Positions 1-64,000 of a stretch of DNA of 64,000 bases are shown in pieces; the first letter of the stretch is position 1; each line of letters begins with the position of its first letter. Location of the stretch: contig JAACMV010000030.1 in the NCBI GenBank assembly GCA_010909725.1, forward strand, positions 744,001-808,000, in the 5' to 3' direction. The notes below the pieces were generated by a model that did not search any database, was not told where the DNA came from, and saw nothing but the letters and a program-made list of their open reading frames with translations. The position numbers were made by a program, and so were the translations under genes. The stretch comes from Picochlorum sp. 'celeri'. Its lineage: Eukaryota > Chlorophyta > Trebouxiophyceae.

Positions 1-300
1 TCCAGGAACACTGAACTTCCATGGCTGTCCTTCTAAAGGCGCGCCACGACACCCAATGTGCTCCCAATTCCCCCAAGCTTTGTTACCACATGGGTCACAT
101 TCTTGGTTACTGTTTGCCTGATCCGTTGGGCATGTCCACGACCACAAAGCATCCTGCCAATTTGGTCCACGCTGAAGCATGGCATCCCGAAATTTGATAA
201 GACCAGTCACCTGATCCTCCGCCGTGTAGCCATACGAGCCTCCGCCCATGAGGAGCAGAGTCACCCCTCCACAGACAACTGTGTGCTTGAACAACACCAT
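1..300 (-). CDS. LRR-type secreted or receptor-like protein, N-terminal part (gene runs off the left edge)
   Basis: Read on the minus strand from the ATG at 300, 100 codons stay open to the window edge. The first ~25 residues are a hydrophobic signal peptide. They are followed by a segment resembling the cap before leucine-rich repeats (LRRNT_2): AEDQVTGLIKFRDAML, then a region with W..ALWSW, a cysteine-rich stretch CDPCGNKAWGNWEHIGC. In this family the cap precedes LRRs that lie outside the membrane. An in-frame stop 48 nt upstream with no other ATG between supports the start. The LRRs themselves would lie outside the window, so receptor versus soluble protein cannot be decided. Confidence 0.7.
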   Translation of the reverse strand, partial: MVLFKHTVVCGGVTLLLMGGGSYGYTAEDQVTGLIKFRDAMLQRGPNWQDALWSWTCPTDQANSNQECDPCGNKAWGNWEHIGCRGAPLEGQPWKFSVPG

Positions 301-559
301 GTGTCTTGTACTGATTACCAACAATTTCTTTTGATAATTGTGATAGTTTCACACAGGAGATGTTGTATCAACAGTACTGATTCATTGATTCCCATGGGAG
401 GATGGACTGCCGAGGACATTCTTGGCAGCCTGTACCCATGAGCACAACAGTCTTGGCCAGTCCAAGATGGCCATGTCCTTGGAACCCATGGGTCCCGCCC
501 CTTGGTGGTTAGACCTCAGATACAACAAATTTCTACCTATATCTATTTATGTATTCCAT

Positions 560-931
560 ATGGTTGGGAAAGATGCCGGAGTGTGGTGTTCGACGACATT
601 ATTTCAACTGTCGATCGATACTTTGGTACAGCACCCGTACATTCTAACCTCACAAGACGTCAGTTCTCTACCAGAGAGTATCGCTACTCAGTTATTAGAA
701 GGTATGTATCATTTGGATTCTACTGTGGGGCTTGAGTGACTCAGACAGAGTGCTTGTTTGTTTTGTTTTCAAGGTTTGTTTGCTGCTGGTAAGTTGAATC
801 CGAGGCTGCTGGCTATGTTTCAAAGGACAGAGTATGACGATGTTTTGGAGAGAATAGAGGTTTTGGGTTTGAATAGGGGATGGGTGCCGCCGCTGATTCA
901 AGAACACCTTGACCATTTTCACAAGTTCTGA
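560..931 (+). CDS. Small conserved protein of unknown function (two exons)
   Basis: Exons 560-701 and 774-931 join across a 72-nt GT-AG intron (GTATGT donor, TTTTCAAG acceptor) to give 99 residues. The text LSIDTLVQHPYILTSQDVSS followed by LPESIATQLLEG and LFAAGKLNPRLLAMFQ resembles the start of algal F-box/LRR-like proteins (a short helix pair in which a protein asks for an N-terminal 'P..L....L..L..E..Q.LLE' pattern), but no LRR follows, so this is either a small stand-alone version or a misjudged end. No function is assigned. It converges with the chromate transporter (92 nt between stop codons). Confidence 0.6.
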
Positions 932-1023
932 TTTCATTACAATGAGATCTCTCAAGCAAGTATATACAACAATGCGCTCTGGAACGAAACGAAAAAATGA
1001 ATTCAATGAAGTATCTGACCCGA

Positions 1024-2562
1024 TTACTGCATTGGGATTGCCCAGGCCACGACACCAGCTGCCCCACCAAGAATCACAACAATGGGGGCAGGGACTTTGA
1101 GAATTTCTGTGGAGCCGAATGCAGCAATCCCTATGCAAATAGTTGTGGTTCTGAATGGGCTGGAGACGTATGCATTCAGCGTGAGTTGGAATACTGAGGT
1201 TATGATAAGGCCAACAGCAGCTGAATTCAAACCTGGCAAGGCTCTTCTGTAGATTTGCCAGTGTCGAAATGCACCCCAAAATGGTAATATAGCAAATATA
1301 ATGATGATTCCCGGAGCGAAAAGCCCAACCCAACATAATGCAATTCCTGCAATAGCAAACACGTTTGCATTTTGGGCAATGACTGCCCCAAGGAATGCAG
1401 AGAAATTGAACAATGGCCCTGGCATGGCTTGGGCAACTGCAAGACCCGCGTAGAATTGACTTGCTGACATCCAAGAACACTTGCATTCGGGGGTCACTTG
1501 AGCGACATCTGTATTTGAGCATAGTTCGTAGATTGTGGCATTAGCTGAGAGATCCTGTGGGCAACAAATGGATTGTTGGTTTGGACAGTCTGCCGCAACC
1601 ACATCATTATACAGCATTGGAAGCACAACTTGACCACCACCAAAGATGATTGAACCGGTTCTGTAAAATGCTGAGAACCAATGAAGCTCTTTATTGTCGA
1701 GGTATGATGTCTGCCCTGCCCCAACAAGCACACCAATCAGAACAGCTATCCAGATAAACAGCAATAGTCCACCTCCCAACTTGTTGAATCCGAGCCTATC
1801 CGTGCCAGTCGCCATTTTAGAAACTTGGACAACTTGATGGCGTTTGAAAATGATGGTGGTAAGTCCTCCCAGGAGGATGAGACAAGGAAAAGTCCAAGGC
1901 TTGGGCCAATAGAAGGCAATTACTGCTGATACTGTAGAAATGACCTGTAACAGTCTCTCAGAGTTGATCTTTTTATTTAACGCTACAGCTGCTGATGCAA
2001 TCAATGCAATACCAGCCGCAGCCAGACCAGAAACTAACCCATTCAGCCATGCGATGTCTTTATCCAGTGTGTCAGCAAGCGCCCAACCAATGGCTGACAG
2101 AATGATGAGACCAGGCCCCTGGAAAAGAGCTCCAGACACGAGACCTCCTGGCAATCCCTTCTTCAACACACCAAGCGCAAATCCCATCTGGGTGCTCGTC
2201 GGTCCTGGCATGCATTGACCCAACATGAAGAGTTCTGTGAAGACGAGGGTAGTGCACCATCGCAGCTTCTCAACAAAGAGTTTCTGAAACATTCCAATGT
2301 GCGCTGCAGGTCCACCAAATGCAGTCCATCCTAGAATAAACCAGTAACGAACAAGTTCTTTCCAAGTAGCTGGAATCACAATCGTTTCCTCCTCCGCCTC
2401 CTTCTCCCCCTGCTTTGACTTGTCTTCTGAACCTTCAACAGCTGCCAGCGCCTCCAAAGATTCCACATCTTTCTGCATTTGGGGCAAAGATTCTGTGCTA
2501 TTAGAATTTTTTTTCATATCTACATCATCTGCCGATGATTTCCGGCTATCTGTGGTGTTCAT
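1024..2562 (-). CDS. Chromate/anion transporter, CHR family, two CHR domains
   Basis: Single exon, 512 residues from the ATG at 2562. The long form of the CHR family (bidomain) moves chromate or a related anion across a membrane. Both halves carry the family signature: GWTAFGGPAAHIGMFQ with LGQCMPGPTSTQ in the first, and SIIFGGGQVVLPML with AQAMPGPLFNFSAFLG in the second. Many hydrophobic segments; a charged N-terminal tail of ~75 residues is cytosolic in appearance. An insertion between the second GGGQ and MPGP elements is rich in cysteine (DCPNQQSICC and CKC), which is not typical of bacterial members and may be disulphide-bonded outside the membrane. The natural substrate in algae (chromate, sulfate or another oxyanion) is not shown by sequence. 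Confidence 0.92.
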   Translation of the reverse strand: MNTTDSRKSSADDVDMKKNSNSTESLPQMQKDVESLEALAAVEGSEDKSKQGEKEAEEETIVIPATWKELVRYWFILGWTAFGGPAAHIGMFQKLFVEKLRWCTTLVFTELFMLGQCMPGPTSTQMGFALGVLKKGLPGGLVSGALFQGPGLIILSAIGWALADTLDKDIAWLNGLVSGLAAAGIALIASAAVALNKKINSERLLQVISTVSAVIAFYWPKPWTFPCLILLGGLTTIIFKRHQVVQVSKMATGTDRLGFNKLGGGLLLFIWIAVLIGVLVGAGQTSYLDNKELHWFSAFYRTGSIIFGGGQVVLPMLYNDVVAADCPNQQSICCPQDLSANATIYELCSNTDVAQVTPECKCSWMSASQFYAGLAVAQAMPGPLFNFSAFLGAVIAQNANVFAIAGIALCWVGLFAPGIIIIFAILPFWGAFRHWQIYRRALPGLNSAAVGLIITSVFQLTLNAYVSSPFRTTTICIGIAAFGSTEILKVPAPIVVILGGAAGVVAWAIPMQ

Positions 2563-2802
2563 GAGTCCCAAACGGTACGGACTATATTTTCAGTCTACTA
2601 GCAATGCTCAACTCTCGGTGTACATCATGCACTGTAGTATTTTACATCAGTCAATAAAATAATGTCATTGCAATCCAGATGTTGATGGTTTTGATTGTCG
2701 ACCATCTGTGTGCGTCGAGGCTGCTGCTGCCAAAGAAGATTCCTTTTGGAGAATGGAATCTTAATTAAGATTCTTTATAAAGATTCTGCAGGATTCCTTG
2801 AA

Positions 2803-3885
2803 TCAGTCAAGCAGGATGGCTTTTAATCTCCCAGCGACATCTCCTAGTACCCCAATACAGCCTGATTCTCTCTCTGATTGAATGCTACTAATGCAATTGA
2901 TCTTATTCTTGTTTGAGACGTCGTATAACAAGGATGTCTCTGCATTCCAATCCCAGCACAACAGACGAGAATCATTGCCACCAGAGAGGAGCACAGGACG
3001 TGTATTATTTTGCAAGGAGGAAAAACATACTGTATTGCAGGCAGCTGTATGACACTTGTCGTCGTCCAATGCCATCCATACGAGTGAATCTGGATTGGCA
3101 ACTGCATTATTCTTTCTAGCATGTTGCTGTCTCTGAGGCACATGCTGATTCTTCGCATCAGCATCATACATAGCCACACATCCATCCCCACGCGCGACTG
3201 CTACCAACTCTTTATTTGTTTCACGACTATAATATGAGTCGATTGAATGGATCATGGGTGGGTTGATGGTTCTCGTCCCAGAAGAAAGGCCTGGCATTGT
3301 CCAAGACTTGCCAATCTTCAATTTATCAGGATCCCATCTAATCATCAAGCAATCCAGTCCTCCCGACAAGATTTCATTACAATTTTTCTTTCTGTACAGT
3401 ACTGATGAGCACACATTTGTATGACCCCGTCGAAGTACACGTCTGCATGCAGTCTTCTTTTTCACTTTAGTATCTGCTGTCGAACTACCCCTTTGACCAT
3501 CCAAATCAAAGCAATATATTTCTCCCGAATCATCCCCCGCTGCGAGCTTTGTCTCCAATGTATTTACCGCAATACTATTTACCTCTTCATCGCCACAAAC
3601 AAAGGTTTCGACGATGGAATTCTTGCCAAACTCCTTTCGAACGTCCAACGTATACACTGCATTCCCAACGCTGGCAAAGTATACACTGCCGTCCTTTCCA
3701 CTCGGCTTTATGGATGTGCAGACATCGTCATCGAACTGAATCTGTCCAATACCGGTCCTATCATTCAGGGATGTAAAACATACCTGGGCGCCTTCGCACC
3801 CAGAAGCAACAATTGCCTTGGAGCTCTCAAAGCAGCAGGATATTACTGGTTCTGAATGTAATGTCGGTATTTCTAGTAGATTCAT
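2803..3885 (-). CDS. WD40-repeat protein, WDR53-like
   Basis: Single exon, 360 residues, ATG at 3885. Repeated strands ending in WD-like dipeptides are visible: LAAGDDSGEIYCFDLDG, ILSGGLDCLMIRWD, VLLSGGNDSRLLCWDW, VLGDVAGRLKAI, giving a likely seven-bladed propeller with divergent blades. Overall order and spacing resemble WDR53, a substrate receptor of CUL4-DDB1 ubiquitin ligases; that link is from family knowledge and no DWD-box can be asserted confidently. Divergently transcribed from the methyltransferase gene that starts at 4070, with 184 nt shared between the two starts. Confidence 0.75.
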   Translation of the reverse strand: MNLLEIPTLHSEPVISCCFESSKAIVASGCEGAQVCFTSLNDRTGIGQIQFDDDVCTSIKPSGKDGSVYFASVGNAVYTLDVRKEFGKNSIVETFVCGDEEVNSIAVNTLETKLAAGDDSGEIYCFDLDGQRGSSTADTKVKKKTACRRVLRRGHTNVCSSVLYRKKNCNEILSGGLDCLMIRWDPDKLKIGKSWTMPGLSSGTRTINPPMIHSIDSYYSRETNKELVAVARGDGCVAMYDADAKNQHVPQRQQHARKNNAVANPDSLVWMALDDDKCHTAACNTVCFSSLQNNTRPVLLSGGNDSRLLCWDWNAETSLLYDVSNKNKINCISSIQSERESGCIGVLGDVAGRLKAILLD

Positions 3886-4069
3886 ATTGCAATTGAGTTT
3901 GCTCTGTAGAGTATCAGGAGCAATAGCGATGTGTAGAATCCGTGTTGCAGGATGGGAGGCAGTTCAAATGCATGCACTGCAATCACTGACATGATGCATG
4001 GCCCACACGAATCAATTGAATATCTATGAATAATATAAAGATTTCATAGATGGATTGAATAGGAGTGTC

Positions 4070-5605
4070 ATGGATTTAGTGAAGGAAAGCAGGTTACCTG
4101 CTGATATTATAGGTGAGTTCTCTGCTCAAACAAATGAGGTCGGCTCTCGTTGTTATTTTCCCGAAACTACTGTGTGAGCATACGTATTTGCAGAGAAATT
4201 GGAGAAGAGGGCATCGTTGTATTGGGACGAGTTTTACAGACGCAATCGGGACGGGTTTTTTAAAACAAGGCATTGGTTTGAACAAGAGTTTGAACAAGAG
4301 TTGAGACATGCTTGCAATATTTTGGAAGTGGGATGTGGCACAGGCAGCTCAGTATATCCTTTACTGTCTGTAAGAGATGATAGTCATGTGTATGCTTGTG
4401 ATTTTGCAGCGTCTGCTGTCGAACTGGTGAAGAGAAACCCTGGTTATGCCTCAGGTCGAGTAACTGGTTTTACTGCGGATATAACAAAGGATGCCTTGGA
4501 GAGCAATGTGCCTATTGAATCCATTGACACATGTCTGATGATTTTTGTGTTGTCGGCTATAAAACCGGCGGATATGGTGGCTGCCGTGGGAAATGTAAAT
4601 CGAGTTCTGAAGCATGGAGGCATTGTATGCTTTCGAGATTATTGCTCAGGAGACTTGGCACAGATGCGAATGGGGCAGGCTGGTAAGCAACAAATGATAG
4701 AAAACAATTTTTATGCACGAGGAGATGGAACATTAGCGTATTATTTCGAAGAGAGCATGCTTGAGAAGGTTTTCCAGCAAGCCTGTTTCGAGAAAGTGCA
4801 TTGCAGTATTATTGAAAGAACAGAGGTCAACAGAAAGTCAGGTGTTCCTAGGAACCGAAAATATCTACAGGCAGTATTCAGAAAAACTCGTAATCTATCA
4901 CGGGGTGAGTTGGGCCTTTTAATGGAAATTTCCCCAGATCCATGGTCCAATTCATTAGAGACTGAACAGAACACTGTTGGTAGGATGGAAAAAATAGGAG
5001 CAATCACTGCCATACTAGACGAGACAGAAGATATTTCAGTCACGAAGTGTTTGACTGATTTTATTTGCACACATTCTGACATATGCCTGAATGCTTTCAC
5101 AGTAGACATTTCCTTTGATGGGCAGCACTCTGGAAGGCTAGCCCTAGCTGCTTTGAACTTCTCCTCTGCGCACTTGACAATTGCATCGACCGAAAATATG
5201 CATCGATTGAGACACTCGTACAATATAAATTCCACTCGCTATATATACGAGAGATTGCGCGTGGTGGCAGAACATGTTTGGAGTGAACGTGGAAGAACAA
5301 CTGCCTTGCAATTGGCCAATTGGTCACATGTTAAGAAAAAGGTCATCCTCATCTCTCTTGTAGGATCCGAGAACACCTTGACTAGAGCGATACAAATAGT
5401 TGATGATATTTCTCGTTTAGGTACCATGGAAACACATGTATACATTGCATGCCCTCTGAGTAAAAATTGGTCTCTGAAGAAACATGTGGAAGATTTCTTC
5501 ACAGCAAACGTAGCAGTTGCAATACAGCAGTCCCAGCTTTTACAGCCCCAAGGACATTCTGAAACCATGATATTGAACTTTACTCTCTCAGAAAGATTGA
5601 ATTGA
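4070..5605 (+). CDS. tRNA m3C-type methyltransferase (METTL2/6/8 family) with degenerate C-terminal methyltransferase domain
   Basis: Exons 4070-4112 and 4194-5605, 484 residues. The short first exon supplies LPADIIEKLEKRASLYWDEF, which matches the family's opening; without it the start is lost. SAM motif I is ILEVGCGTGSSVYPLL (~residue 55), followed by ACDFAASAVEL and the family hallmark GGIVCFRDY..GDLAQ. This domain forms 3-methylcytidine in tRNA anticodon loops in characterised relatives. From ~residue 245 a second region resembles the Methyltransf_16 (METTL23-like) domain fused in plant homologues, but the glycine-rich SAM loop is not recognisable there. The first domain looks complete; the second may be structural only. 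Confidence 0.85.
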
Positions 5606-5764
5606 TCGAACACATTACATTGAATGAAATAAAGAAATCTCCATGATGAAATATATGCACAAATCTTGCCAAAATAGCACACTATTTGATTTTCGTATTT
5701 GTATGTATCAGGCTACAATCAACGCTGCTTAACGTGTGTCAAGTGGCATTTGCTTTTGTCGCCT

Positions 5765-6887
5765 TTACATCTTCACCTCTTTGTGGATTCCATCAGAGAT
5801 GTGTCCAACAGTGTATGGCTCTCCTCCCTTTGTGACTGTGTCTTCCTTTCCGAAGGACTTCTCAATCTTGCACTCCTTTCCAGTCCATTCATATGGGGTA
5901 TGGTGCTTGAATGTGCATGAACCTGGGTTCTTGGCCAAAATGAGCTGTGCTGGTGTGCAATCAATGGTGTGGGTCTTGGAATCAATGACACAGCTCTTTG
6001 GCTTGAACTCGAGCTTCACCTTTGGTCCCTCGCATTCAGTTGGCTTCTTCTCTGATTTTGTGTAATCTGGACCTGTGCAGTAGTCTTTGGAAGCGGCTTC
6101 AACAATTTCGTAAGCTTGATCAAAGCTTTCAGCGTCCTGAAGCTGATCAATCAATGTCATTGTGTCATCCAAAAGATCCTTACCAAGGTCCATTGGGAAG
6201 TAATCACCGACAATATCCTGAATAGCTCTGTCTTTTGTGGCCTCATCGTAGGTGTACTTCAACTTCTCGGCTCTCTGTTGTGTGAAGTTTCTGAGGTTTC
6301 CGAAAGCATCAGTGAGGAACTCTCTGGCATCATCCAAAAGCTTTCCATCAGCAGCATTCAAGCGGCGTGCAGCTCCTTTACCGTTGTGGGCCTGGAAGAA
6401 CTGACGAAGCTGAGCAGTGATATCTTCAACAATGTCTCTGATTCCTGTAGAGATACAAATCAAAAGGTTAATGAGACTGAAAAATAGCAACAGATGAGGT
6501 TTTGTGTTGCCAGTTGGCCAGCATGGGGTAATCAACCAAACTTCGATCCCCCGATGCCACCGTGAAACCAGCCCAAACTTGTACTTCATATCATATAGAT
6601 GTATAATATGTCAAGGATGGCTGTTTCTAGGTTGAAAACAACTGGATCAGCACGAAGATGGGCGGAGATGACTCCATGCAGCACACCACCACCCATGATG
6701 GGTACAGCAGCCGAGCTCGTGCCATATCACACATATCCCCCGAATCTAGACATAATACCGATTTCCCATGATTCTATAACATACCTGCCACAACCTCTCC
6801 ATTGCCGATGATGCGTTCAGGCTCTGGTGCCTTGGCACTGACCTGAGCTCCTGCCACAAGGGCTACAAGTGCAAGTGAGCGAATCAT
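5765..6887 (-). CDS. Secreted protein of unknown function (signal peptide, two exons)
   Basis: Exons 6785-6887 and 5765-6444 give 260 residues. The N-terminus MIRSLALVALVAGAQVSAKA is a clear signal peptide. The mature part begins with a helical, charged region (IRDIVEDITAQLRQFFQ, REFLTDAFGNLRNFTQQRAEK) and ends with a cysteine-containing beta-like region (six Cys, e.g. CVIDSKTHTIDC, GSCTFKHHTPYEW). I do not recognise the family. The intron (6445-6784) is 340 nt, several times longer than the others in this window; it is open in frame with exon 2 for ~145 nt, so partial retention is possible but would remove the signal peptide. Confidence 0.7.
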
Positions 6888-7633
6888 TTCTTTCTCTTTT
6901 GTTTGTCTGAATGCACAAAGTTCCAATGAACTGTATGAATGATCAACACTTGTGGGCGGTTGATAGTATTCAAGTAAAATTTTTGTGTCGCAGAGTGTCA
7001 GAATCCACGGAATTTGTACCCAACTGATTATATTGGTCCAACGAACTGTAAACAACGGAAGATCGACATTGATATCTCTGGCCGGTCAAACAAGGGCTCT
7101 GACAGGTGTGACGATGGGTGCATCAGCTCCTTGGAACTCCGACCCCTCATCCCCATGCAACGTATCTTGCCTAGGATTTACAAACCGATCGTTTCAATGC
7201 CGCAATGGACACCACAGATAGTTCGACACCCTTTCTGAGCATCAATGCGTAGTAGATTGGATCAGTAGCATTGGAACGGGTCCTGTCCAGGGAGTCCCTG
7301 ACAGCGGGAACTTCCGATGGGCTCGTAACAAGCCTTCCTACAATACAACCCCGTCGACCGGAGACAAGAGCAGTGCACACCTAGGTGTTGAGCAACGACG
7401 CGTGAATGGCGCATCGTCCCCCATAGTCTCCATGGCGCTGTAATCAACCACCAAGATCATCTCTTTACTAAACATATTCGAGCTTTGTGGGATTTAAAGC
7501 CATTGTTCCGACGTCGCAGGTACTTGGGTGAACAACTTCCCAGAGAGATCGCCCACAACCTAGAAAGCCAAAGAATAGTTATAGACCATTATTTACGCCG
7601 TTACCTTTGCTATAAGAGTTCTAAAAGTGTGAT
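6888..7633. other. 746-nt stretch between divergent genes, no gene seen
   Basis: This region separates the secreted-protein gene (minus) and the proline-rich membrane-protein gene (plus). It should hold both promoters. The short open frames in it lack codon bias, recognisable domains or splice continuity. No tRNA, rRNA or repeat was recognised. Confidence 0.5.
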
Positions 7634-9893
7634 ATGGTAGGTAGTACGCAAAATTACAGCGGAAAAAGGGCAATGATGGATGAGTGCGTTAACGACTTGC
7701 GTGTGTGCAGGGGCGACTCCAGGCCAACAAGTATTGTTGGATACTGGCCATTCTTATCGCACAATGCACGCTATATGTGCAATCGTGCAAGAGTACATCA
7801 CATTTATTCACTAGTGATATGACTCAATGCACGATATTTTGTGAGGAGAAGATTGTAGGAGTGGAAGACAAGGCTACTGTCACTCCAGAGTTGTATGACT
7901 TTGAAGGCGGGCAGTGCTGTAAATGTAACTACGAAAAGCTGAAAAAGGAAGACGATGAAGATTTATACGAAGCACCAGACGCATACGAAGCACCAGATGC
8001 TGTGCCCTTACCTGAGCCTGAGCCTGAATCGGAGCCTGAACCAGAGCCTGAACCAGAGCCCAAGCCTAATCCTACTCCTGTGGCCTCAGAACCAGCCCTC
8101 GACCCAGCAACATTTACTGCACCAAGTTGGAAACAAATGAACCAAGCAATTGATATTTCCTATGTTCCACCTGTCAACACAGGTGAAGAGATGAACTATG
8201 CTGTGTTACAAGTGATTGGAATGCCTTGGAAACTGCCTTTGACAGAGCAAATAGTTGAAGCTTTTGTATATGCCATGAGTAATGCAACAGGAATGGCTTG
8301 GTTTTACAGGGGAGCGATGGTACGTTGACAACGATCCTTATGAAAATGTCTAGGTTTGTTGGAATTGAGAAAGTTTTCATTTTGCAGCCGTCAGTTCCTG
8401 ACATGGTCCCATCATCTCCAGAAGGGGTCCCCCCACTAAAAGACCTTGATTTACCCACAGCACCTGCCCCACCACCTCCTGTACCAGTCCCTGTTGAAGC
8501 CAATCCGGTGGAAACAAGCGTTGAAGATGCTCCTGCACCAGAGGTGGTGGTAGCTGTATCTCCATCGAGTGCCAGGAGAAGCATTTTGTCTGAGCCTAGT
8601 AGAAGAGGTGGAAGAAGAGAGGCTAGGAAAATGCTGCAGCAAGAGGACTACACGAGGGACTATAGCGAACCCACATATGATTATGAATATGATCCATACC
8701 AGGTCAACTATGGCGAGATAAATGGAAACTTGTCACCAGATCCTTATGCATACTCATCGCCAGATCCTTATGCATACTCATCGCCAGATCCTTATGCATA
8801 CTCATCGCCAGATCCATATGCATACTCGTCCCCAGATCCATATGCGTACTCGTCCCCAGATCCATATGCGTACTCATCGCCAGATCCGTATGCCGTGCCG
8901 TCTCCGGATCCATATACCATGCCACCGCCGGTTTTACTCCCATCTCCTCCGCCCCCTCCACCAGCTCTGCCACCACCACCACCTCCACCATCTCCACCTC
9001 CGCCTCCGCCTCCTTCTGTTGAACTTCCTTCTAATACAAATGGAATTTGGTATTTTGGTACGTCATTATTAGTATTAAGTGTCTCAAAGAGGACATATTT
9101 TGAGCCTTGACATTATTTTGGTTTGTTTGCAGCTGAACATCCCCTAGACAAAACTCAGGCAGAACTTGTTAAAAAAGCATTGGAATCAGCGACAGGAGAA
9201 GCTCTCATGAAGGAATCCCTAGAAAAGTCTGGAATATCCTCAGCTCAGGTCATTCAGACCAGGTTCGTGGGACCAGAGAAGGATGGAGTGCTTGATGTGA
9301 CCAAGAAATTAGACTTGGACCAACTTGTTGGTACTGAGGCAAGTAACGAGGAATCCTCTACAGAAGATTCTGGAATTGATGGCACAACAATTGGAATCAT
9401 TGTAGGCTGCGTCGCAGGCGGAATCGCCTTGATTGCTCTAGTCATCACACTGCTGCTCTCCTACAACCGGCGAAGTCAAAAGAAGGATAAGGACAGCCTT
9501 ACAAATCAGTGGAAATTAGAAAGAGAACTCGCCGAGGCTGAAAGAATGAAATTAGATCAAGAGAATAGGCCATCACTCCACGGTAGTTTACGATGGACGG
9601 CCAGTCAAAGTTCAGGTTACACGACAATGTCTCGTGAAGAGCTGGATAGGAAACGTGAGTTGAGGAAAGAGGATTCCCTGGCTGCTTCCAGAAGATTATC
9701 CAGTCCTCCTTCTTTAGACCAAAGTCCTAAACCTAGTCGATTGGAAAGTATGAGAAATGCCCTGGGATTGGGTAAATCGACCAATGCGAGCCCGGAAAAG
9801 GATCAGAGCAGTATCACGTTTGGTTCACCCACCAGTGCAGCGGATGAGGCTGATGTGGAGAGCAAGAGAAAATGGAATGTTTTCAAGAAGTAG
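7634..9893 (+). CDS. Proline-rich single-pass membrane protein with tandem SPDPYAYS repeats
   Basis: Exons 7634-7636, 7711-8319, 8388-9057 and 9133-9893, 680 residues. The first exon is the start codon alone: ATG, then a 74-nt intron (GTAGGT donor, TGTGCAG acceptor), then a signal peptide (GRLQANKYCWILAILIAQ). Order after that: a cysteine-containing segment; an acidic EPEPEPEP stretch; a ~70-residue region ending at the second intron; a Pro/Val/Ala linker; eight 8-residue SPDPYAYS-type repeats; a poly-proline block (PPPPPALPPPPPPPSPPPP); a membrane-proximal region; a transmembrane segment (~512-538, GIIVGCVAGGIALIALVITL); and a basic/serine-rich cytosolic tail. This resembles hydroxyproline-rich wall-linked membrane proteins of green algae. 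Function unknown. The 3-nt first exon is inferred from frame and splice sites. Confidence 0.75.
8733..8924 (+). repeat. 24-bp tandem repeat, eight units, coding for SPDPYAYS
   Basis: Eight in-frame 24-bp units in the proline-rich membrane-protein gene. The first six translate to SPDPYAYS; the last two are variants (SPDPYAVP, SPDPYTMP). Synonymous differences group the units (CCT TAT versus CCA TAT; TCA TCG versus TCG TCC), which suggests recent unit duplication in blocks of two or three. Confidence 0.9.
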
Positions 9894-9963
9894 GCATCTT
9901 AATAATTATTAGATTTGAGTTTCTTTCGTTTTGAATTTTACGTTTGTCTGGGTAAAAAACCGC

Positions 9964-11018
9964 ATGATCGTGTTGAGAAGTGTGGTTCGACCAGCCCAAG
10001 CAAAGACACAAGGATGGCATTTCCATGGATTAAGGACCCCAAAAGGTACATTTCGATTCACATACTCCCTCCAACTGTATGATCATATGACGATGCGGTT
10101 GATCTGTGATAATGTGGTGTAGCCTTGCATGTTTGCTTTGGGACCTCCGTGAACATTTTAGACGTTAGTCCGACTCCCGGAGACCTATTGGCAGTACAAC
10201 ATCGAGATGGTAAGTATTTATTTCTTGAAGCAGTCAAAGGGAAGAAAAATGCGCTGAAATTCGTGTGCCAAGGCGAACTGCTTGAACTCAGACAAGATGA
10301 GTTTGTTTCCAACGGATATTATCCACGATTGTCAGAGTCATGGGTGAAAAAGACGCCAACTTTAGTCGAATCTCTTGAGATTGTTAGAAAAGCGCAGAAG
10401 GGGGATGCCTCTCCGTCCGAATTGCTTCAGAGAAGTTCCATTGAAGATGTTGAACTTGTTACATGTCTGCCAGAGTTTGAGAAAATGGTGGAGCAGAATC
10501 CTGCTCAATGGTGTGATGGCACAGGGCCACATGACGAGCCACTCGACGAGATAGATCAAAATCTTTTGACCGCTGGTGAATTGATTGCATTGTCAAAAGG
10601 ATACAGGGGAGTGTGTTTGCTACAGACATCTTTTCCTATTGACACAACAGAAACTAGACTCCCTCTGTTGCGCCCTTTTGTTCTGACATTATTACGGAAC
10701 ATGGTCGAGTCGAAAGACTTGGTGGTGTGTTCCTCTAGCGCTGCAAAAGGAGCTGCCACATCACTGGTGATTTCTGCCAAGCGTCAACCATTCAAAGCAT
10801 GGGGTGCATATTTGGCCTCAATTGGAGCACAAGCTTCAGTTGTTGCTGAAAGTGAATTTTACAAGCTCATGATTGGCAGGATGATGGGATATAAAGAAGA
10901 GAACATTGAGCATCATATTGCATCTAATGGTGGTATATTGACGGCCAAAGTACGTAACCTTGTGGACTTGGAGATGAAAGAGTTGAGTGATGCCAACCCT
11001 AGTATTCCTTGGAGATGA
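9964..11018 (+). CDS. Conserved protein of unknown function, possibly organelle-targeted
   Basis: Exons 9964-10045 and 10162-11018 (116-nt intron, GTACAT donor), 312 residues. The first exon codes a basic, acid-free start (MIVLRSVVRPAQAKTQGWHF) typical of an organelle targeting peptide. The mature part opens with a beta-rich segment (SPTPGDLLAVQHRDGKYLFL) and continues with helical regions up to YKEENIEHHIASNGG near the end. No catalytic motif is recognised and I cannot name the family. Its stop codon is only 8 nt from the stop codon of the kinase gene on the other strand. Confidence 0.7.
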
Positions 11019-11026
11019 TGAGTGTT

Positions 11027-12453
11027 TTATTCTTCCTGCCTGACAAGCCTTGCTTTTTTCCTCGATTGCAATTCATCGTCACAGTCATGAATAAGGCGTT
11101 TTTGAACTGCTGATAATGTTAAGCGCTTCAGAAGAGCATAGTCTGGTTTGTTTGTATGCTCTGTCTCCTTGCAATGCTTTAGCCATCTTGCCATGTACCC
11201 AGGCAAGTATCCTGCATGCAACTATTTAATTATTTATTCGTAGTTTGATGTTCAATGAAACCTCATACCATTCTCAAACAACCCTTTTAGCACTTCCCCT
11301 CTGTTCCAAACTTCATTTTCTAATTCTAAGCGGAAATCTGACCGATTCGTACTCGACCAGCTAGTGTCAGAGGGAAACTTTTCCCACGGCACAGATTCTA
11401 ATTCCATCACGATAATGGAGTATACAAGACTCTCTAAATCATCTGCTGGACCGGTCGGAAGTCCTAGAAGCTGTCGATCGCTTGCAAATGGGACTGTACC
11501 ACAAAATTTCCATGAACCAGTATCAACAGAGCACGCTTCAATAGATTGTACCAGTCCATAATCTATCAAAACAACTTCTTCCTCTCGTCCTTGTCTCCTT
11601 CGGATCATAAAATTCTGCAACAGGTATGGGTTTTGGTTCGAGTTTTAGAGATATCCACGCATGACAGACAGTCGCACCTCTGGCTTCACATCTCTGTGGA
11701 GATGCCCCAGTTCATGCAAGGATTCCAAAGCATCAATCATCTGGACATACATCTTTCCACGATCCAGATTTGTTGAATCAGGAGGTACGTCGACCAAAGA
11801 AGCATCCAATAATTCCATAGACATCCTGTACGTATGTGGGTGGGCGTGAGTGAGTGACTGAGGTATTCACGTGGAGCCCTCATGCATGAGCAACGTTGGG
11901 ATGCAAGACAAAACATACCATGGAACCCTCTGCGAATCTACAATAAACATGCCAGATCCATAGAACTCTGGCATCCATTTCCGACGAGAATTTACCTGCT
12001 GAATACTTTTTAAAAACTGCCCCTCTCTCTCGAAGGCAGCCCTGCACTCGGACAACAACAGTATGCTCACACCATGCAAACACCCATGCAACAATAATGG
12101 CATGCAGACACGCACAATGAGAAGTGCTCGTGAAAACGGTCGGGGGAGAGCATTTTCACCGCTACTGTGGCATTATTATCCACAAGTGTCGATTCAAAAA
12201 CGACACCATAACCTCCCTCTCCACAAATCCTCAGAGTCCCAGTGCAGAAAGGGAGTCTGCTCGCACCCTCCAACTCTGTGGGTTCTATCACCAAGTGCCC
12301 CTCGTCATATCTCCTCGATAGTTTATTTACTTTTATCACCAAACTGTCATCATCGTCGCCAACGGCGGGCGTACCACGCCCGTCTTTCGCACCTGGCTCC
12401 TCTTGTCGTGGCCAACCACCTAAAGCGCCCATCTTACTCCCCACTATTCCCAT
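11027..12453 (-). CDS. Casein-kinase-1-like protein kinase (five exons)
   Basis: Exons 12116-12453, 11919-12041, 11678-11825, 11269-11614 and 11027-11211 join to 379 residues. Kinase landmarks fall into place across all four introns (57-93 nt): glycine loop GEGGYGVVF (~78), VAVKML (lysine, ~100), catalytic HRDVKPENF (~198), IDYGLVQ in place of DFG (~220), and the CK1-type GTVPFAS..L..G..DDLESLVY with ..LPGYMARWLKHC near the end. CK1/VRK/TTBK-like kinases phosphorylate Ser/Thr. DYG instead of DFG is seen in some active CK1-like kinases. Two further upstream in-frame ATGs exist (12495); 12453 is chosen because the sequence before it is AT-rich and not protein-like. Confidence 0.82.
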
Positions 12454-12686
12454 CGATATATACCTTTTCTGTATTATTTGTATATTAATACCCATATACT
12501 ATAGATACCGGCACCTCTTATCAACCTCAATGGTATCGAAGAATGGAATAGCGCTCCATGCTTGCATGAAGCCAACTGCCCTTGCGACATCGGACCTTGA
12601 CCCACACAAATACATACATACTCTCTATGACATGACATACGCAATTATTACATTAATTTCAACAACATCTTGTACACACACTGCAT

Positions 12687-13281
12687 TTATCCCTGGAAGG
12701 AACAGTTCGGATACGCTTGCATCGCATCCGTTACCGAAGGTCTCTCATCTCTTTGCCAATAGTTAATCACCTCTGTACATGTATTTAATAACACAATCTT
12801 CTCCTGGTTACTGATCCAGTCCCGTTGCTCCAGAGCTTGCCGAAGCTCTTCCCAGGCATCTTCGCCAGGCCAAAAGAAATACTCTGTCACAGGGCTTCTG
12901 TGCCTTCCTTTCCCAAAGACTTGATCGACAGATACTGCCAAATTCTTATCCAACCATAAGAAATTCAGAGAATATTCTGCAGTTTCTGGACTTGACGACT
13001 CTTGCTTAGTCTCGGGGATTCCTGCCGACTCCGCATGATCTTCGGCTGATTTGATTCTCGTATTCTGGTAGCGTTCTTTTGAATTAAAGAAGTCAACTCC
13101 TCTTACAGATGTTGCAATGCAACAATGCGTGAGTCTGCTACGAACAACTGGTCCATGCTGCTGCACATGAAACACAGTACTCAGACGCAGGCATGATATG
13201 ACTGCTGCTATATATGAGAAAATTACATACCAGTGTACGAGATGCTTGTTGTGTGCTCCTACAAGAGCGAATTCCGAGCAT
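12687..13281 (-). CDS. PSRP3: Plastid-specific 30S ribosomal protein PSRP-3 (Ycf65), nuclear-encoded
   Basis: Exons 13231-13281 and 12687-13160 (70-nt intron), 174 residues. The first exon plus the start of the second give a plastid transit peptide (MLGIRSCRSTQQASRTL). The conserved domain runs from ~95 to the end: FLWLDKNLAVSVDQVFGKG, SPVTEYFFWPGEDAWEEL, WISNQEKIVLLNTCTEVINY. In cyanobacteria and many algal plastid genomes this is ycf65; it binds the small subunit of the plastid ribosome. The acceptor could be 3 nt further on (CAGCAG), changing one residue. Confidence 0.9.
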
Positions 13282-13665
13282 TTGAGTTTTGAATAGGGTC
13301 TTTCGAGTCGATGGAATGCACCTGAACTTGCTCTATAGTATTATTCTTATTGTTGTATTCTCCAATGTGTTATTCTTAGATGAGTCAAAATTTCTGACCG
13401 GATGGATGTATCAGCGTGACGTATGAAGCAGATTCCTCCAACCAGCTGGTGCCTGCAGGCAAGATGATGCAGACATTGATCCTCATCCCACAGATCTGTT
13501 TCATGCCAATCTGATCAGGCTGATGCAGTCATTATATATTGAATTTGATCATTATACTGTGGCCATCTGGTGTATTGTGCAGTGTTGTATGACTGTGCCT
13601 GCGCTTCGCTGAGGGCCTTACAACTCGACTACACGTTCGGATTTGCACGTTGGAAAAATAATACT
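13282..13665. promoter_or_regulatory. Shared promoter region between two plastid-protein genes
   Basis: These 384 nt lie between the divergent starts of PSRP-3 and the PAM71-like gene, so both promoters must be here. No conserved box can be assigned with confidence; an open frame extends upstream of the PAM71 ATG but the ATG at 13666 begins the transit peptide. Confidence 0.5.
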
Positions 13666-14703
13666 ATGGCGACATTGGAATTCTTTAATAGAACAATTAT
13701 TCAATGCCATCGGTCGAACAAGGTTTCGTTGGGACGGCAACGGGGAGGGAAGGGAGTTGTGCTACAGACTACTAGGCTGCGTGCAGTGGGCCACAGGAAC
13801 GTGGATGATGAGGTCGTGAGCGTCATTCAGCCTGTGTGTAAGGACAGTTGTGAGGTGAGTGGGATGGTGGGTGGCGATGATGGTGTTACTGATCTGATCA
13901 TGAGATGAGAATTCTAATACATGCAGGTGCAGGGGGAGGGGGAAAAGCATGGCCTTGCCATGTATGCTCTGGCACCGCTGTTGGTAGCAGTATCATGTCC
14001 ATTAGCAGCACATTCTGCTGATTTGTCTCTCGGAGCTACTATGATCCCCGGCATTGTGGGCGACTCTCCCTTTCGAGAGGGTCTGGTTTCAGCATTCCTT
14101 TTGATCTTTTTTTCTGAAATAGGAGATAAAACATTCTTTATAGCGCTTTTATTAGCATTACAAAGGCCTAAAGGAGTTGTATTCACCGGAACATTTGGTG
14201 CATTAGCAATAATGACAGTCATATCAGTTGGACTTGGTAGGGTTCTTCATGGGATTGATGATTTGTTCCCAGACGTAGGTTTTCCCATAGATGATGCGCT
14301 TGCAGTTGCTTTGCTTGTATTCTTTGGAGTTCAAACCCTAGCAAATGCAGCAGAGGCGGATGAGACTGCAGAGGAGGAGAAGGAGGAGGCCAAGGAAGTT
14401 GTAGATGGTATGAGCCAGGAGTATCAAGTGATTAGTCTAGTGATTTCAACATTCGCATTGGTGTTTGCTGCTGAGTGGGGAGATAAATCGTTTTTGGCAA
14501 CGATTGCACTCGCCGCAGCCTCAGATCCGTTGGGTGTCATTGCTGGAGCAGTCACAGGTCATGGAGTTGCCACAGTGATTGCCGTTCTTGGTGGATCATT
14601 TTTGGGCAAATATCTTTCTGAAAAGACTGTACAATATGTTGGTGGAAGTCTATTTTTGGTGTTTGCCGCTGCCACATTGCTCGATATTGTACGTGGTGTA
14701 TGA
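13666..14703 (+). CDS. PAM71: Chloroplast Mn/Ca transporter, PAM71/CCHA1-like (UPF0016/GDT1 family)
   Basis: Exons 13666-13854 and 13927-14703 (72-nt intron), 321 residues. Exon 1 codes a basic, hydroxylated plastid transit peptide. The mature protein has six or seven hydrophobic segments in two repeats, each with the family cation motif: FFSEIGDKTFFIALLLA and FAAEWGDKSFLATIALAA. Plant relatives PAM71 and CMT1 carry Mn2+ in the thylakoid and envelope, feeding the water-oxidising cluster. Which of the two this is cannot be told from sequence alone. Tail-to-tail with the HPT gene; 19 nt separate the stop codons. Confidence 0.9.
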
Positions 14704-14722
14704 TTTCAAAAAAAGTACAAAC

Positions 14723-15919
14723 CTATCTGAATAAAGGTACAAACAAATATTCGGCGTAAAACGCCTTCCACACATCCATGTAACAATTATAAATGCTTTT
14801 TGGATCCCTCAAATCAGTCTGATGTGCCCGTGACCATAGAAACAAGGACATGAGTCCGTGCAGAGCAATACTTACCAACCTCGTGCCCCCCTCCATGTAT
14901 GCTATCGAATAACCTATGGATGACATGTACGCTAGTTCTAACAAAGTAATACAGGTCCAAAACACTCTTTTCGGACCGAGGCGAACGGTAAATGTTTTGA
15001 CACCAGCCTGTCCATCACCATCCATGTCAGGAATATCTTTGAACATGGCAATGACAATCGAGAATACAAACATGAACATGGTCGCAAATAACAGAGACCT
15101 TTCAGCTAAAATATCGTGCAGCCCTATGTTATTCTGTATGATTCCTGTAGATTGACACAGCTTCATATGGAAAAAGAAACCAAATTGGACAAGGACAGCC
15201 CTGACAGAAAGAATGCATGCAGCTGCAACTGCAGGGTATTTTTTCCATCTCATGAGTGGTAAATCCATAGAATAAAGTATTCCAAGTAGTAAACTTCCCG
15301 ATAGGGTGAGTATGAGAGGTTGTGACTGTGCCAAGGCTCCGAGGGCTAGAGAAACAAATCCTGAACTCCCTACAATCCACCAAGCTGTATCTACTCGCAA
15401 TTCTCCCGAGGCAAGTGGCAAATATGGCTTATTTATCTTATCTATCTCTATATCATAAATTTGATTCAATCCAACTATGCAAATATTCATTAGAAGAGCA
15501 GGCACAAGTGCTTTCGCAACATGTTTGACTGCATCAAACAGAGGCACACCAGTGTTGCACCCGAGAAGTGATATCGAAATCACCGAAACTAGCGTCCCCA
15601 ACATTGTATGGGGTCTAGAAAACTTGTATATAGAGGACAGTAAGCCTATCAGGGAGCGATCATCACCTGGAGTCGCAAACTCCGAGGAGTATCTAGTTGT
15701 TGACTTGCAGGGCCAGTATGCTGTAGATGGTCCTTTCTCATGGCCCGATCGTTCTCCCCTCTCAAACTTTTCCCATTGCATTGCAGGGTATTTCATCTTC
15801 CCAAAACTCCAAGCGAATGACGATGATTGCATTTTTGCCCCCGCATAGGACGCTCTCTGCCTTAAACTCCTGCTGGGCATATCCAGGCCAGCTGGAATCA
15901 GTGATAGCGTTGAAGCCAT
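14723..15919 (-). CDS. VTE2: Homogentisate phytyltransferase (tocopherol synthesis), UbiA family
   Basis: Single exon, 398 residues, with a ~90-residue N-terminal plastid extension. Two prenyltransferase aspartate motifs: NQIYDIEIDKINKPYLPLAS (first, NQxxDxxxD) and KDIPDMDGD (second). Multiple membrane segments. The enzyme joins homogentisate to phytyl diphosphate at the inner plastid envelope, the committed step to tocopherol. The stretch ILSVRAVLVQFGFFFHM matches VTE2-1 (phytyl) enzymes better than the solanesyl enzymes of plastoquinone synthesis, which usually have NQIYDIGIDKVNKPYLPIAAG; a mixed signature (NQIYDI) leaves a small doubt about substrate. Confidence 0.88.
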   Translation of the reverse strand: MASTLSLIPAGLDMPSRSLRQRASYAGAKMQSSSFAWSFGKMKYPAMQWEKFERGERSGHEKGPSTAYWPCKSTTRYSSEFATPGDDRSLIGLLSSIYKFSRPHTMLGTLVSVISISLLGCNTGVPLFDAVKHVAKALVPALLMNICIVGLNQIYDIEIDKINKPYLPLASGELRVDTAWWIVGSSGFVSLALGALAQSQPLILTLSGSLLLGILYSMDLPLMRWKKYPAVAAACILSVRAVLVQFGFFFHMKLCQSTGIIQNNIGLHDILAERSLLFATMFMFVFSIVIAMFKDIPDMDGDGQAGVKTFTVRLGPKRVFWTCITLLELAYMSSIGYSIAYMEGGTRLVSIALHGLMSLFLWSRAHQTDLRDPKSIYNCYMDVWKAFYAEYLFVPLFR

Positions 15920-16651
15920 GATCCAGCGTTCAAGTCGAATCGAATTTTATGATGCTGGCAGTACTATTCAATTACCATGGATGTATTCACCGGAAGAACA
16001 ACAATCCTAAAGGAAATGATCGGCCTTCTTGCACGAGAACCGATCAGCCCCCCTATCCCTCCTCCCGATACTGGCGTGTCACCACAATACCAAATAAGTT
16101 AAGTTGTTTTGGATGATGCACGAGGAGGGCCGAATATCTCACCCGTGATTTGCATTGAACCGAGCCCGAACACTGCCCAGTCAGATCAATGCCATGACCG
16201 GCTGGTCTGCACGTGCCACGATGGTGCATCATGATCATGACGGATCACTATTCTGAGACCATTCAGACAGGCGAGTTACACTACAGGAATCGCTCACAGC
16301 TGTAGAAAGTCGTCTAGGTCTACGAACTTCTGATATGTGCATATTTGCCTACGATGCATCCACACATGCCGTCACATGCTAACGTCGTGAGATCTTTGGC
16401 CAAGCAATCTCCATCTCCCTCAGATCCATACGGTCCAGAGTGTTCCTCGATGGGCCAATGCATATCGCTTCCAATGTGTACTGACGAGGCAAGTGCGCCC
16501 GTTTGAGATTTGCGATATGGATAGGGTCGGCAGCAATACTCCGACATCCTCATGTACTTCCCTGCACGCTTTCACAGCATCCACTAGCGATTATAATCTC
16601 AATAGCATCTGATTTACGGTTCATCAGCTCCACGCATTTTGGATTTGAAGC
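15920..16651. promoter_or_regulatory. 732-nt region between divergent HPT and aquaporin genes
   Basis: No gene is supported. It must contain both promoters. Visible are a G-box core in an 8-bp palindrome GCACGTGC (16209-16216) and a 12-bp palindrome TCATGATCATGA (16229-16240), 12 nt apart. G-boxes (CACGTG) are bound by bZIP/bHLH factors in plants; whether this one is used is unknown. Confidence 0.45.
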
Positions 16652-17683
16652 ATGGCGGCGACAAACGAACACGAGGGGTCTAATATGGTTTCCGGTTTCG
16701 TGAACCGGCTTCCGTTCAGTGTTAAAGCTTCTGTGGCAGAGTTAATTGCCACTGCAATTTTTGTGTATATTGGAACAGGTACGCCGTCCTCGGTTTTAAG
16801 TTTGGGAGACGCGATACATGACGACGTACGATAACGCACTGCAGGTACTGCAACAACGTTTGGGTCCAGAATCGATCCTGAAACAGGTTATACCGATGAA
16901 TCTTTGAATACTACTGACCTTGTTGAGTCCGCCCAAGGTCAGTCAAATGTCGAGGCTGAGGTTTTGGCTCTCGGAGAGCAATTGACACAGCTTGGTCAGA
17001 CAATGAAGGTCACGGCATCCTGGGGGGTCACGACAGCACTTGCATTCGGTTTTTCGATTACAGTCCTCGCATATGCGACTTCTCATATTTCAGGTGGACA
17101 GCTTAACCCAGCAGTCACTTTTTCATTGGCCTTGGTGAGATCAATTCCTATTTCACAAGCAATTGCAAACACTGTTGCTCAGATTGTGGGAGCTATTTTG
17201 GGATCAGGTTTCCTTTACGGCACAATTCCCGAGGGGAACGAGAATACTCTAGGAAGCAACATAATCTCTCCTGGTGTAGGATTTGGTAATGCACTCTTGG
17301 GTGAAATTGTAATGACTACAGTACTATGCATGGTTGTACTCGAGACGGGAAGAAACAAGCATAGCGCAATATCCAAGAGTTTTGCTCCTCTTGCTATCGG
17401 TTTTGCAGTTTTCTGCGCCCATGCAGTACTGCTTCCAATTGATGGATGCTCAATCAACCCAGCTCGCTCTCTTGGCCCAGCCATTGTAACCAGTACCTGG
17501 CCTTCCAATTTTTGGGTATTCATTGTTGGACCATACATCGGGGCATTTTGTGCCATCTTCCCATACTTGTTCTTTGGATGGGACTTTGAGATTGAGAAGT
17601 ATCAGGACCCTATCAATATCAGGACTTTGATTGGGAAGACAAAGAAGACGTTGACATCTTTCACTGGCAGTGAAGATGTGTAA
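16652..17683 (+). CDS. Aquaporin-like MIP channel
   Basis: Exons 16652-16778 and 16845-17683 (66-nt intron), 321 residues. Six membrane helices with both NPA boxes: SGGQLNPAVTFS and GCSINPARSLGPA. MIP proteins conduct water or small neutral solutes. The loop between helix 1 and helix 2 is unusually long (~55 residues: a Thr/Glu-rich segment after GTGTATTFGSRIDPE), which is not found in typical plant PIP or TIP proteins but occurs in algal MIP subfamilies. The C-terminal tail is basic and Thr/Ser-rich (KTKKTLTSFTGSEDV), a possible phosphorylation region. Confidence 0.92.
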
Positions 17684-17893
17684 GTACAGATGTGCCACCC
17701 TGGTGTGTTTCAGCACAGGGTTTTACACAGGGCCGGTATGAATGGTGTGTGCAAATTTTTTTGGAGAGATTTACGTTTCCATGCCCTGTTTATATGAACA
17801 GTGGAATCAGAGAGAGATGCAGAGAATTCTTATGGAAGATTGTGTTTGAGAGAGAAGTTTACATGGCTTTTTTGTTACTTCGAGTAAGACTGT

Positions 17894-19139
17894 TCATCTT
17901 TTTCTTCTTCTTTTTTTATTCTTTCCAATGGAATCCTCCACGCCCCTCCGATCGGTATGGGACGGCAAGGAAACCCAATCTTCCCAAGATTTCAAGGGTA
18001 GATCTTTGTCCTTACCGGTGCCATTACTAACACACTTCTTGCTCTTCTTCCTGTGACTTTTGGTATCACCTATCCGAATAAATTCTGTCTTTCTTTGACC
18101 TAGAGATGGTACTGCCTCGCGAACTTGAATCTTCTCCAACTTCTCTGAATTTTGGACGGCATGTTTAGCCTCATTCTTCTCCACGCTGTCTGCTACTCTG
18201 GACGGACCATTCTCTTCCGATACCATGCCCAACATAGGCACACTAGATGTTTCGAAAGCGGGAGCGATATCTTCAGCCTGGGTGTCAGCAACACCTTTGT
18301 CTGTGTCACAGATGATCTGCATCAGATCTTCCCTCCGAACTGGCAACCCATGGTCTTCTGTGACGACACAACCGGGATCCATGCCTGGGGATGAATGTCC
18401 GTCTGGCCCTGAGATATATAAACCAAGTAAGTTTCTATCCTTCATGCCCTCTAATCTCGAATTCATCCGTAGCCCTGGTACTTGCCCCTTTTGAACACTG
18501 CACAACACATGATCTGGCAGTTGCCTCACATCAATTCCACACCCATTACTTGGACTCTCTCTACTCGGTAAATATCGTATCACATGTACAAAGGAATTGT
18601 ACTCGTTGCATTTCTGTCGCAAAAGAGAAACAGATAGCAACTGTATCCTTGCGCAGACTGCCAAACATGCAACAGAAAGAGGCATAAAAAATGATTGTGC
18701 CAACTGAACACAACACTGTTTCGCTGCCTTAAAACACGCTTGTATCACTGAAACAAGCAACTGGCATTGGCCTAGAATACATTCCAATCTCTTGATACCA
18801 GATTCAACACAAGGAACCTGCCTCTCACAAACAGACATGACAGGCATTGATGCCTTCTTCAGGGCAACATACACAGACACGCTCTCCTCAACAATGCTAC
18901 ATACTCGTACTATCAAGCGGAAAACATGCTCCATCTTTTTATAAAATAATGACGCGACATGCTGATCCCTATTCCTTCTCAACACCCTTCTCAGCAAGTC
19001 AACCTCTTGTCGCAGCAATGGTCCCTCCTCTTCCACCTGCATCAAACGTTTATATATACATCATTCAAACATATAGACGGACTTCGTTCCCTATTCAAAG
19101 GATCCGCACCCCCCGAATGCTCTGCATTTGAATGTGCAT
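17894..19139 (-). CDS. NEPRO-like nucleolar protein
   Basis: Exons 19110-19139 and 17894-19036 (73-nt intron, GTGCGG donor, GATGCAG acceptor), 390 residues. The N-terminal domain LLRQEVDLLRRVLRRNRDQH, FYKKMEHVFRLIVRV matches the NEPRO N-terminal family (human 'nucleolus and neural progenitor protein'; related to yeast Rmp1 of RNase MRP). The C-terminus is lysine/arginine-rich (KKRRRKR), in line with nucleolar targeting. The ten-codon first exon is inferred from phase and intron length; without it translation could begin at 19042, but a TATATATAA lies 10 nt before that ATG, which fits intron better than leader. Confidence 0.68.
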
Positions 19140-19397
19140 GAGATTCGTCCATTCCTGAGTGACCATACAATGAATCAAAGGTTCCTTTGCCATTGTAGGT
19201 ACCTTAGATTACCATTATGTTCACAGCTTTGTATCATATTATTTGAATCCAGGCAGGAAGAGGGCGTGTGTTTTTTAATCCTTAAACACCAATTTGAGGA
19301 GACATTCCCAAATTTGTGATGATAATCATGAATCGTTGACAAATACAACCATGCAGCATGGCACCAACACAAGTATTCTTACATATTTATAATCACA

Positions 19398-20862
19398 ATG
19401 GGACAGGGACAGAGTACTCCCGGTGGAAATAAGGGCTCAAAGGTAATTTGTTTGCTGATGATCAACAAGTCTCGTACCGATGTGTCCACTCACATGAGTT
19501 ATTCTGCTGTGTAGGATCATAAGAAAAAATATGAGCCTCCACCACCTCCACCTCGAGTGGGTAAGAAGCAGAGAAGACGACCTGGAGCCTCTGCTCTGGG
19601 AACGAAATTACCAACTGTTGTTCCGACCGCAAAATGCAAACTTCGTCAGTTGAAGCTTGAGCGAATCAAGGATTGGCTTTTAATGGAAGAAGAATATGTG
19701 ACGAACCAGGAAAGATTGAAACCCCAGGAGGAGCGGAACGAGGAGGACAGATCAAAGGTGGATGACCTGCGAGGGTCTCCGTTGAGCGTGGGGTCATTGG
19801 AGGAGCTGATTGATGAAAAGTATGTTTTTGACATGTAGTGTATAAGGGAAGATGTCCGTGTGGACTGAACTGACGGTTGTATGTTGTGTGTGTAGTCACG
19901 CTATTGTGTCCTCTCCTGTGGGCCCAGAGTATTACGTGGGAATCATGTCCTTTGTCGACCGCTCTCAATTGGAACCTGGCTGTTCGGTGCTTTTACACAA
20001 TAAAGGAAATCAGATTGTAGGTATTCTAAGTGATGAAGCAGATCCGGCAATCAGTGTCATGAAGGTTGAGCATTCCCCATCTGAGACATATGCTGATGTT
20101 GGTGGTTTGGAGCAGCAAGTGCAAGAAATAAAGGAAGCTGTTGAGCTTCCTCTGACTCATCCTGAATTATATGATGATATAGGAATCAAGCCTCCAAAGG
20201 GGGTGATTTTATATGGAGAGCCGGGAACAGGAAAAACGTTGCTGGCAAAGGCTGTTGCCAACTCGACGTCTGCCACCTTTTTGAGAGTTGTAGGATCTGA
20301 GTTAATCCAGAAATACTTGGGAGATGGGCCCAAACTTGTTCGTGAACTGTTCAAAGTAGCAGACGAGCTGGCTCCTTCTATTGTCTTCATAGATGAAATT
20401 GATGCTGTAGGCACCAAGAGATATGATGCGAATAGCGGAGGAGAGCGTGAGATTCAAAGAACAATGTTGGAGTTGCTCAATCAGCTTGATGGCTTTGATT
20501 CTCTCCACGATGTCAAAGTCATCATGGCAACCAATAGAATTGACTCACTGGATCCCGCCCTCATCAGACCAGGTCGCATTGATAGAAAGATTGAATTCCC
20601 CCTTCCGGATCAAAAGACAAAGCGGAGAATCTTTCAGATTCACACATCAAAAATGTCTCTATCGGACGATGTGAATGTCGAGGAATTCGTCATGGCCAAG
20701 GATGAACTCTCAGGTGCAGACATCAAGGCCATGTGTACAGAGTCGGGACTGCTAGCGCTTCGAGAACGTCGTATGAAAGTAACCATGGCAGACTTTAGAA
20801 AGGCAAAAGAAAAGGTTCTGTATCGCAAGAAGGATAATCTGCCTGAAGGATTGTACATGTAA
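19398..20862 (+). CDS. RPT2: 26S proteasome regulatory ATPase RPT2 (PSMC1)
   Basis: Exons 19398-19442, 19515-19819 and 19896-20862, 438 residues. Begins MGQGQS, the N-myristoylation context conserved in RPT2. After a coiled coil and OB domain ([20 protein letters not shown] restored across intron 2) comes the AAA+ domain: Walker A GEPGTGKT (~224), Walker [10 protein letters not shown] (~281), and RPGRIDRK. Ends LYM, the hydrophobic-Tyr-X tail that opens the 20S gate. It is one of six ATPases in the base of the 19S cap. No anomalies. Confidence 0.97.
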
Positions 20863-20971
20863 CAAGGGCTGTTTCATCTTCATCTCTTGCATGCCTCGTA
20901 GTAGGCAATACCCGGGCAGATCTAATCTAATATGAATTCAAAATATCTATTTTTATGCAAACAATGATATA

Positions 20972-22890
20972 ATGAAAGAACATCCCCTCGTTGAACACCT
21001 TCTGTCCGGTCTAGGTGCGCATTCTGAGATTTGAAATTTGGTTGGGCTTGTTCTCTGATTCTTGTGACAATCAATGATACCCAATGTATATATTTTTCAG
21101 GATTTGAGGAAACAGTGGGTGTAGATGCGTTATATGATGCTTTCTCAGAGTTTCTGCTGACCGAAAAGCTCTCCGAGTCCCAGGTGAGAAATTGCAGCCA
21201 GGATGTTTCAAGATTTCTCGCGTGGTTCTTCAGAAATGAGGAAGAAGAATATGAAGATGAGGATGACAAGAGTGGAGAGTATCAATTCTCAGAGGATCGG
21301 AGAGCAACTGAGAAGAGCACCCCCAACCTGGCATGTAGTGGTGAATTAGAGAATGGTCATGTGATTCTTCCGAGTGAGATTTCTCGCGGTGATGGGGGCG
21401 AAGTAAACGATTGTGCATTTGTCAGTAGCCAAGGGCAAAGAGATGGCATGCATTCAAATCCAACAGGTGAGTTACAGGTGGACGGCAATGCTGACATTTT
21501 GGATTTCACCAATGCATACGTGTTTGGAAACTCGGCATTCCGGCCGAAACAGAGAGAGATTTCGCAGAGTGCTTTATTAGGAAAGGATATATTCGTTTTG
21601 ATGCCCACAGGAGGAGGCAAGAGTTTATGTTATCAGTTACCAGCAGTCATTTCACAGGGCGTTACAATTGTCGTGACTCCATTATTATCCCTCATGCAAG
21701 ATCAAGTGCAGTCTTTGTGTACACTTGATTGCGGCGGGGTACCAACAAGTTTCTTGTCTTCTCAACAAAGTCTAAAAGAAAGCAGGGCTGTCCATGCTGA
21801 GTTGCAAAAGGACAACCCTTGTTTGAAGCTTTTGTTTGTGACTCCAGAGCAGCTTGTTTCCAGTCAGAAACTAAAAGCTAGCCTTCGAACGTTATTTTCA
21901 AAAGGCAAATTGGCTAGGCTTGTCGTGGACGAGTGTCATTGCGTCTCTCAATGGGGACATGATTTTCGACCAGAGTACAAGCAAATAGGGCATGTCAAGC
22001 AGATGTATTTTCCAGGTTTGCCTGTGACAGCTTTGACTGCAACTGCGACGGCATCAGTCCGTTCTGATGTGATACAATCTTTGAAGATGAAAAACTTTGA
22101 ATCTTTTGTAGTGTCCTTCTTTCGGGAAAATCTCACCATGAGAGTCATTCCAAAGGATTACAAGAAGGATCCTGAATCCGAAATCCCAGCATGGGAAGCT
22201 AGAATATTAGAATACGTTCAGAGGAGAGGGAATCAGTCTGGTATAGTGTATTGCTTGTCCAGAGACGACTGTGAAGCCATGGCATGCATGTTGAATAATG
22301 TAGCTGGTGTCCCTTCAGCGCATTACCATGCAGGAATGACTGCTGGTCAGAGAACTGCTGTACAAAATAAATGGAGAAAAGGAGATATCAAAGTTGTTGC
22401 TGCTACAATAGCTTTCGGTATGGGTATAGACCATCCAAACGTTCGTTATGTCATTCATGCGACCATGTCAAAATCGCTTGAGGGGTACTATCAGGAAGCT
22501 GGAAGATGTGCTAGAGATGGGCTTCCGGGAGAATGTCTATTGTTTTATGGCAAAAGGGATGGGCCTAGAATATTGAATTTGTTGAGGAGAGGGAAGAAGA
22601 AAGGCTCGTATTTTCAAAAGCAACTTGCCATTTTTCATGCAGTTACAGAATATTGTTGCACAAGCACAGTATGTAGGCATGCCCAGATACTGAAATATCT
22701 AGGTGAAGACTGGGATAGGAAAGAATGCGGCTCAAGCTGCGACGTATGTCTCAAAGAAATTGTTCATTTGCTGGAGCATGAGAAGCCCAAGGGCAAGAGT
22801 CGACAGAAGGTGCATGTCCAGACAAACCCTGAACCAAAAAAAAAAGTGTTTGCAGGTTTTACAACCGCTCTATCTCTCACCAAAAAATGA
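20972..22890 (+). CDS. RecQ-family DNA helicase
   Basis: Exons 20972-21014 and 21101-22890 (86-nt intron), 610 residues. 3'-5' helicases of this family act in recombination and replication repair in the nucleus. Motifs: FRPKQREISQSAL (motif 0), MPTGGGKSLCYQLPA (Walker A, ~185), VVDECHCVSQWGHDFRPEY (DEXH, aromatic loop, ~290), ALTATAT, and motif VI YYQEAGRCARDGLPG (~480), where the usual GRAGRDG is GRCARDG with both arginines kept. Four cysteines of the zinc domain follow (CRHAQILKYLGE, C..SCDVC). No HRDC domain. The first ~150 residues have an acidic tract. Which plant RECQ subfamily it belongs to is unclear. Confidence 0.93.
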
Positions 22891-22978
22891 GGTTCTAATT
22901 ATTTTATTTATTTTTCATTCAAATGTCAATCAAAGCAAGTCAGGGAAAAAATGCTGCAATAAAAATGTCGTTGCCAGT

Positions 22979-24379
22979 CTACATATCTTCGTCATCTGGC
23001 TCAAAGTCATCATCCTCCATTTTGAAGCCACTTGTTGTTGGCCGGGCACCTGCAGAATTAGATGGTTTCTTCACGACCAAGTCGTACAATTTCCTTTTGG
23101 TAGGTGCTGAGACTTTTTCCAAATCCAGGGAAGGCTCCCCATCATCATCTGTTCCCATCTCGTTTGCCACTGTGAGAATCTCAACAACGGCTTCCATGTT
23201 TGCTTCGAGGATTTCTGGGGTGTTCAATGCAGTGACCAGATCATTTTCCATATCCGGCGTCATGTATACTCTTGGAGCCTGTGGTTTTGTGCTGACAGGC
23301 CTTCCCATGCTGGCAGACTTTGCTGGTCTGGAGGCAGGCTGCATAGCAGCAGGGTTCTTTTTAGGGAAAGGCCTTGCTTTGCGTTCTGGATCTGAATAAC
23401 TGGCAAATGGGGTCCTTGCCCATGCTTTCAAGAAGCCCTGTTCTATTTTCAACCCCAACAATCCAACATCCCATCCAACTGGATGCACGACAATGTTGTA
23501 TTCATAGCAGTTGTCACAAATCTTCAATACATCGTCATAGAACTCCCTGGGAGATGCATATTCATTATTATCAATCTTTCCCATGATCATATTGAAAGAC
23601 ATTGGACCATGAGGTACAACATCGTAGTAGTCTTGCACTGCAAGATGCGAGGCATCGACTGGATCCATAAATAATTGACTCTCTGCCTTCTTGAGTACCT
23701 TGGTTGTCAGGAAGTTGACAAGCTTGCGAGCAACAGTAGCCAAATCCAGGTTCTTGCGTGATGTAACATCACTTGGAGACGTCATAGGAGCTGCAGTGTG
23801 GCCAACAGGTAATATACATTAGTAACTAGTGCTAAACCATTGACAAGAGGGCAAATGGCAGGTATTCTGCTGAACAGAATACCAATCAGCTACTAGCGGT
23901 ACATATATAAACAACGTACTTGAACCGTGATTCACGATTCCGGTAGGTTTTGCCTTCTTATTAGTGGTCATATGAGAGTTGATTTGGCCGACATCGAGAA
24001 CAGTGTCAATGCTCCTCTTTGAGCCGACAGAGACACTCTTGAGAGGCCCCTCATCGGGCAGTTTTGCGTGAACCTCACACAGGTAACTTTGAAGACGCAA
24101 AAGGTGCTCTTCAGTCAAATTCCCATTTTTCCATGCTGTCATTGGATCCATGAGTTCCACAGATGTCGAGTCGCCTTTGAAACGCGCAATGGTCCCGTTG
24201 TCGAGACGGAACAGAATCTTTGCCGGCTTGAGCTCTTTCGCACTTTCTTTGACATCATTTTCTGTTTTGGGGGCCTCGATATTCTGTTCTTCTTCTACTT
24301 TTGGAGGAACCTGATTGTCTATGGGTGCAGCCTCGGCAACCGTTGGTTGCTGTGCTACAATCTCAGCAGCGGCAGACAT
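22979..24379 (-). CDS. BET-like bromodomain protein with NET domain
   Basis: Exons 23920-24379 and 22979-23790 (129-nt intron), 423 residues. The bromodomain (~195-275) contains PMSFNMIMGKIDNNEY and KICDNCYEYN, i.e. the acetyl-lysine-binding Asn region (YEYN). A NET-like domain follows (~325-390: MTPDMENDLVTALNTPEI to KRKLYDLVVK), then an acidic end (DDDFEPDDEDM). This arrangement is that of plant GTE proteins, which read acetylated histones. An N-terminal Lys/Glu region with LFRLDNGTIARFKG is not assigned. Tail-to-tail with the RecQ gene (88 nt). Confidence 0.85.
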
Positions 24380-24629
24380 TCTATCTTACAAAAACGACCA
24401 ATATAGCCCAAATGAATTAAAACAATAATTATACACTATGACACTTCCAAGGAGAGACACAGAAGTAACGTGTTAGTACCACTGTGTCAAATGTGGACAG
24501 TACGCCACGGACGGCGAAGGCCGATTATTTATAGATTTAGCCCGGTCCACACCCAGATTTGAGGGCGCCGGATCCTTATGGGCCAAAATATGCCCTGAAC
24601 ATTCAAAAACCAAAATACATGGTATACAT

Positions 24630-25910
24630 TCAGGCACCCAAACCAAGACCTTTGGGTCTACCAATAGCACGAATAGGTTCTGCGATGCCGTCGTTTCTCT
24701 TGCCAAGCCCTGCACCCTTGCCTTCAAAACCCCATTTGGCCAACAGCTTGCTGCCGACACCCAGAGTATGCTTTTCGAATGACGCATACGGAGCATGATG
24801 CTGCTCATTCTCGGTAGAACCACTGGAAAGGTCGCGTACTCCATTCTTGGATAGCCTGCGCTCATCCTTTCTCCTCTTCTTCTCTTGCAGCTTGAACTGC
24901 TTTTTGGTCATCATCGCCATTGGTTTGGACTGCTTTTCTTTCATGACAACTCCCGTATTGTCGATAGCCTGGTCTCCTTGAGTTTCTTCAGACTGCTTTG
25001 CAATAATAGTATCATCATCGGGCTGGATACACCCATGAGAAACAAAGTCAATGGGACCTGTTCTAGATTTGGAAGTCCTTTTGGCAGGAATTGCTTGCTT
25101 TTCTTCCACAGCAGCGTGTTCCAACGCAAACAGCCGTTGCCGTTCTAATTCTAAATCTCCAGTGGGATACTGAGTCGCACTCGTGGCATGCAGCAACACA
25201 ATATTCTTCTTCTTCCCTCCTTGTAAAGTACAACGACAGCTATACAGTCCTGCAAGTTTTTTCACCAAGCCCACCTCAAACTTGCTCATTGGCGGAAAAG
25301 CATATATGTCGCCTCCCTTGTCAACAAAATCAATGAGAACGCCATCAATGTATTCGAGAGAAAACCCTTTTGATGCTGCCCTCTGCAGTCTCTTCCTCTG
25401 CACCTTTTTCTTCTTCTCCCTCTTATGCCTACCGTGCTGAGCATTATTCCGCCATAGTCTGATAGAAGAGAAACTTTCTGCTCCTTCATGGCCTGTAGTC
25501 TGCGCTCGCTCCACGTCTTCATCCTCCGAAGAAGAAATGAGAGTGTCTTCTACCCTCACCTGTCGGTCAGTGATATCGAACCCACCGAAATACTTTTCAA
25601 ATTCTCCAATGTTCTCCGCAACATCAATATAGTCGTCCAGAGCAGATTCTGATTCGTAGTCTTCCTCGTCAACGCTCGCGGCCCCTCCATTGTCCAGGTC
25701 GTTGTTGCCAACTCCGACCCTTTCGAAAGCTTCTACACTAGAAACACCCCCACTGCCATCCACGAATATCTTGGATCCTCCTATGACCAAATATCCATCC
25801 TGCAACATGATAGAATTCAGCAAATTAAGATTCAGCGGCATGGCTTGAGGAAATGTCTTACAACGCACCTCCTCCTGCTCCGTCTGAGACTTTTTCTTCC
25901 TTCTACCCAT
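24630..25910 (-). CDS. R3H and G-patch protein, SQS1-like
   Basis: Single exon, 426 residues, ATG at 25910. Order: a basic start (MGRRKKKS), a short conserved segment, a long acidic region (ESESALDDYIDVAENIGEFE, SSSEDEDVE), a basic stretch (REKKKKVQRKRLQR), an R3H-like domain (~215-285: FPPMSKFEVGLVKKLAGLYS), and a C-terminal G-patch (SKLLAKWGFEGKGAGLG). Sqs1/Pfa1 in yeast uses its G-patch to activate the helicase Prp43 in ribosome assembly and splicing; a similar role is inferred. Its ATG lies 18 nt downstream of the stop codon of the SIZ-type gene on the same strand. Confidence 0.85.
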   Translation of the reverse strand: MGRRKKKSQTEQEEVRCKTFPQAMPLNLNLLNSIMLQDGYLVIGGSKIFVDGSGGVSSVEAFERVGVGNNDLDNGGAASVDEEDYESESALDDYIDVAENIGEFEKYFGGFDITDRQVRVEDTLISSSEDEDVERAQTTGHEGAESFSSIRLWRNNAQHGRHKREKKKKVQRKRLQRAASKGFSLEYIDGVLIDFVDKGGDIYAFPPMSKFEVGLVKKLAGLYSCRCTLQGGKKKNIVLLHATSATQYPTGDLELERQRLFALEHAAVEEKQAIPAKRTSKSRTGPIDFVSHGCIQPDDDTIIAKQSEETQGDQAIDNTGVVMKEKQSKPMAMMTKKQFKLQEKKRRKDERRLSKNGVRDLSSGSTENEQHHAPYASFEKHTLGVGSKLLAKWGFEGKGAGLGKRNDGIAEPIRAIGRPKGLGLGA

Positions 25911-25928
25911 GTACTATTATTACACAGT

Positions 25929-27631
25929 TTAATCATCATCTGAAGATAATAATTCAATAACCTCGACAGGAGACTGTCGTTTCTTACCCACTGTCGTAGG
26001 TTGCTGAGATTGATCAACATTGTCCTCTCCTCGAACGCTAATCAGGGCACTTACAGCTTCCAGGGCCTCCTCCTTTTCATCAACGTCCAATGCTCCATCG
26101 TATACTTCTGTATCATCATTGTTGTGCTCCTCATTCTTCACACTCCCGAAACGCTCTTGCAATTTGGTGAGATCATCCTGTCCAAGTTCTTGACAGATAT
26201 CAAACCATGTGTCTTCCAGTCCTTCTGGTCTCCAATCACCGTTGGCATTCACCTCGATACTGCTAACATCTGGCATGGAGGCAAGGGAATGTAAAAGTAC
26301 CTTGACATATGTATCCTCCTGGAGCTGCTTCACAGTAGAATTCTTCAAGGTGGTGGGATCTTGCCATTTTCTATTCAAATCAGCAATCGACAAGAACGAG
26401 TCCAAATCAAATGCTTGAGGCCCTGAAGCATTGCTGAATCGGGCAGGAACACTTATTCTAGTACATGTCATGGGATCTTTCAATGACAATGTCATTTGCT
26501 CCAATCCAATTGCACCTTCTGAATCTCCTGCGAGCAACTTTTTCATCCTCACCTTGGCTTCTTCTTTCGTTTCTGGAGCCATCATCAGACGTTTCACATC
26601 CTCATGGGACTGTTTCTCGGCAATATAGACCATCACGACCCACGTGAAATTTTCAACTGCACTAATTTTCAACATATTTCTACCACTCACTACATTCATA
26701 GTTGCATTTACTGCAGCATCTCTTTGATTGATTCCTATGTTGGACGACAAACTGCGAGTATATGGCCGCATTGTAAGATTATTGATGCGCATGGAAATAT
26801 TCTTCGGCCAATGGATCCGACATGGCGTGTCATCTTCCATCTGTATACAGGAAATGAGGACTCGCCTCTTTGACTGATCAGACACACATGGACGCAGCTG
26901 TTGCTGCGTCAAAAAAAACGTCTGCTCCAAAGATATCCTAGCGTGTATATTTCCTTTCAAATCTCTAATGGGGGGCATGCCTGGAATCTGCTTCATTGTC
27001 CCTGCTGGAAGAATAAACTCCACAGGCTTCCAAAAGGGATCTGCCAACAATAACCTACATTCTTCACACATGAATCCTTTCCGCATGCCTCCATTTGGCC
27101 TAACACAATCCCAATGCTGCCACACACCACAACCATCGTTCTCACATTGCACCATATTTGGCAAGATGCCATTATTCAGACAGATACACCTCACAGTCTT
27201 CTTCACCTGACCTGGCGTATCCTGCACCCCTTGATTGGAATGTGAAGGTACTACCTCCTTTGTCGGTAAATACGCGTCGTACGAAGACACTTTCGCCCCA
27301 GGCGACACTGATCCACCTGCTGCTGGATCCAGTCTAGGGTAGTTAGAATCATACACCCGATGAATAGCTCCTTCCAACGTCTCCACTTTCCACCCAGGAA
27401 CAGTGCAGCACTGCAGATACTCTTTCAATCGATGCTGTATTTCAGCCTTCCGACCTGCACACCCAATCATGGTAAGCATGTATACATATCAGGAAACGTG
27501 AGAGCAAGGCACCTTTGAGACGCACCCCCCGTTGAAATCCCAGCAGCTGCAGCACACTCCTTCAAATGCACCACCTTCATACTATACATCTTTCTAAGCA
27601 AAATGCTATCCTCAGAATATCGTTGACTCAT
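25929..27631 (-). CDS. SIZ1/PIAS-type protein (SAP, PHD, PINIT, SP-RING-like) lacking SP-RING zinc ligands
   Basis: Exons 27526-27631 and 25929-27454 (71-nt intron), 543 residues. Order: SAP domain restored across the intron (KVVHLKECAAAAGISTGG then RKAEIQHRLKEYL); PHD finger (~124-175) with CxC, C..GCGVWQHWDC and CEEC intact; PINIT region (FWKPVEFILPAGTMKQIPG); SP-RING-like segment (~355-400); acidic tail; C-terminal SUMO-interaction motif VEVIELLSSDDD. This is the plant SIZ1 plan of a SUMO E3 ligase. In the SP-RING, SLKDPMTCTRISVPARF, NASGPQAFDLDSF and KWQDPTT align with the usual CP.., C.H..CFD and W.CP.C, so every zinc-binding Cys/His is replaced. The reading frame is intact, so this looks like change of function rather than decay. 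Confidence 0.9.
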
Positions 27632-27912
27632 TGCAAAGAAAGCTTTCCCAAGTCTCAACAAAGAAGATGACACATGTCAAATCACGTTCCCACCGCTCAT
27701 CCAAACCCAAGCTCGTCCCATATGTATTAAAATAATAATATTGAGACAGATTCCAGAGCCAAAATATATCACTCCTCCTTCATGCTGAATTCAAAGGGCA
27801 ATCATCGCCGAATACCATCCATCGCCACATGGCGCCCTGAACAACAATGGTTCTCATCTGGAATACATTCACCCCAACAAATGCCATATTCCATAGTATT
27901 ATTACTAGTATC

Positions 27913-28612
27913 ATGCAAGGTGTTGATACGATGGCTCAGGGCGCAGGGCGAGGGGAGAAGAGAACGGTTGGGCAACGGTCAAGAAAGCTGGAGCAAGCCT
28001 TTCATTCGACTGTGAAATATGCTCTTCGAGGATCTCCAATGGATGAATTTGAGACATATTTCCCCGAGGGAAGTGTATCTTCGGAGACATTGAAGGCTGT
28101 ATACGATGCGTATGTTCAGGTATGGGTTCTGTTGGTCTTTACACGGACGTATAGGCTGGTTACCATGCTTTTGGGATATGATTGCAGTGTTTACATCAGG
28201 CGAGGGTGTTTATCGACGGGGAGTTTGAAGAAATTTGCCAAGATGCGAACGTTGCTGACATGCTGCAGACCATCGATGTGCTCTGTGCAGAGCAAGGGTT
28301 TGATGGTACACGGGATGCGAGGTTGGTTCTACATGATATAGCGTGATGTGGTATGCTGAATGATGACCTTGTGGTCTTTTCTGCAGTGCGTGTGCTCTTC
28401 AGGGGCCTCTAGTTGCTCGAGCTGCAACACTCAAGGCAAAAAAGCAGGCATTGGAGCGCTTGCGTGCTCTGAAACATGAGACTGAGGGCAGAAATGCACA
28501 GTTAGAAGATCAGTTGAGAAAGAAGAAGGAAGAGGCTGCAGCATTGCGGGCTCGCGTGTCGACAGTTGGTCGAAAGTTGGAGGAGGTGACACATGCGTGG
28601 CAAAAGAAATGA
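27913..28612 (+). CDS. Kinetochore protein NNF1/PMF1-like (MIS12 complex)
   Basis: Exons 27913-28119, 28188-28321 and 28387-28612 (introns 68 and 65 nt), 188 residues. KLEQAFHSTVKYALRGSPMD, FETYFPEGSVSSETLKAVYD, then CLHQARVFIDGEFEEICQ across intron 1, and a long C-terminal coiled coil (KKQALERLRALKHETEG, QLRKKKEEAAALRARV). Size, order and the EFEEIC helix fit NNF1, a MIS12-complex subunit that links centromere to KNL1/NDC80. The second donor is GTTGGT, a weak site chosen because it is the one that keeps the coiled coil in frame. Alternative in-frame starts are at 27847 and 27931. The stop codon lies 23 nt from that of the polymerase gene on the other strand. Confidence 0.65.
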
Positions 28613-28635
28613 TGAGTATTACACATGATATGCGA

Positions 28636-31600
28636 TTATGTTTCTTGTAGTATATCTAGAGAGCCTGTACCTGCGGAAATGGGTCTGCCTACCACGATTC
28701 TGGATGATGCTGATGTGAGGGGATCTGTCTCTCTGTGGAGAGTTGCAGAGATTAAAAAGTTGGCTGCTGTCTCAAAGCTCATTTTCAGGAAAGGAGATGT
28801 TGAGCTCTCAATACCAAGACGATTGCAAGCCCTGTACCCTCCAGTGTGGGTCATGTAGTCTGCAATAAGAGTAAGGTGGCGAGGATCCACTGCAATTCCA
28901 TATGCACCAAAGACAGATGAGACTTCTGCCATGATTGTTGCTCTTGCAGCCTCGACTCCAAGCGATTTGAGCATGGCAGCTGGTGAATTTGTGGATATTC
29001 TAGAGACGTCGATGAGATCCGCATGAGACCACACGCCTTCAATGTTGATTCCATCCGTCTGGAGAACATGCTCTCCCCGAGAGGCAGCATCCAGGACATA
29101 ACACTTGGTGATTCCTGGAATTCCACGCATGACGGTCGAACATGCGATTTTTTCAACAAGCTCGCGCATCATGATTTTAGGTGCATCGACAGGGACAGTG
29201 AGTGATAACTCACAGGTGAGGGCACTCTTGTTGATGATTTCATCAGGAGCGCCGTCATCACCCAAATCCTCCATGATATCCTCGACTTGTAAATTTTCAT
29301 CATCGTGTATATCATCTAGATTGGTGTCTCCTGCGAGTTCAGCAGCTGCTTCTCTCGCATTCTTTTCAATTTGCATATCCTCATCATCCCCTTCCCCATA
29401 TGTTGCAATTTCACCTCTTCCGCCAGCAAACCGAAGTTTTCCCTCTTCATTGTCTTGGTCAACTTCTTTATTCTCGTCATCATCGTCTTTTCGACCAGGT
29501 TGCTTTACAGCCTTTGGCACCCGCGGAGCAGAGTCCACGAACTTTTCATCCAGGTTGATGCCACGGGCTGAGGCAAGCTTTTTCATCTCAGCTTTGACTG
29601 CCTGCTTGATCTTGGGTGCAAATTCATCAGAGAAACACCTAGAAAGTTCCTCAAACGTTATGTTTAGTTCCTGAGGATAGTCTTTCAGGGGATGAAATTG
29701 AATCCTTACTGAGTAACTCCTACACAAGTCTCCTGTTTTACTCGCAGTGACAATATTTTCAATCACTTGAATACCTTTCAGAGCCTCTCCAAACAAAATC
29801 TGCTTCATTCGAATACTCATTGCAGCTGTACCTTTCGCTCCTGCCTCAGGAAGCAATGGAAGAGTCATGACTGGTGTTTTAATTGTCTCAGCGGCAGTCA
29901 TCAGAATTTCTCTCAGCCTTGGGATTCCAAGGGTGACATTTGCCTCTCCTCGTCCCGCCATATGAAATGTATTCAAGGTCATTTGCGTGGATGGTTCCCC
30001 AATGGATTGAGCAGCGACAACCCCAACAGCTTCTCCTGGCTCAGCTCGTGAGCAGTAATATTTTATCTGCATCAGTTCATGAAAAGCTGCAACATCCATC
30101 GGCCTGTACTCGGAGGAGTTGGACTTTTTCATCTTTTCGATTTCTTTGAAAGTCGCCTTGACCGAATCAGGATCTCGTGGCAGAAGGTAACCCCCAAAGA
30201 GGGCATTTGTAAGGGCATCCTGGAATGACTCCGAGGTGACGCCTGCAATATTTTGTGAATACAACCCATTCAAAGGCAACTCCTTGTACTCCTTTCCTTT
30301 CAAAACACATGACGATCTCTTTTTTATTGCTTTGTATATGCTGCTCTGCTCGTCTAGATTGAATAGGCCTTTCTCCTTTGCAGCGTGTGCTTCCAATTGA
30401 ACAGAGAATTGAGGCATATTGAAGTACAGAAGTGGTAAAGACCTCAGACAGCCGATGGATATCGGATTCTGCCCATCCTCTCCATATAAAAACTGTACGA
30501 TAGATCCATCACAGTCATCCCGTACGGTACCATCATAACCAACCCTCAGAGGTTCCAAATTTTTAACCAAGCATCTCTGCAAATACCCTGATCTGCTTGT
30601 TTTGACAGTGGTGTCCACAAGTCCCTCTCTTCCGGCCATACAATGAAAGTAATATTCCTGAGGTTTTAATCCAGTCAAGAACCTATCTGCCACGAAACCG
30701 CCTGATCTTGCTCCGCTGTCATACGCTGCAAAACAAGGAAGAGTTTTGCCTGATGCCATCCTTGGAACGCGCCTTCCTTCTAATTCTTGCTGACCGAGGA
30801 GGCAAGAGATCTGTGAGAAATTTACAACAGAACCTTTTGCTCCAGTCATTGTCATCAGTGCCATCATATTATGACGGAAAGATTTGGACTGACCTTCTGG
30901 TAGGCATGCTTTCACCACCTCTGACGAAAGCGGGTGCATGGCACCAGACATTTTCATATCCAATGCTGCACCCACATCGACAGAATTCGACAAAAACCTC
31001 TTCTCTAGTTCAAATTCAACTTTCTTTGCCACGTTAAGAATATTGCCGGATGATTCCTCAACATTAACGAAGTCTGCAGCAGCTGCCAACGCCCTGCTAT
31101 CTGCAGAGTCGAGTAAAGCAGATCTTGCTTGCTCAGCCTTGTCGACCAGTAAGACATCTGCTATACCACATGTGAACCCATGTTTCTGTAAAAAGCCGGT
31201 AAAGAGTCTAGAGAGGGCCGCCGTTAGAATAGAGGTCCTATCAGAACCATAAAGCTCCTGCAAAAGGACAAGCAAACAAGAGTCAGACAAGCAAATTCAC
31301 AATGCGACAAGTGATCGAACAGACGTACGTGGAAAACGTGCATGAGACCATTTTTCCCAAACATGGATTTGTCAACAATTCCGGTCAGTAGATGGTTTCG
31401 CCAAATGTGCATTTTTTCCTCACCAGAATGCTTTCCCCAAGCATCATTTGGCGTTTTGCACTTTGCTGCCATGTTCAGAGGCAGTTGATCCCTCGTATAA
31501 TGCATCAACACGGCTGTAAAGACCTGTTTTCCTGTCCAGAGCTTTTTTGGTTTGACTATGCTGGGCTTATCCATCCAAATATCCCAACCTCCATTACAGT

Positions 31601-33930
31601 CCTGTGCAATGGCCTCATAAATGAGCTGGCAATATTCTGCTTGTGTCAGAAATCTGTCTTTCATTGTCATCAAAGTTCCCGCAACAATATGGTCTTGAAT
31701 AAGTCCACGAAGAGGTTTCCCGTCGGTTGGGACGAAAAACTGCTGATCTGCGTGAACAATATCCAGACCCTCAGCTCTGCCAAGATGATCCTGTGGAAGG
31801 TGCAGGTTGATCTCGTCTCCGTCAAAATCGGCATTAAAAGTCGAGCAATTCGCATAATGGAATCTAATTGTTCTTTCTGCTCGCATTATTCTAGCTCTGT
31901 GACCCATCATACCAGGCTTATGGAGGGTTGGCTGCCTATTTGTCAACATGAAATCCCCATCTGTCATGGTCCTGTACACCACCTTTCCTCCTCCATATTG
32001 GGCAGCAGCAGGGTTTGAAACAGGACCAGCACCCCCATGAGAAGAAGCCGAAAGAGTTTTTGCGATGGATTCTCGCGACTTCTTATCTTTCCTGAGCATA
32101 ACAACCCTCCCTCGCTCATCTTCTACAGCCAGAGCTCCTGGAATTTTACCTGGACCAGCTATAACGGCTTCCCGTAACCTCTCCAGATTCCACGGAGTAA
32201 CCCTCTCAGGAAACGATAATCTCGATGCAAAATACGGTGGCACTCCTATTTCACCACCGTTCAGGAACACATCAGGTGAAATCACCGACCTGGCAGCAAA
32301 ATTCACGCGCTTTCCCATCATGTTCTTTCTGAAAAGCCCTTCTTTCTTTTCCAACTGCTGACGAATACCATTGACGCCATATGTATCATCAGCTGTCGAT
32401 GAGTCAATGAGAGCGTTCAAAGAATTCTGTAAATTCAGCCACAGTCGCAGAGTTTGTGTTAATCTAGAAGTTTTGTTGGACATCTCTGTATCCTCCTGCT
32501 CCTTGCTCAATCCAATCAGATCAAGATTTGCATTAATGATCTTTACTAGAATAGTATTCTGTGGATGTTCATACACCATATCACCCACGTGATTCACTGG
32601 CCTGAATCTGTTTGGTGCCACAGGTATCGTTTGAATGAAAAACTCCTTGTATCCATCTAGAGATAATGGATCACCCGCAGAAATCCGATTACTATCTGAT
32701 CCTTTCCTAATTTCTCTCCTTGTGATATCCGTGGGGTAAATGTATTTGAGGATATCTATATTTTCCCTCCAGACTCGGCGCATGATTTCCTTTGCCTCTG
32801 TTGGTGTCAGGTATTTTGGCATATCCACTCCAGGCGTTCCAGCCTGTTTTTCTCTTCCATCTGCAAGAGAAGTCTCTTTTATCGGACTATCATCCATTGA
32901 CGTTTCCATCTTGAATTTTGTGTCATCCTTGACATCTTCTTCCTCAGGTGCGGGAGGTGAGTCAACCATTTGAAGGACTGCAGTCTGTGGATGATTACGT
33001 GGATTCATATCACTAAGAAGGTCAACAATAGCAGTCCCCTGTGCCTCGTTCACTTGTCGCTTTTTCGCACTAAGAGGCATTAGAAACAGCTTTGTATGCC
33101 CCTCCCGCTTCAAGGTTGGGGAATGTGCTCCACAATTCTGGCATTTTCCAGAAGGCTGACCTTTGAAAAAATCCCGGACTGTTGTGATCATGGTCTCCAT
33201 CATTTGTGACGTCACCACTCCATCAGATTTTCCCAAGCTCTTGAATGATTTTGTCTCTGTTTGTTGAATATCCGAGTCCTCCGAATCACTTCCCATCAAA
33301 TCCTTCCCACTCTTTTTGGATGCTGAAGATGATCCAATCACCAGACTAAGAGCCTCAACCAAGTTTCCTGATTTTAATAGATCAAATCTAGAGCAGAACC
33401 TTTCCATCTCAATGTCTGACATTCTGAATTTGTAGCAATGCAGACATGCTGATCGCATGATTTTGTATAGTGTCCTGCACAGGAAAAACAACACTTGTTT
33501 TGCTGATGCCACGATTCAGGATACATATAGCCTGACGCACATGAAAACCAACGGATTGTACAGCGGCACTGAGACTTCAATGTGTCCAAAATGGCCAGGA
33601 CACTCAAAGTGATTCAGCCCACAAGTCGAACACTTTTCTTTAGCATCCATCGGCCCAAAGGCGGGATCATATAAACCCCCTTTGACCGCATTCTTCAAGT
33701 TATCAAAAATTATCGGTGATTCCACCTTTTTGACGCTAATTTTCCGAATCTGCGGTCAGGTTGTACACAATAGAAATGTCAGCATGCAAACAGTTTGGTG
33801 AACATAGCACCACAATTGATCCATCAAATATTTCTCAACTCACTTGATCTTCTGAGAAAAATCCAAAGGTAACACCATTGACTTGTGCTGTGGTGATTTC
33901 CTTTGTATGCAATGCATTAGAAAGAGCCAT
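28636..33930 (-). CDS. NRPA1: RNA polymerase I largest subunit (RPA1/A190)
   Basis: Exons 33844-33930, 33541-33749, 31329-33474 and 28636-31257 (introns 94, 66, 71 nt), 1687 residues. It is the catalytic subunit that makes rRNA in the nucleolus. N-terminal zinc site: [19 protein letters not shown], followed across intron 2 by YNPLVFM and [10 protein letters not shown]. Catalytic NADFDGDE at ~645 binds Mg2+. [13 protein letters not shown]-like funnel region and [20 protein letters not shown] (trigger loop) are intact. Pol I rather than II or III because of VPLYNPLVF after the zinc site, the acidic insert before the jaw ([16 protein letters not shown]) and no C-terminal heptad tail. Confidence 0.94.
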
Positions 33931-34159
33931 TGTACCAGAGGCACAACAATGAGTATGCTTTATTTATGCTACTAGTAATTACAACTTCATTTTCCTTTAT
34001 GGTGGCGCACAATGCTGCAAGTATTCCACCATGCTACGCGACGATGGCATCTTGCTTGCTGAGCGCTTTCTTAAATAGAACCCTTTAGATTCGAATTCGT
34101 CAGGTGCTTTCTTGATGCCTTTCCGCCAATCGTGGATGTTGTATTTATCATTTGTCATC

Positions 34160-35757
34160 ATGAAGGACTTTGTTGCTCCTGTCAGCCTAGCTGAACCGAC
34201 GGAGAAGGACAACGTAGACAGCGCTGCACTTGAACGCGTGCGTACTATCTTACCATAAGGAGATGAATGAGGTTTATTTGGATTCTGATGTAATGGTTTT
34301 TTTTGTTGCAGTATCTTCGCGAGGAGGGCTTGTACGAGTCTCGGGAGGAGGCAGAACTACGAGAAGAAGTTTTGGGCAAGTTGGACGACATTGTTGCTGA
34401 ATGGATCAAAGGCGTTGCTGAGAAGCATGGGCAATCTAAAGACGATGCAAATGCTAAAATATTCACGTTTGGGTCGTATCGCCTCGGTGTGCATGGCCCT
34501 GGAGCTGATATTGATACGCTCTGCGTTGGCCCTTCGTATGCGTCCAGAGAGGAGGACTTTTTTGGGACTGAGAAACACACGCTGCAGTCGATTTTAGGAA
34601 GAGAGAACGGGGTGCAAAGTATACGTGCTGTGAAAAATGCTTTTGTGCCCGTTATTGAGTGTGTTTTTCGCGGCATCAGCATTGATTTATTGTATGCCCA
34701 ACTGGCAGTACCTTTTGTTAGAACTGATCTGGATATAGGAGCATCTGCAACCCTCCGACACTGTGATGAGAGGAGTGTTAGATCTTTAAATGGATGTAGA
34801 GTGACTGATACCATCCTTCAAGAAGTTAATAATGTTGATGCATTCAGAGTGACATTAAGGGCTTTGAAACTGTGGGCACAGAGGAGAGGCGTGTATTCTA
34901 ATGTAACAGGGTACTTGGGGGGAGTGAATTGGGCTATTTTGGTGGCATATATTTGTAAACTATATCCCAACGCTGCCCCATCTGTCTTGTTATCAAGGTT
35001 CTTCTGGTTGTTTAGGCAGTGGTCTTGGCCAACTCCCATCATGTTGAGGCCGATAGAGAAGGACAGCACCCTTAATATGCCAGTATGGGATCCACGAGAA
35101 AATCCTAGAGATCGATCTCATCTGATGCCAATTATAACTCCAGCCTATCCTTGCATGAATTCTTCTTATAATGTTTCAGAGAGCACACTCCAAGTGATGA
35201 CTGATGAGTTCAAGAGAGGCCATGAGACGTGTGAAGACATAGTGAAAAACTCAAATTTGGAATGGTCCAAATTATTCGAACCTGCTGTACTCTTCAGTGA
35301 GTATAAGCACTTTTTACAAGTAGAAGTATCGGCAACAAGCAAGGAAGATTTTGAGCTTTGGGAAGGTTGGGTGCACTCTAGAATGCGTTTACTGGTGAAG
35401 AGTGCTGGCCAGGTGATTGATTTGAGGCCCTGGCCTAAAGCATTCAAGAATGAGAATGATGAAAACGACCCTAATAAGTATCGATGTTTCTACTTTTTAG
35501 GACTATCCAAGAAGAGATCCGTCACAAGACATTCATATGACAATGCAATGGTTTTGCCTCAGACTAATGTTGACCTGACACCAGCAGTAAATGAATTCGC
35601 ACACAAAGTAAAAGATTGGCCAGATCGTTCAAAGGGGATGGACATAAGTGTCCAACATATTACATATAAGAAACTCCCAAAGTGGCTGGGCTTGCCTGAG
35701 AAGCGTCAGAAGAAGACAGCGGCAACAACAGGAAAGCGAAAGAAACACACTGATTAA
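34160..35757 (+). CDS. Nuclear poly(A) polymerase
   Basis: Exons 34160-34237 and 34312-35757 (74-nt intron), 507 residues. Canonical PAP order: opening APVSLAEPTEKD, then ALERYLREEGLYES across the intron, nucleotidyltransferase motif FGSYRLGVHGPGADIDTLCV with two catalytic Asp (~90), third Asp in SIDLLYAQL (~149), central domain YLGGVNWAILVAYICKLYP, RNA-binding domain, and a basic C-terminus (KKTAATTGKRKKH) that is a likely nuclear localisation signal. It adds poly(A) tails to pre-mRNA 3' ends. It lacks the long Ser/Thr-rich tail of vertebrate PAPs. Divergent from the polymerase I gene, 229 nt between starts. Confidence 0.95.
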
Positions 35758-35793
35758 TTAACGCAATTTTTTTACAAGGTTCTACTCGCTTTT

Positions 35794-37368
35794 CTAGACG
35801 TGCCATTCATCATCATTATTATTATCCACTAATAATATAATATGCTCTTGTTGTCTGCTACAACACGTGGCAAATTGTAACGCTGACATTCTTCTCCTCC
35901 TCATTCCGGCCAAAATAGTAGCTGCCATCATTTCACATTTTCGAGAAGTCTCCCCATCATCCTTTCTTTTCCTTTGGACTGCGCCATGATCACTCTCTTG
36001 TACCGGACTTGGAGTCTCTACCTGCCTGTCCCTTCTATTTGAACTTGGTCCTGTGGTACCGAGCTGGGATGGCCATGCATGTCCTGATGGGCTTGTACCA
36101 GATGCGTTCTGAGCTTTGCACAGGGTCTTCAAGTCTCTCGTAAGACTATCATGTGTGACATCCACTGGCATAGTGATGTTGATATCGCTCACAAGTCCCA
36201 GAGCATGGGCTTTGTATAGGATGGAAGAGCACAAGCGGACAAGGCGGCACAGTTCGTCCTGCTGGTGTCCAGTACCGATCTGGCGGGACGCATCCAAAGC
36301 ATCAGGATGTTTTGGTTGTCCATTGAATCCTGGAAGAGAATCTTCGGTAGGAATTTCTCGACATGGCAAGATGGAGTCAGGGGACGTATCAAGAGCACCC
36401 CCATCAAGGGCATTCTGCTCTGATGTGACGCCACTACCATCTCGTCCTGATACCATTTTTTGTCGCACCGGAGAACGCGGAGAAATATCATCATCCTGTA
36501 GGCCATCAAATTTTAATGGCGAACCTTGGAGTAGATCCCCTTCGCAAGACTGTGGCAAAGGCTCATTGAAGCCTTGTGCTAATGTGTCACCATCTGCCCC
36601 ACTTCTTGGCTGCACAGCGCGCGCAGCAACACGCCCTACGTTGTCATTATCTGATGATCTTTGGCGCTTACCATTGCCACTCGATGGCGATGGGTACTCT
36701 CGAGGACTGATAGCCCTTTCCTGGCGCTCAGATGAAGTAGATGTCAGAATAGATGCATTCATCAGCGAGATCTGCGATTCCCTAAGTTTAACGGCATCCT
36801 CCCCCTTGATTTTCCTGGAGAGACTTCTGTTCGTCGAGCTTAACAGCGCCTTCCAGTTCTGATTCCGTGCGAGATCACTATGGCTACCATTGCACCGGAT
36901 ATATGTACAAAGAAGGACACGGATGCATACTGCTGCAGTTCGTGTCAAATCTCCGAATCTATTCAGCTGCATTGACGCCTCAAAAACCATGGAGAGCTCC
37001 GTTTTGGCTTCTGTAACTATGGAGGAGGATTTCTCCAATGAAGGTTTGAAATCATCAGTCGACACTATAAAAAACCTATGTGATGTGCTGCTTCCTTTAC
37101 TGTCTTCTGGATAGACGATAAGATTTGCATCACCCATGAGACATTTCACTATTCTTTTGAATTGTCTATATACACTTTCTGCTGAAAATTCTTCGGGAAA
37201 AATGATTTCACAGTGGACAAATGGCAGTTGTCCACCTTCCAGAAGACTGAACCTGTTGCAGGTGTGATGAAGTCCACATCGAACCTCGATCGTTCTATTC
37301 GTCTCATAATAAATCTCATGGAGTTTGGTTCTGAGACCTTCCTGGAATTCATCGCTAAAGTAGGCCAT
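35794..37368 (-). CDS. Unrecognised tandem-duplicated protein, paralogue A
   Basis: Single exon, 524 residues from the ATG at 37368. I do not recognise the family. Visible parts: a folded-looking N-terminal half (~1-165) with RCGLHHTCNRFSL, VHCEIIFPEEFS and VKCLMGDANLIVYPED; a Ser/Arg/Gly-rich middle with a possible nuclear signal (NGKRQRSSD); a segment highly similar to paralogue B (DDDISPRSPVRQKMVSG to DALDASRQIGTG..DELCRLVRLCSS); and a basic C-terminus (GMRRRRMS). Against paralogue B the N-terminal half is much less alike than the middle. No signal peptide or membrane segment. The stop codon is 36 nt from that of poly(A) polymerase. Confidence 0.75.
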   Translation of the reverse strand: MAYFSDEFQEGLRTKLHEIYYETNRTIEVRCGLHHTCNRFSLLEGGQLPFVHCEIIFPEEFSAESVYRQFKRIVKCLMGDANLIVYPEDSKGSSTSHRFFIVSTDDFKPSLEKSSSIVTEAKTELSMVFEASMQLNRFGDLTRTAAVCIRVLLCTYIRCNGSHSDLARNQNWKALLSSTNRSLSRKIKGEDAVKLRESQISLMNASILTSTSSERQERAISPREYPSPSSGNGKRQRSSDNDNVGRVAARAVQPRSGADGDTLAQGFNEPLPQSCEGDLLQGSPLKFDGLQDDDISPRSPVRQKMVSGRDGSGVTSEQNALDGGALDTSPDSILPCREIPTEDSLPGFNGQPKHPDALDASRQIGTGHQQDELCRLVRLCSSILYKAHALGLVSDINITMPVDVTHDSLTRDLKTLCKAQNASGTSPSGHAWPSQLGTTGPSSNRRDRQVETPSPVQESDHGAVQRKRKDDGETSRKCEMMAATILAGMRRRRMSALQFATCCSRQQEHIILLVDNNNDDEWHV

Positions 37369-37975
37369 TGTACGTTCGTTTGGCAAAGAAAGAGAAAAAG
37401 AAAGCAAGAAAAAACCCGAAAAGCACTCTATGCTATATCACCGTTGCCTCTGCATATCGGAAATAGTAAGATGTCTATCAATGGTTGTGAATTGGATAGA
37501 ACAAGCCGCGACAAAGTGTTTGTGACAGAATTGTTGATTCGAGCTGATCGAGTAGTAGATGTCGCTCGCAGCGGTTGAAACCGTTTCGAGCGGTGATCAG
37601 CTTGCAAACATGGGTTCAACACACATATATACATCAATATTTCATATCTATGTGATACGAATCACATGTGACAGCACGTACAAGAGTTTCGGTTCGAAGT
37701 TGACTTTGCGTTCGACTACTCTCAGCACTTGAGAAGAAAGACAGTCGGTACCTAAACAGAGAATAATTACTACTCCTGTTGGATATATAATATGAATTGG
37801 AGGGCTATTACATGCTGCAGTGCCTCATGATGGCGGAGTTTTGCGGATTGATTCTCGAATCGTGTGTCCTTCAAAGCGCGGGTAAATTCAAATCTTGGGA
37901 TTCGATTGACAGCCCCTGTCAAAGGCTCTATCCGAAGGGATCGTGGGAAACCCTTCCCTGAGATGGATGCAGAAA
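37369..37975 (-). repeat. 5' flank of paralogue A, near-identical to the flank of paralogue B
   Basis: Upstream of the start codon, about 430 nt correspond position by position to the flank of paralogue B at a constant offset of 1960 nt, with only a few substitutions and one 4-nt length difference; more diverged similarity continues to ~37970. The match stops abruptly at codon 2-3 of the genes. The flank includes a purine-rich leader (agagaaaaagaaagc) and two inverted repeats. It contains an identical 69-codon open frame in both copies, which is expected from the DNA identity and is not counted as a gene. Confidence 0.88.
37563..37667. promoter_or_regulatory. Two inverted repeats upstream of paralogue A
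   Basis: Repeat 1 (37563-37592): arms CGCTCG and CGAGCG enclose a second pair CGGTT/AACCG. Repeat 2 (37650-37667): ATGTGAT, 4-nt spacer ACGA, ATCACAT, a perfect 7-bp dyad. They lie ~195-300 nt before the start codon and recur at the same distances before paralogue B. They look like binding sites for dimeric proteins or, for repeat 1, an RNA hairpin if transcribed. Confidence 0.55.
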
Positions 37976-38089
37976 TGTATAGAACAGGCAGGTGGTGCAA
38001 GAAAGATAAAAGTAAAAGGATAGTTAATTGATGCTTTGTTGCTCTTGTTGTCTGCAACAACACGTGGCAAATTGTAACGCTTTCCTTGC

Positions 38090-39328
38090 TTATGATTCCG
38101 ACACTCTTCTCCTCCTCATTCCTGCCAAAGTAGAAACTGCCGTCATTTCATCATTCTTTTTCTCGCACACGGCCTTCAAGTCTTTTTTGAGACTTTCATG
38201 TGTAATATGCACCAACATGGCGCGCTTATCAATACTCAAAAGTCCCAGAGCATGGGCTTGTAAGAGCATGGAAGAGCATGTGCGGACAAGGCGGCACAGT
38301 TTGTCCTGTGGGTGTCCAGTACTGATCTGGCGGGACGCATCCAAAGCATCAGGACGTCTTGGTAAGATACCATTGAATCCTGGAAGAGACTCTGCGGCAG
38401 GAGTTCCTTGACATGTTGGCTGCGGCAAGACAGAGTCAGGGGACGTATCAAAAGCACCCTCATCAGAGGCATTCTGCTCTGATGTGTCGCCACTGCCATC
38501 TCCTCCTGGTACCATTTTTGGTCGCACCAGAGAGCGTGGAGAAACATCATCATCCTGCTGTAGGCCATCATTCCGTTGCCTCTTAGAAGTACCTCTCGAT
38601 GCTGATGCATCTTGTCGTGGATCAAATGAGAGTCTTGGATTGGTACCCGTTTCCAGGCGCCCATCTGAAGTAGAAATTGCTTCACCTGCCTTCATCAGAG
38701 TTCTCTGTGCCTCCCTTATCGTTTGTTTGTCTCCTTTCAAGTCCTTTCTCAAGAAATTCTTCACCTCCTGATACAGACACTTCCAGTTTTGATTCTCTTG
38801 AAGAACCACGTATCTACAGGTGCACATCATGTGAACACATAGTTTGAGACGGATGCTAGTGCGTGCTATGGACGTCAGTTCTCCAGCACGAGTCCCCTGC
38901 ATACATGCCTCGCACACTACTGAGAGTGCTTGTTGGGCTTCTTCGTCATCGGCGAGGAGTTCCTCCAGTGAAGATTTGAGATCCATGGGCAACACGTTAA
39001 AAAATGAGTGCGTTGTGCCAACCACCTTGCATGGGTAGACAATATGTTCGGTACGACCCATAAGTCTTTTCAGTATAAGTTTGACCCTCATATCGACAAC
39101 ATCCTTTGAGACCTTCGTGGGAAAGTCTATTTCAAAATGGTGATATGGCCGGTTTTCATCCTCCTGAAGACTAAACTTGTCCCTGATGTGGTGAGATCCA
39201 CATCGGATGTTAATCCCATTCTCTTGACTCTCCCGATAAAATACTTGATGCAGTTCACTTTTCATCGTTTCCTGTGATTCTTCACAGCAGGTGCCATTGA
39301 GGGCAGCAAGTCTTCCGATGCTGGCCAT
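38090..39328 (-). CDS. Unrecognised tandem-duplicated protein, paralogue B
   Basis: Single exon, 412 residues from the ATG at 39328. Same layout as paralogue A: N-terminal half (RCGSHHIRDKFSLQED, LKRLMGRTEHIVYPC, SVVCEACMQGTRAGELTS), a shorter basic middle (SRGTSKRQRND), the strongly conserved segment (DDDVSPRSLVRPKMVPG to DALDASRQISTGHPQDKLCR), and GMRRRRVSES at the end. Relative to A the middle is ~110 residues shorter and the last ~20 residues are lost, because the homologous 3' sequence continues after the stop in another frame. Function unknown. Confidence 0.75.
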   Translation of the reverse strand: MASIGRLAALNGTCCEESQETMKSELHQVFYRESQENGINIRCGSHHIRDKFSLQEDENRPYHHFEIDFPTKVSKDVVDMRVKLILKRLMGRTEHIVYPCKVVGTTHSFFNVLPMDLKSSLEELLADDEEAQQALSVVCEACMQGTRAGELTSIARTSIRLKLCVHMMCTCRYVVLQENQNWKCLYQEVKNFLRKDLKGDKQTIREAQRTLMKAGEAISTSDGRLETGTNPRLSFDPRQDASASRGTSKRQRNDGLQQDDDVSPRSLVRPKMVPGGDGSGDTSEQNASDEGAFDTSPDSVLPQPTCQGTPAAESLPGFNGILPRRPDALDASRQISTGHPQDKLCRLVRTCSSMLLQAHALGLLSIDKRAMLVHITHESLKKDLKAVCEKKNDEMTAVSTLAGMRRRRVSES

Positions 39329-39928
39329 GGTTCGTTCGTTTGGCAAAGAAAGAGAAAAAGAAAGCAAGAAAAAACCCGAAAAGCACTCTATGCTATATCA
39401 CCGTTGCCTCTGCATATCGGAAATAGTAAGATGTCTATCAATGGTTGTGAATTGGATAGAACAAGCCGCGACAAAGTGTTTGTGACAGAATTGTTGATTC
39501 GAGCTGATCGAGTAGTAGATGTCGCTCGCAGCGGTTGAAACCGTTTCGAGCGGTGATCAGCTTGCAAACATGGGTTCAACACACATATATACATCAATAT
39601 TTCATATCTATGTGATACGAATCACATATGACAGGACGTACAAGAGTTTCGGTTCGAAGTTGACTTTGCGTTCGACTACTCTCAGCACTTGAGAAGAAGA
39701 AAAGACAGTCGGTACCTAAACAGAGAATAATTACTACTCCTGTTGGATATATAATATGAATTGGAGGGCAATTACATGCTGCAGTGCCTCATGATGGCGG
39801 AGTTTTGCTGATTAGTGTGTCCTTCAAAGCGCGGGTAAATTCAAAATCCTAGGATTCCGTTGACATGCCCTGTCAAAGGCTCTTTTGAAGGGATCGTGGG
39901 AAACCCTTCCCCGAGATGGTAAATGTAT
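39329..39928 (-). repeat. 5' flank of paralogue B, near-identical to the flank of paralogue A
   Basis: Counterpart of 37369-37975. Differences seen by eye in the first ~430 nt are a few substitutions (for example CACATATGACAGG versus CACATGTGACAGC) and an extra AAGA within GAGAAGAAGAAAAGAC. Similarity weakens beyond ~39780 and ends at ~39928 after AAACCCTTCCCCGAGATGG. This marks the outer end of the duplicated unit. Confidence 0.88.
39523..39628. promoter_or_regulatory. Two inverted repeats upstream of paralogue B
   Basis: Repeat 1 (39523-39552) is identical to that of paralogue A. Repeat 2 (39609-39628) is TATGTGAT, spacer ACGA, ATCACATA: here the dyad is 8 bp per arm because one of the few substitutions between the flanks extends the symmetry. 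Confidence 0.55.
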
Positions 39929-40053
39929 CCCATCAAAAGGAACGTTTGACCGGACATAGAAGATATGTTAGGAGATGTGAGACTCTCTTGGTCAAAATCG
40001 ACTTGTGGTGTGATTACAGATGAATATAAACGTATAGAAGAAGACAATGATGC

Positions 40054-40058
40054 AAAAA
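40054..40058 (-). terminator. Pol III T5 terminator of the permuted tRNA
   Basis: Five T on the minus strand, 5 nt after the end of the 5' half. Its position after the 5' half, not after the 3' half, shows the transcription unit is the permuted order. Confidence 0.75.
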
Positions 40059-40063
40059 CAGGT

Positions 40064-40166
40064 TGCAAAGCAGATACTCTAACCACTGAGCCACAGCCCC
40101 TTTGACCGGACGATACATCGTCAGCCGCACTGGAGCTGGGAGGAATCGAACCCCCGACCCTCTGCA
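40064..40166 (-). tRNA. trnA-UGC: Permuted tRNA-Ala (anticodon UGC): 3' half before 5' half
   Basis: On the minus strand the 3' half comes first (40166 down to 40131), then a 30-nt intervening sequence (40130-40101), then the 5' half (40100-40064). Joined end to start through the anticodon loop (positions 37/38) they give a 73-nt tRNA with every stem closed: acceptor GGGGCTG/CAGCTCC (7 bp, including the G3-U70 pair that marks alanine tRNAs), D stem GCTC/GAGT, anticodon stem TCTGC/GCAGA, T stem GGGGG/CCTCC, loop TTTGCAT, discriminator A73. The A box TGGCTCAGTGG and B box GGTTCGATTCC are consensus but in reversed order. A TATA-like ATATAC lies just upstream and a T5 run just downstream. Maturation would require a circular intermediate cut by tRNA splicing endonuclease and RNase P/Z, as shown for such genes in Cyanidioschyzon. 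Confidence 0.93.
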
Positions 40167-40236
40167 TGTTTGTAGACTACATATACCGAATTTTTTCCAA
40201 TATCTGAACTGTGTTTTACCAACACGCGGGACAGCG

Positions 40237-40609
40237 TTTTTTTTTTTTTTTTTTTTTGAGCCGTGTTTTCTGCACGCCAAGGCCCTGGACAGCGGATCCG
40301 ACCGCCCCTTGGTGTGCTGAAGAAGCAAGAGAGTGAGAAAATCTGGGCCGACACAAAGTTGCTGCTTGCGTGGGCGGCCTCCTCGTGAGGGAACCCGGCT
40401 GCCTGTGCGACTGAGGAAGCTTGGGGTGTCAATGAGAAGCGCCCACGTTGCAAGTGGTTCCTTCCTGGTGGCCCGTGCCTGTCAGGAGACAGAGCAGTGA
40501 CCGCCAGCTGGGTGTCCAGATACCATTCCAGGCATGTGAGGATTGCACTCACTAAAAACTCACTCCCACACCTCGGGATGGGATCACCCAACCCCTTGGC
40601 GTCGACTGG
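40237..40609 (-). mobile_element. SINE-like poly(A)-tailed element, copy 1
   Basis: On the minus strand the element ends in 21 A (40237-40257). Adjacent ~135 nt (40258-40392) are shared with copy 2, including an imperfect hairpin GCACACCAAGG/CCTTGGCGTGC (40272-40317) and TTTTCTCACTCTCTTGCTTC. The remaining part (40393-40609) has no counterpart in copy 2 and may be the 5' region of a fuller copy. GC-rich against its surroundings. No reading frame that looks like protein; no target-site duplication identified with confidence. The tail sits 70 nt upstream of the permuted tRNA. Confidence 0.7.
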
Positions 40610-40770
40610 TTTTTTTTTTTTTTGAGTCGTGTTTTCTGCACGCCAAGGCCCTGGAACAGCGGTTCAAACGGCCCCTTGGTGTGCTGAAGAAGCAAGAGAG
40701 TGAGAAAATCTGGTCACACCAGAAAGTTGCTGTTTGCGTGGGCGGCCTTCTCGGGAGGAATGTTGCCCTG
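40610..40770 (-). mobile_element. SINE-like poly(A)-tailed element, copy 2
   Basis: Same orientation as copy 1. Fourteen A at the 3' end (40610-40623), then the shared region with the same hairpin (40638-40684; the stem arms are kept while the loop differs: ACAGCGG..CGACCGC versus ACAGCGG..CAAACGG). Similarity to copy 1 fades at ~40760, suggesting 5' truncation or divergence. Confidence 0.7.
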
Positions 40771-41125
40771 CTTGTCTGCCCAGACTTCTGCACCATAGCC
40801 GCGGGAGGATAGGGTATCGTTGATCACCATCTTCTTCATCGCCACTTACTTCCTTTATAGTGGCTGTGGAGACCACCAGGGTATATACATTCAATATATT
40901 GATGGTGGTGAGTCCCAGGTATGTATACTGATCCACAACTGGAACAACAGCAGATCATCATCTCCTGAGAAAAGAAGCTTGCGATTCCAGCAAGAGTAAT
41001 CCTCCACGTTACTGGAAATGGCCAAAAATTGGAAAGATACTTTGTTGATACATCACATTCCCAAAAAATAAGAATGTGATTCTTGTGTTTTTGTGACACA
41101 GATTTTTCTTACAAGAAATACATCA
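40771..41125. other. 355 nt without a gene
   Basis: Between SINE-like copy 2 and the 3' end of the IF1 gene. No gene, RNA or repeat recognised. Contains a CAATATATTGATGG stretch and is AT-rich compared with the element beside it. Confidence 0.4.
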
Positions 41126-41542
41126 TCAAAAATGAGTATGTTTCCACTGCATGAGGGCTTCCTTCTCTGCATCCGACAACTTTGTTCCCACAATCTCGTC
41201 CAACGCAGACTTTTCCGCAGCAAGAACTCCTTTGGCAGAATGGACATCGTGCTTCTCTGCTTGAGCACGAACCTTGGTCAGCAGCTCTTTCAAGAGTTTT
41301 TCGTCCTCCTTTCTGAAAAAGATGGCCTCCTCAGCATTCTCCTTGTCATCATATCCTATACATAAATAAAATGTCAACAATTGGATGCAAGAATACTAAT
41401 GATGCAACAGAGACAAACCTTTAAGTCCCGCAAGAGACCCTGCGAATCGTTCCTCGCACAACCGACCGCAACCCAAAACATTCCTGCTCCGCCCAAGTAG
41501 ATTCATTGCTTTCTTTCCTGATGTAAGAACGCGAAGAAGCAT
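41126..41542 (-). CDS. Mitochondrial ATP synthase inhibitor IF1-like
   Basis: Exons 41419-41542 and 41126-41355 (63-nt intron), 117 residues. First exon: a basic presequence (MLLRVLTSGKKAMNLLGRSR). The mature part starts at about GYDDKENAEEAIFFRKEDEK, matching the inhibitory E..YF/K.ED helix of IF1, followed by a charged coiled coil (LLKELLTKVRAQAEKHD). IF1 stops ATP hydrolysis by F1 when the matrix is de-energised. The C-terminus KLSDAEKEALMQWKHTHF gives an extra helix beyond the usual length. Divergent from the Miro gene (266 nt between starts): both are mitochondrial. Confidence 0.8.
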
Positions 41543-41807
41543 TGTGATCAAAATTGACGTTCTCAAGAATGGTGATGTTGGGTAGTAAATACAACACTGC
41601 TGCTCGGCGTCTATTTGTGTTCGATTTGTCACTGATTTTCTTTCTTATATTGTTTCTCTCACCCCTGCAATGCTACTGGACCTGGTGAATTGCGCACGGC
41701 ATTCGTCGACAATCTCCCTTTTTATTATTTTAATTAAGGCATTCATGCCCAACTTGGGCTGTTGCAACCAGATGTGCATCATAATTATGTGATACAAAAG
41801 AAAAAAA

Positions 41808-43727
41808 ATGAATGGCAAGGGTAATCAAGAAGAAGACTCTGTGGTGTATATAACCGTGATTGGTGACCAGGGCGTCGGGAAGACGTCTTTGATCGCTGCT
41901 GCTGCGACGGAAACATTTCCCGACAACCCTCCACCGGTTCTTCCACCTGCCAAATTACCGGCAGATACCACACCGGAAGGAGTTCCAGTCGTAATTACAG
42001 ACACGAGCACGAGATCAGAAGACAAAGAAGCGCTGGAAGCAGCATGTCGGCAAGCCAGTGTTATTGTGCTCTGTTTTCGCATGGAGAAGTTGGAGAGTTT
42101 AAGAAGAATATCTTCATATTGGATGCCAGAGTTGAAACGACTACATGTTCAGGTTCCTGTCTTGTTGGTCGGTTGTAAGAGTGATATTCGACCAGCTGAT
42201 CAGTCTCTGCACAAAGCTGTGCTTCCGATCGTTAAATCGTATCCTCAGATTGAGACATGTATGGAATGTTCGTCCAAAAAGCTGCAGTTTGTTGGAGAAG
42301 TATTCTATTACGCGTTGAAGGCGGTTGTGTACCCAATGACACCGCTATATGACCCAGAGAGCCAGTTGCTCCAACCACTGTGTGTTCGGGCATTGAAAAG
42401 GATATTCGCACTGTGTGACCAAGATAAAGATGGGGTTTTAAATGATATAGAGCTCAATGAGTTCCAGATGAGATGTTTTAATGCACCGTTGCAGCCAGAG
42501 GAGCTTGCTGGTGTGAAAGAGGTGGTCAAGTCTCGAATGGAAAGTGGCCTCTCGCCAAAGGGTTTCCTCACATTTCAAGGGTTTTTGTTCCTCCATGCTT
42601 TATTTATAGAACGGGGCCGATTGGAGACGACGTGGGCTGTCCTATCGAAATTTGGCTATGGGAAGGACCTGAAGCTCAGGGGTGAACTTTTGATGCTGAA
42701 GACTGCACAAGACACGCCAATGCAACTAACAGAATTCGGAGAGACCTACTTTTATGACATATTCAATAAATTTGACGCCGATAATGACGCTGCCTTATCG
42801 ACAAGAGAGCAAGAAGACTTGTTTTCATCATTTCCTGAAGCTCCGTCATTATTGCAGAGAAGTAGTACAAGTTCTGGCATTATTTTTGAGCGAACAAAGA
42901 AAGGCCTTTTGACTCGCAATGGTTTTATGGCAATGTGGAATTATTTAGCCACCAAGTCACCCAAAGAGTTGATAGCAAGTGCCATTTACTTGGGACTTGA
43001 TTGTGAGAAAGATGGAGCAATTCTCGCCCAATTATTAGAACCAAGAAAAATGCAGGAGCCCAAAGTAGTACAGTGTAGTTTGTTTTCTCATGATGAAATG
43101 GATGTTTCAGAGGCAATCGCAGGACTGGTGCAGCCAAACAGCCAGTCATCATCCGGTGTGATCTTGGGCTCTGCCGGACTTGTTGAAAAAAACAACAAAA
43201 CTAGTACTCTGGTTCTGCGATCGGTGCCTCTATCACTGGCGCCTACAATTATTGAAGCCAGTGATAGATCATCTGGCTTATCTACGTTGGATGCTGCCGC
43301 CTTCGCATTTGACTGGTCCAAGCCCAAACAAATTTCAACTCTTGTAGAAGGCATGCTTTCACTAGCATCTGCCGCAGGGGATACTCTGCCGTGTATTTTA
43401 ATAGGTTTCAATAGAGATCAAGCTTCAGAGTCTTTCGTTGCGGAAGTTCAAATGATCTGCGACAGCCTAGGAATATCAGAGCCATTGAATTTTGACCCCA
43501 GGGACAGTGGCAGTGTGTACAGTAATCTCGTTGATGCCGCATCAACGCCTGAGGGACATATTCCAGAGACTCCGTCTCTCGTAGCAACCAAACGGCACAG
43601 GCGCCTGGTGGCTCGTATCACCATGTATGCTGGAATTGGTACCCTGGTTGGCATTGCGGGATACTTATCATACAGAGCATACCGTGATTATCGATCCTCG
43701 TCCGACCGGGCAGCTACTGCTACATAG
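41808..43727 (+). CDS. MIRO1: Mitochondrial Rho GTPase (Miro)
   Basis: Single exon, 639 residues. N-terminal GTPase with GDQGVGKTSLI (~19-29) and LVGCKSDIR (NKxD-like); EF-hand 1 DQDKDGVLNDIE (~205), EF-hand 2 DADNDAALSTRE (~325), each with the hidden partner helix; C-terminal anchor (TMYAGIGTLVGIAGYLSY, ~605-625) into the outer membrane. Miro proteins govern mitochondrial distribution and shape. The second GTPase domain is degenerate: where the P-loop GxxxxGKS should be, the sequence is VVQCSLFSHDEMDVSEA, and the NKxD position reads FNRD. It therefore probably does not bind GTP there. Confidence 0.93.
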   Translation: MNGKGNQEEDSVVYITVIGDQGVGKTSLIAAAATETFPDNPPPVLPPAKLPADTTPEGVPVVITDTSTRSEDKEALEAACRQASVIVLCFRMEKLESLRRISSYWMPELKRLHVQVPVLLVGCKSDIRPADQSLHKAVLPIVKSYPQIETCMECSSKKLQFVGEVFYYALKAVVYPMTPLYDPESQLLQPLCVRALKRIFALCDQDKDGVLNDIELNEFQMRCFNAPLQPEELAGVKEVVKSRMESGLSPKGFLTFQGFLFLHALFIERGRLETTWAVLSKFGYGKDLKLRGELLMLKTAQDTPMQLTEFGETYFYDIFNKFDADNDAALSTREQEDLFSSFPEAPSLLQRSSTSSGIIFERTKKGLLTRNGFMAMWNYLATKSPKELIASAIYLGLDCEKDGAILAQLLEPRKMQEPKVVQCSLFSHDEMDVSEAIAGLVQPNSQSSSGVILGSAGLVEKNNKTSTLVLRSVPLSLAPTIIEASDRSSGLSTLDAAAFAFDWSKPKQISTLVEGMLSLASAAGDTLPCILIGFNRDQASESFVAEVQMICDSLGISEPLNFDPRDSGSVYSNLVDAASTPEGHIPETPSLVATKRHRRLVARITMYAGIGTLVGIAGYLSYRAYRDYRSSSDRAATAT

Positions 43728-43830
43728 TAGTTCCAAAATTGTTATTTTTTATGAAATATCATTCATGAACTGACTGTAACGGGTATAACGACGTGCTGCA
43801 GCGGGCGCTGAGTTCTTCAAATTTTCAATC

Positions 43831-46800
43831 ATGCCTGCGTGTCACCCGAATGCCCTCTTGCTGTTGGGTGAAATATCTACAGTAATATCTTCTGGTAGAC
43901 AAGAAGATTCTTGGGATATTGGATCGACAGAGGTATGTCCGTGGGGTATTCAATGGAATATAGCAAGGTGATCACAGTGAGATTCTATTGTGGATTATAC
44001 AGGCATTGATTCGCACAGAAGATAACATTGAGGACGCATTTCATAGTCTACGGGATGAAATATTCAATTGGCGAGGTTCGTTCCCGAGAAACATCCCAGT
44101 CTGCCTCTGTTTCCTAGTTTCTCACGCTTATTTCTTCTTCTTTTCTGTAGATTGGAGCCGAGTCTGGCCTTTAGATTACCTAAATCCGTTCTTAGAACTT
44201 ATCAAATCCCCAGAAACGAGCGGAAAAGTCACATCTGCTGCTTTGCAAGGGATTCAGAGAGTTTTGGAGCAAGATCTTCTGGGTATGTTGCGCGACCGAG
44301 TTCTTTGGTGAGATCATGTGCTACATATTTTCGCTTTTTTACTTGTAGGAGATTCAGAAACCGGTGTATCTGAAGCAGTGCAAAACATTGCTGAGGCTGT
44401 AACTCAGTGCAAGTTTGAGTCCAGCACTCTGGCATACGATGAATGTGTGCTGCATGATATACTAGGTGTATTCACGGCGTTAGTTGAATGTGATCAGGTG
44501 GAAAAACTCAGTCATGAAAACCTTACGAGTATTTTGCAAGCGTGTTATAGGATTGGGCACATGAAGACAGAAAAGAGCAGGCACACGTCTGAATTGCTGA
44601 CACATTCAGCACAGCGAGCTATGAATATTCTGGTAAAAAGCCTTTTCTGCAGATTAAAGGACTCTGAATTGGGAGAGGAAGATGGAGCTTCTCCCATGGC
44701 CGTTACTCCATCCTCCATGATTGTGATGTCAGATGCTGATGGCTCTTCATCATCGGTGGAAGATGGGGAAGAGGAGACCAAGAATGCCGAGGATCAGTCT
44801 ACAATGACAGAAGATGCTTTGAAATTTGATAATACCAAGTCAGATATGGATAAGTCACATCACGAGATAGTGTCATTGCTACCAGAGATAAAAGTGGATT
44901 CATCTGAGGAAGCAGACTGTGCCGTGTGTTATGGCATCCCTGCTCTGGCAGATGTCACGGGTTTTATAATCAGCATGATCGGTTCAAAACCGTCAAAGCA
45001 TTACCCAGACCTTGCCCTTTCAGGTATCGAGTTGATGACGACAGCCATCCAATCAGCTGGGCCAACAATCTCGTCGCACCCTCTGCTGATGAACTTGTTA
45101 AAGCAGGATCTCGTCAAAGCATTATTTGCAGCGTCGGAACATGGTTCTTTCAGAACATTTGCTGGGATCTGTCAAATTTCTCTTACATTGTATTCGCTGT
45201 TCAGAGAACATGTCCTTCCTCAGATTGAAGCAATTTTGGGTCTCTTGATTGTTCCCATTGCAGAGGGAAGCAATTCTGCTTCATTTGCTCTTAGGCAGAC
45301 TGCAATGGAGGGAATCCTTGACTTTTGCAAACAGCCAGAATTTCCGAGTATGGCTTATATTAATTTTGACTGTCGCCTGGAACACGATAATCTGTTCGAG
45401 AAGATCTGTGGTGTTTTGTCAAAATGTGGATTTCCAACATCAGATGGTGGCATATCTTCATTTCACTCGGTGTCAATGGCAGGAATGTCCATCATCCTCA
45501 ATTCCATTAGAAGCAACGAACTTTATGAAAACTACAGCAGTCATGATTCTCAAGACCCCTTATCAGGAAGAAATGAATACCGTGATATTTGGACACCATT
45601 GTGTGAAGGCAGATTTTTCACCCTTCCTGGCTCCCCAACAAAGGACCCAAGTTCTCCATGGGCTCTGAGAGCAGAGAAACAATTAAAGAATGATCTGACT
45701 TCCGTTGTAGACCATTTCAATAGAGATCAAAGAAAAGGATTTGAATACTGTCAATCATTGAATTTGCTTCCATCTCCATTGACTGCTATATCTGTTGCCA
45801 GGTTCCTTAGAAGCTGTCCAGGATTGTCAAAAGCTGCTATTGGAGAAGTTCTGGGGGAACGAGATGACTTCTACGAAGATATCAGAACAGAGTTCTGCAA
45901 CACTTTTGATTTCACTGGGCTGCGATTTGATATTGCTTTGCGGCTTTTCATGGATGCCTTCAGACCCCCAGGGGAAGGACAAAAAATTGATAGAATTGTT
46001 CAGTCTTTTGGGAAAAGGTACTACCAGCAAGTTCCAACATCTGGCCTGAAAAGCGCTGATGCTGCGTATGTGCTTGCTTTTTCTGTCATCATGTTGAACA
46101 CAGACCTGCACAATACTCAGAATAAGAGGAAGATGACACTGGAGGACTTTGCCAGAATAAATCGCAATACCAATGAAGGTGAGCCCATGCCACATGAATT
46201 ATTGTCAGATATATATACAGCTATTTCGAATGACGAATTCAAAATATCTTCGGAGTGCTCAGCTGCTGACCTTAGCCATCAGTTGGTTTTCTGGGTTGCT
46301 TTGACAACCAGATCTCGTCAACCTCGGGGAATGCCAATTGGTGTCGAGGCCATGAGAACTGCCTTTATGGTTTTAAGAAAGGACATGTTCAAGCTAGCAT
46401 GGGGTCCGACGCTCGCTGCAATATCCGTCATCCTCGATGGATCATCGAATCCAAGAATAGTGAAAGAGGCTACACAGACGCTGTTGACTGCAGCAGAGCT
46501 CAGCTATCGTTACCAAATCGATGGAGTTGTTGACCAGATATTGGCATCGTTAGCGAAGTATACAAGTGTATTAGATTCAGAGAATACAAAGCCGATGATA
46601 GCGTATGGTGGATCCATAAAGGCTAGGTCTTCAGTAGAGACCATGTTCAAGATTGTGGACTTGTATGGTGACTCTATCCGTAGTGGCTGGAAGTACATAA
46701 TTGCAACAATTATGAAGATTTTCCTCGCAGACTTGCTCACTCCAGCAATAATTGCTGTCGATGGAGGTTTGTGTATAGCTTTAAGATGTTTGATGACATT

Positions 46801-48467
46801 GTTCTGATTCATAATGACCTTGACAATTGTGACCTGCAGAATCTTTGGAGCAAGCATCACAAAGAATTCCAAAGGTATCTCCGAGAAATAAGGGTTCTTC
46901 GAGTTCCATCTTTGCGAGGGCGATAAATTCTTTGATATCTATCGAAGCTGACGGAGACATAGAGTATGCAGATGCTGGAGGTGAGATGCTGAAAGACCTT
47001 GCTCAGAAAAGCATCAATTCCTGCTCGATTGAAAGTCTAGTGAATGATTCGAAATTTTTAGTGGCAGAATCGTTATCAGATCTTCTGCATGCAATTATTT
47101 GGTCAGGAAATGCTTCTCTAGATTTATCAAAGCAAGGAGAGCCCACAGATACCACTGAATTGGCACTTGAATTGCTCTTCTCATTATCCCTGAGGAACAG
47201 AGACAGAATCTCTCTAATCTGGCCGCATATTCATGAATTTCTTGAAATCTGTACATCTCAAGAATCTGCCGAGGATCTGGGATCTTTGAATGAAAGATCA
47301 ATTAAAGGATTGATGAGGATCTCACAAAGACTTCTCCCATACAAGGAGGAAATTGCAGACATGCTGTTGGATAGCCTGAGTTTGATTGGCCAAATGCACC
47401 CAGCTGTTGTTTGGCAGTTGTCACCGTGCATAACAACAGACCTGATCACATTAATATCTCAGAGCGCTTTGCATATTCGAACAGAAAATGGATGGCGTAC
47501 CATCACAATTCTGATTCGTATTTCGGCATCCAGGGAAGAGGTACTGCCTTACTCTTTGCAGGCATTGCAGTTGGCTTGCAGGAATCCAAACGCGGTATCA
47601 GTTGAATCTTACATTCCGCTCTTGGAAACATGTCTGCAATTAATTGATTCGTTCAAGTCAACCAAGCCAGATGTGGCAGCAGATTTTCTTGACTGTGCAG
47701 ATTCTTTATTTTCCTGGCTATCATCTCAGGGTGGAGATGGGGGAAAGATTCCCCGTGAAGCCTTGCTAGACCTCTGGCTAACATCTATTGGTATATTGAC
47801 AAAGGGACTTTGTAGAGAGCCTTCGCAGAGGTTAAGAGATACCTCAATTGCTGCCTTGCACAGGACATTGATGGCTTCGAGCTCTTTGGACTTGCCCACC
47901 GATATGTGGATACAAACAATTCAAGAGCTTCTGCTCCCACTTGTCCACGACTTGGGAGCATCAACACCAAATAAAAGTAAACCCTCCATCCAAATAAATA
48001 AATCTTTTCGTTTAGTGATCAGCATGCTCTCAAAGGTTTTGTTGCAGTATGCACCGTCAATAGCAAGTGACAATGATTTCGGTGTCCTATGGGAGAATAC
48101 GTTCATGGCCCTAAAGGACTGCATGGATAAGAAGAATGAGGAACAGAAAGAGATTGTCCACGAAGTAACAAAAAACCTAATTTTAGTATTGGCGCATGAA
48201 GGTATTTTGACACCAGATTGGAAGGATGGGAGTGGCAAGTCCCTGTGGGACGTTACATGGATGTGTGCAAAAGAAATATCCCAGGATTTAGACCCTCGTA
48301 TTTTATCGCCAGAGCAGAAAAAAGAAATGCTCAATCAGGAAGGTGGGAACACGTCGAAAGAAGACGATGTGGATAACAGCAATAATAATACTGCAGAGCC
48401 TCCTGCTGCTGCTGCTGCTCAAGAAGAGGAAGAAGAGTTGGAGCCTCCTGCATGCAAGCAAAGCTGA
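43831..48467 (+). CDS. ARF guanine-nucleotide exchange factor, GNOM/GBF1-like (Sec7)
   Basis: Exons 43831-43932, 44003-44075, 44151-44282, 44349-46766 and 46840-48467, 1450 residues, the length of Arabidopsis GNOM (1451). Order: N-terminal DCB and HUS regions with an acidic insert (~DGSSSSVEDGEEETKN); the Sec7 domain (~555-740) with FNRDQRKGFEYCQ, LSKAAIGEVLGERDDF, and the catalytic glutamate in FMDAFRPPGEGQKIDRI (~645), then SVIMLNTDLHN; HDS repeats to an acidic, Ala-rich C-terminus. It loads GTP on ARF1 for coat recruitment at Golgi or ER-Golgi membranes. Four introns cluster in the first 500 nt and one at the Sec7/HDS side. Confidence 0.95.
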
Positions 48468-48538
48468 TGTTTGGTAAAAGACACTGTATATAACGATATT
48501 GTAGATCTGGTAACAATCAAAGAAGCATGCCGATTTTC

Positions 48539-48588
48539 CATGGTTAACCATGCAATCAAGACATGTCTGAAAGGGTCATGCATGACCC
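48539..48588. promoter_or_regulatory. Cluster of three perfect DNA palindromes
   Basis: CATGGTTAACCATG (48539-48552, 14 bp), GACATGTC (48560-48567, 8 bp) and GGGTCATGCATGACCC (48573-48588, 16 bp), all within 50 bp between the ARF-GEF stop codon and the small secreted-protein gene. None has a spacer. Likely protein-binding sites in the promoter at 48708, but unproven. Confidence 0.5.
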
Positions 48589-48707
48589 ACATGGATTGCA
48601 GTTCTGGCCCACGTGTTGGCCGTGTACACGGTTTGACGTGTTAGCAAATCCGAGAGTTCCCTCCCAGTATCAAATCCTTCCCAATTCTCCCTCGCGCCTT
48701 TATTACA

Positions 48708-49235
48708 ATGTATCAAATAATGTCGTTTCTACGACAAATTGGGATAGTTCCGTGGGTGCTGGGATTAGCGCTTTGTCAAACGTCTTCGGTTCTAGCTCAA
48801 TACTGCAAAAACGCAACGCAGGCGCCAGAGGAATTTTCTACATGCGGTGAAGGGGTAGGGAGCCATTTATATTTGCTTATGAATTGATTATAGCGCTCAA
48901 ATACAGTGTGTAAGTTGCAGGCCCTCGCAGAATATGTAGCAGCTCAAGTCCCCAACAGACTCTTGGTCGACTGGGCAGAAGAAGGGCTGGCAAATCTAAT
49001 ACCATACCTAGACTGGATCGATTGTCCTGTGAATACTGATCCCACTGTATCTGTCACGAGGATCCTAACAACCTGCCAGTCAACATTAGATTCGCGAGAC
49101 TTGTTTGCCTTGGTGACCAGCAAAGTGTCCTGTGATAAAGACAATGGACCACAGCCGATGGAAAGTAAATGGACATTGCGCATCAATTTGATCACAAATG
49201 AGATGGATTTTGAGAACATCTGTTCTATCAAATGA
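48708..49235 (+). CDS. Small secreted cysteine-containing protein, unknown
   Basis: Exons 48708-48854 and 48921-49235 (66-nt intron, GTAGGG donor), 153 residues. Signal peptide MYQIMSFLRQIGIVPWVLG.. to SVLAQ. The mature part has six cysteines spread evenly (YCKN, STCGEG, IDCPV, TTCQS, VSCDK, NICSIK), enough for three disulphides, and an amphipathic central region (DWAEEGLANLIPYLDWID). No known family recognised. The weak donor makes exon 1 the less certain part. Confidence 0.6.
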
Positions 49236-49266
49236 TGGTAGTATAATGTAACTCATTGTAGCACTG

Positions 49267-49282
49267 CATCACCATGGTGATG
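49267..49282. promoter_or_regulatory. 16-bp perfect palindrome CATCACCATGGTGATG
   Basis: Located 32 nt after the stop codon of the small secreted-protein gene and 110 nt before the ATG of the phosphotransferase gene. Similar in kind to the palindrome cluster 700 nt upstream but of different sequence. Confidence 0.45.
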
Positions 49283-49392
49283 GTGCATTTGTGTGACTGG
49301 ACAATGTGGACATTGATCATCGTCTTCCCGCCGTGTTGTTTTCTTTTAAAAGCGTACCAGGCCGGATTGATGCAATATATTATTTATTTAAA

Positions 49393-50738
49393 ATGCCAGT
49401 ATTGTCCCAGAGAGCCCTCGAAGGGCTTCGAAACTATAAATATAAACCAGCTGGATATACCATACTAGACGATTTGCATCAGCCGATTTGGAACTGTACG
49501 TGGCACCGTTAGTCTTTTCATGACTACATATGCTAATTTTGTGGATGTCTGTACAGATATAACGAGCAATTGGCTACCAAACTGGCTGGCTCCTAATTTG
49601 ATTACCTTGACTGGACTGATCACTCTGATCTTTTCATACATCATCACGGCGTATTATAATATTGATTTTACATATGAGACACCAAGATGGAATTATCTTT
49701 TGGCGGCAGCTGCTGTTTTCATATACTTGCACATGGACTGTCTCGACGGGAAGCAAGCAAGGAAGACTGGCACCTCATCGCCTCTTGGGCAGCTTTTTGA
49801 TCATGGTATGTACATGAAAGCGAAAGGAGATAGCTTATGATGATGCAAATTTACAAGATGTGTGTGGTTCTGTAGGATGTGATGCATTTGCTGTGCACTT
49901 GATTTTGATAAATCTCATTACGTCTCTCCAGCTTGTACATGATTGGAAATCGATCATGTCTGCGCTCTATGTGTTCATTCCCTGGTGGCTAGCTCATTGG
50001 GAGGAATATCATACAGGAGTGATGCTGTATGGCAGTGGATTATGGGGCGTGACAGAAGCGAATTATGCCGTGTGCCTGGTACATTTGTTCACCTACATTG
50101 TGGGGCCAGCAGGATGGACGTGGACCCCATTCTCTTTCTTGGGTACTCGCTGCGACAACTCAATCAATTTTATAGAAAGATTATGCTCTTTTATATCGGG
50201 TTTACAGGTGAATGATGCCTTGTTGCTGACCTTTGGATTCATGGGTGCGTCACTGTTTCTTCAGCAGGTAGTCAGAGTTTTCAAACTCTCAGGGTCAGAT
50301 ACTCTTCTGAAAACTACATTGCCCACAGAAGAAAGAGGTCACAAAGATTTGGGCTTTATGGCTTCTGGCTCACACCTGTTACAAATTCTTTGGACTTGCA
50401 TTGGTTGTGGTACAATTTTGATGCTTCCAATTGTACCACCCTCTCACAGTAGAATTGTTTTTGAAATATTTGGGATCAACTATGCTTGGCAGGCCACTAG
50501 GATGATTATGGCACACATGTCGAAAGAGCCATTTCAAATTGCAATATTGCCAAACATTCTAATCATGTTGCAGATACTCAACTTCTTTGTGGAAGCTTTC
50601 GAGCCTACCAGCGTAGCATATGCTGTGCTCGCAGGCACAGCTGTTGGATACCTCCAATATATCTTATCCGTTATATCAGAGATTTGTGCGTTCCTAGGCA
50701 TATCTGCTTTGACCATCAAAGCTCGAAAGATGGATTGA
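49393..50738 (+). CDS. Ethanolamine/choline phosphotransferase (AAPT-like)
   Basis: Exons 49393-49495, 49557-49805 and 49876-50738 (introns 61 and 70 nt), 404 residues. It transfers phosphoethanolamine or phosphocholine from the CDP derivative to diacylglycerol in the ER (last step of the Kennedy pathway). The CDP-alcohol phosphotransferase signature D-G-x2-A-R-x8-G-x3-D-x3-D is complete (DGKQAR.. then GQLFDHGCD), and is interrupted by intron 2 inside FDHG. Opening region: [16 protein letters not shown] and [16 protein letters not shown], as in plant AAPT. About eight hydrophobic segments. Head-group specificity cannot be told. Confidence 0.92.
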
Positions 50739-50897
50739 GGATCAAACTTGGGTTACAGTATTTCATTCGCTCGTATGGGGCACAGATCGCATTCCGCCAT
50801 GGCATTGGGAAGGAGCATGAAATCGTCATATTTATTTATCAAATTTTGGTTTAATAAAACAACTTTTGAGTTGAGTGGATATCATCGAATGTAAGGT

Positions 50898-52357
50898 ATG
50901 CCGCCGAAAAAGAACAAGCAGGCAGACAAGTCCAAACAAGCTGCCAAGCAGAAGGTGAGTAAATGAATCTGCATTGTATTCATACGTGTAGAATAGCCTT
51001 TGGAGATGCATTTACCTGGTGGATTTGACGTTGCAGATTGTCGAGGACAAGACATTTGGACTAAAGGTACGAACGGACCTGTGTTGCCTCGCGTAGTTAA
51101 TAGAGACACGGCGCTTTAACGATTTGCTTACACGAACTCATTTGATGCAGAACAAAAAGAAGAGTAGCAAAGTACAAAGGTGCGATAGATGCTAGCATGG
51201 GTGTGGATTTTTCTGCTGCAGCATACTGCTCTAGTTCTCCTGTCACCTACACCCTCTTGACATCGCTGTCAAATGCCCTGCAGATACGTTCAAAATGTTC
51301 AGCAGTCAGTGCAGCAGAGTCAGCAGAAGAAGAATCAAGGAGAAGTCAATAGAAAGGTGCGACGTGAATTGCAGTGCTTGGACTCCAGTCGACAATGCAT
51401 GTGCATTTGGATTCAAACAATGATTTCTTGTGCTTTCAGGAGAAGAAGAAGGCTGAACAAGAGCGCCAGAAGGAGATTGATGAGCTATTCGCCATGACTA
51501 TCAAACAACCCAAGCTTCCCCCTGGAGTTGATCCAAAGAGTGTTGTGTGTGAATTTTTCCGGCATGGAAAATGTACAAAGGGTTTCAAGTGCAAGTTCAG
51601 TCATGACCTGGCTGTAGAGCGGAAAGGTCCCAAGTTGGATCTTTACAGCGATAAAAGAGATGCAGAAAAGGAGGAAGATGAAGGTATGGATGATTGGGAT
51701 CAAGAAACGCTCGAAAAGGCTATTGCACAAAAGCACGGTTCAGAGAATCAGAATAGACCAACAAGTATTGTCTGCAAATATTTCTTGGACGCTGTAGAAA
51801 AAAGGCAATATGGGTGGTTTTGGCAGTGTCCTAATGGCAAGGATTGCAAATATCGCCATGCTCTCCCTCCAGGATTTGTCCTGAAGAGCCAAATGAAGCA
51901 ACTGCTGGAAGAGGAGCAGGCAAATAAAGTTAGCGTGGAGGAAGAAATCGAAGAAGAGAGGTCAAAGGTAGATGCAAAAACTCCCATCACACCAGAAGTA
52001 TTTAATAAATGGAAAGCAGAGTTGGACCTGGCAAGGCAAAAGGAGATGGATGCAAAAGAAGCAGAAAGGAAAAAGCGCGGGCAAATGACAGGCAGAGAAA
52101 TATTCGAACAAGAGGGCTTCATTGCCGCCGATGATGCGAGTGCTTCGGAATCCTATGTCAGAGAGATAGATGATGAAAGTGAGATTCAAAAGATGCATGA
52201 TAAAGCCAGAGAAGACATGGAGATGTTGAGGAATGCATCTGTGAGCAAAGAGGCAGTCACCGAGGCTGAAGAATCTGGCATCTTTGACTCGGACGAGGAC
52301 GATGATGACGTGCTAGATGCTTTAACTGCAGGAATCGAACAGACCAGAGTCTCCTAA
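50898..52357 (+). CDS. ZC3H15/DFRP1-like (Tma46) zinc-finger protein
   Basis: Exons 50898-50954, 51037-51066, 51151-51179, 51284-51356 and 51440-52357, 368 residues. Four small, lysine-rich first exons (MPPKKNKQADKSKQAAKQK; IVEDKTFGLK; NKKKSSKVQ; QQSVQQSQQKKNQG) match the conserved family N-terminus 'VEDKTFGLKNKKG', which confirms the splicing. Two CCCH fingers: CEFFRHGKCTKGFKCKFSH, and CKYF.. CPNGKDCKYRH. A DFRP-type helical region (ITPEVFNKWKAE) follows, and an acidic C-terminus. In yeast and animals it binds and stabilises the ribosome-linked GTPase DRG1. The five-exon structure is the most fragmented in this window. Confidence 0.92.
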
Positions 52358-52420
52358 ACCTGAATTGCATGTATAAATTACAATGACTTTGCCATGGTAA
52401 AGCAAGTAAGACTGAACCTA

Positions 52421-52725
52421 TTATGCTTTTGCTTTAGCGATCATATCTTTCACTGGTGGTGGATTTTTTGGCACTGGGACATTTCCAAATCCCAAAAACT
52501 CTCTTACCGGTGGAACGACAACAGGAAGGGCAAGACCTGGAGACAGCAAGTACGCGTAATTTCTGTCAGAACTTTCAACAGACGTTTGATTCATTCCACA
52601 GAGAGTCATTTCTTTTCTTTGAAAGAATAAACGTCATCTCACGTACCAACACCACCGATCAGCAAGCTCCAAGTTATGATGGGCTCCCTATGCATAGCGT
52701 GTCTCAACGCTGCCGATAGAGACAT
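52421..52725 (-). CDS. Mitochondrial complex I subunit NDUFA3 (B9)-like
   Basis: Exons 52647-52725 and 52421-52536 (110-nt intron), 64 residues. Sequence LRHAMHREPIITWSLLIGGV then, across the intron, GLALPVVVPPVREFLG fits the pattern of NDUFA3/B9 ('LRNAWDKEPVLV.S...GG....LPPLSPY'): one membrane helix after a conserved ..EP. motif. It is an accessory subunit in the membrane arm of NADH dehydrogenase. Short enough to be missed without splicing: a longer open frame (from 52609) lacks this helix start. The family is small and similarity moderate. Confidence 0.68.
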
Positions 52726-52958
52726 GATTATCTAGGTAAAGGGAAGCTCAATCACTTTGAATTATTATACACTGATCAGCATGAGGATCGCAATGATCTG
52801 TTTTATGTCGTTGTGGAGGATTGCTTCGTTACTTGTGCATTCTCATTGCCATCATCCATGACATGCAACCCAGTTGGGTCCATTCCTACATTGCTGGAAA
52901 TCTGGATGAGACAGCGTGGTATGGAGGTAATATTTATATTTACAGGGAGATAGAAAGA

Positions 52959-55307
52959 CTATTTTGTAGCCTCCCATATTGCAAAGTTAGATCCACTATG
53001 GAGCATTTGCCACTCTCGTGCTGAAGAATCATCATTTGGAGACCAATTGCCTGGTCCTATCTGCAAGGATGGATGACACATGGATATATAATCAACCGTA
53101 TACAACAACAGTAACCAATGTGATATTATTGAAACATACCTTGACTGCAATTTTTTTGTTTATTATAGCTGCGTACACATCGTTATATGCTTTCTGGACA
53201 GAGACTTCAGACTTGTTTGAAAGGCCAAATCTTTTTCTGATGTCGATCAATTTGAGAATGTCTTCTCTTATTTTATCATCATAGAAGAAATGGTCGAAAA
53301 ACACACAAGGCGTCCCTGGATGCGTCAACAGGTAGGCGTATCCTTCAGAGACATGGTCCCAAGGGAATGGCCAATGCTGCAATGTGCTACCTGTATCATG
53401 GTTCTCTAAGAATGTTATCGATCGTGATGACCAGAGACCGAGGACACCGGATGGTCTTCCTTGCGAATCTACGAGTCTCCAGTATTCTTTTCTAGATACT
53501 GCCTCCTGCAGAATGCCTTTCAGTGTGAAATCAAAGGCAGCACAGGTTCCTCCTGTGGCATCACACCAGTCAATTGTTCTTTGACGATGTGAATCTTGAT
53601 TGAAACTTAGGACGCCATCTTGATATGAACACGTATCCCAATATTCTCCAAATGCCATCTCTGGCACCGTGGCATTGACATATTCTGCAACATATTTGCC
53701 ATCATAGCCCTGCATGGAACATATAATGCATCATGTCAATCAGGTTTCAAACAACTTGACACATACCACAATACTTTACCTTGACAAAATCAAATCTCCA
53801 TCCATCAAAGCCAATAGATTTTCGGAGCCACAACAACCATTCAATGATGTCCTTTCTAACTCTTTCCTGTGAATGATCAAGGTTTGGTGCAGCAACATAA
53901 TCCTCTTGCTGTTTGTAATTTCCTTTCCCTCCAAATTCTGGATTGTTACTACAAATGACAGAATTATCCCACGCCAGTCGTCCACCAAACTTATTCCACT
54001 TTCCATCATCTCCTTGATAATGAGCACATCTGTGGTTAATAACAATATCTGCAATTGCCTTGAGTCCATTTTCGTGCAGAACGCCTATCATTTCTCTCAG
54101 CTCCGCTTCTGTACCATACTGTGAGTTCAAATCATAGTAGTCTCGTGGCAGATAGCCTTGCTTACTAACAGAGTCTGAGACCGGAGGCAACCAGACAGCT
54201 GTGAAACCTGCCGCAGCAAACTCAGGGGCCATGTCCGAGATCTTTTGGTACCAATCCTCATTGCAGCTCTCCCAGTTGAAACCTTGAAGAATAATTTCGT
54301 ACCCATTTCCAGCAGCAGGGCCAGTTGTCGAGATTGGTGGTGGCATCAGATATTCGGGTATAGTCTCTTTTGCAACCTCCTTTTCTGCCTTCTCCATCAG
54401 CGTTCTCCTGGTTGCCAAGATTGCTTCCAAAGCAGATATTTTTCTCTCCAACATAGAATTAGCCTCCGCGCGTTCCAATTGCTTTTCTTCTATAACTTCA
54501 GATGGTCCTTCGGCCATGACCCCAATAATTTCCCTCTCGATGGAAACCAGTTCAGCGGCAGCATTTGCCATTTCCGCTGCTGCTGCCTCCAATGCAACAA
54601 TATCGCTCTCTTTAATGATTGTCGACCTATCTTCCATTTGGAGCGCACCATGGATCGCGGGTTTCAAACTTTTACTGCTTTTATTGAGTAGTTTCAATAG
54701 GTCTGGCTCCAGATCCTTCCACCTCTCCTCACTCACCTGCGTGATTGAAATGATACAGCATTATCATACAAATGGACAGAAAACGCAACTATTTGCCTCT
54801 GACGTACCTTTGCCCCATCAATTTCTGTAATACGAAATACATTACAGACAGCACCATGCTCAAATGCATTCAGATTTGCTGAGGCAACAACTATTCCCTT
54901 GGTCTCCAGTAATGCCGTGAGTTGCATGAGAAGTACCGTGTCATTACGCCCACACACATTCATTACCGTGCACGAATCATCAGCACTGTTGGAGAAAGAC
55001 AAAACTTCTTCTTCGTCAGAACCGTCAAGTACATCTGATGCAGCTTGTTGTGCTGCAACTATTCTAGTATCTCTACCTGGCCTCCATCTGCCTCGTAGTA
55101 TTCCTGGGCATAATTCATGGGAAGTTTTGGCAGAAGCACCCAAGCTTTTGCCGTATCTACCCCTGAAAGCTGTCAACGGTCTTATCATTCTTAATCTCGA
55201 TGAGCAATGTACCCGGCTGCAGCAAAGAATCCCTAGAAGTCAGCAACGACCGCAAGGTCGAGGGTGTCGGCCTCTTCGAATATCATTGATACTGCGTACC
55301 TCGTCAT
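52959..55307 (-). CDS. Plastid alpha-amylase (GH13) with N-terminal ACT domain
   Basis: Exons 55300-55307, 54808-55216, 53780-54736, 53140-53709 and 52959-53060 (introns 83, 71, 70, 79 nt), 681 residues. The first exon is 8 nt (ATGACGAG) and opens a basic, Ser-rich plastid transit peptide. Then an ACT-type domain (~70-160: CTVMNVCGRNDTVLLMQ, GIVVASANLNAFEHGAVC), a long coiled coil with Glu/Ala-rich helix (ALEAAAAEMANAAAELVS), and the amylase barrel. Catalytic regions are intact: DIVINHR, GFDGWRFDFVKG (nucleophile Asp), FGEYWD (acid Glu), FLENHDTGS. The C-terminus GPGNWSP...FAIW matches plant AMY3. It hydrolyses starch, probably in the stroma. Confidence 0.9.
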
Positions 55308-55570
55308 CACAGTAATATAGTAATACAATCGTTCTAATTACAATGTGTGTCGGGCTCTATTTCAACTCATTCTATCGATCCACTATCTCAACGAGTCTGC
55401 GTGCAGGCAGCGTCAATCAAACTGATGACGTACAGTGCACAGCAACTATGTGAATTAAATAATAAGTATTGCAATTTAAGATATGAATGAATGCGCTACT
55501 ACGCGCATCGCTTCGATATGGGACCATGACCTATCCTGTGCGCAGGGTATCATGCATGGAACGCTAGGGA

Positions 55571-56270
55571 TTAATTTAATCCTCCATTTTCGGTGGTTTT
55601 CCGTCGCTTAAGCTCCGCTTCCAACTCTTCTAAAGACAATGATTCAACAGCCCTTTGCTCTTCTCTTTCAGCAGCACCGCTATCATTTCCCCAAGCCAAC
55701 TTTGCTGATTCGAGCCTCTTTGCCTCAATCTCAGGATCTTCCTCCATTTCGCCTGATGGATCTATTGATCGAACCTTTTGTCTTGGGGTTGGTGAGAGGG
55801 TATTAGATAGTTCATCACGTATTTCACTCAGGCCAATCTCGTCCTCAATGGTGCTTTTCAAGTCAGTTGAAATGTCAGTCAACTCTCTGATTGTTGGGGC
55901 CAAGGCCTTCACTCCCTGGCCCAAACTTTTCGCAGCTTGTGCCAATCCTTTTGGACCAAAAAGAATCAGAGCTACAACGCCTACAAGGACTGCTTCGGGG
56001 GCTCCAACTCCCAAGAAGGCGGTCGTCACTAGTCCTCTTCGAAACTGGTTCAGTTTTGGCTCTGCAACAACCAACAGGTTCCTCAATAGTTGATCGCATT
56101 TGAGATATTGTGCTGCTGTGTAACGTACCAAATGGAGTGGTCAAGAGTTTTTGTTTCCTCAGGTCCCGTCGTAAAGAACGGGGCAGACCATGGTAGCGTC
56201 GTCCTGTGGACGCACGGTCACTAGAATGACGCCAATTAGACAGTGTATTGAATGCCCTGACTGCTCTCAT
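55571..56270 (-). CDS. HCF106: Thylakoid Tat translocase subunit HCF106 (TatB)
   Basis: Exons 56129-56270 and 55571-56061 (67-nt intron), 210 residues. Exon 1 codes a plastid transit peptide (MRAVRAFNTLSNWRHSSDRA). Mature start FLGVGAPEAVLVGVVALILF is the membrane helix with the conserved in-membrane glutamate, followed by GPKGLAQAAKSLGQGVKAL, and TIRELTDISTDLKSTIEDEIG, the amphipathic and coiled region of HCF106 rather than Tha4. It forms, with TatC, the receptor of the twin-arginine pathway, carrying folded proteins into the lumen. The acidic tail is variable in the family. Confidence 0.92.
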
Positions 56271-56621
56271 GCTAACTAGAATTTACTAAAGGTTTTATAA
56301 TATCTCGCAGAGTGCATGTTTGAACTGAAAGTATGGCATTGGCTCCTCGCATGGAACCGATCCTTTGGCTACTGATAGACACATTTCTCCGATCATCAAC
56401 CGGATCTAATGGGAAAGTCTGAATCAGAACATTGGCCCAGTTGGGCGTATCTAGATTTGATCATCGCATTTTTTGCACTTTCAGCCATGACAGTGCGATA
56501 CAAATTATTGCAAACTTGATAAAATTGTTAAAATAGTCTCCGTTGGCCTGCTCCTTCTTTTAAATCCCGTGGAGTTGATAAGATTGCCTCAAGGCCAAGG
56601 TCGGATAGAACACACCTGACC
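56271..56621. promoter_or_regulatory. 351-nt promoter region between HCF106 and RIQ-like genes
   Basis: Divergent genes, both for thylakoid proteins, share this interval. No recognisable conserved box; AT-rich near both ends. No gene seen. Confidence 0.45.
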
Positions 56622-57128
56622 ATGATGAACGTGCAAGCTGCTGGAACACAGACATTGCGATCTGGTACTCAGAAAATTGGTACACGAACTGGAGGAACTC
56701 GTAAAGTAACTTCCATCGAAGTTTTCACGCAAGAGAGAAAGTTCAGGTCCAAGCAGAATGTTGTCAAGCCTCAGCCCAAGATCCTTACCAAAGTGCAAGA
56801 GCTTCGTTTGCTATCCAAACTTGAAGAGGCTGGACTGCTTTCGCTTCTAGAGAAGAATGGAGTAACATTGAGTGCTATTGAAAAGTCTGGCATCCTGTCA
56901 ACAGCCGAGAGCCTTGGTCTTGTGTCAGCTGCTGCAGATAGAAACACACCAACTGCTTTGTTCACCCTTAGTGCACTCTTGCTTGTTGCAGGACCTGCCA
57001 TTGTGTACTTTGTTCCCGAGGACAACGCCGCCGAGATTGTCATTCAAGTGATTGCTGCTTTGACTTGCATTGTAGGGGGGTCTGCTGCATATGGTGGTGC
57101 CAATCTCTTGTCCAACTTGCAAAAGTAA
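56622..57128 (+). CDS. Thylakoid RIQ-like protein (DUF1118)
   Basis: Single exon, 168 residues; a second ATG follows directly. A plastid transit region (~1-50) leads to the conserved core: LTKVQELRLLSKLEEAGLLS, LEKNGVTLSAIEKSGILS, ESLGLVSAAADRNTP, then two membrane segments (ALFTLSALLLVAGPAIVYFV and IVIQVIAALTCIVGGSAAYG). Plant RIQ1/RIQ2 (DUF1118) sit in grana and are needed for normal non-photochemical quenching and grana stacking. Function here is inferred from that family. Confidence 0.85.
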   Translation: MMNVQAAGTQTLRSGTQKIGTRTGGTRKVTSIEVFTQERKFRSKQNVVKPQPKILTKVQELRLLSKLEEAGLLSLLEKNGVTLSAIEKSGILSTAESLGLVSAAADRNTPTALFTLSALLLVAGPAIVYFVPEDNAAEIVIQVIAALTCIVGGSAAYGGANLLSNLQK

Positions 57129-57404
57129 AATGCAACCGTATGTCGTGTTGATGGTTTGACGATGGCATGGTGATGTATAGATTAGTTTCGATCATTTTGT
57201 AATCTAAGTTACGCTCAAATGTGGCATATAGCTCACCATTGACGCAAAGCATGCCCCTGGTCAGGCATGACAATGGTCTGCCCCTCCAAGTCAGGTGAAA
57301 TTTGCAGCAGCAAACAATGCATTCACGTAGGGAAAGCAGTATACATTGGTAGTATTTTTAATTACAAGAAAAAGAAACATTGTATTGATACCATACAGCA
57401 TTCA

Positions 57405-58110
57405 ATGCCGTTGGGTACGAATCCAAGTTCAACAAGCTTGCCGAATGGGTTCGTCCAACGTGCCACTTTGTGCAATAGTAACAGACAAGTATCTATATTC
57501 AGAGTATCTTCTTCGCCATGGGATACATTGGGAGTGAACAGAGGCAGCACTCTCGAAGAAGTAAGGCTTGCCTATCGGTCAAGAGTCAAAGAAGTCCATC
57601 CTGACTTGCACCAAGGCGATCCCCAAAAAGAGCAGGAAACTGTGCTACTAAATCAAGCATATATTGAGATAATCAAAGGTACAGCAAATAAATTGAATAT
57701 TGTGTCACAAAGATGCTGAGCACTCACTTCCTGCGTGTTTTCTCTGGAACTTTGCAGAACTATCTTTTCAAGACAAAAGCTCTGGTTTGGATGTTTTTGA
57801 TACTTGCAAAGGTGACCCAGATCAACTTTTTGTGAACCCTCTGGTTTGCAACGGGGTGTCTCCTGAGTATTGGTATGATTTGGTATCCCTTGCCCAGGAT
57901 CTTGGAGAAGATGGGTTCACTAAATACATGTACCAGGAACAAGGCATACGTGTTCCAGACGAGGCTTTCCTATACCTGACCAAAGACCAGTCTGAGGCCC
58001 TGCTTCAAGATATAGAGCGCTTTCAAACCGAGTTGGATATTGTCAGCATAGAAGCGTTTGAGTACTGGTTGGTCGACTGCTTGAGTAGAGCTCAGAGGGC
58101 TAATCGGTGA
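57405..58110 (+). CDS. Plastid-type J-domain protein
   Basis: Exons 57405-57678 and 57758-58110 (79-nt intron), 208 residues. An N-terminal Ser/Arg-rich extension (to ~45) precedes a J domain with the HPD motif: SSPWDTLGVNRGSTLEEVRL, RVKEVHPDLHQGD, LLNQAYIEI. J proteins stimulate HSP70. The C-terminal part (~100-208) starts DVFDTCKGDPDQLFVNPLVC, a cysteine spacing that recalls the ferredoxin-like region of plastid J proteins (DJC76 type) but without a full set of iron-sulphur cysteines. Targeting is inferred from the N-terminus. Confidence 0.8.
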
Positions 58111-58229
58111 TCATTGCAGGTTTTGTTTCTTTTTTTCTAAGTTTGATTGAATGCATAATGGTTACATCAAAATGATTTGCATGCCAGATGAAACTCGTGT
58201 GACAGCATGACCAAACCTGGAACTATTAC

Positions 58230-59566
58230 TTAAACCGGGGTGACTTCCTTCTCAGTGATGCGTTCATACACCTCTCTCACCTTCAGGCCGACGATAGTTT
58301 GGAAAAGTCCAGTTCCGTTATTTGAACCTGGGAAGCTGTTATTCTTCATCATCTGCTGGGTAATCTCTCCATAGAACTTGGCACTTGTGCTGGAGAGATG
58401 GCTTTCCAAGTAGATGAGTTCCTCAAGCTTGTCAAACTGGCCATCCATCTCCAAAACGCTCACTTCCTCTCCGTAGTAAGTATCTGGTCCATAATACATC
58501 TTGATGCCTGGGAAGCTGCATGTGAGCTTTCGGCCACATGGGATCCAGCTCACTGTTGACCCTTCGTCAAACAAGTAACTTGGGCTGAACAACTCCTTTC
58601 CTTCTTTCTGGATCAAACGGACGCGGAGAACCTTGCCTTCTTTCTCATCTGGAATGAGTTGTGTTGGGAGCACTTCGATGATCACATCAGCCTTCTTCTT
58701 TTGTGGGTCGATGTAAGCATCAAAGTCTGGCTTTCTGGCATCAATGGATGCCTTGATTGACTCCAAAGAGTGACCACGCTCCGCCATATCACGCTGAATC
58801 TTCCAAGCAAACTTAATTTCATCAGAAATATCAAGGTAAATACGGAAGTCAATCAAATCGTTGACACGGTCATCATAGAATGGGTGCAGGCCTTCGATGA
58901 TCAAAATCTTTGGTGCCTCAGTCTTCTCTGGTGGATCCAAGAGGCCTGTAACGTGGTTATAAATTGGCTTATCTACAGACTGTCCACTCTTCAAAGCTTT
59001 CACCTGCAATGCAATAAAGAGAAAGCAGTCAGCGTACAAAATTCTTCTGGGGATACTAGAGGTTTGCCAGCTACATATACGTGATTTGAGGACCGTACCT
59101 GCTCATACATGAGGTCAAAGTTCTGAGCTTCTGGAGCCAAAGCGGTCACCTTTGCTTCTTTTCTGCCGTTGCGATCGAGGCTGTGGTAGTCATCAAGGCA
59201 AATTACTGTTGTCATATCACTGATCAACGTGTTGCTGTCTGGATTTCCTCCTGCAGGTGGCTTTGGTGTTCCTCCAAAGATACCGGTGACTCTTCGCATG
59301 AATGTAGATTTGCCGCATCCGGAATCAGCTGCGAGACCGATGACGACGACCTTATCATCTGCGGCTTTCACGACGACAGTGCCCTTGTTAGCGATGCGAG
59401 TTGCCTTTGGTGCTTTAACAGCCATTGATCCCATAAATGGAGATGCCACCTTCAAATGGCCGGCATTGACACTTTTCAGAGCACCACGCTGGGACTGCAC
59501 TTTTGGGCGCAAAGAGGTGCTTGCCAGGGCAACCGGCTTGCATGACTGGGCGGACATAGCAATCAT
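58230..59566 (-). CDS. PRK: Phosphoribulokinase (Calvin-Benson cycle)
   Basis: Exons 59099-59566 and 58230-59003 (95-nt intron), 413 residues. It phosphorylates ribulose 5-phosphate to the Rubisco substrate in the stroma. After a ~63-residue transit peptide the P-loop is GLAADSGCGKSTFMRR; all four redox cysteines are present: the P-loop Cys, VICLDDYHSLDR (second of the N-terminal pair), and the pair in WIPCGRKLTCSFPG. PRK is switched by thioredoxin and by assembly with CP12 and GAPDH; retention of both pairs says this control is kept. Start chosen at 59566; ATG 59557 is a close alternative. Ends ...ITEKEVTPV, typical length. Confidence 0.97.
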
Positions 59567-59924
59567 TTTGTTGGATATTAAACTCAATCTATCAATGACA
59601 ATGAGTTAGAATCAAGTCTGGTTCCGTCTCCGGAGTCAGAAGCCCATTATCCCGAACTCCGCCTTATCCTCCGAGTGGATCAACATCAACCAAGGGCGCC
59701 CTGGAGACAGTGCTCTCGAATTATTTTGGACAAAGTTGGCAATACCCACAGAAAAGCAAAAAGATTCCATTCATGCCGTACCATACTGCACGTGGTATAA
59801 ACTCGATCATGAAGTACAAAAGTATCAAGTATTCGTGGTGACGTAGGCATAAGACTATTCACAATTTAGGGCTCGTTCAAAACTGAAACGTGGTGTTCCT
59901 GAAATAGGAAACACTTTTGTCAGC
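59567..59924. promoter_or_regulatory. 358-nt promoter region between PRK and an unknown gene
   Basis: Shared by two divergent genes. Next to the plus-strand start lies an imperfect inverted repeat GTGTTCCT/AGGAAACAC (~59892-59913). No gene seen. Confidence 0.4.
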
Positions 59925-60862
59925 ATGGCTCTGCAACCTAAATATGGTATTAGCACCATTACTAAAAATGGTCCATTTTTGAAATTGCGCCACAATCGGA
60001 TCAAATCGGACAGGCTGAGAGTTTTCAGCGGTGGTGAGCCAGGCAATGATCTGGGTAGTCCCTCGCCAAAGAATGGAAAAGTGTGGCCAATAAGGCTTCT
60101 CAGCGATAAATCTCTTAGGAATGAATGGCTAGGTCTACTGATAACCGTTGGACTGACAAGTACAGTAAAATTTGTTCGAGAGGTATGATGGCTCTGTTGA
60201 AATGATAAGTATTTTTTGGTTTTTTCTTGGTGTGACGTTCATGATACTTTGATTTGCAGGTGGCCGTGGGTTACACAAAGAGAGATACATCTGATTCAAA
60301 GGATACTTCCTTCTTGGACGTTCACTCGGATAGTTTGGACAATACAGTATTTGATGAGGCCTCTAATGATTCAAACAATGATAGACAAGAAGAAATTCAA
60401 GCAACCAATGAGAACAGCTCGTCGATTGATGGTTCGTCAGTGAAATTAAAAGATGATGTGGTTGAAAATTCTCGAGACATCAGTATTCAAAAGGCTATGA
60501 TCAATAAAGGTCATATTAGTATGCTTTCAGCACCTCTGTCTTCAGAGGAAATGTCCCAAAGGATTGAAAGAAATAGAAGACTGCGGAGTGAAATGTCATC
60601 AAAAGCAACAAGCTATCGCCAAGCACTGTCTCTGGGCTCTGACTTCGGGTATGGAAATAGTGATGGGGGTGATACCAGCGGTGGTAGTGGCGGCGGCGGT
60701 GGTGGTAATGGCAATGATGGCAGCAACAGTGATGATGATGACAATGAGACGAACAGGAACTTTCTTTTCCAAATGCTGGGCATGTTCGCTATTATAAGCC
60801 TTGTTGGAGTGTTTGTAACCACGAGGGATCGCGAAGAGGAGCCTGGAAATGAGGGTGGTTGA
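59925..60862 (+). CDS. Unknown membrane protein, probably plastid, Ser/Asp/Gly-rich
   Basis: Exons 59925-60182 and 60260-60862 (77-nt intron), 286 residues. The N-terminus (MALQPKYGISTITKNGPFLK, KLRHNRIKSDRLRVFSGGEP) reads like a plastid transit peptide. Then a hydrophobic segment (EWLGLLITVGLTSTVKFV), a long charged region rich in Ser/Asp/Asn (~100-190), a helical conserved-looking segment (SQRIERNRRLRSEMSSKATS), a Gly/Asp/Asn tract (GGSGGGGGGNGNDG then DDDDNE), a second hydrophobic segment (FLFQMLGMFAIISLVGVFV) and a short acidic end. I do not recognise the family. Divergent from PRK, so possibly co-regulated. Confidence 0.7.
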
Positions 60863-61032
60863 TCTGTACGGTCAGAACCGGTGCCATCATGGCACTAAGG
60901 GTGCCAGCGCTGAATCTGACGTGGCCTCCGCATAACAGGGCACCGGTCCTCTTTCGTTCGCGGATCCACCATTGGGCTGAATAGCAGTTCTGAGTGTTTT
61001 TTCTTTTTGATTGGGAAGGAAATAATGAAAAG

Positions 61033-61870
61033 ATGAAGGAGGAAATGGATGGGGAAGGGCCGCGAAACGCAGTTGAGATTCCTGACGTGGCGCAGGCAAG
61101 TGATGAAATGAGAAAGCATTGGGAGCAAATTCAGGAAAATATGTTAAAAAGTTTCCCTAATACACTTCCTTTTGGAAATGGGGCAATGGCAGCTCCATTT
61201 CCGATGCCACCGGTGAGTCAAAGATTTCACTTCTGACGTCGTGGGAGATTCAGAATTCACCCCTGCTGAACCTTGACTCGTGATCGATATTCTGTAAATG
61301 CAGGCATTAATGCCACTTGCGATGATGCAAATGTCCAATTTAGCTTCGCTGTATTCCTCGGGACTGGTTGGAGGGGAAGTTCCTAGTGTCGAGCAGAAGA
61401 CACAAACAGAAAATGCCACAAACAACAATGATAAGACTCTTAGTGGCCTTAATCTCTTGGCATCGACGGTTGGACAACCCACTACGAATAATAACTTTCC
61501 TGGAATAAATAACCCTCTGGTATCTGAAAAGTATTCAGGAGATGCGAAAACTGGCAAGTCAGATTCGCAGCAAGCAAAGAGGTCTAGATCATTAAGTCTC
61601 ACACAAGATCAGGATGCAGAGATATATTTGGACGAAGCTACTATCGCTGGTATGGACGAGAAAGATATTAAAAAACTCAGGAGAAAACAGTCGAATAGAG
61701 AGAGTGCCCGACGATCTAGGTTGCGGAAACAAGCTGAATGCGAACATCTTCAGAATGAGAATTTCACTCTGAAAGCAGAGGTTGATAGACTACGAAAAGA
61801 GCAAATTGAGCTCAAAACTACAATAACAGTACTGCAATCTCAGCTTTTGGAGCTGCGAAAGCTCACATGA
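61033..61870 (+). CDS. bZIP transcription factor (plant G-group/GBF-like)
   Basis: Exons 61033-61212 and 61304-61870 (91-nt intron), 248 residues. N-terminal region with Pro/Met stretch ([16 protein letters not shown]) and HWEQIQENM, as in GBF-type factors. Basic region [20 protein letters not shown] (~185-205), with the Asn-x7-Arg contact pattern, is followed by the leucine zipper (heptads from ~212: L, L, L, I, V, L, L). It binds G-box-type ACGT DNA as a dimer. An upstream ATG at 61024 opens a three-codon frame just before the start and might reduce translation. Stop codon 72 nt from that of the CaS-like gene. Confidence 0.9.
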
Positions 61871-61942
61871 ATTTACAAGGGTTGGAATGCCAATATGCAA
61901 ATAGAATGGTCAGCTATTTGCACAGTAGTAAGTCAGACTATC

Positions 61943-63547
61943 TCAACTGCTTGCATTCTTGGAGGACTTTGCGACAGTTTGCATCAAACTCTTCGGATAA
62001 TTATAGATTGTTCTCAAGCTGCTTGCAATATTTTGGATGTCTTCCGCAAAATCTTCAGAAGAATCATAGCTCAGAAGACGAAGGACTATTGTCATCTCAA
62101 CACCCAGAACACCGACAAATCGCAGTACCTCGTGGAAATGTAATATAGCAAAAATCGCCGTACCTAAGCCACTAATGCCAGCAAAAGCGTAAGCTGGATT
62201 CTTGGCGATGGATTTGGTTTCTTCCGTCAACGTCTCTGCCCTATCTGCAGCTATAGCAAGTGGCCCATCTTCGTAAAACTCCCTACCATCAATCTTGAAA
62301 CCCTGGCGCCGATATTTCGCAAAGCCACCATCCATGATGTAAACTTTTCTAACACCTGCTTTGTAGCAGGCTCTAGAAACATCCTTTGAGATTTTTCCAT
62401 TGCTATCCATCACAATAACAATCGTATCTCTGGATAACTTTGAAATGGATTTGATCTGTTCGGCTAAAATATCGGTTAGTAACATCTGACTGTTCGAAAC
62501 TTGCCGAAGGATAGATGATGATAGAGTGGGATAAGGAATGGCAACACCTTTCCCTCGTGCACCAAGTTTTAGAAGGGGAACTCCATTCTCCATTCGATTT
62601 CTTTCATCTCTGATGTCGACGAGAACTGCATCTTTGTTTTGCAGAATATCCATGGCCTGTTCGGGCTGGAAAACTCCACTGTACCCACCATAAATAAAGG
62701 AGTAGCTAATGATCAACGACACGCCCAAAACGATTGAAATCACTAAAGCATATCCATCAGGGTTTTGGCTGTATGCATCCAGAGCTCTGTCTACTGCTGA
62801 GAAAGCACTGGTCAATGTATCCCTTGCTTCTGGGGGAACTTGATCCAACAAGGAATCTTGAGCTTTTTTAAGAGTATTAGAGATCTCATCGATGTCTTTT
62901 CCGGCCTCCAACTCGATCTGCTGGGCAAGCTGTCCCAAGCTTGATTGAATTGTGTCTATAGCTGAAGTCAACTGAACAGAGGTTGACGAGCCGGCTGAAA
63001 CTATGTCAGTCTCGATGTTTGATATCTCGCCAGATATTTTGTTCAGAATATCAGAGATTGCTTTGTTGGCCGTATCCAAGTCCAGAGAGTCTTTCAAATT
63101 GAGAAATGCATCTTGGTTTGCAGACACATCTGGTACTTTCTCTGCTGGCGACAGGAGTGTCTCCTTAAGTGCAGCCATCTTCTGTCTTGTATCTTCAATC
63201 GACTCTATCAACTCTCCACCCTCCTCATGAGCCAAAATCTCTGTTCCAGGAACTACTGACATGTCCGGGTTTTGGCCAGCCAGCGTTCTCCTTGGTCGAT
63301 AGTCACCAGGAGAGACCTTTCTGCCCAGTCTAGAGTCATGGAAAACATTTGGTTTTCTAACCTGTAAAGCACGGTAACAGATCACATCCATGTATCCAAC
63401 TCAACGACGAGGAAACCAATCTACATGGACTAGCAGGGAGAGAAAGGGCAGGCACCCCGTATCATCCGCATTGAACGTAGGAAGTCACGCAAATTCGAAA
63501 GAGAATTGATATCATACCTTTCCGAGAGTGAGGCTACGACTCATCAT
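61943..63547 (-). CDS. CaS-like thylakoid rhodanese-domain protein
   Basis: Exons 63518-63547 and 61943-63361 (156-nt intron), 482 residues. A ten-residue first exon (MMSRSLTLGK) and the following basic stretch form a plastid transit peptide. A helical lumen-facing region of ~180 residues leads to a membrane segment (YALVISIVLGVSLIISYS, ~214-236), then a rhodanese domain (GGYSGVFQPEQAMDIL, AVLVDIRDERNRMENGVP, TIVIVMDSNGKISKDV, GVRKVYIMDGGF), and a second hydrophobic segment (AFAGISGLGTAIFAILHF). The order is that of the plant calcium sensor CaS and of At3g59780-type proteins; the second hydrophobic segment fits the latter. The catalytic Cys is replaced by Asp, so it is not a sulfur transferase. 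Confidence 0.82.
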
Positions 63548-63663
63548 GCGAAAAATAAATCAGATAAGTAGAGCTAAACAGGATAAAACGTCGAACCCAA
63601 ATGTATTGATCCGCGAATACGTGAGACTCGCGGAATAATTGACTATTACTTTCTTTCAACACA

Positions 63664-64000
63664 TCACAATACCATTGAGTCTCTTTCAGTCACAGTTGGT
63701 GGGATAGTTTTGAATGCCAATAAAAGATTGTGCTTGCGATTTCCCACAAGCCAACCGTGGTTGATGGGATAGATATCTAGGAGCCCTCTGGCCTCTGATT
63801 TGACCGATCGAACTGGCGAAATTTTGTGTCTTCCTGAGGCCTTCATTCCAGAATTCCGCATCAAGAAGGAACATGTTGAGTGTTCGTCCTTTGTCAGATT
63901 TAGATCAAATTGAATATTCTGAGATTTGGAAGCTTGATTTGCGTCACATTGTTGCCATGCCACAAGTCACTTGGGGAACCTGTCAGAAAGTTTATGAGGT
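63664..64000 (-). CDS. Possible 3' end of a gene truncated at the right edge
   Basis: Two readings compete. (1) A splice acceptor CTGACAG at 63980-63986 followed by an exon from 63979 reading SPSDLWHGNNVTQIKLPNLR and ending at 63900, which looks like the last part of an LRR or similar protein. (2) An open frame 63963-63664 (99 codons, only a GTG at its start, an in-frame stop just upstream), which would need another acceptor such as AATCTCAG at ~63912. Neither can be confirmed without the sequence beyond 64000. Confidence 0.3.

Follow-up and report, generated by a model that had tools for sequence, protein, structure and literature searches.

The window analysed here, a 64-kb stretch of the Picochlorum celeri genome (C30:744001-808000), is confirmed to carry a circularly permuted tRNA-Ala(UGC) gene. 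On the minus strand, the 3' half of the tRNA comes first, followed by a 30-nt spacer and then by the 5' half (40064-40166). The gene and the features around it are:

40131..40166, minus strand: 3' half of tRNA-Ala(UGC), T38-A73, 36 nt (sequence, models R1 and R2, ARAGORN on the joined form)
40101..40130, minus strand: spacer between A73 and G1, 30 nt, with a foldable hairpin GACGAT/ATCGTC at 40122-40109 (sequence, fold)
40064..40100, minus strand: 5' half of tRNA-Ala(UGC), G1-A37, 37 nt, anticodon TGC at 40067-40065 (sequence, models R1 and R2, ARAGORN on the joined form)
40169..40172, minus strand: leader bases -6 to -3 (CAAA), putative partner of positions 32-35 (TTTG, 40069-40066) in the central helix of the splicing motif
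40188..40194, minus strand: AAAATTC, candidate upstream promoter element common to linear tRNA genes, 28 nt before T38
40180..40187, minus strand: TATA-like GGTATATG, of doubtful role (sequence, by-eye comparison with linear tRNA genes)
40054..40058, minus strand: T5 run, predicted RNA polymerase III terminator, 5 nt after A37 (sequence)
38090..39397, minus strand: neighbouring open reading frame, 435 aa between stops, from a Picochlorum gene family and outside the tRNA gene

When the halves are joined (1-37 + 38-73), they give a 73-nt molecule that ARAGORN types as tRNA-Ala(tgc). Counting G-U pairs, all four stems are paired; the G3-U70 pair and A73 are present, and the canonical bases U8, G18G19, U33, TTC 54-56 and G15:C48 can be read from its sequence. 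The A box (TGGCTCAGTGG) and the B box (GGTTCGATTCC) are both present, in reversed order. The locus combines reversed halves on one strand, a short spacer and a canonical joined tRNA, the hallmarks of a type II (37/38) permuted gene, and lacks the 5'-half-first order of a linear one. A first-pass annotation had proposed swapped halves 30 nt apart on the minus strand, a fully paired 73-nt alanine tRNA, reversed A and B boxes and a T5 run behind the 5' half (40058-40054), all of which hold.

That annotation had also called for a scan with a permuted model. As an independent measure we used R2, a covariance model made solely from this genome's own linear tRNAs, seven of them, permuted in silico; it contains no Ala and no permuted gene. 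R2 returned 40064-40166(-) with 50.9 bits and a rough E-value of 2e-14, and no second match at E 10 or below anywhere in the 64 kb. Model R1, whose E-values are likewise rough, gave 77.1 bits at the locus, a score that is not independent because R1 also takes in the six real permuted Ala sequences of the genome, the window's included; synthetic permuted Glu and Asp rows were left out of alignment A2 before model building. As anticipated, linear searches are blind to the locus: ARAGORN reported 0 tRNAs on the window and Rfam 0 matches at the gathering score.

Folding energy did not distinguish the locus from shuffled sequences (z -0.72 for the 103 nt, z -0.13 with flanks), and the minimum-energy fold of the window RNA displaces the anticodon stem. 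The spacer hairpin alone was not significant either (z -1.29 against shuffles); most of the six Ala spacers show a hairpin (z -0.73 to -3.4), and we do not claim them as a common feature. Thermodynamic stability was accordingly rejected as support, the z values being not significant.

Permuted tRNA genes across the genome

We searched the phased diploid genome (27,412,692 bases in 30 contigs), whose assembly has been described as 27.43 Mbp long, its two sets comprising 15 scaffolds each (Becker et al. 2020, PMC7225527). A DNA search with the locus revealed that its other haplotype, on C4, is a permuted Ala(UGC) gene too, and further permuted genes were found for Ala(CGC) on C10/C16 and for Ala(AGC) on C4/C30 near 266-267 kb. 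The genome thus holds six permuted tRNA-Ala sequences, three loci in two haplotypes, and ARAGORN recognizes all joined forms as tRNA-Ala with TGC, CGC or AGC anticodons, a set that would decode all four Ala codons under standard decoding.

No linear counterpart emerged from several searches of the genome. A pattern for the Ala 3' end (at most 2 mismatches) had exactly 6 matches, all at the permuted Ala sites. The 5' end pattern had 16, of which 6 lie at these sites, and ARAGORN detected no linear tRNA at any of the 16 loci. The joined Ala tRNA, used as a query, was matched as halves only, in a search that gave four candidates and missed the AGC loci. There was no linear Ala among 52 ARAGORN calls in 139 loci of the genome, nor among the 34 linear RF00005 matches typed by ARAGORN, some of whose intron-bearing labels are doubtful. 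Of 866 candidates the RF00005 linear search scored 63, and at least two linear tRNAs with introns, L097 and L125, escaped it; ARAGORN labels these Phe(gaa) and Ser(act), and by eye they read as Ser and Arg. Because this search was bounded and missed two linear tRNAs, an undetected linear Ala gene, unlikely as it is, retains a small probability. A plant-type tRNA-Ala query gave no match, a weak result obtained without a known positive, and the permuted Ala pattern had 0 matches in viral contigs. A linear tRNA-Ala(UGC) elsewhere, which the first-pass annotation had named as evidence against its reading, was thus not found within bounded genome searches, and we infer that no nuclear genes other than the permuted ones supply tRNA-Ala.

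The permuted arrangement extends to other amino acids. The T-arm pattern GGTTCRAWYCC matched the genome 135 times (74 + 61), and 100 of these matches were listed; 47 T-arm places were examined with R1, 45 of them among the 100 matches listed and 2 from another search, and the R1 runs also covered five 10-kb loci carrying the Ala genes. Seven more permuted genes were found among the 47, two for Arg and five for Cys, Leu and Ser (loci L126, L128, L098, L134 and L133):

C8:59103-59613 (L120) and C8:537415-537925 (L123), opposite orientations: two near-identical permuted Arg(UCG) genes, spacer 128 nt (ARAGORN after joining)
Permuted Cys(GCA), spacer 11 nt (R1; ARAGORN on the joined form)
Permuted Leu(CAG), spacer 58 nt (R1; ARAGORN on the joined form)
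Permuted Leu(AAG), spacer 48 nt (R1; ARAGORN on the joined form)
Permuted Leu(UAA), spacer 20 nt (by eye from the model alignment)
Permuted Ser(GCU), spacer 38 nt (by eye from the model alignment)

With the three Ala loci counted, the places examined yield at least 10 permuted tRNA loci per haploid genome.

Allele divergence, stem conservation and junction register

The two haplotypes differ at 10/73, 8/72 and 17/72 aligned mature positions at the three Ala loci (window against L010 on C4, L011 against L012, and L018 against L039), while for permuted Cys and Ser the two haplotypes show no difference in either the tRNA or the spacer. In 50-bp bins across the window locus, identity between haplotypes is 64-82% at 40050-40250 and 80-100% at 39350-40050 (12 of 14 bins at or above 90%), and it is lower again at 39250-39350, where the alignment starts; about 430 bases at about 40320-40750 are unique to the window haplotype in this two-haplotype comparison. 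By eye, D-arm types are common across loci and not within them (GCTC is held in common with the CGC sequence of C10, and GCAT occurs in the UGC sequence of C4 and the AGC sequence of C30), and the window spacer resembles those of the AGC genes. These common D-arm types and spacers suggest recombination between the Ala loci. A broader proposal, that every alanine codon is read only through permuted, circle-derived tRNAs and that exchange of D-arms and spacers between loci gives rise to divergent, foldable alleles, is tentative, and in our judgement the odds lean against it as a whole. GAAATTC occurs in the Arg spacer, which also has a hairpin-like stretch adjoining G1 and looks as though it had retained the leader of a former linear gene; this would fit tandem duplication followed by loss of the outer halves.

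The 3' flank of the window gene (about 39320-40058) is a repeat that also occurs near the other Ala loci, accompanied at several of them by parts of a Picochlorum gene family. The paralogous reading frames at 38090-39397 (-) and 35794-37437 (-) belong to this one family, for which a Pfam search returned nothing significant (best E 0.18 and 0.2) and homologues comprise 9 proteins, three from Picochlorum sp. SENEW3 and two labelled Picre1, a JGI label that we take to stand for P. renovo; the named ones are all from Picochlorum. A tandem copy of the family's reading frame is seemingly present in the window haplotype only. On the other strand, the reading frame at 41793-43727 (+) encodes Ras, EF-hand and EF_assoc domains, as in Miro mitochondrial GTPases.

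Despite many changes among the Ala sequences, the cloverleaf is maintained. Of the 126 pair cells in the six sequences, 97.6% are standard, and 8 of 21 pairs are altered on both sides. Not one of 500 shuffles matched the pairing, the both-side changes or the covariation score, but further pair types were ordinary in number (204/500 shuffles). The compensatory signal is located in the anticodon, D and T stems. The acceptor stem is invariant across the six sequences and is therefore uninformative on covariation, and three of the 24 D-stem cells are unpaired, in the AGC sequence of C30 and others.

The junction is conserved as well. Eukaryotic tRNA splicing is expected to involve an A-I pair between position 32 and the base that lies three nt ahead of the 3' cut. 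At the window junction, all four pairs of TTTG/CAAA can form beside a 3-nt bulge, giving a bulge-helix in the relaxed hBH form. Across 12 permuted sequences, 36 of 48 cells of the 4-bp helix are paired at the -3 register, whereas the 11 other offsets give 15-27. All 12 sequences except Ser can form the 32/-3 pair; permuting leaders among nine locus representatives gave a p value of 0.00095. Positions 32-35 are thus predicted to form a helix with the leader, in the register expected for tRNA splicing in eukaryotes.

These observations bear on the idea that the gene is a relic, a rearranged tRNA pseudogene within a repeat, with the working tRNA-Ala supplied by an undetected linear gene. The position of the Ala loci within a repeated segment, the strong divergence of their alleles and the bounded linear search would all sit well with such a relic. 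A tRNA pseudogene is expected to lose stems and conserved bases, whereas here 97.6% of cells remain paired between haplotypes and paralogues despite many changes, the comparison in which we looked for the loss of pairing that the first-pass annotation had named as contrary evidence. The stems have been maintained through compensatory changes and the junction register has been kept, while no linear Ala appeared among the 34 RF00005 matches, the 139 loci scanned with ARAGORN or the Ala-end patterns. On the strength of the covariation and the failure of bounded searches to find a linear copy we reject the relic, which we consider very unlikely, in favour of a functional permuted gene.

Transcription signals and the proposed maturation pathway

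Upstream of the linear tRNA genes, we noticed the motif [AG]AAATT[CT], which, although picked after inspection of the sequences, occurs within 70 nt upstream of 9 of 17 linear sequences and of 5 of 6 permuted Ala 3' halves, counts that none of 1000 shuffles equalled in either set, against a background of 231 of 8448 windows that overlap and include allele pairs. The 17 linear sequences, drawn from 30, represent 15 loci, Phe and Trp being present as both alleles. AAATTC alone precedes 3 of the 6 permuted Ala halves, a count reached by 5 of 1000 shuffles. Among the 11 permuted sequences with a full leader (those of Leu(UAA) and Ser are too short to score) the degenerate motif is found in 7, including Arg 2/2, Cys 0/1 and Leu 0/2; it is missing from one AGC allele, the Cys gene and two Leu genes. 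The motif may serve RNA polymerase III as an upstream element in this genome. In the linear genes L003, L007, L069, L071, L073, L074, L087, L088 and L089, it lies 23-58 nt before the gene start. The TATA-like element that the first-pass annotation placed before the 3' half does exist (GGTATATG, 40187-40180), but its role is doubtful, since the octamer ends only 13 nt before T38 and is not general among linear tRNA genes, of which Ile(AAU) has TATATA (by eye).

Downstream of the 5' half, a run of four or more T begins within 36 nt in 13 of 13 permuted sequences (16% for a 40-nt background), the first T4 run of the AGC genes lying 30-36 nt away. The window gene therefore has a putative promoter element before its 3' half, a putative terminator after its 5' half and no T4 in its spacer. 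The earlier suggestion that the permuted unit itself is transcribed accordingly gains support, at the level of sequence, from the order of the halves, the cloverleaf, the junction register, the upstream element, the T run and the covarying relatives.

A split tRNA, its halves transcribed apart and joined in trans, would look identical at a 37/38 splice. Against it stand the 30-nt distance between the halves, their common strand and the lack of a T4 between them. T4 is likewise absent from the spacers of 13 of 13 permuted sequences, a regularity that is weak alone (6.8% by chance), and we consider joining in trans even less likely than the relic. An assembly artefact such as a misjoined tandem copy has a negligible probability and is rejected, even though the published assembly was polished with long reads only (PMC7225527), because three Ala loci have this arrangement in each haplotype and seven further genes repeat it, with Cys and Ser identical between haplotypes.

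The sequence evidence is best explained by a functional type II permuted tRNA-Ala(UGC) gene, a reading to which we assign a probability of roughly 0.93: a single transcript would be cut and joined at 37/38 into a circle, which would then be opened at the acceptor stem to release a mature alanine tRNA. RNA polymerase III would transcribe the unit from the upstream element before the 3' half to the T run after the 5' half. In the folded transcript, which would form the T, acceptor, D and anticodon arms, the spacer would be the loop that closes the acceptor stem. The tRNA-splicing machinery would cleave on both sides of the junction (leader/T38 and A37/trailer), and ligation of A37 to T38 would yield the circle, from which RNase P and tRNase Z would excise the spacer before CCA addition and alanine charging. 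We infer circularisation of the window tRNA from these features; a comparable circle pathway has been described for Cyanidioschyzon merolae (PMC3978253).

Candidate genes for this machinery are present, with 9 genome matches to the PF01974 endonuclease and 2 to RtcB, one per haplotype, which we regard as candidate splicing-endonuclease and RtcB-ligase genes. Seven of the PF01974 matches have an equal score and a 112-aa frame (C9, C12 and C26 at 1564-1779, C25:30222, C21:81237, C10:613187 and C16:614070), and look like a dispersed copy family; those on C9, C12 and C26 occupy the same position near contig ends, and the other pair lies on C7/C24.

Relation to known permuted tRNA genes

Knowledge of permuted tRNA genes dates from Soma et al. 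2007 (as cited by PMC12633428). A 2014 review tabulates 34 of them, with a longest spacer of 74 bp and Ala listed once, for C. merolae, with another junction (PMC3978253). The Picochlorum genes resemble those of Ostreococcus and Micromonas (Maruyama 2010, as tabulated in that review) in being green algal nuclear genes with a 37/38 junction, an anticodon-loop splicing motif and a spacer region for which no terminator is reported, and M. pusilla shares with this genome permuted genes for Cys(GCA), Leu(UAA) and Ser(GCU); in contrast, the review table has no permuted Ala for those species, and their spacers span 11-64 bp, against 11-128 nt here (PMC3978253).

The likeness to C. merolae lies in number (11 permuted genes there, at least 10 loci here), in a promoter-like upstream element common with linear genes, in a T run after the 5' half and in a permuted Ala(UGC); in C. 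merolae the circle was demonstrated experimentally. The two differ in that the C. merolae Ala(UGC) junction is 59/60 (type IV) and not 37/38, only one permuted Ala is listed there, its longest spacer is 74 bp and its upstream element is TATA-like, whereas here it is AAAATTC (PMC3978253). The first-pass annotation's list of known carriers omits the trebouxiophyte Auxenochlorella, whose strain UTEX 250-A is, by description, similar in its streamlined diploid genome and in a linear tRNA set completed only by permuted genes (PMC12633428). The literature searched contained no report of permuted tRNA genes in Picochlorum. The all-permuted Ala set, the 128-nt Arg spacer and the hyperdivergent Ala alleles appear to be new.

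These findings add a fast-growing green alga to the carriers of permuted tRNA genes, with at least 10 permuted loci per haploid genome, near the eleven of C. merolae, and with one whole amino acid apparently dependent on them. Standard tRNA annotation of such genomes overlooks permuted genes. The variable Ala alleles constitute a natural experiment on the origin and recombination of permuted genes and, if the dependence is true, the need for circular tRNA precursors would be directly testable in a green alga.
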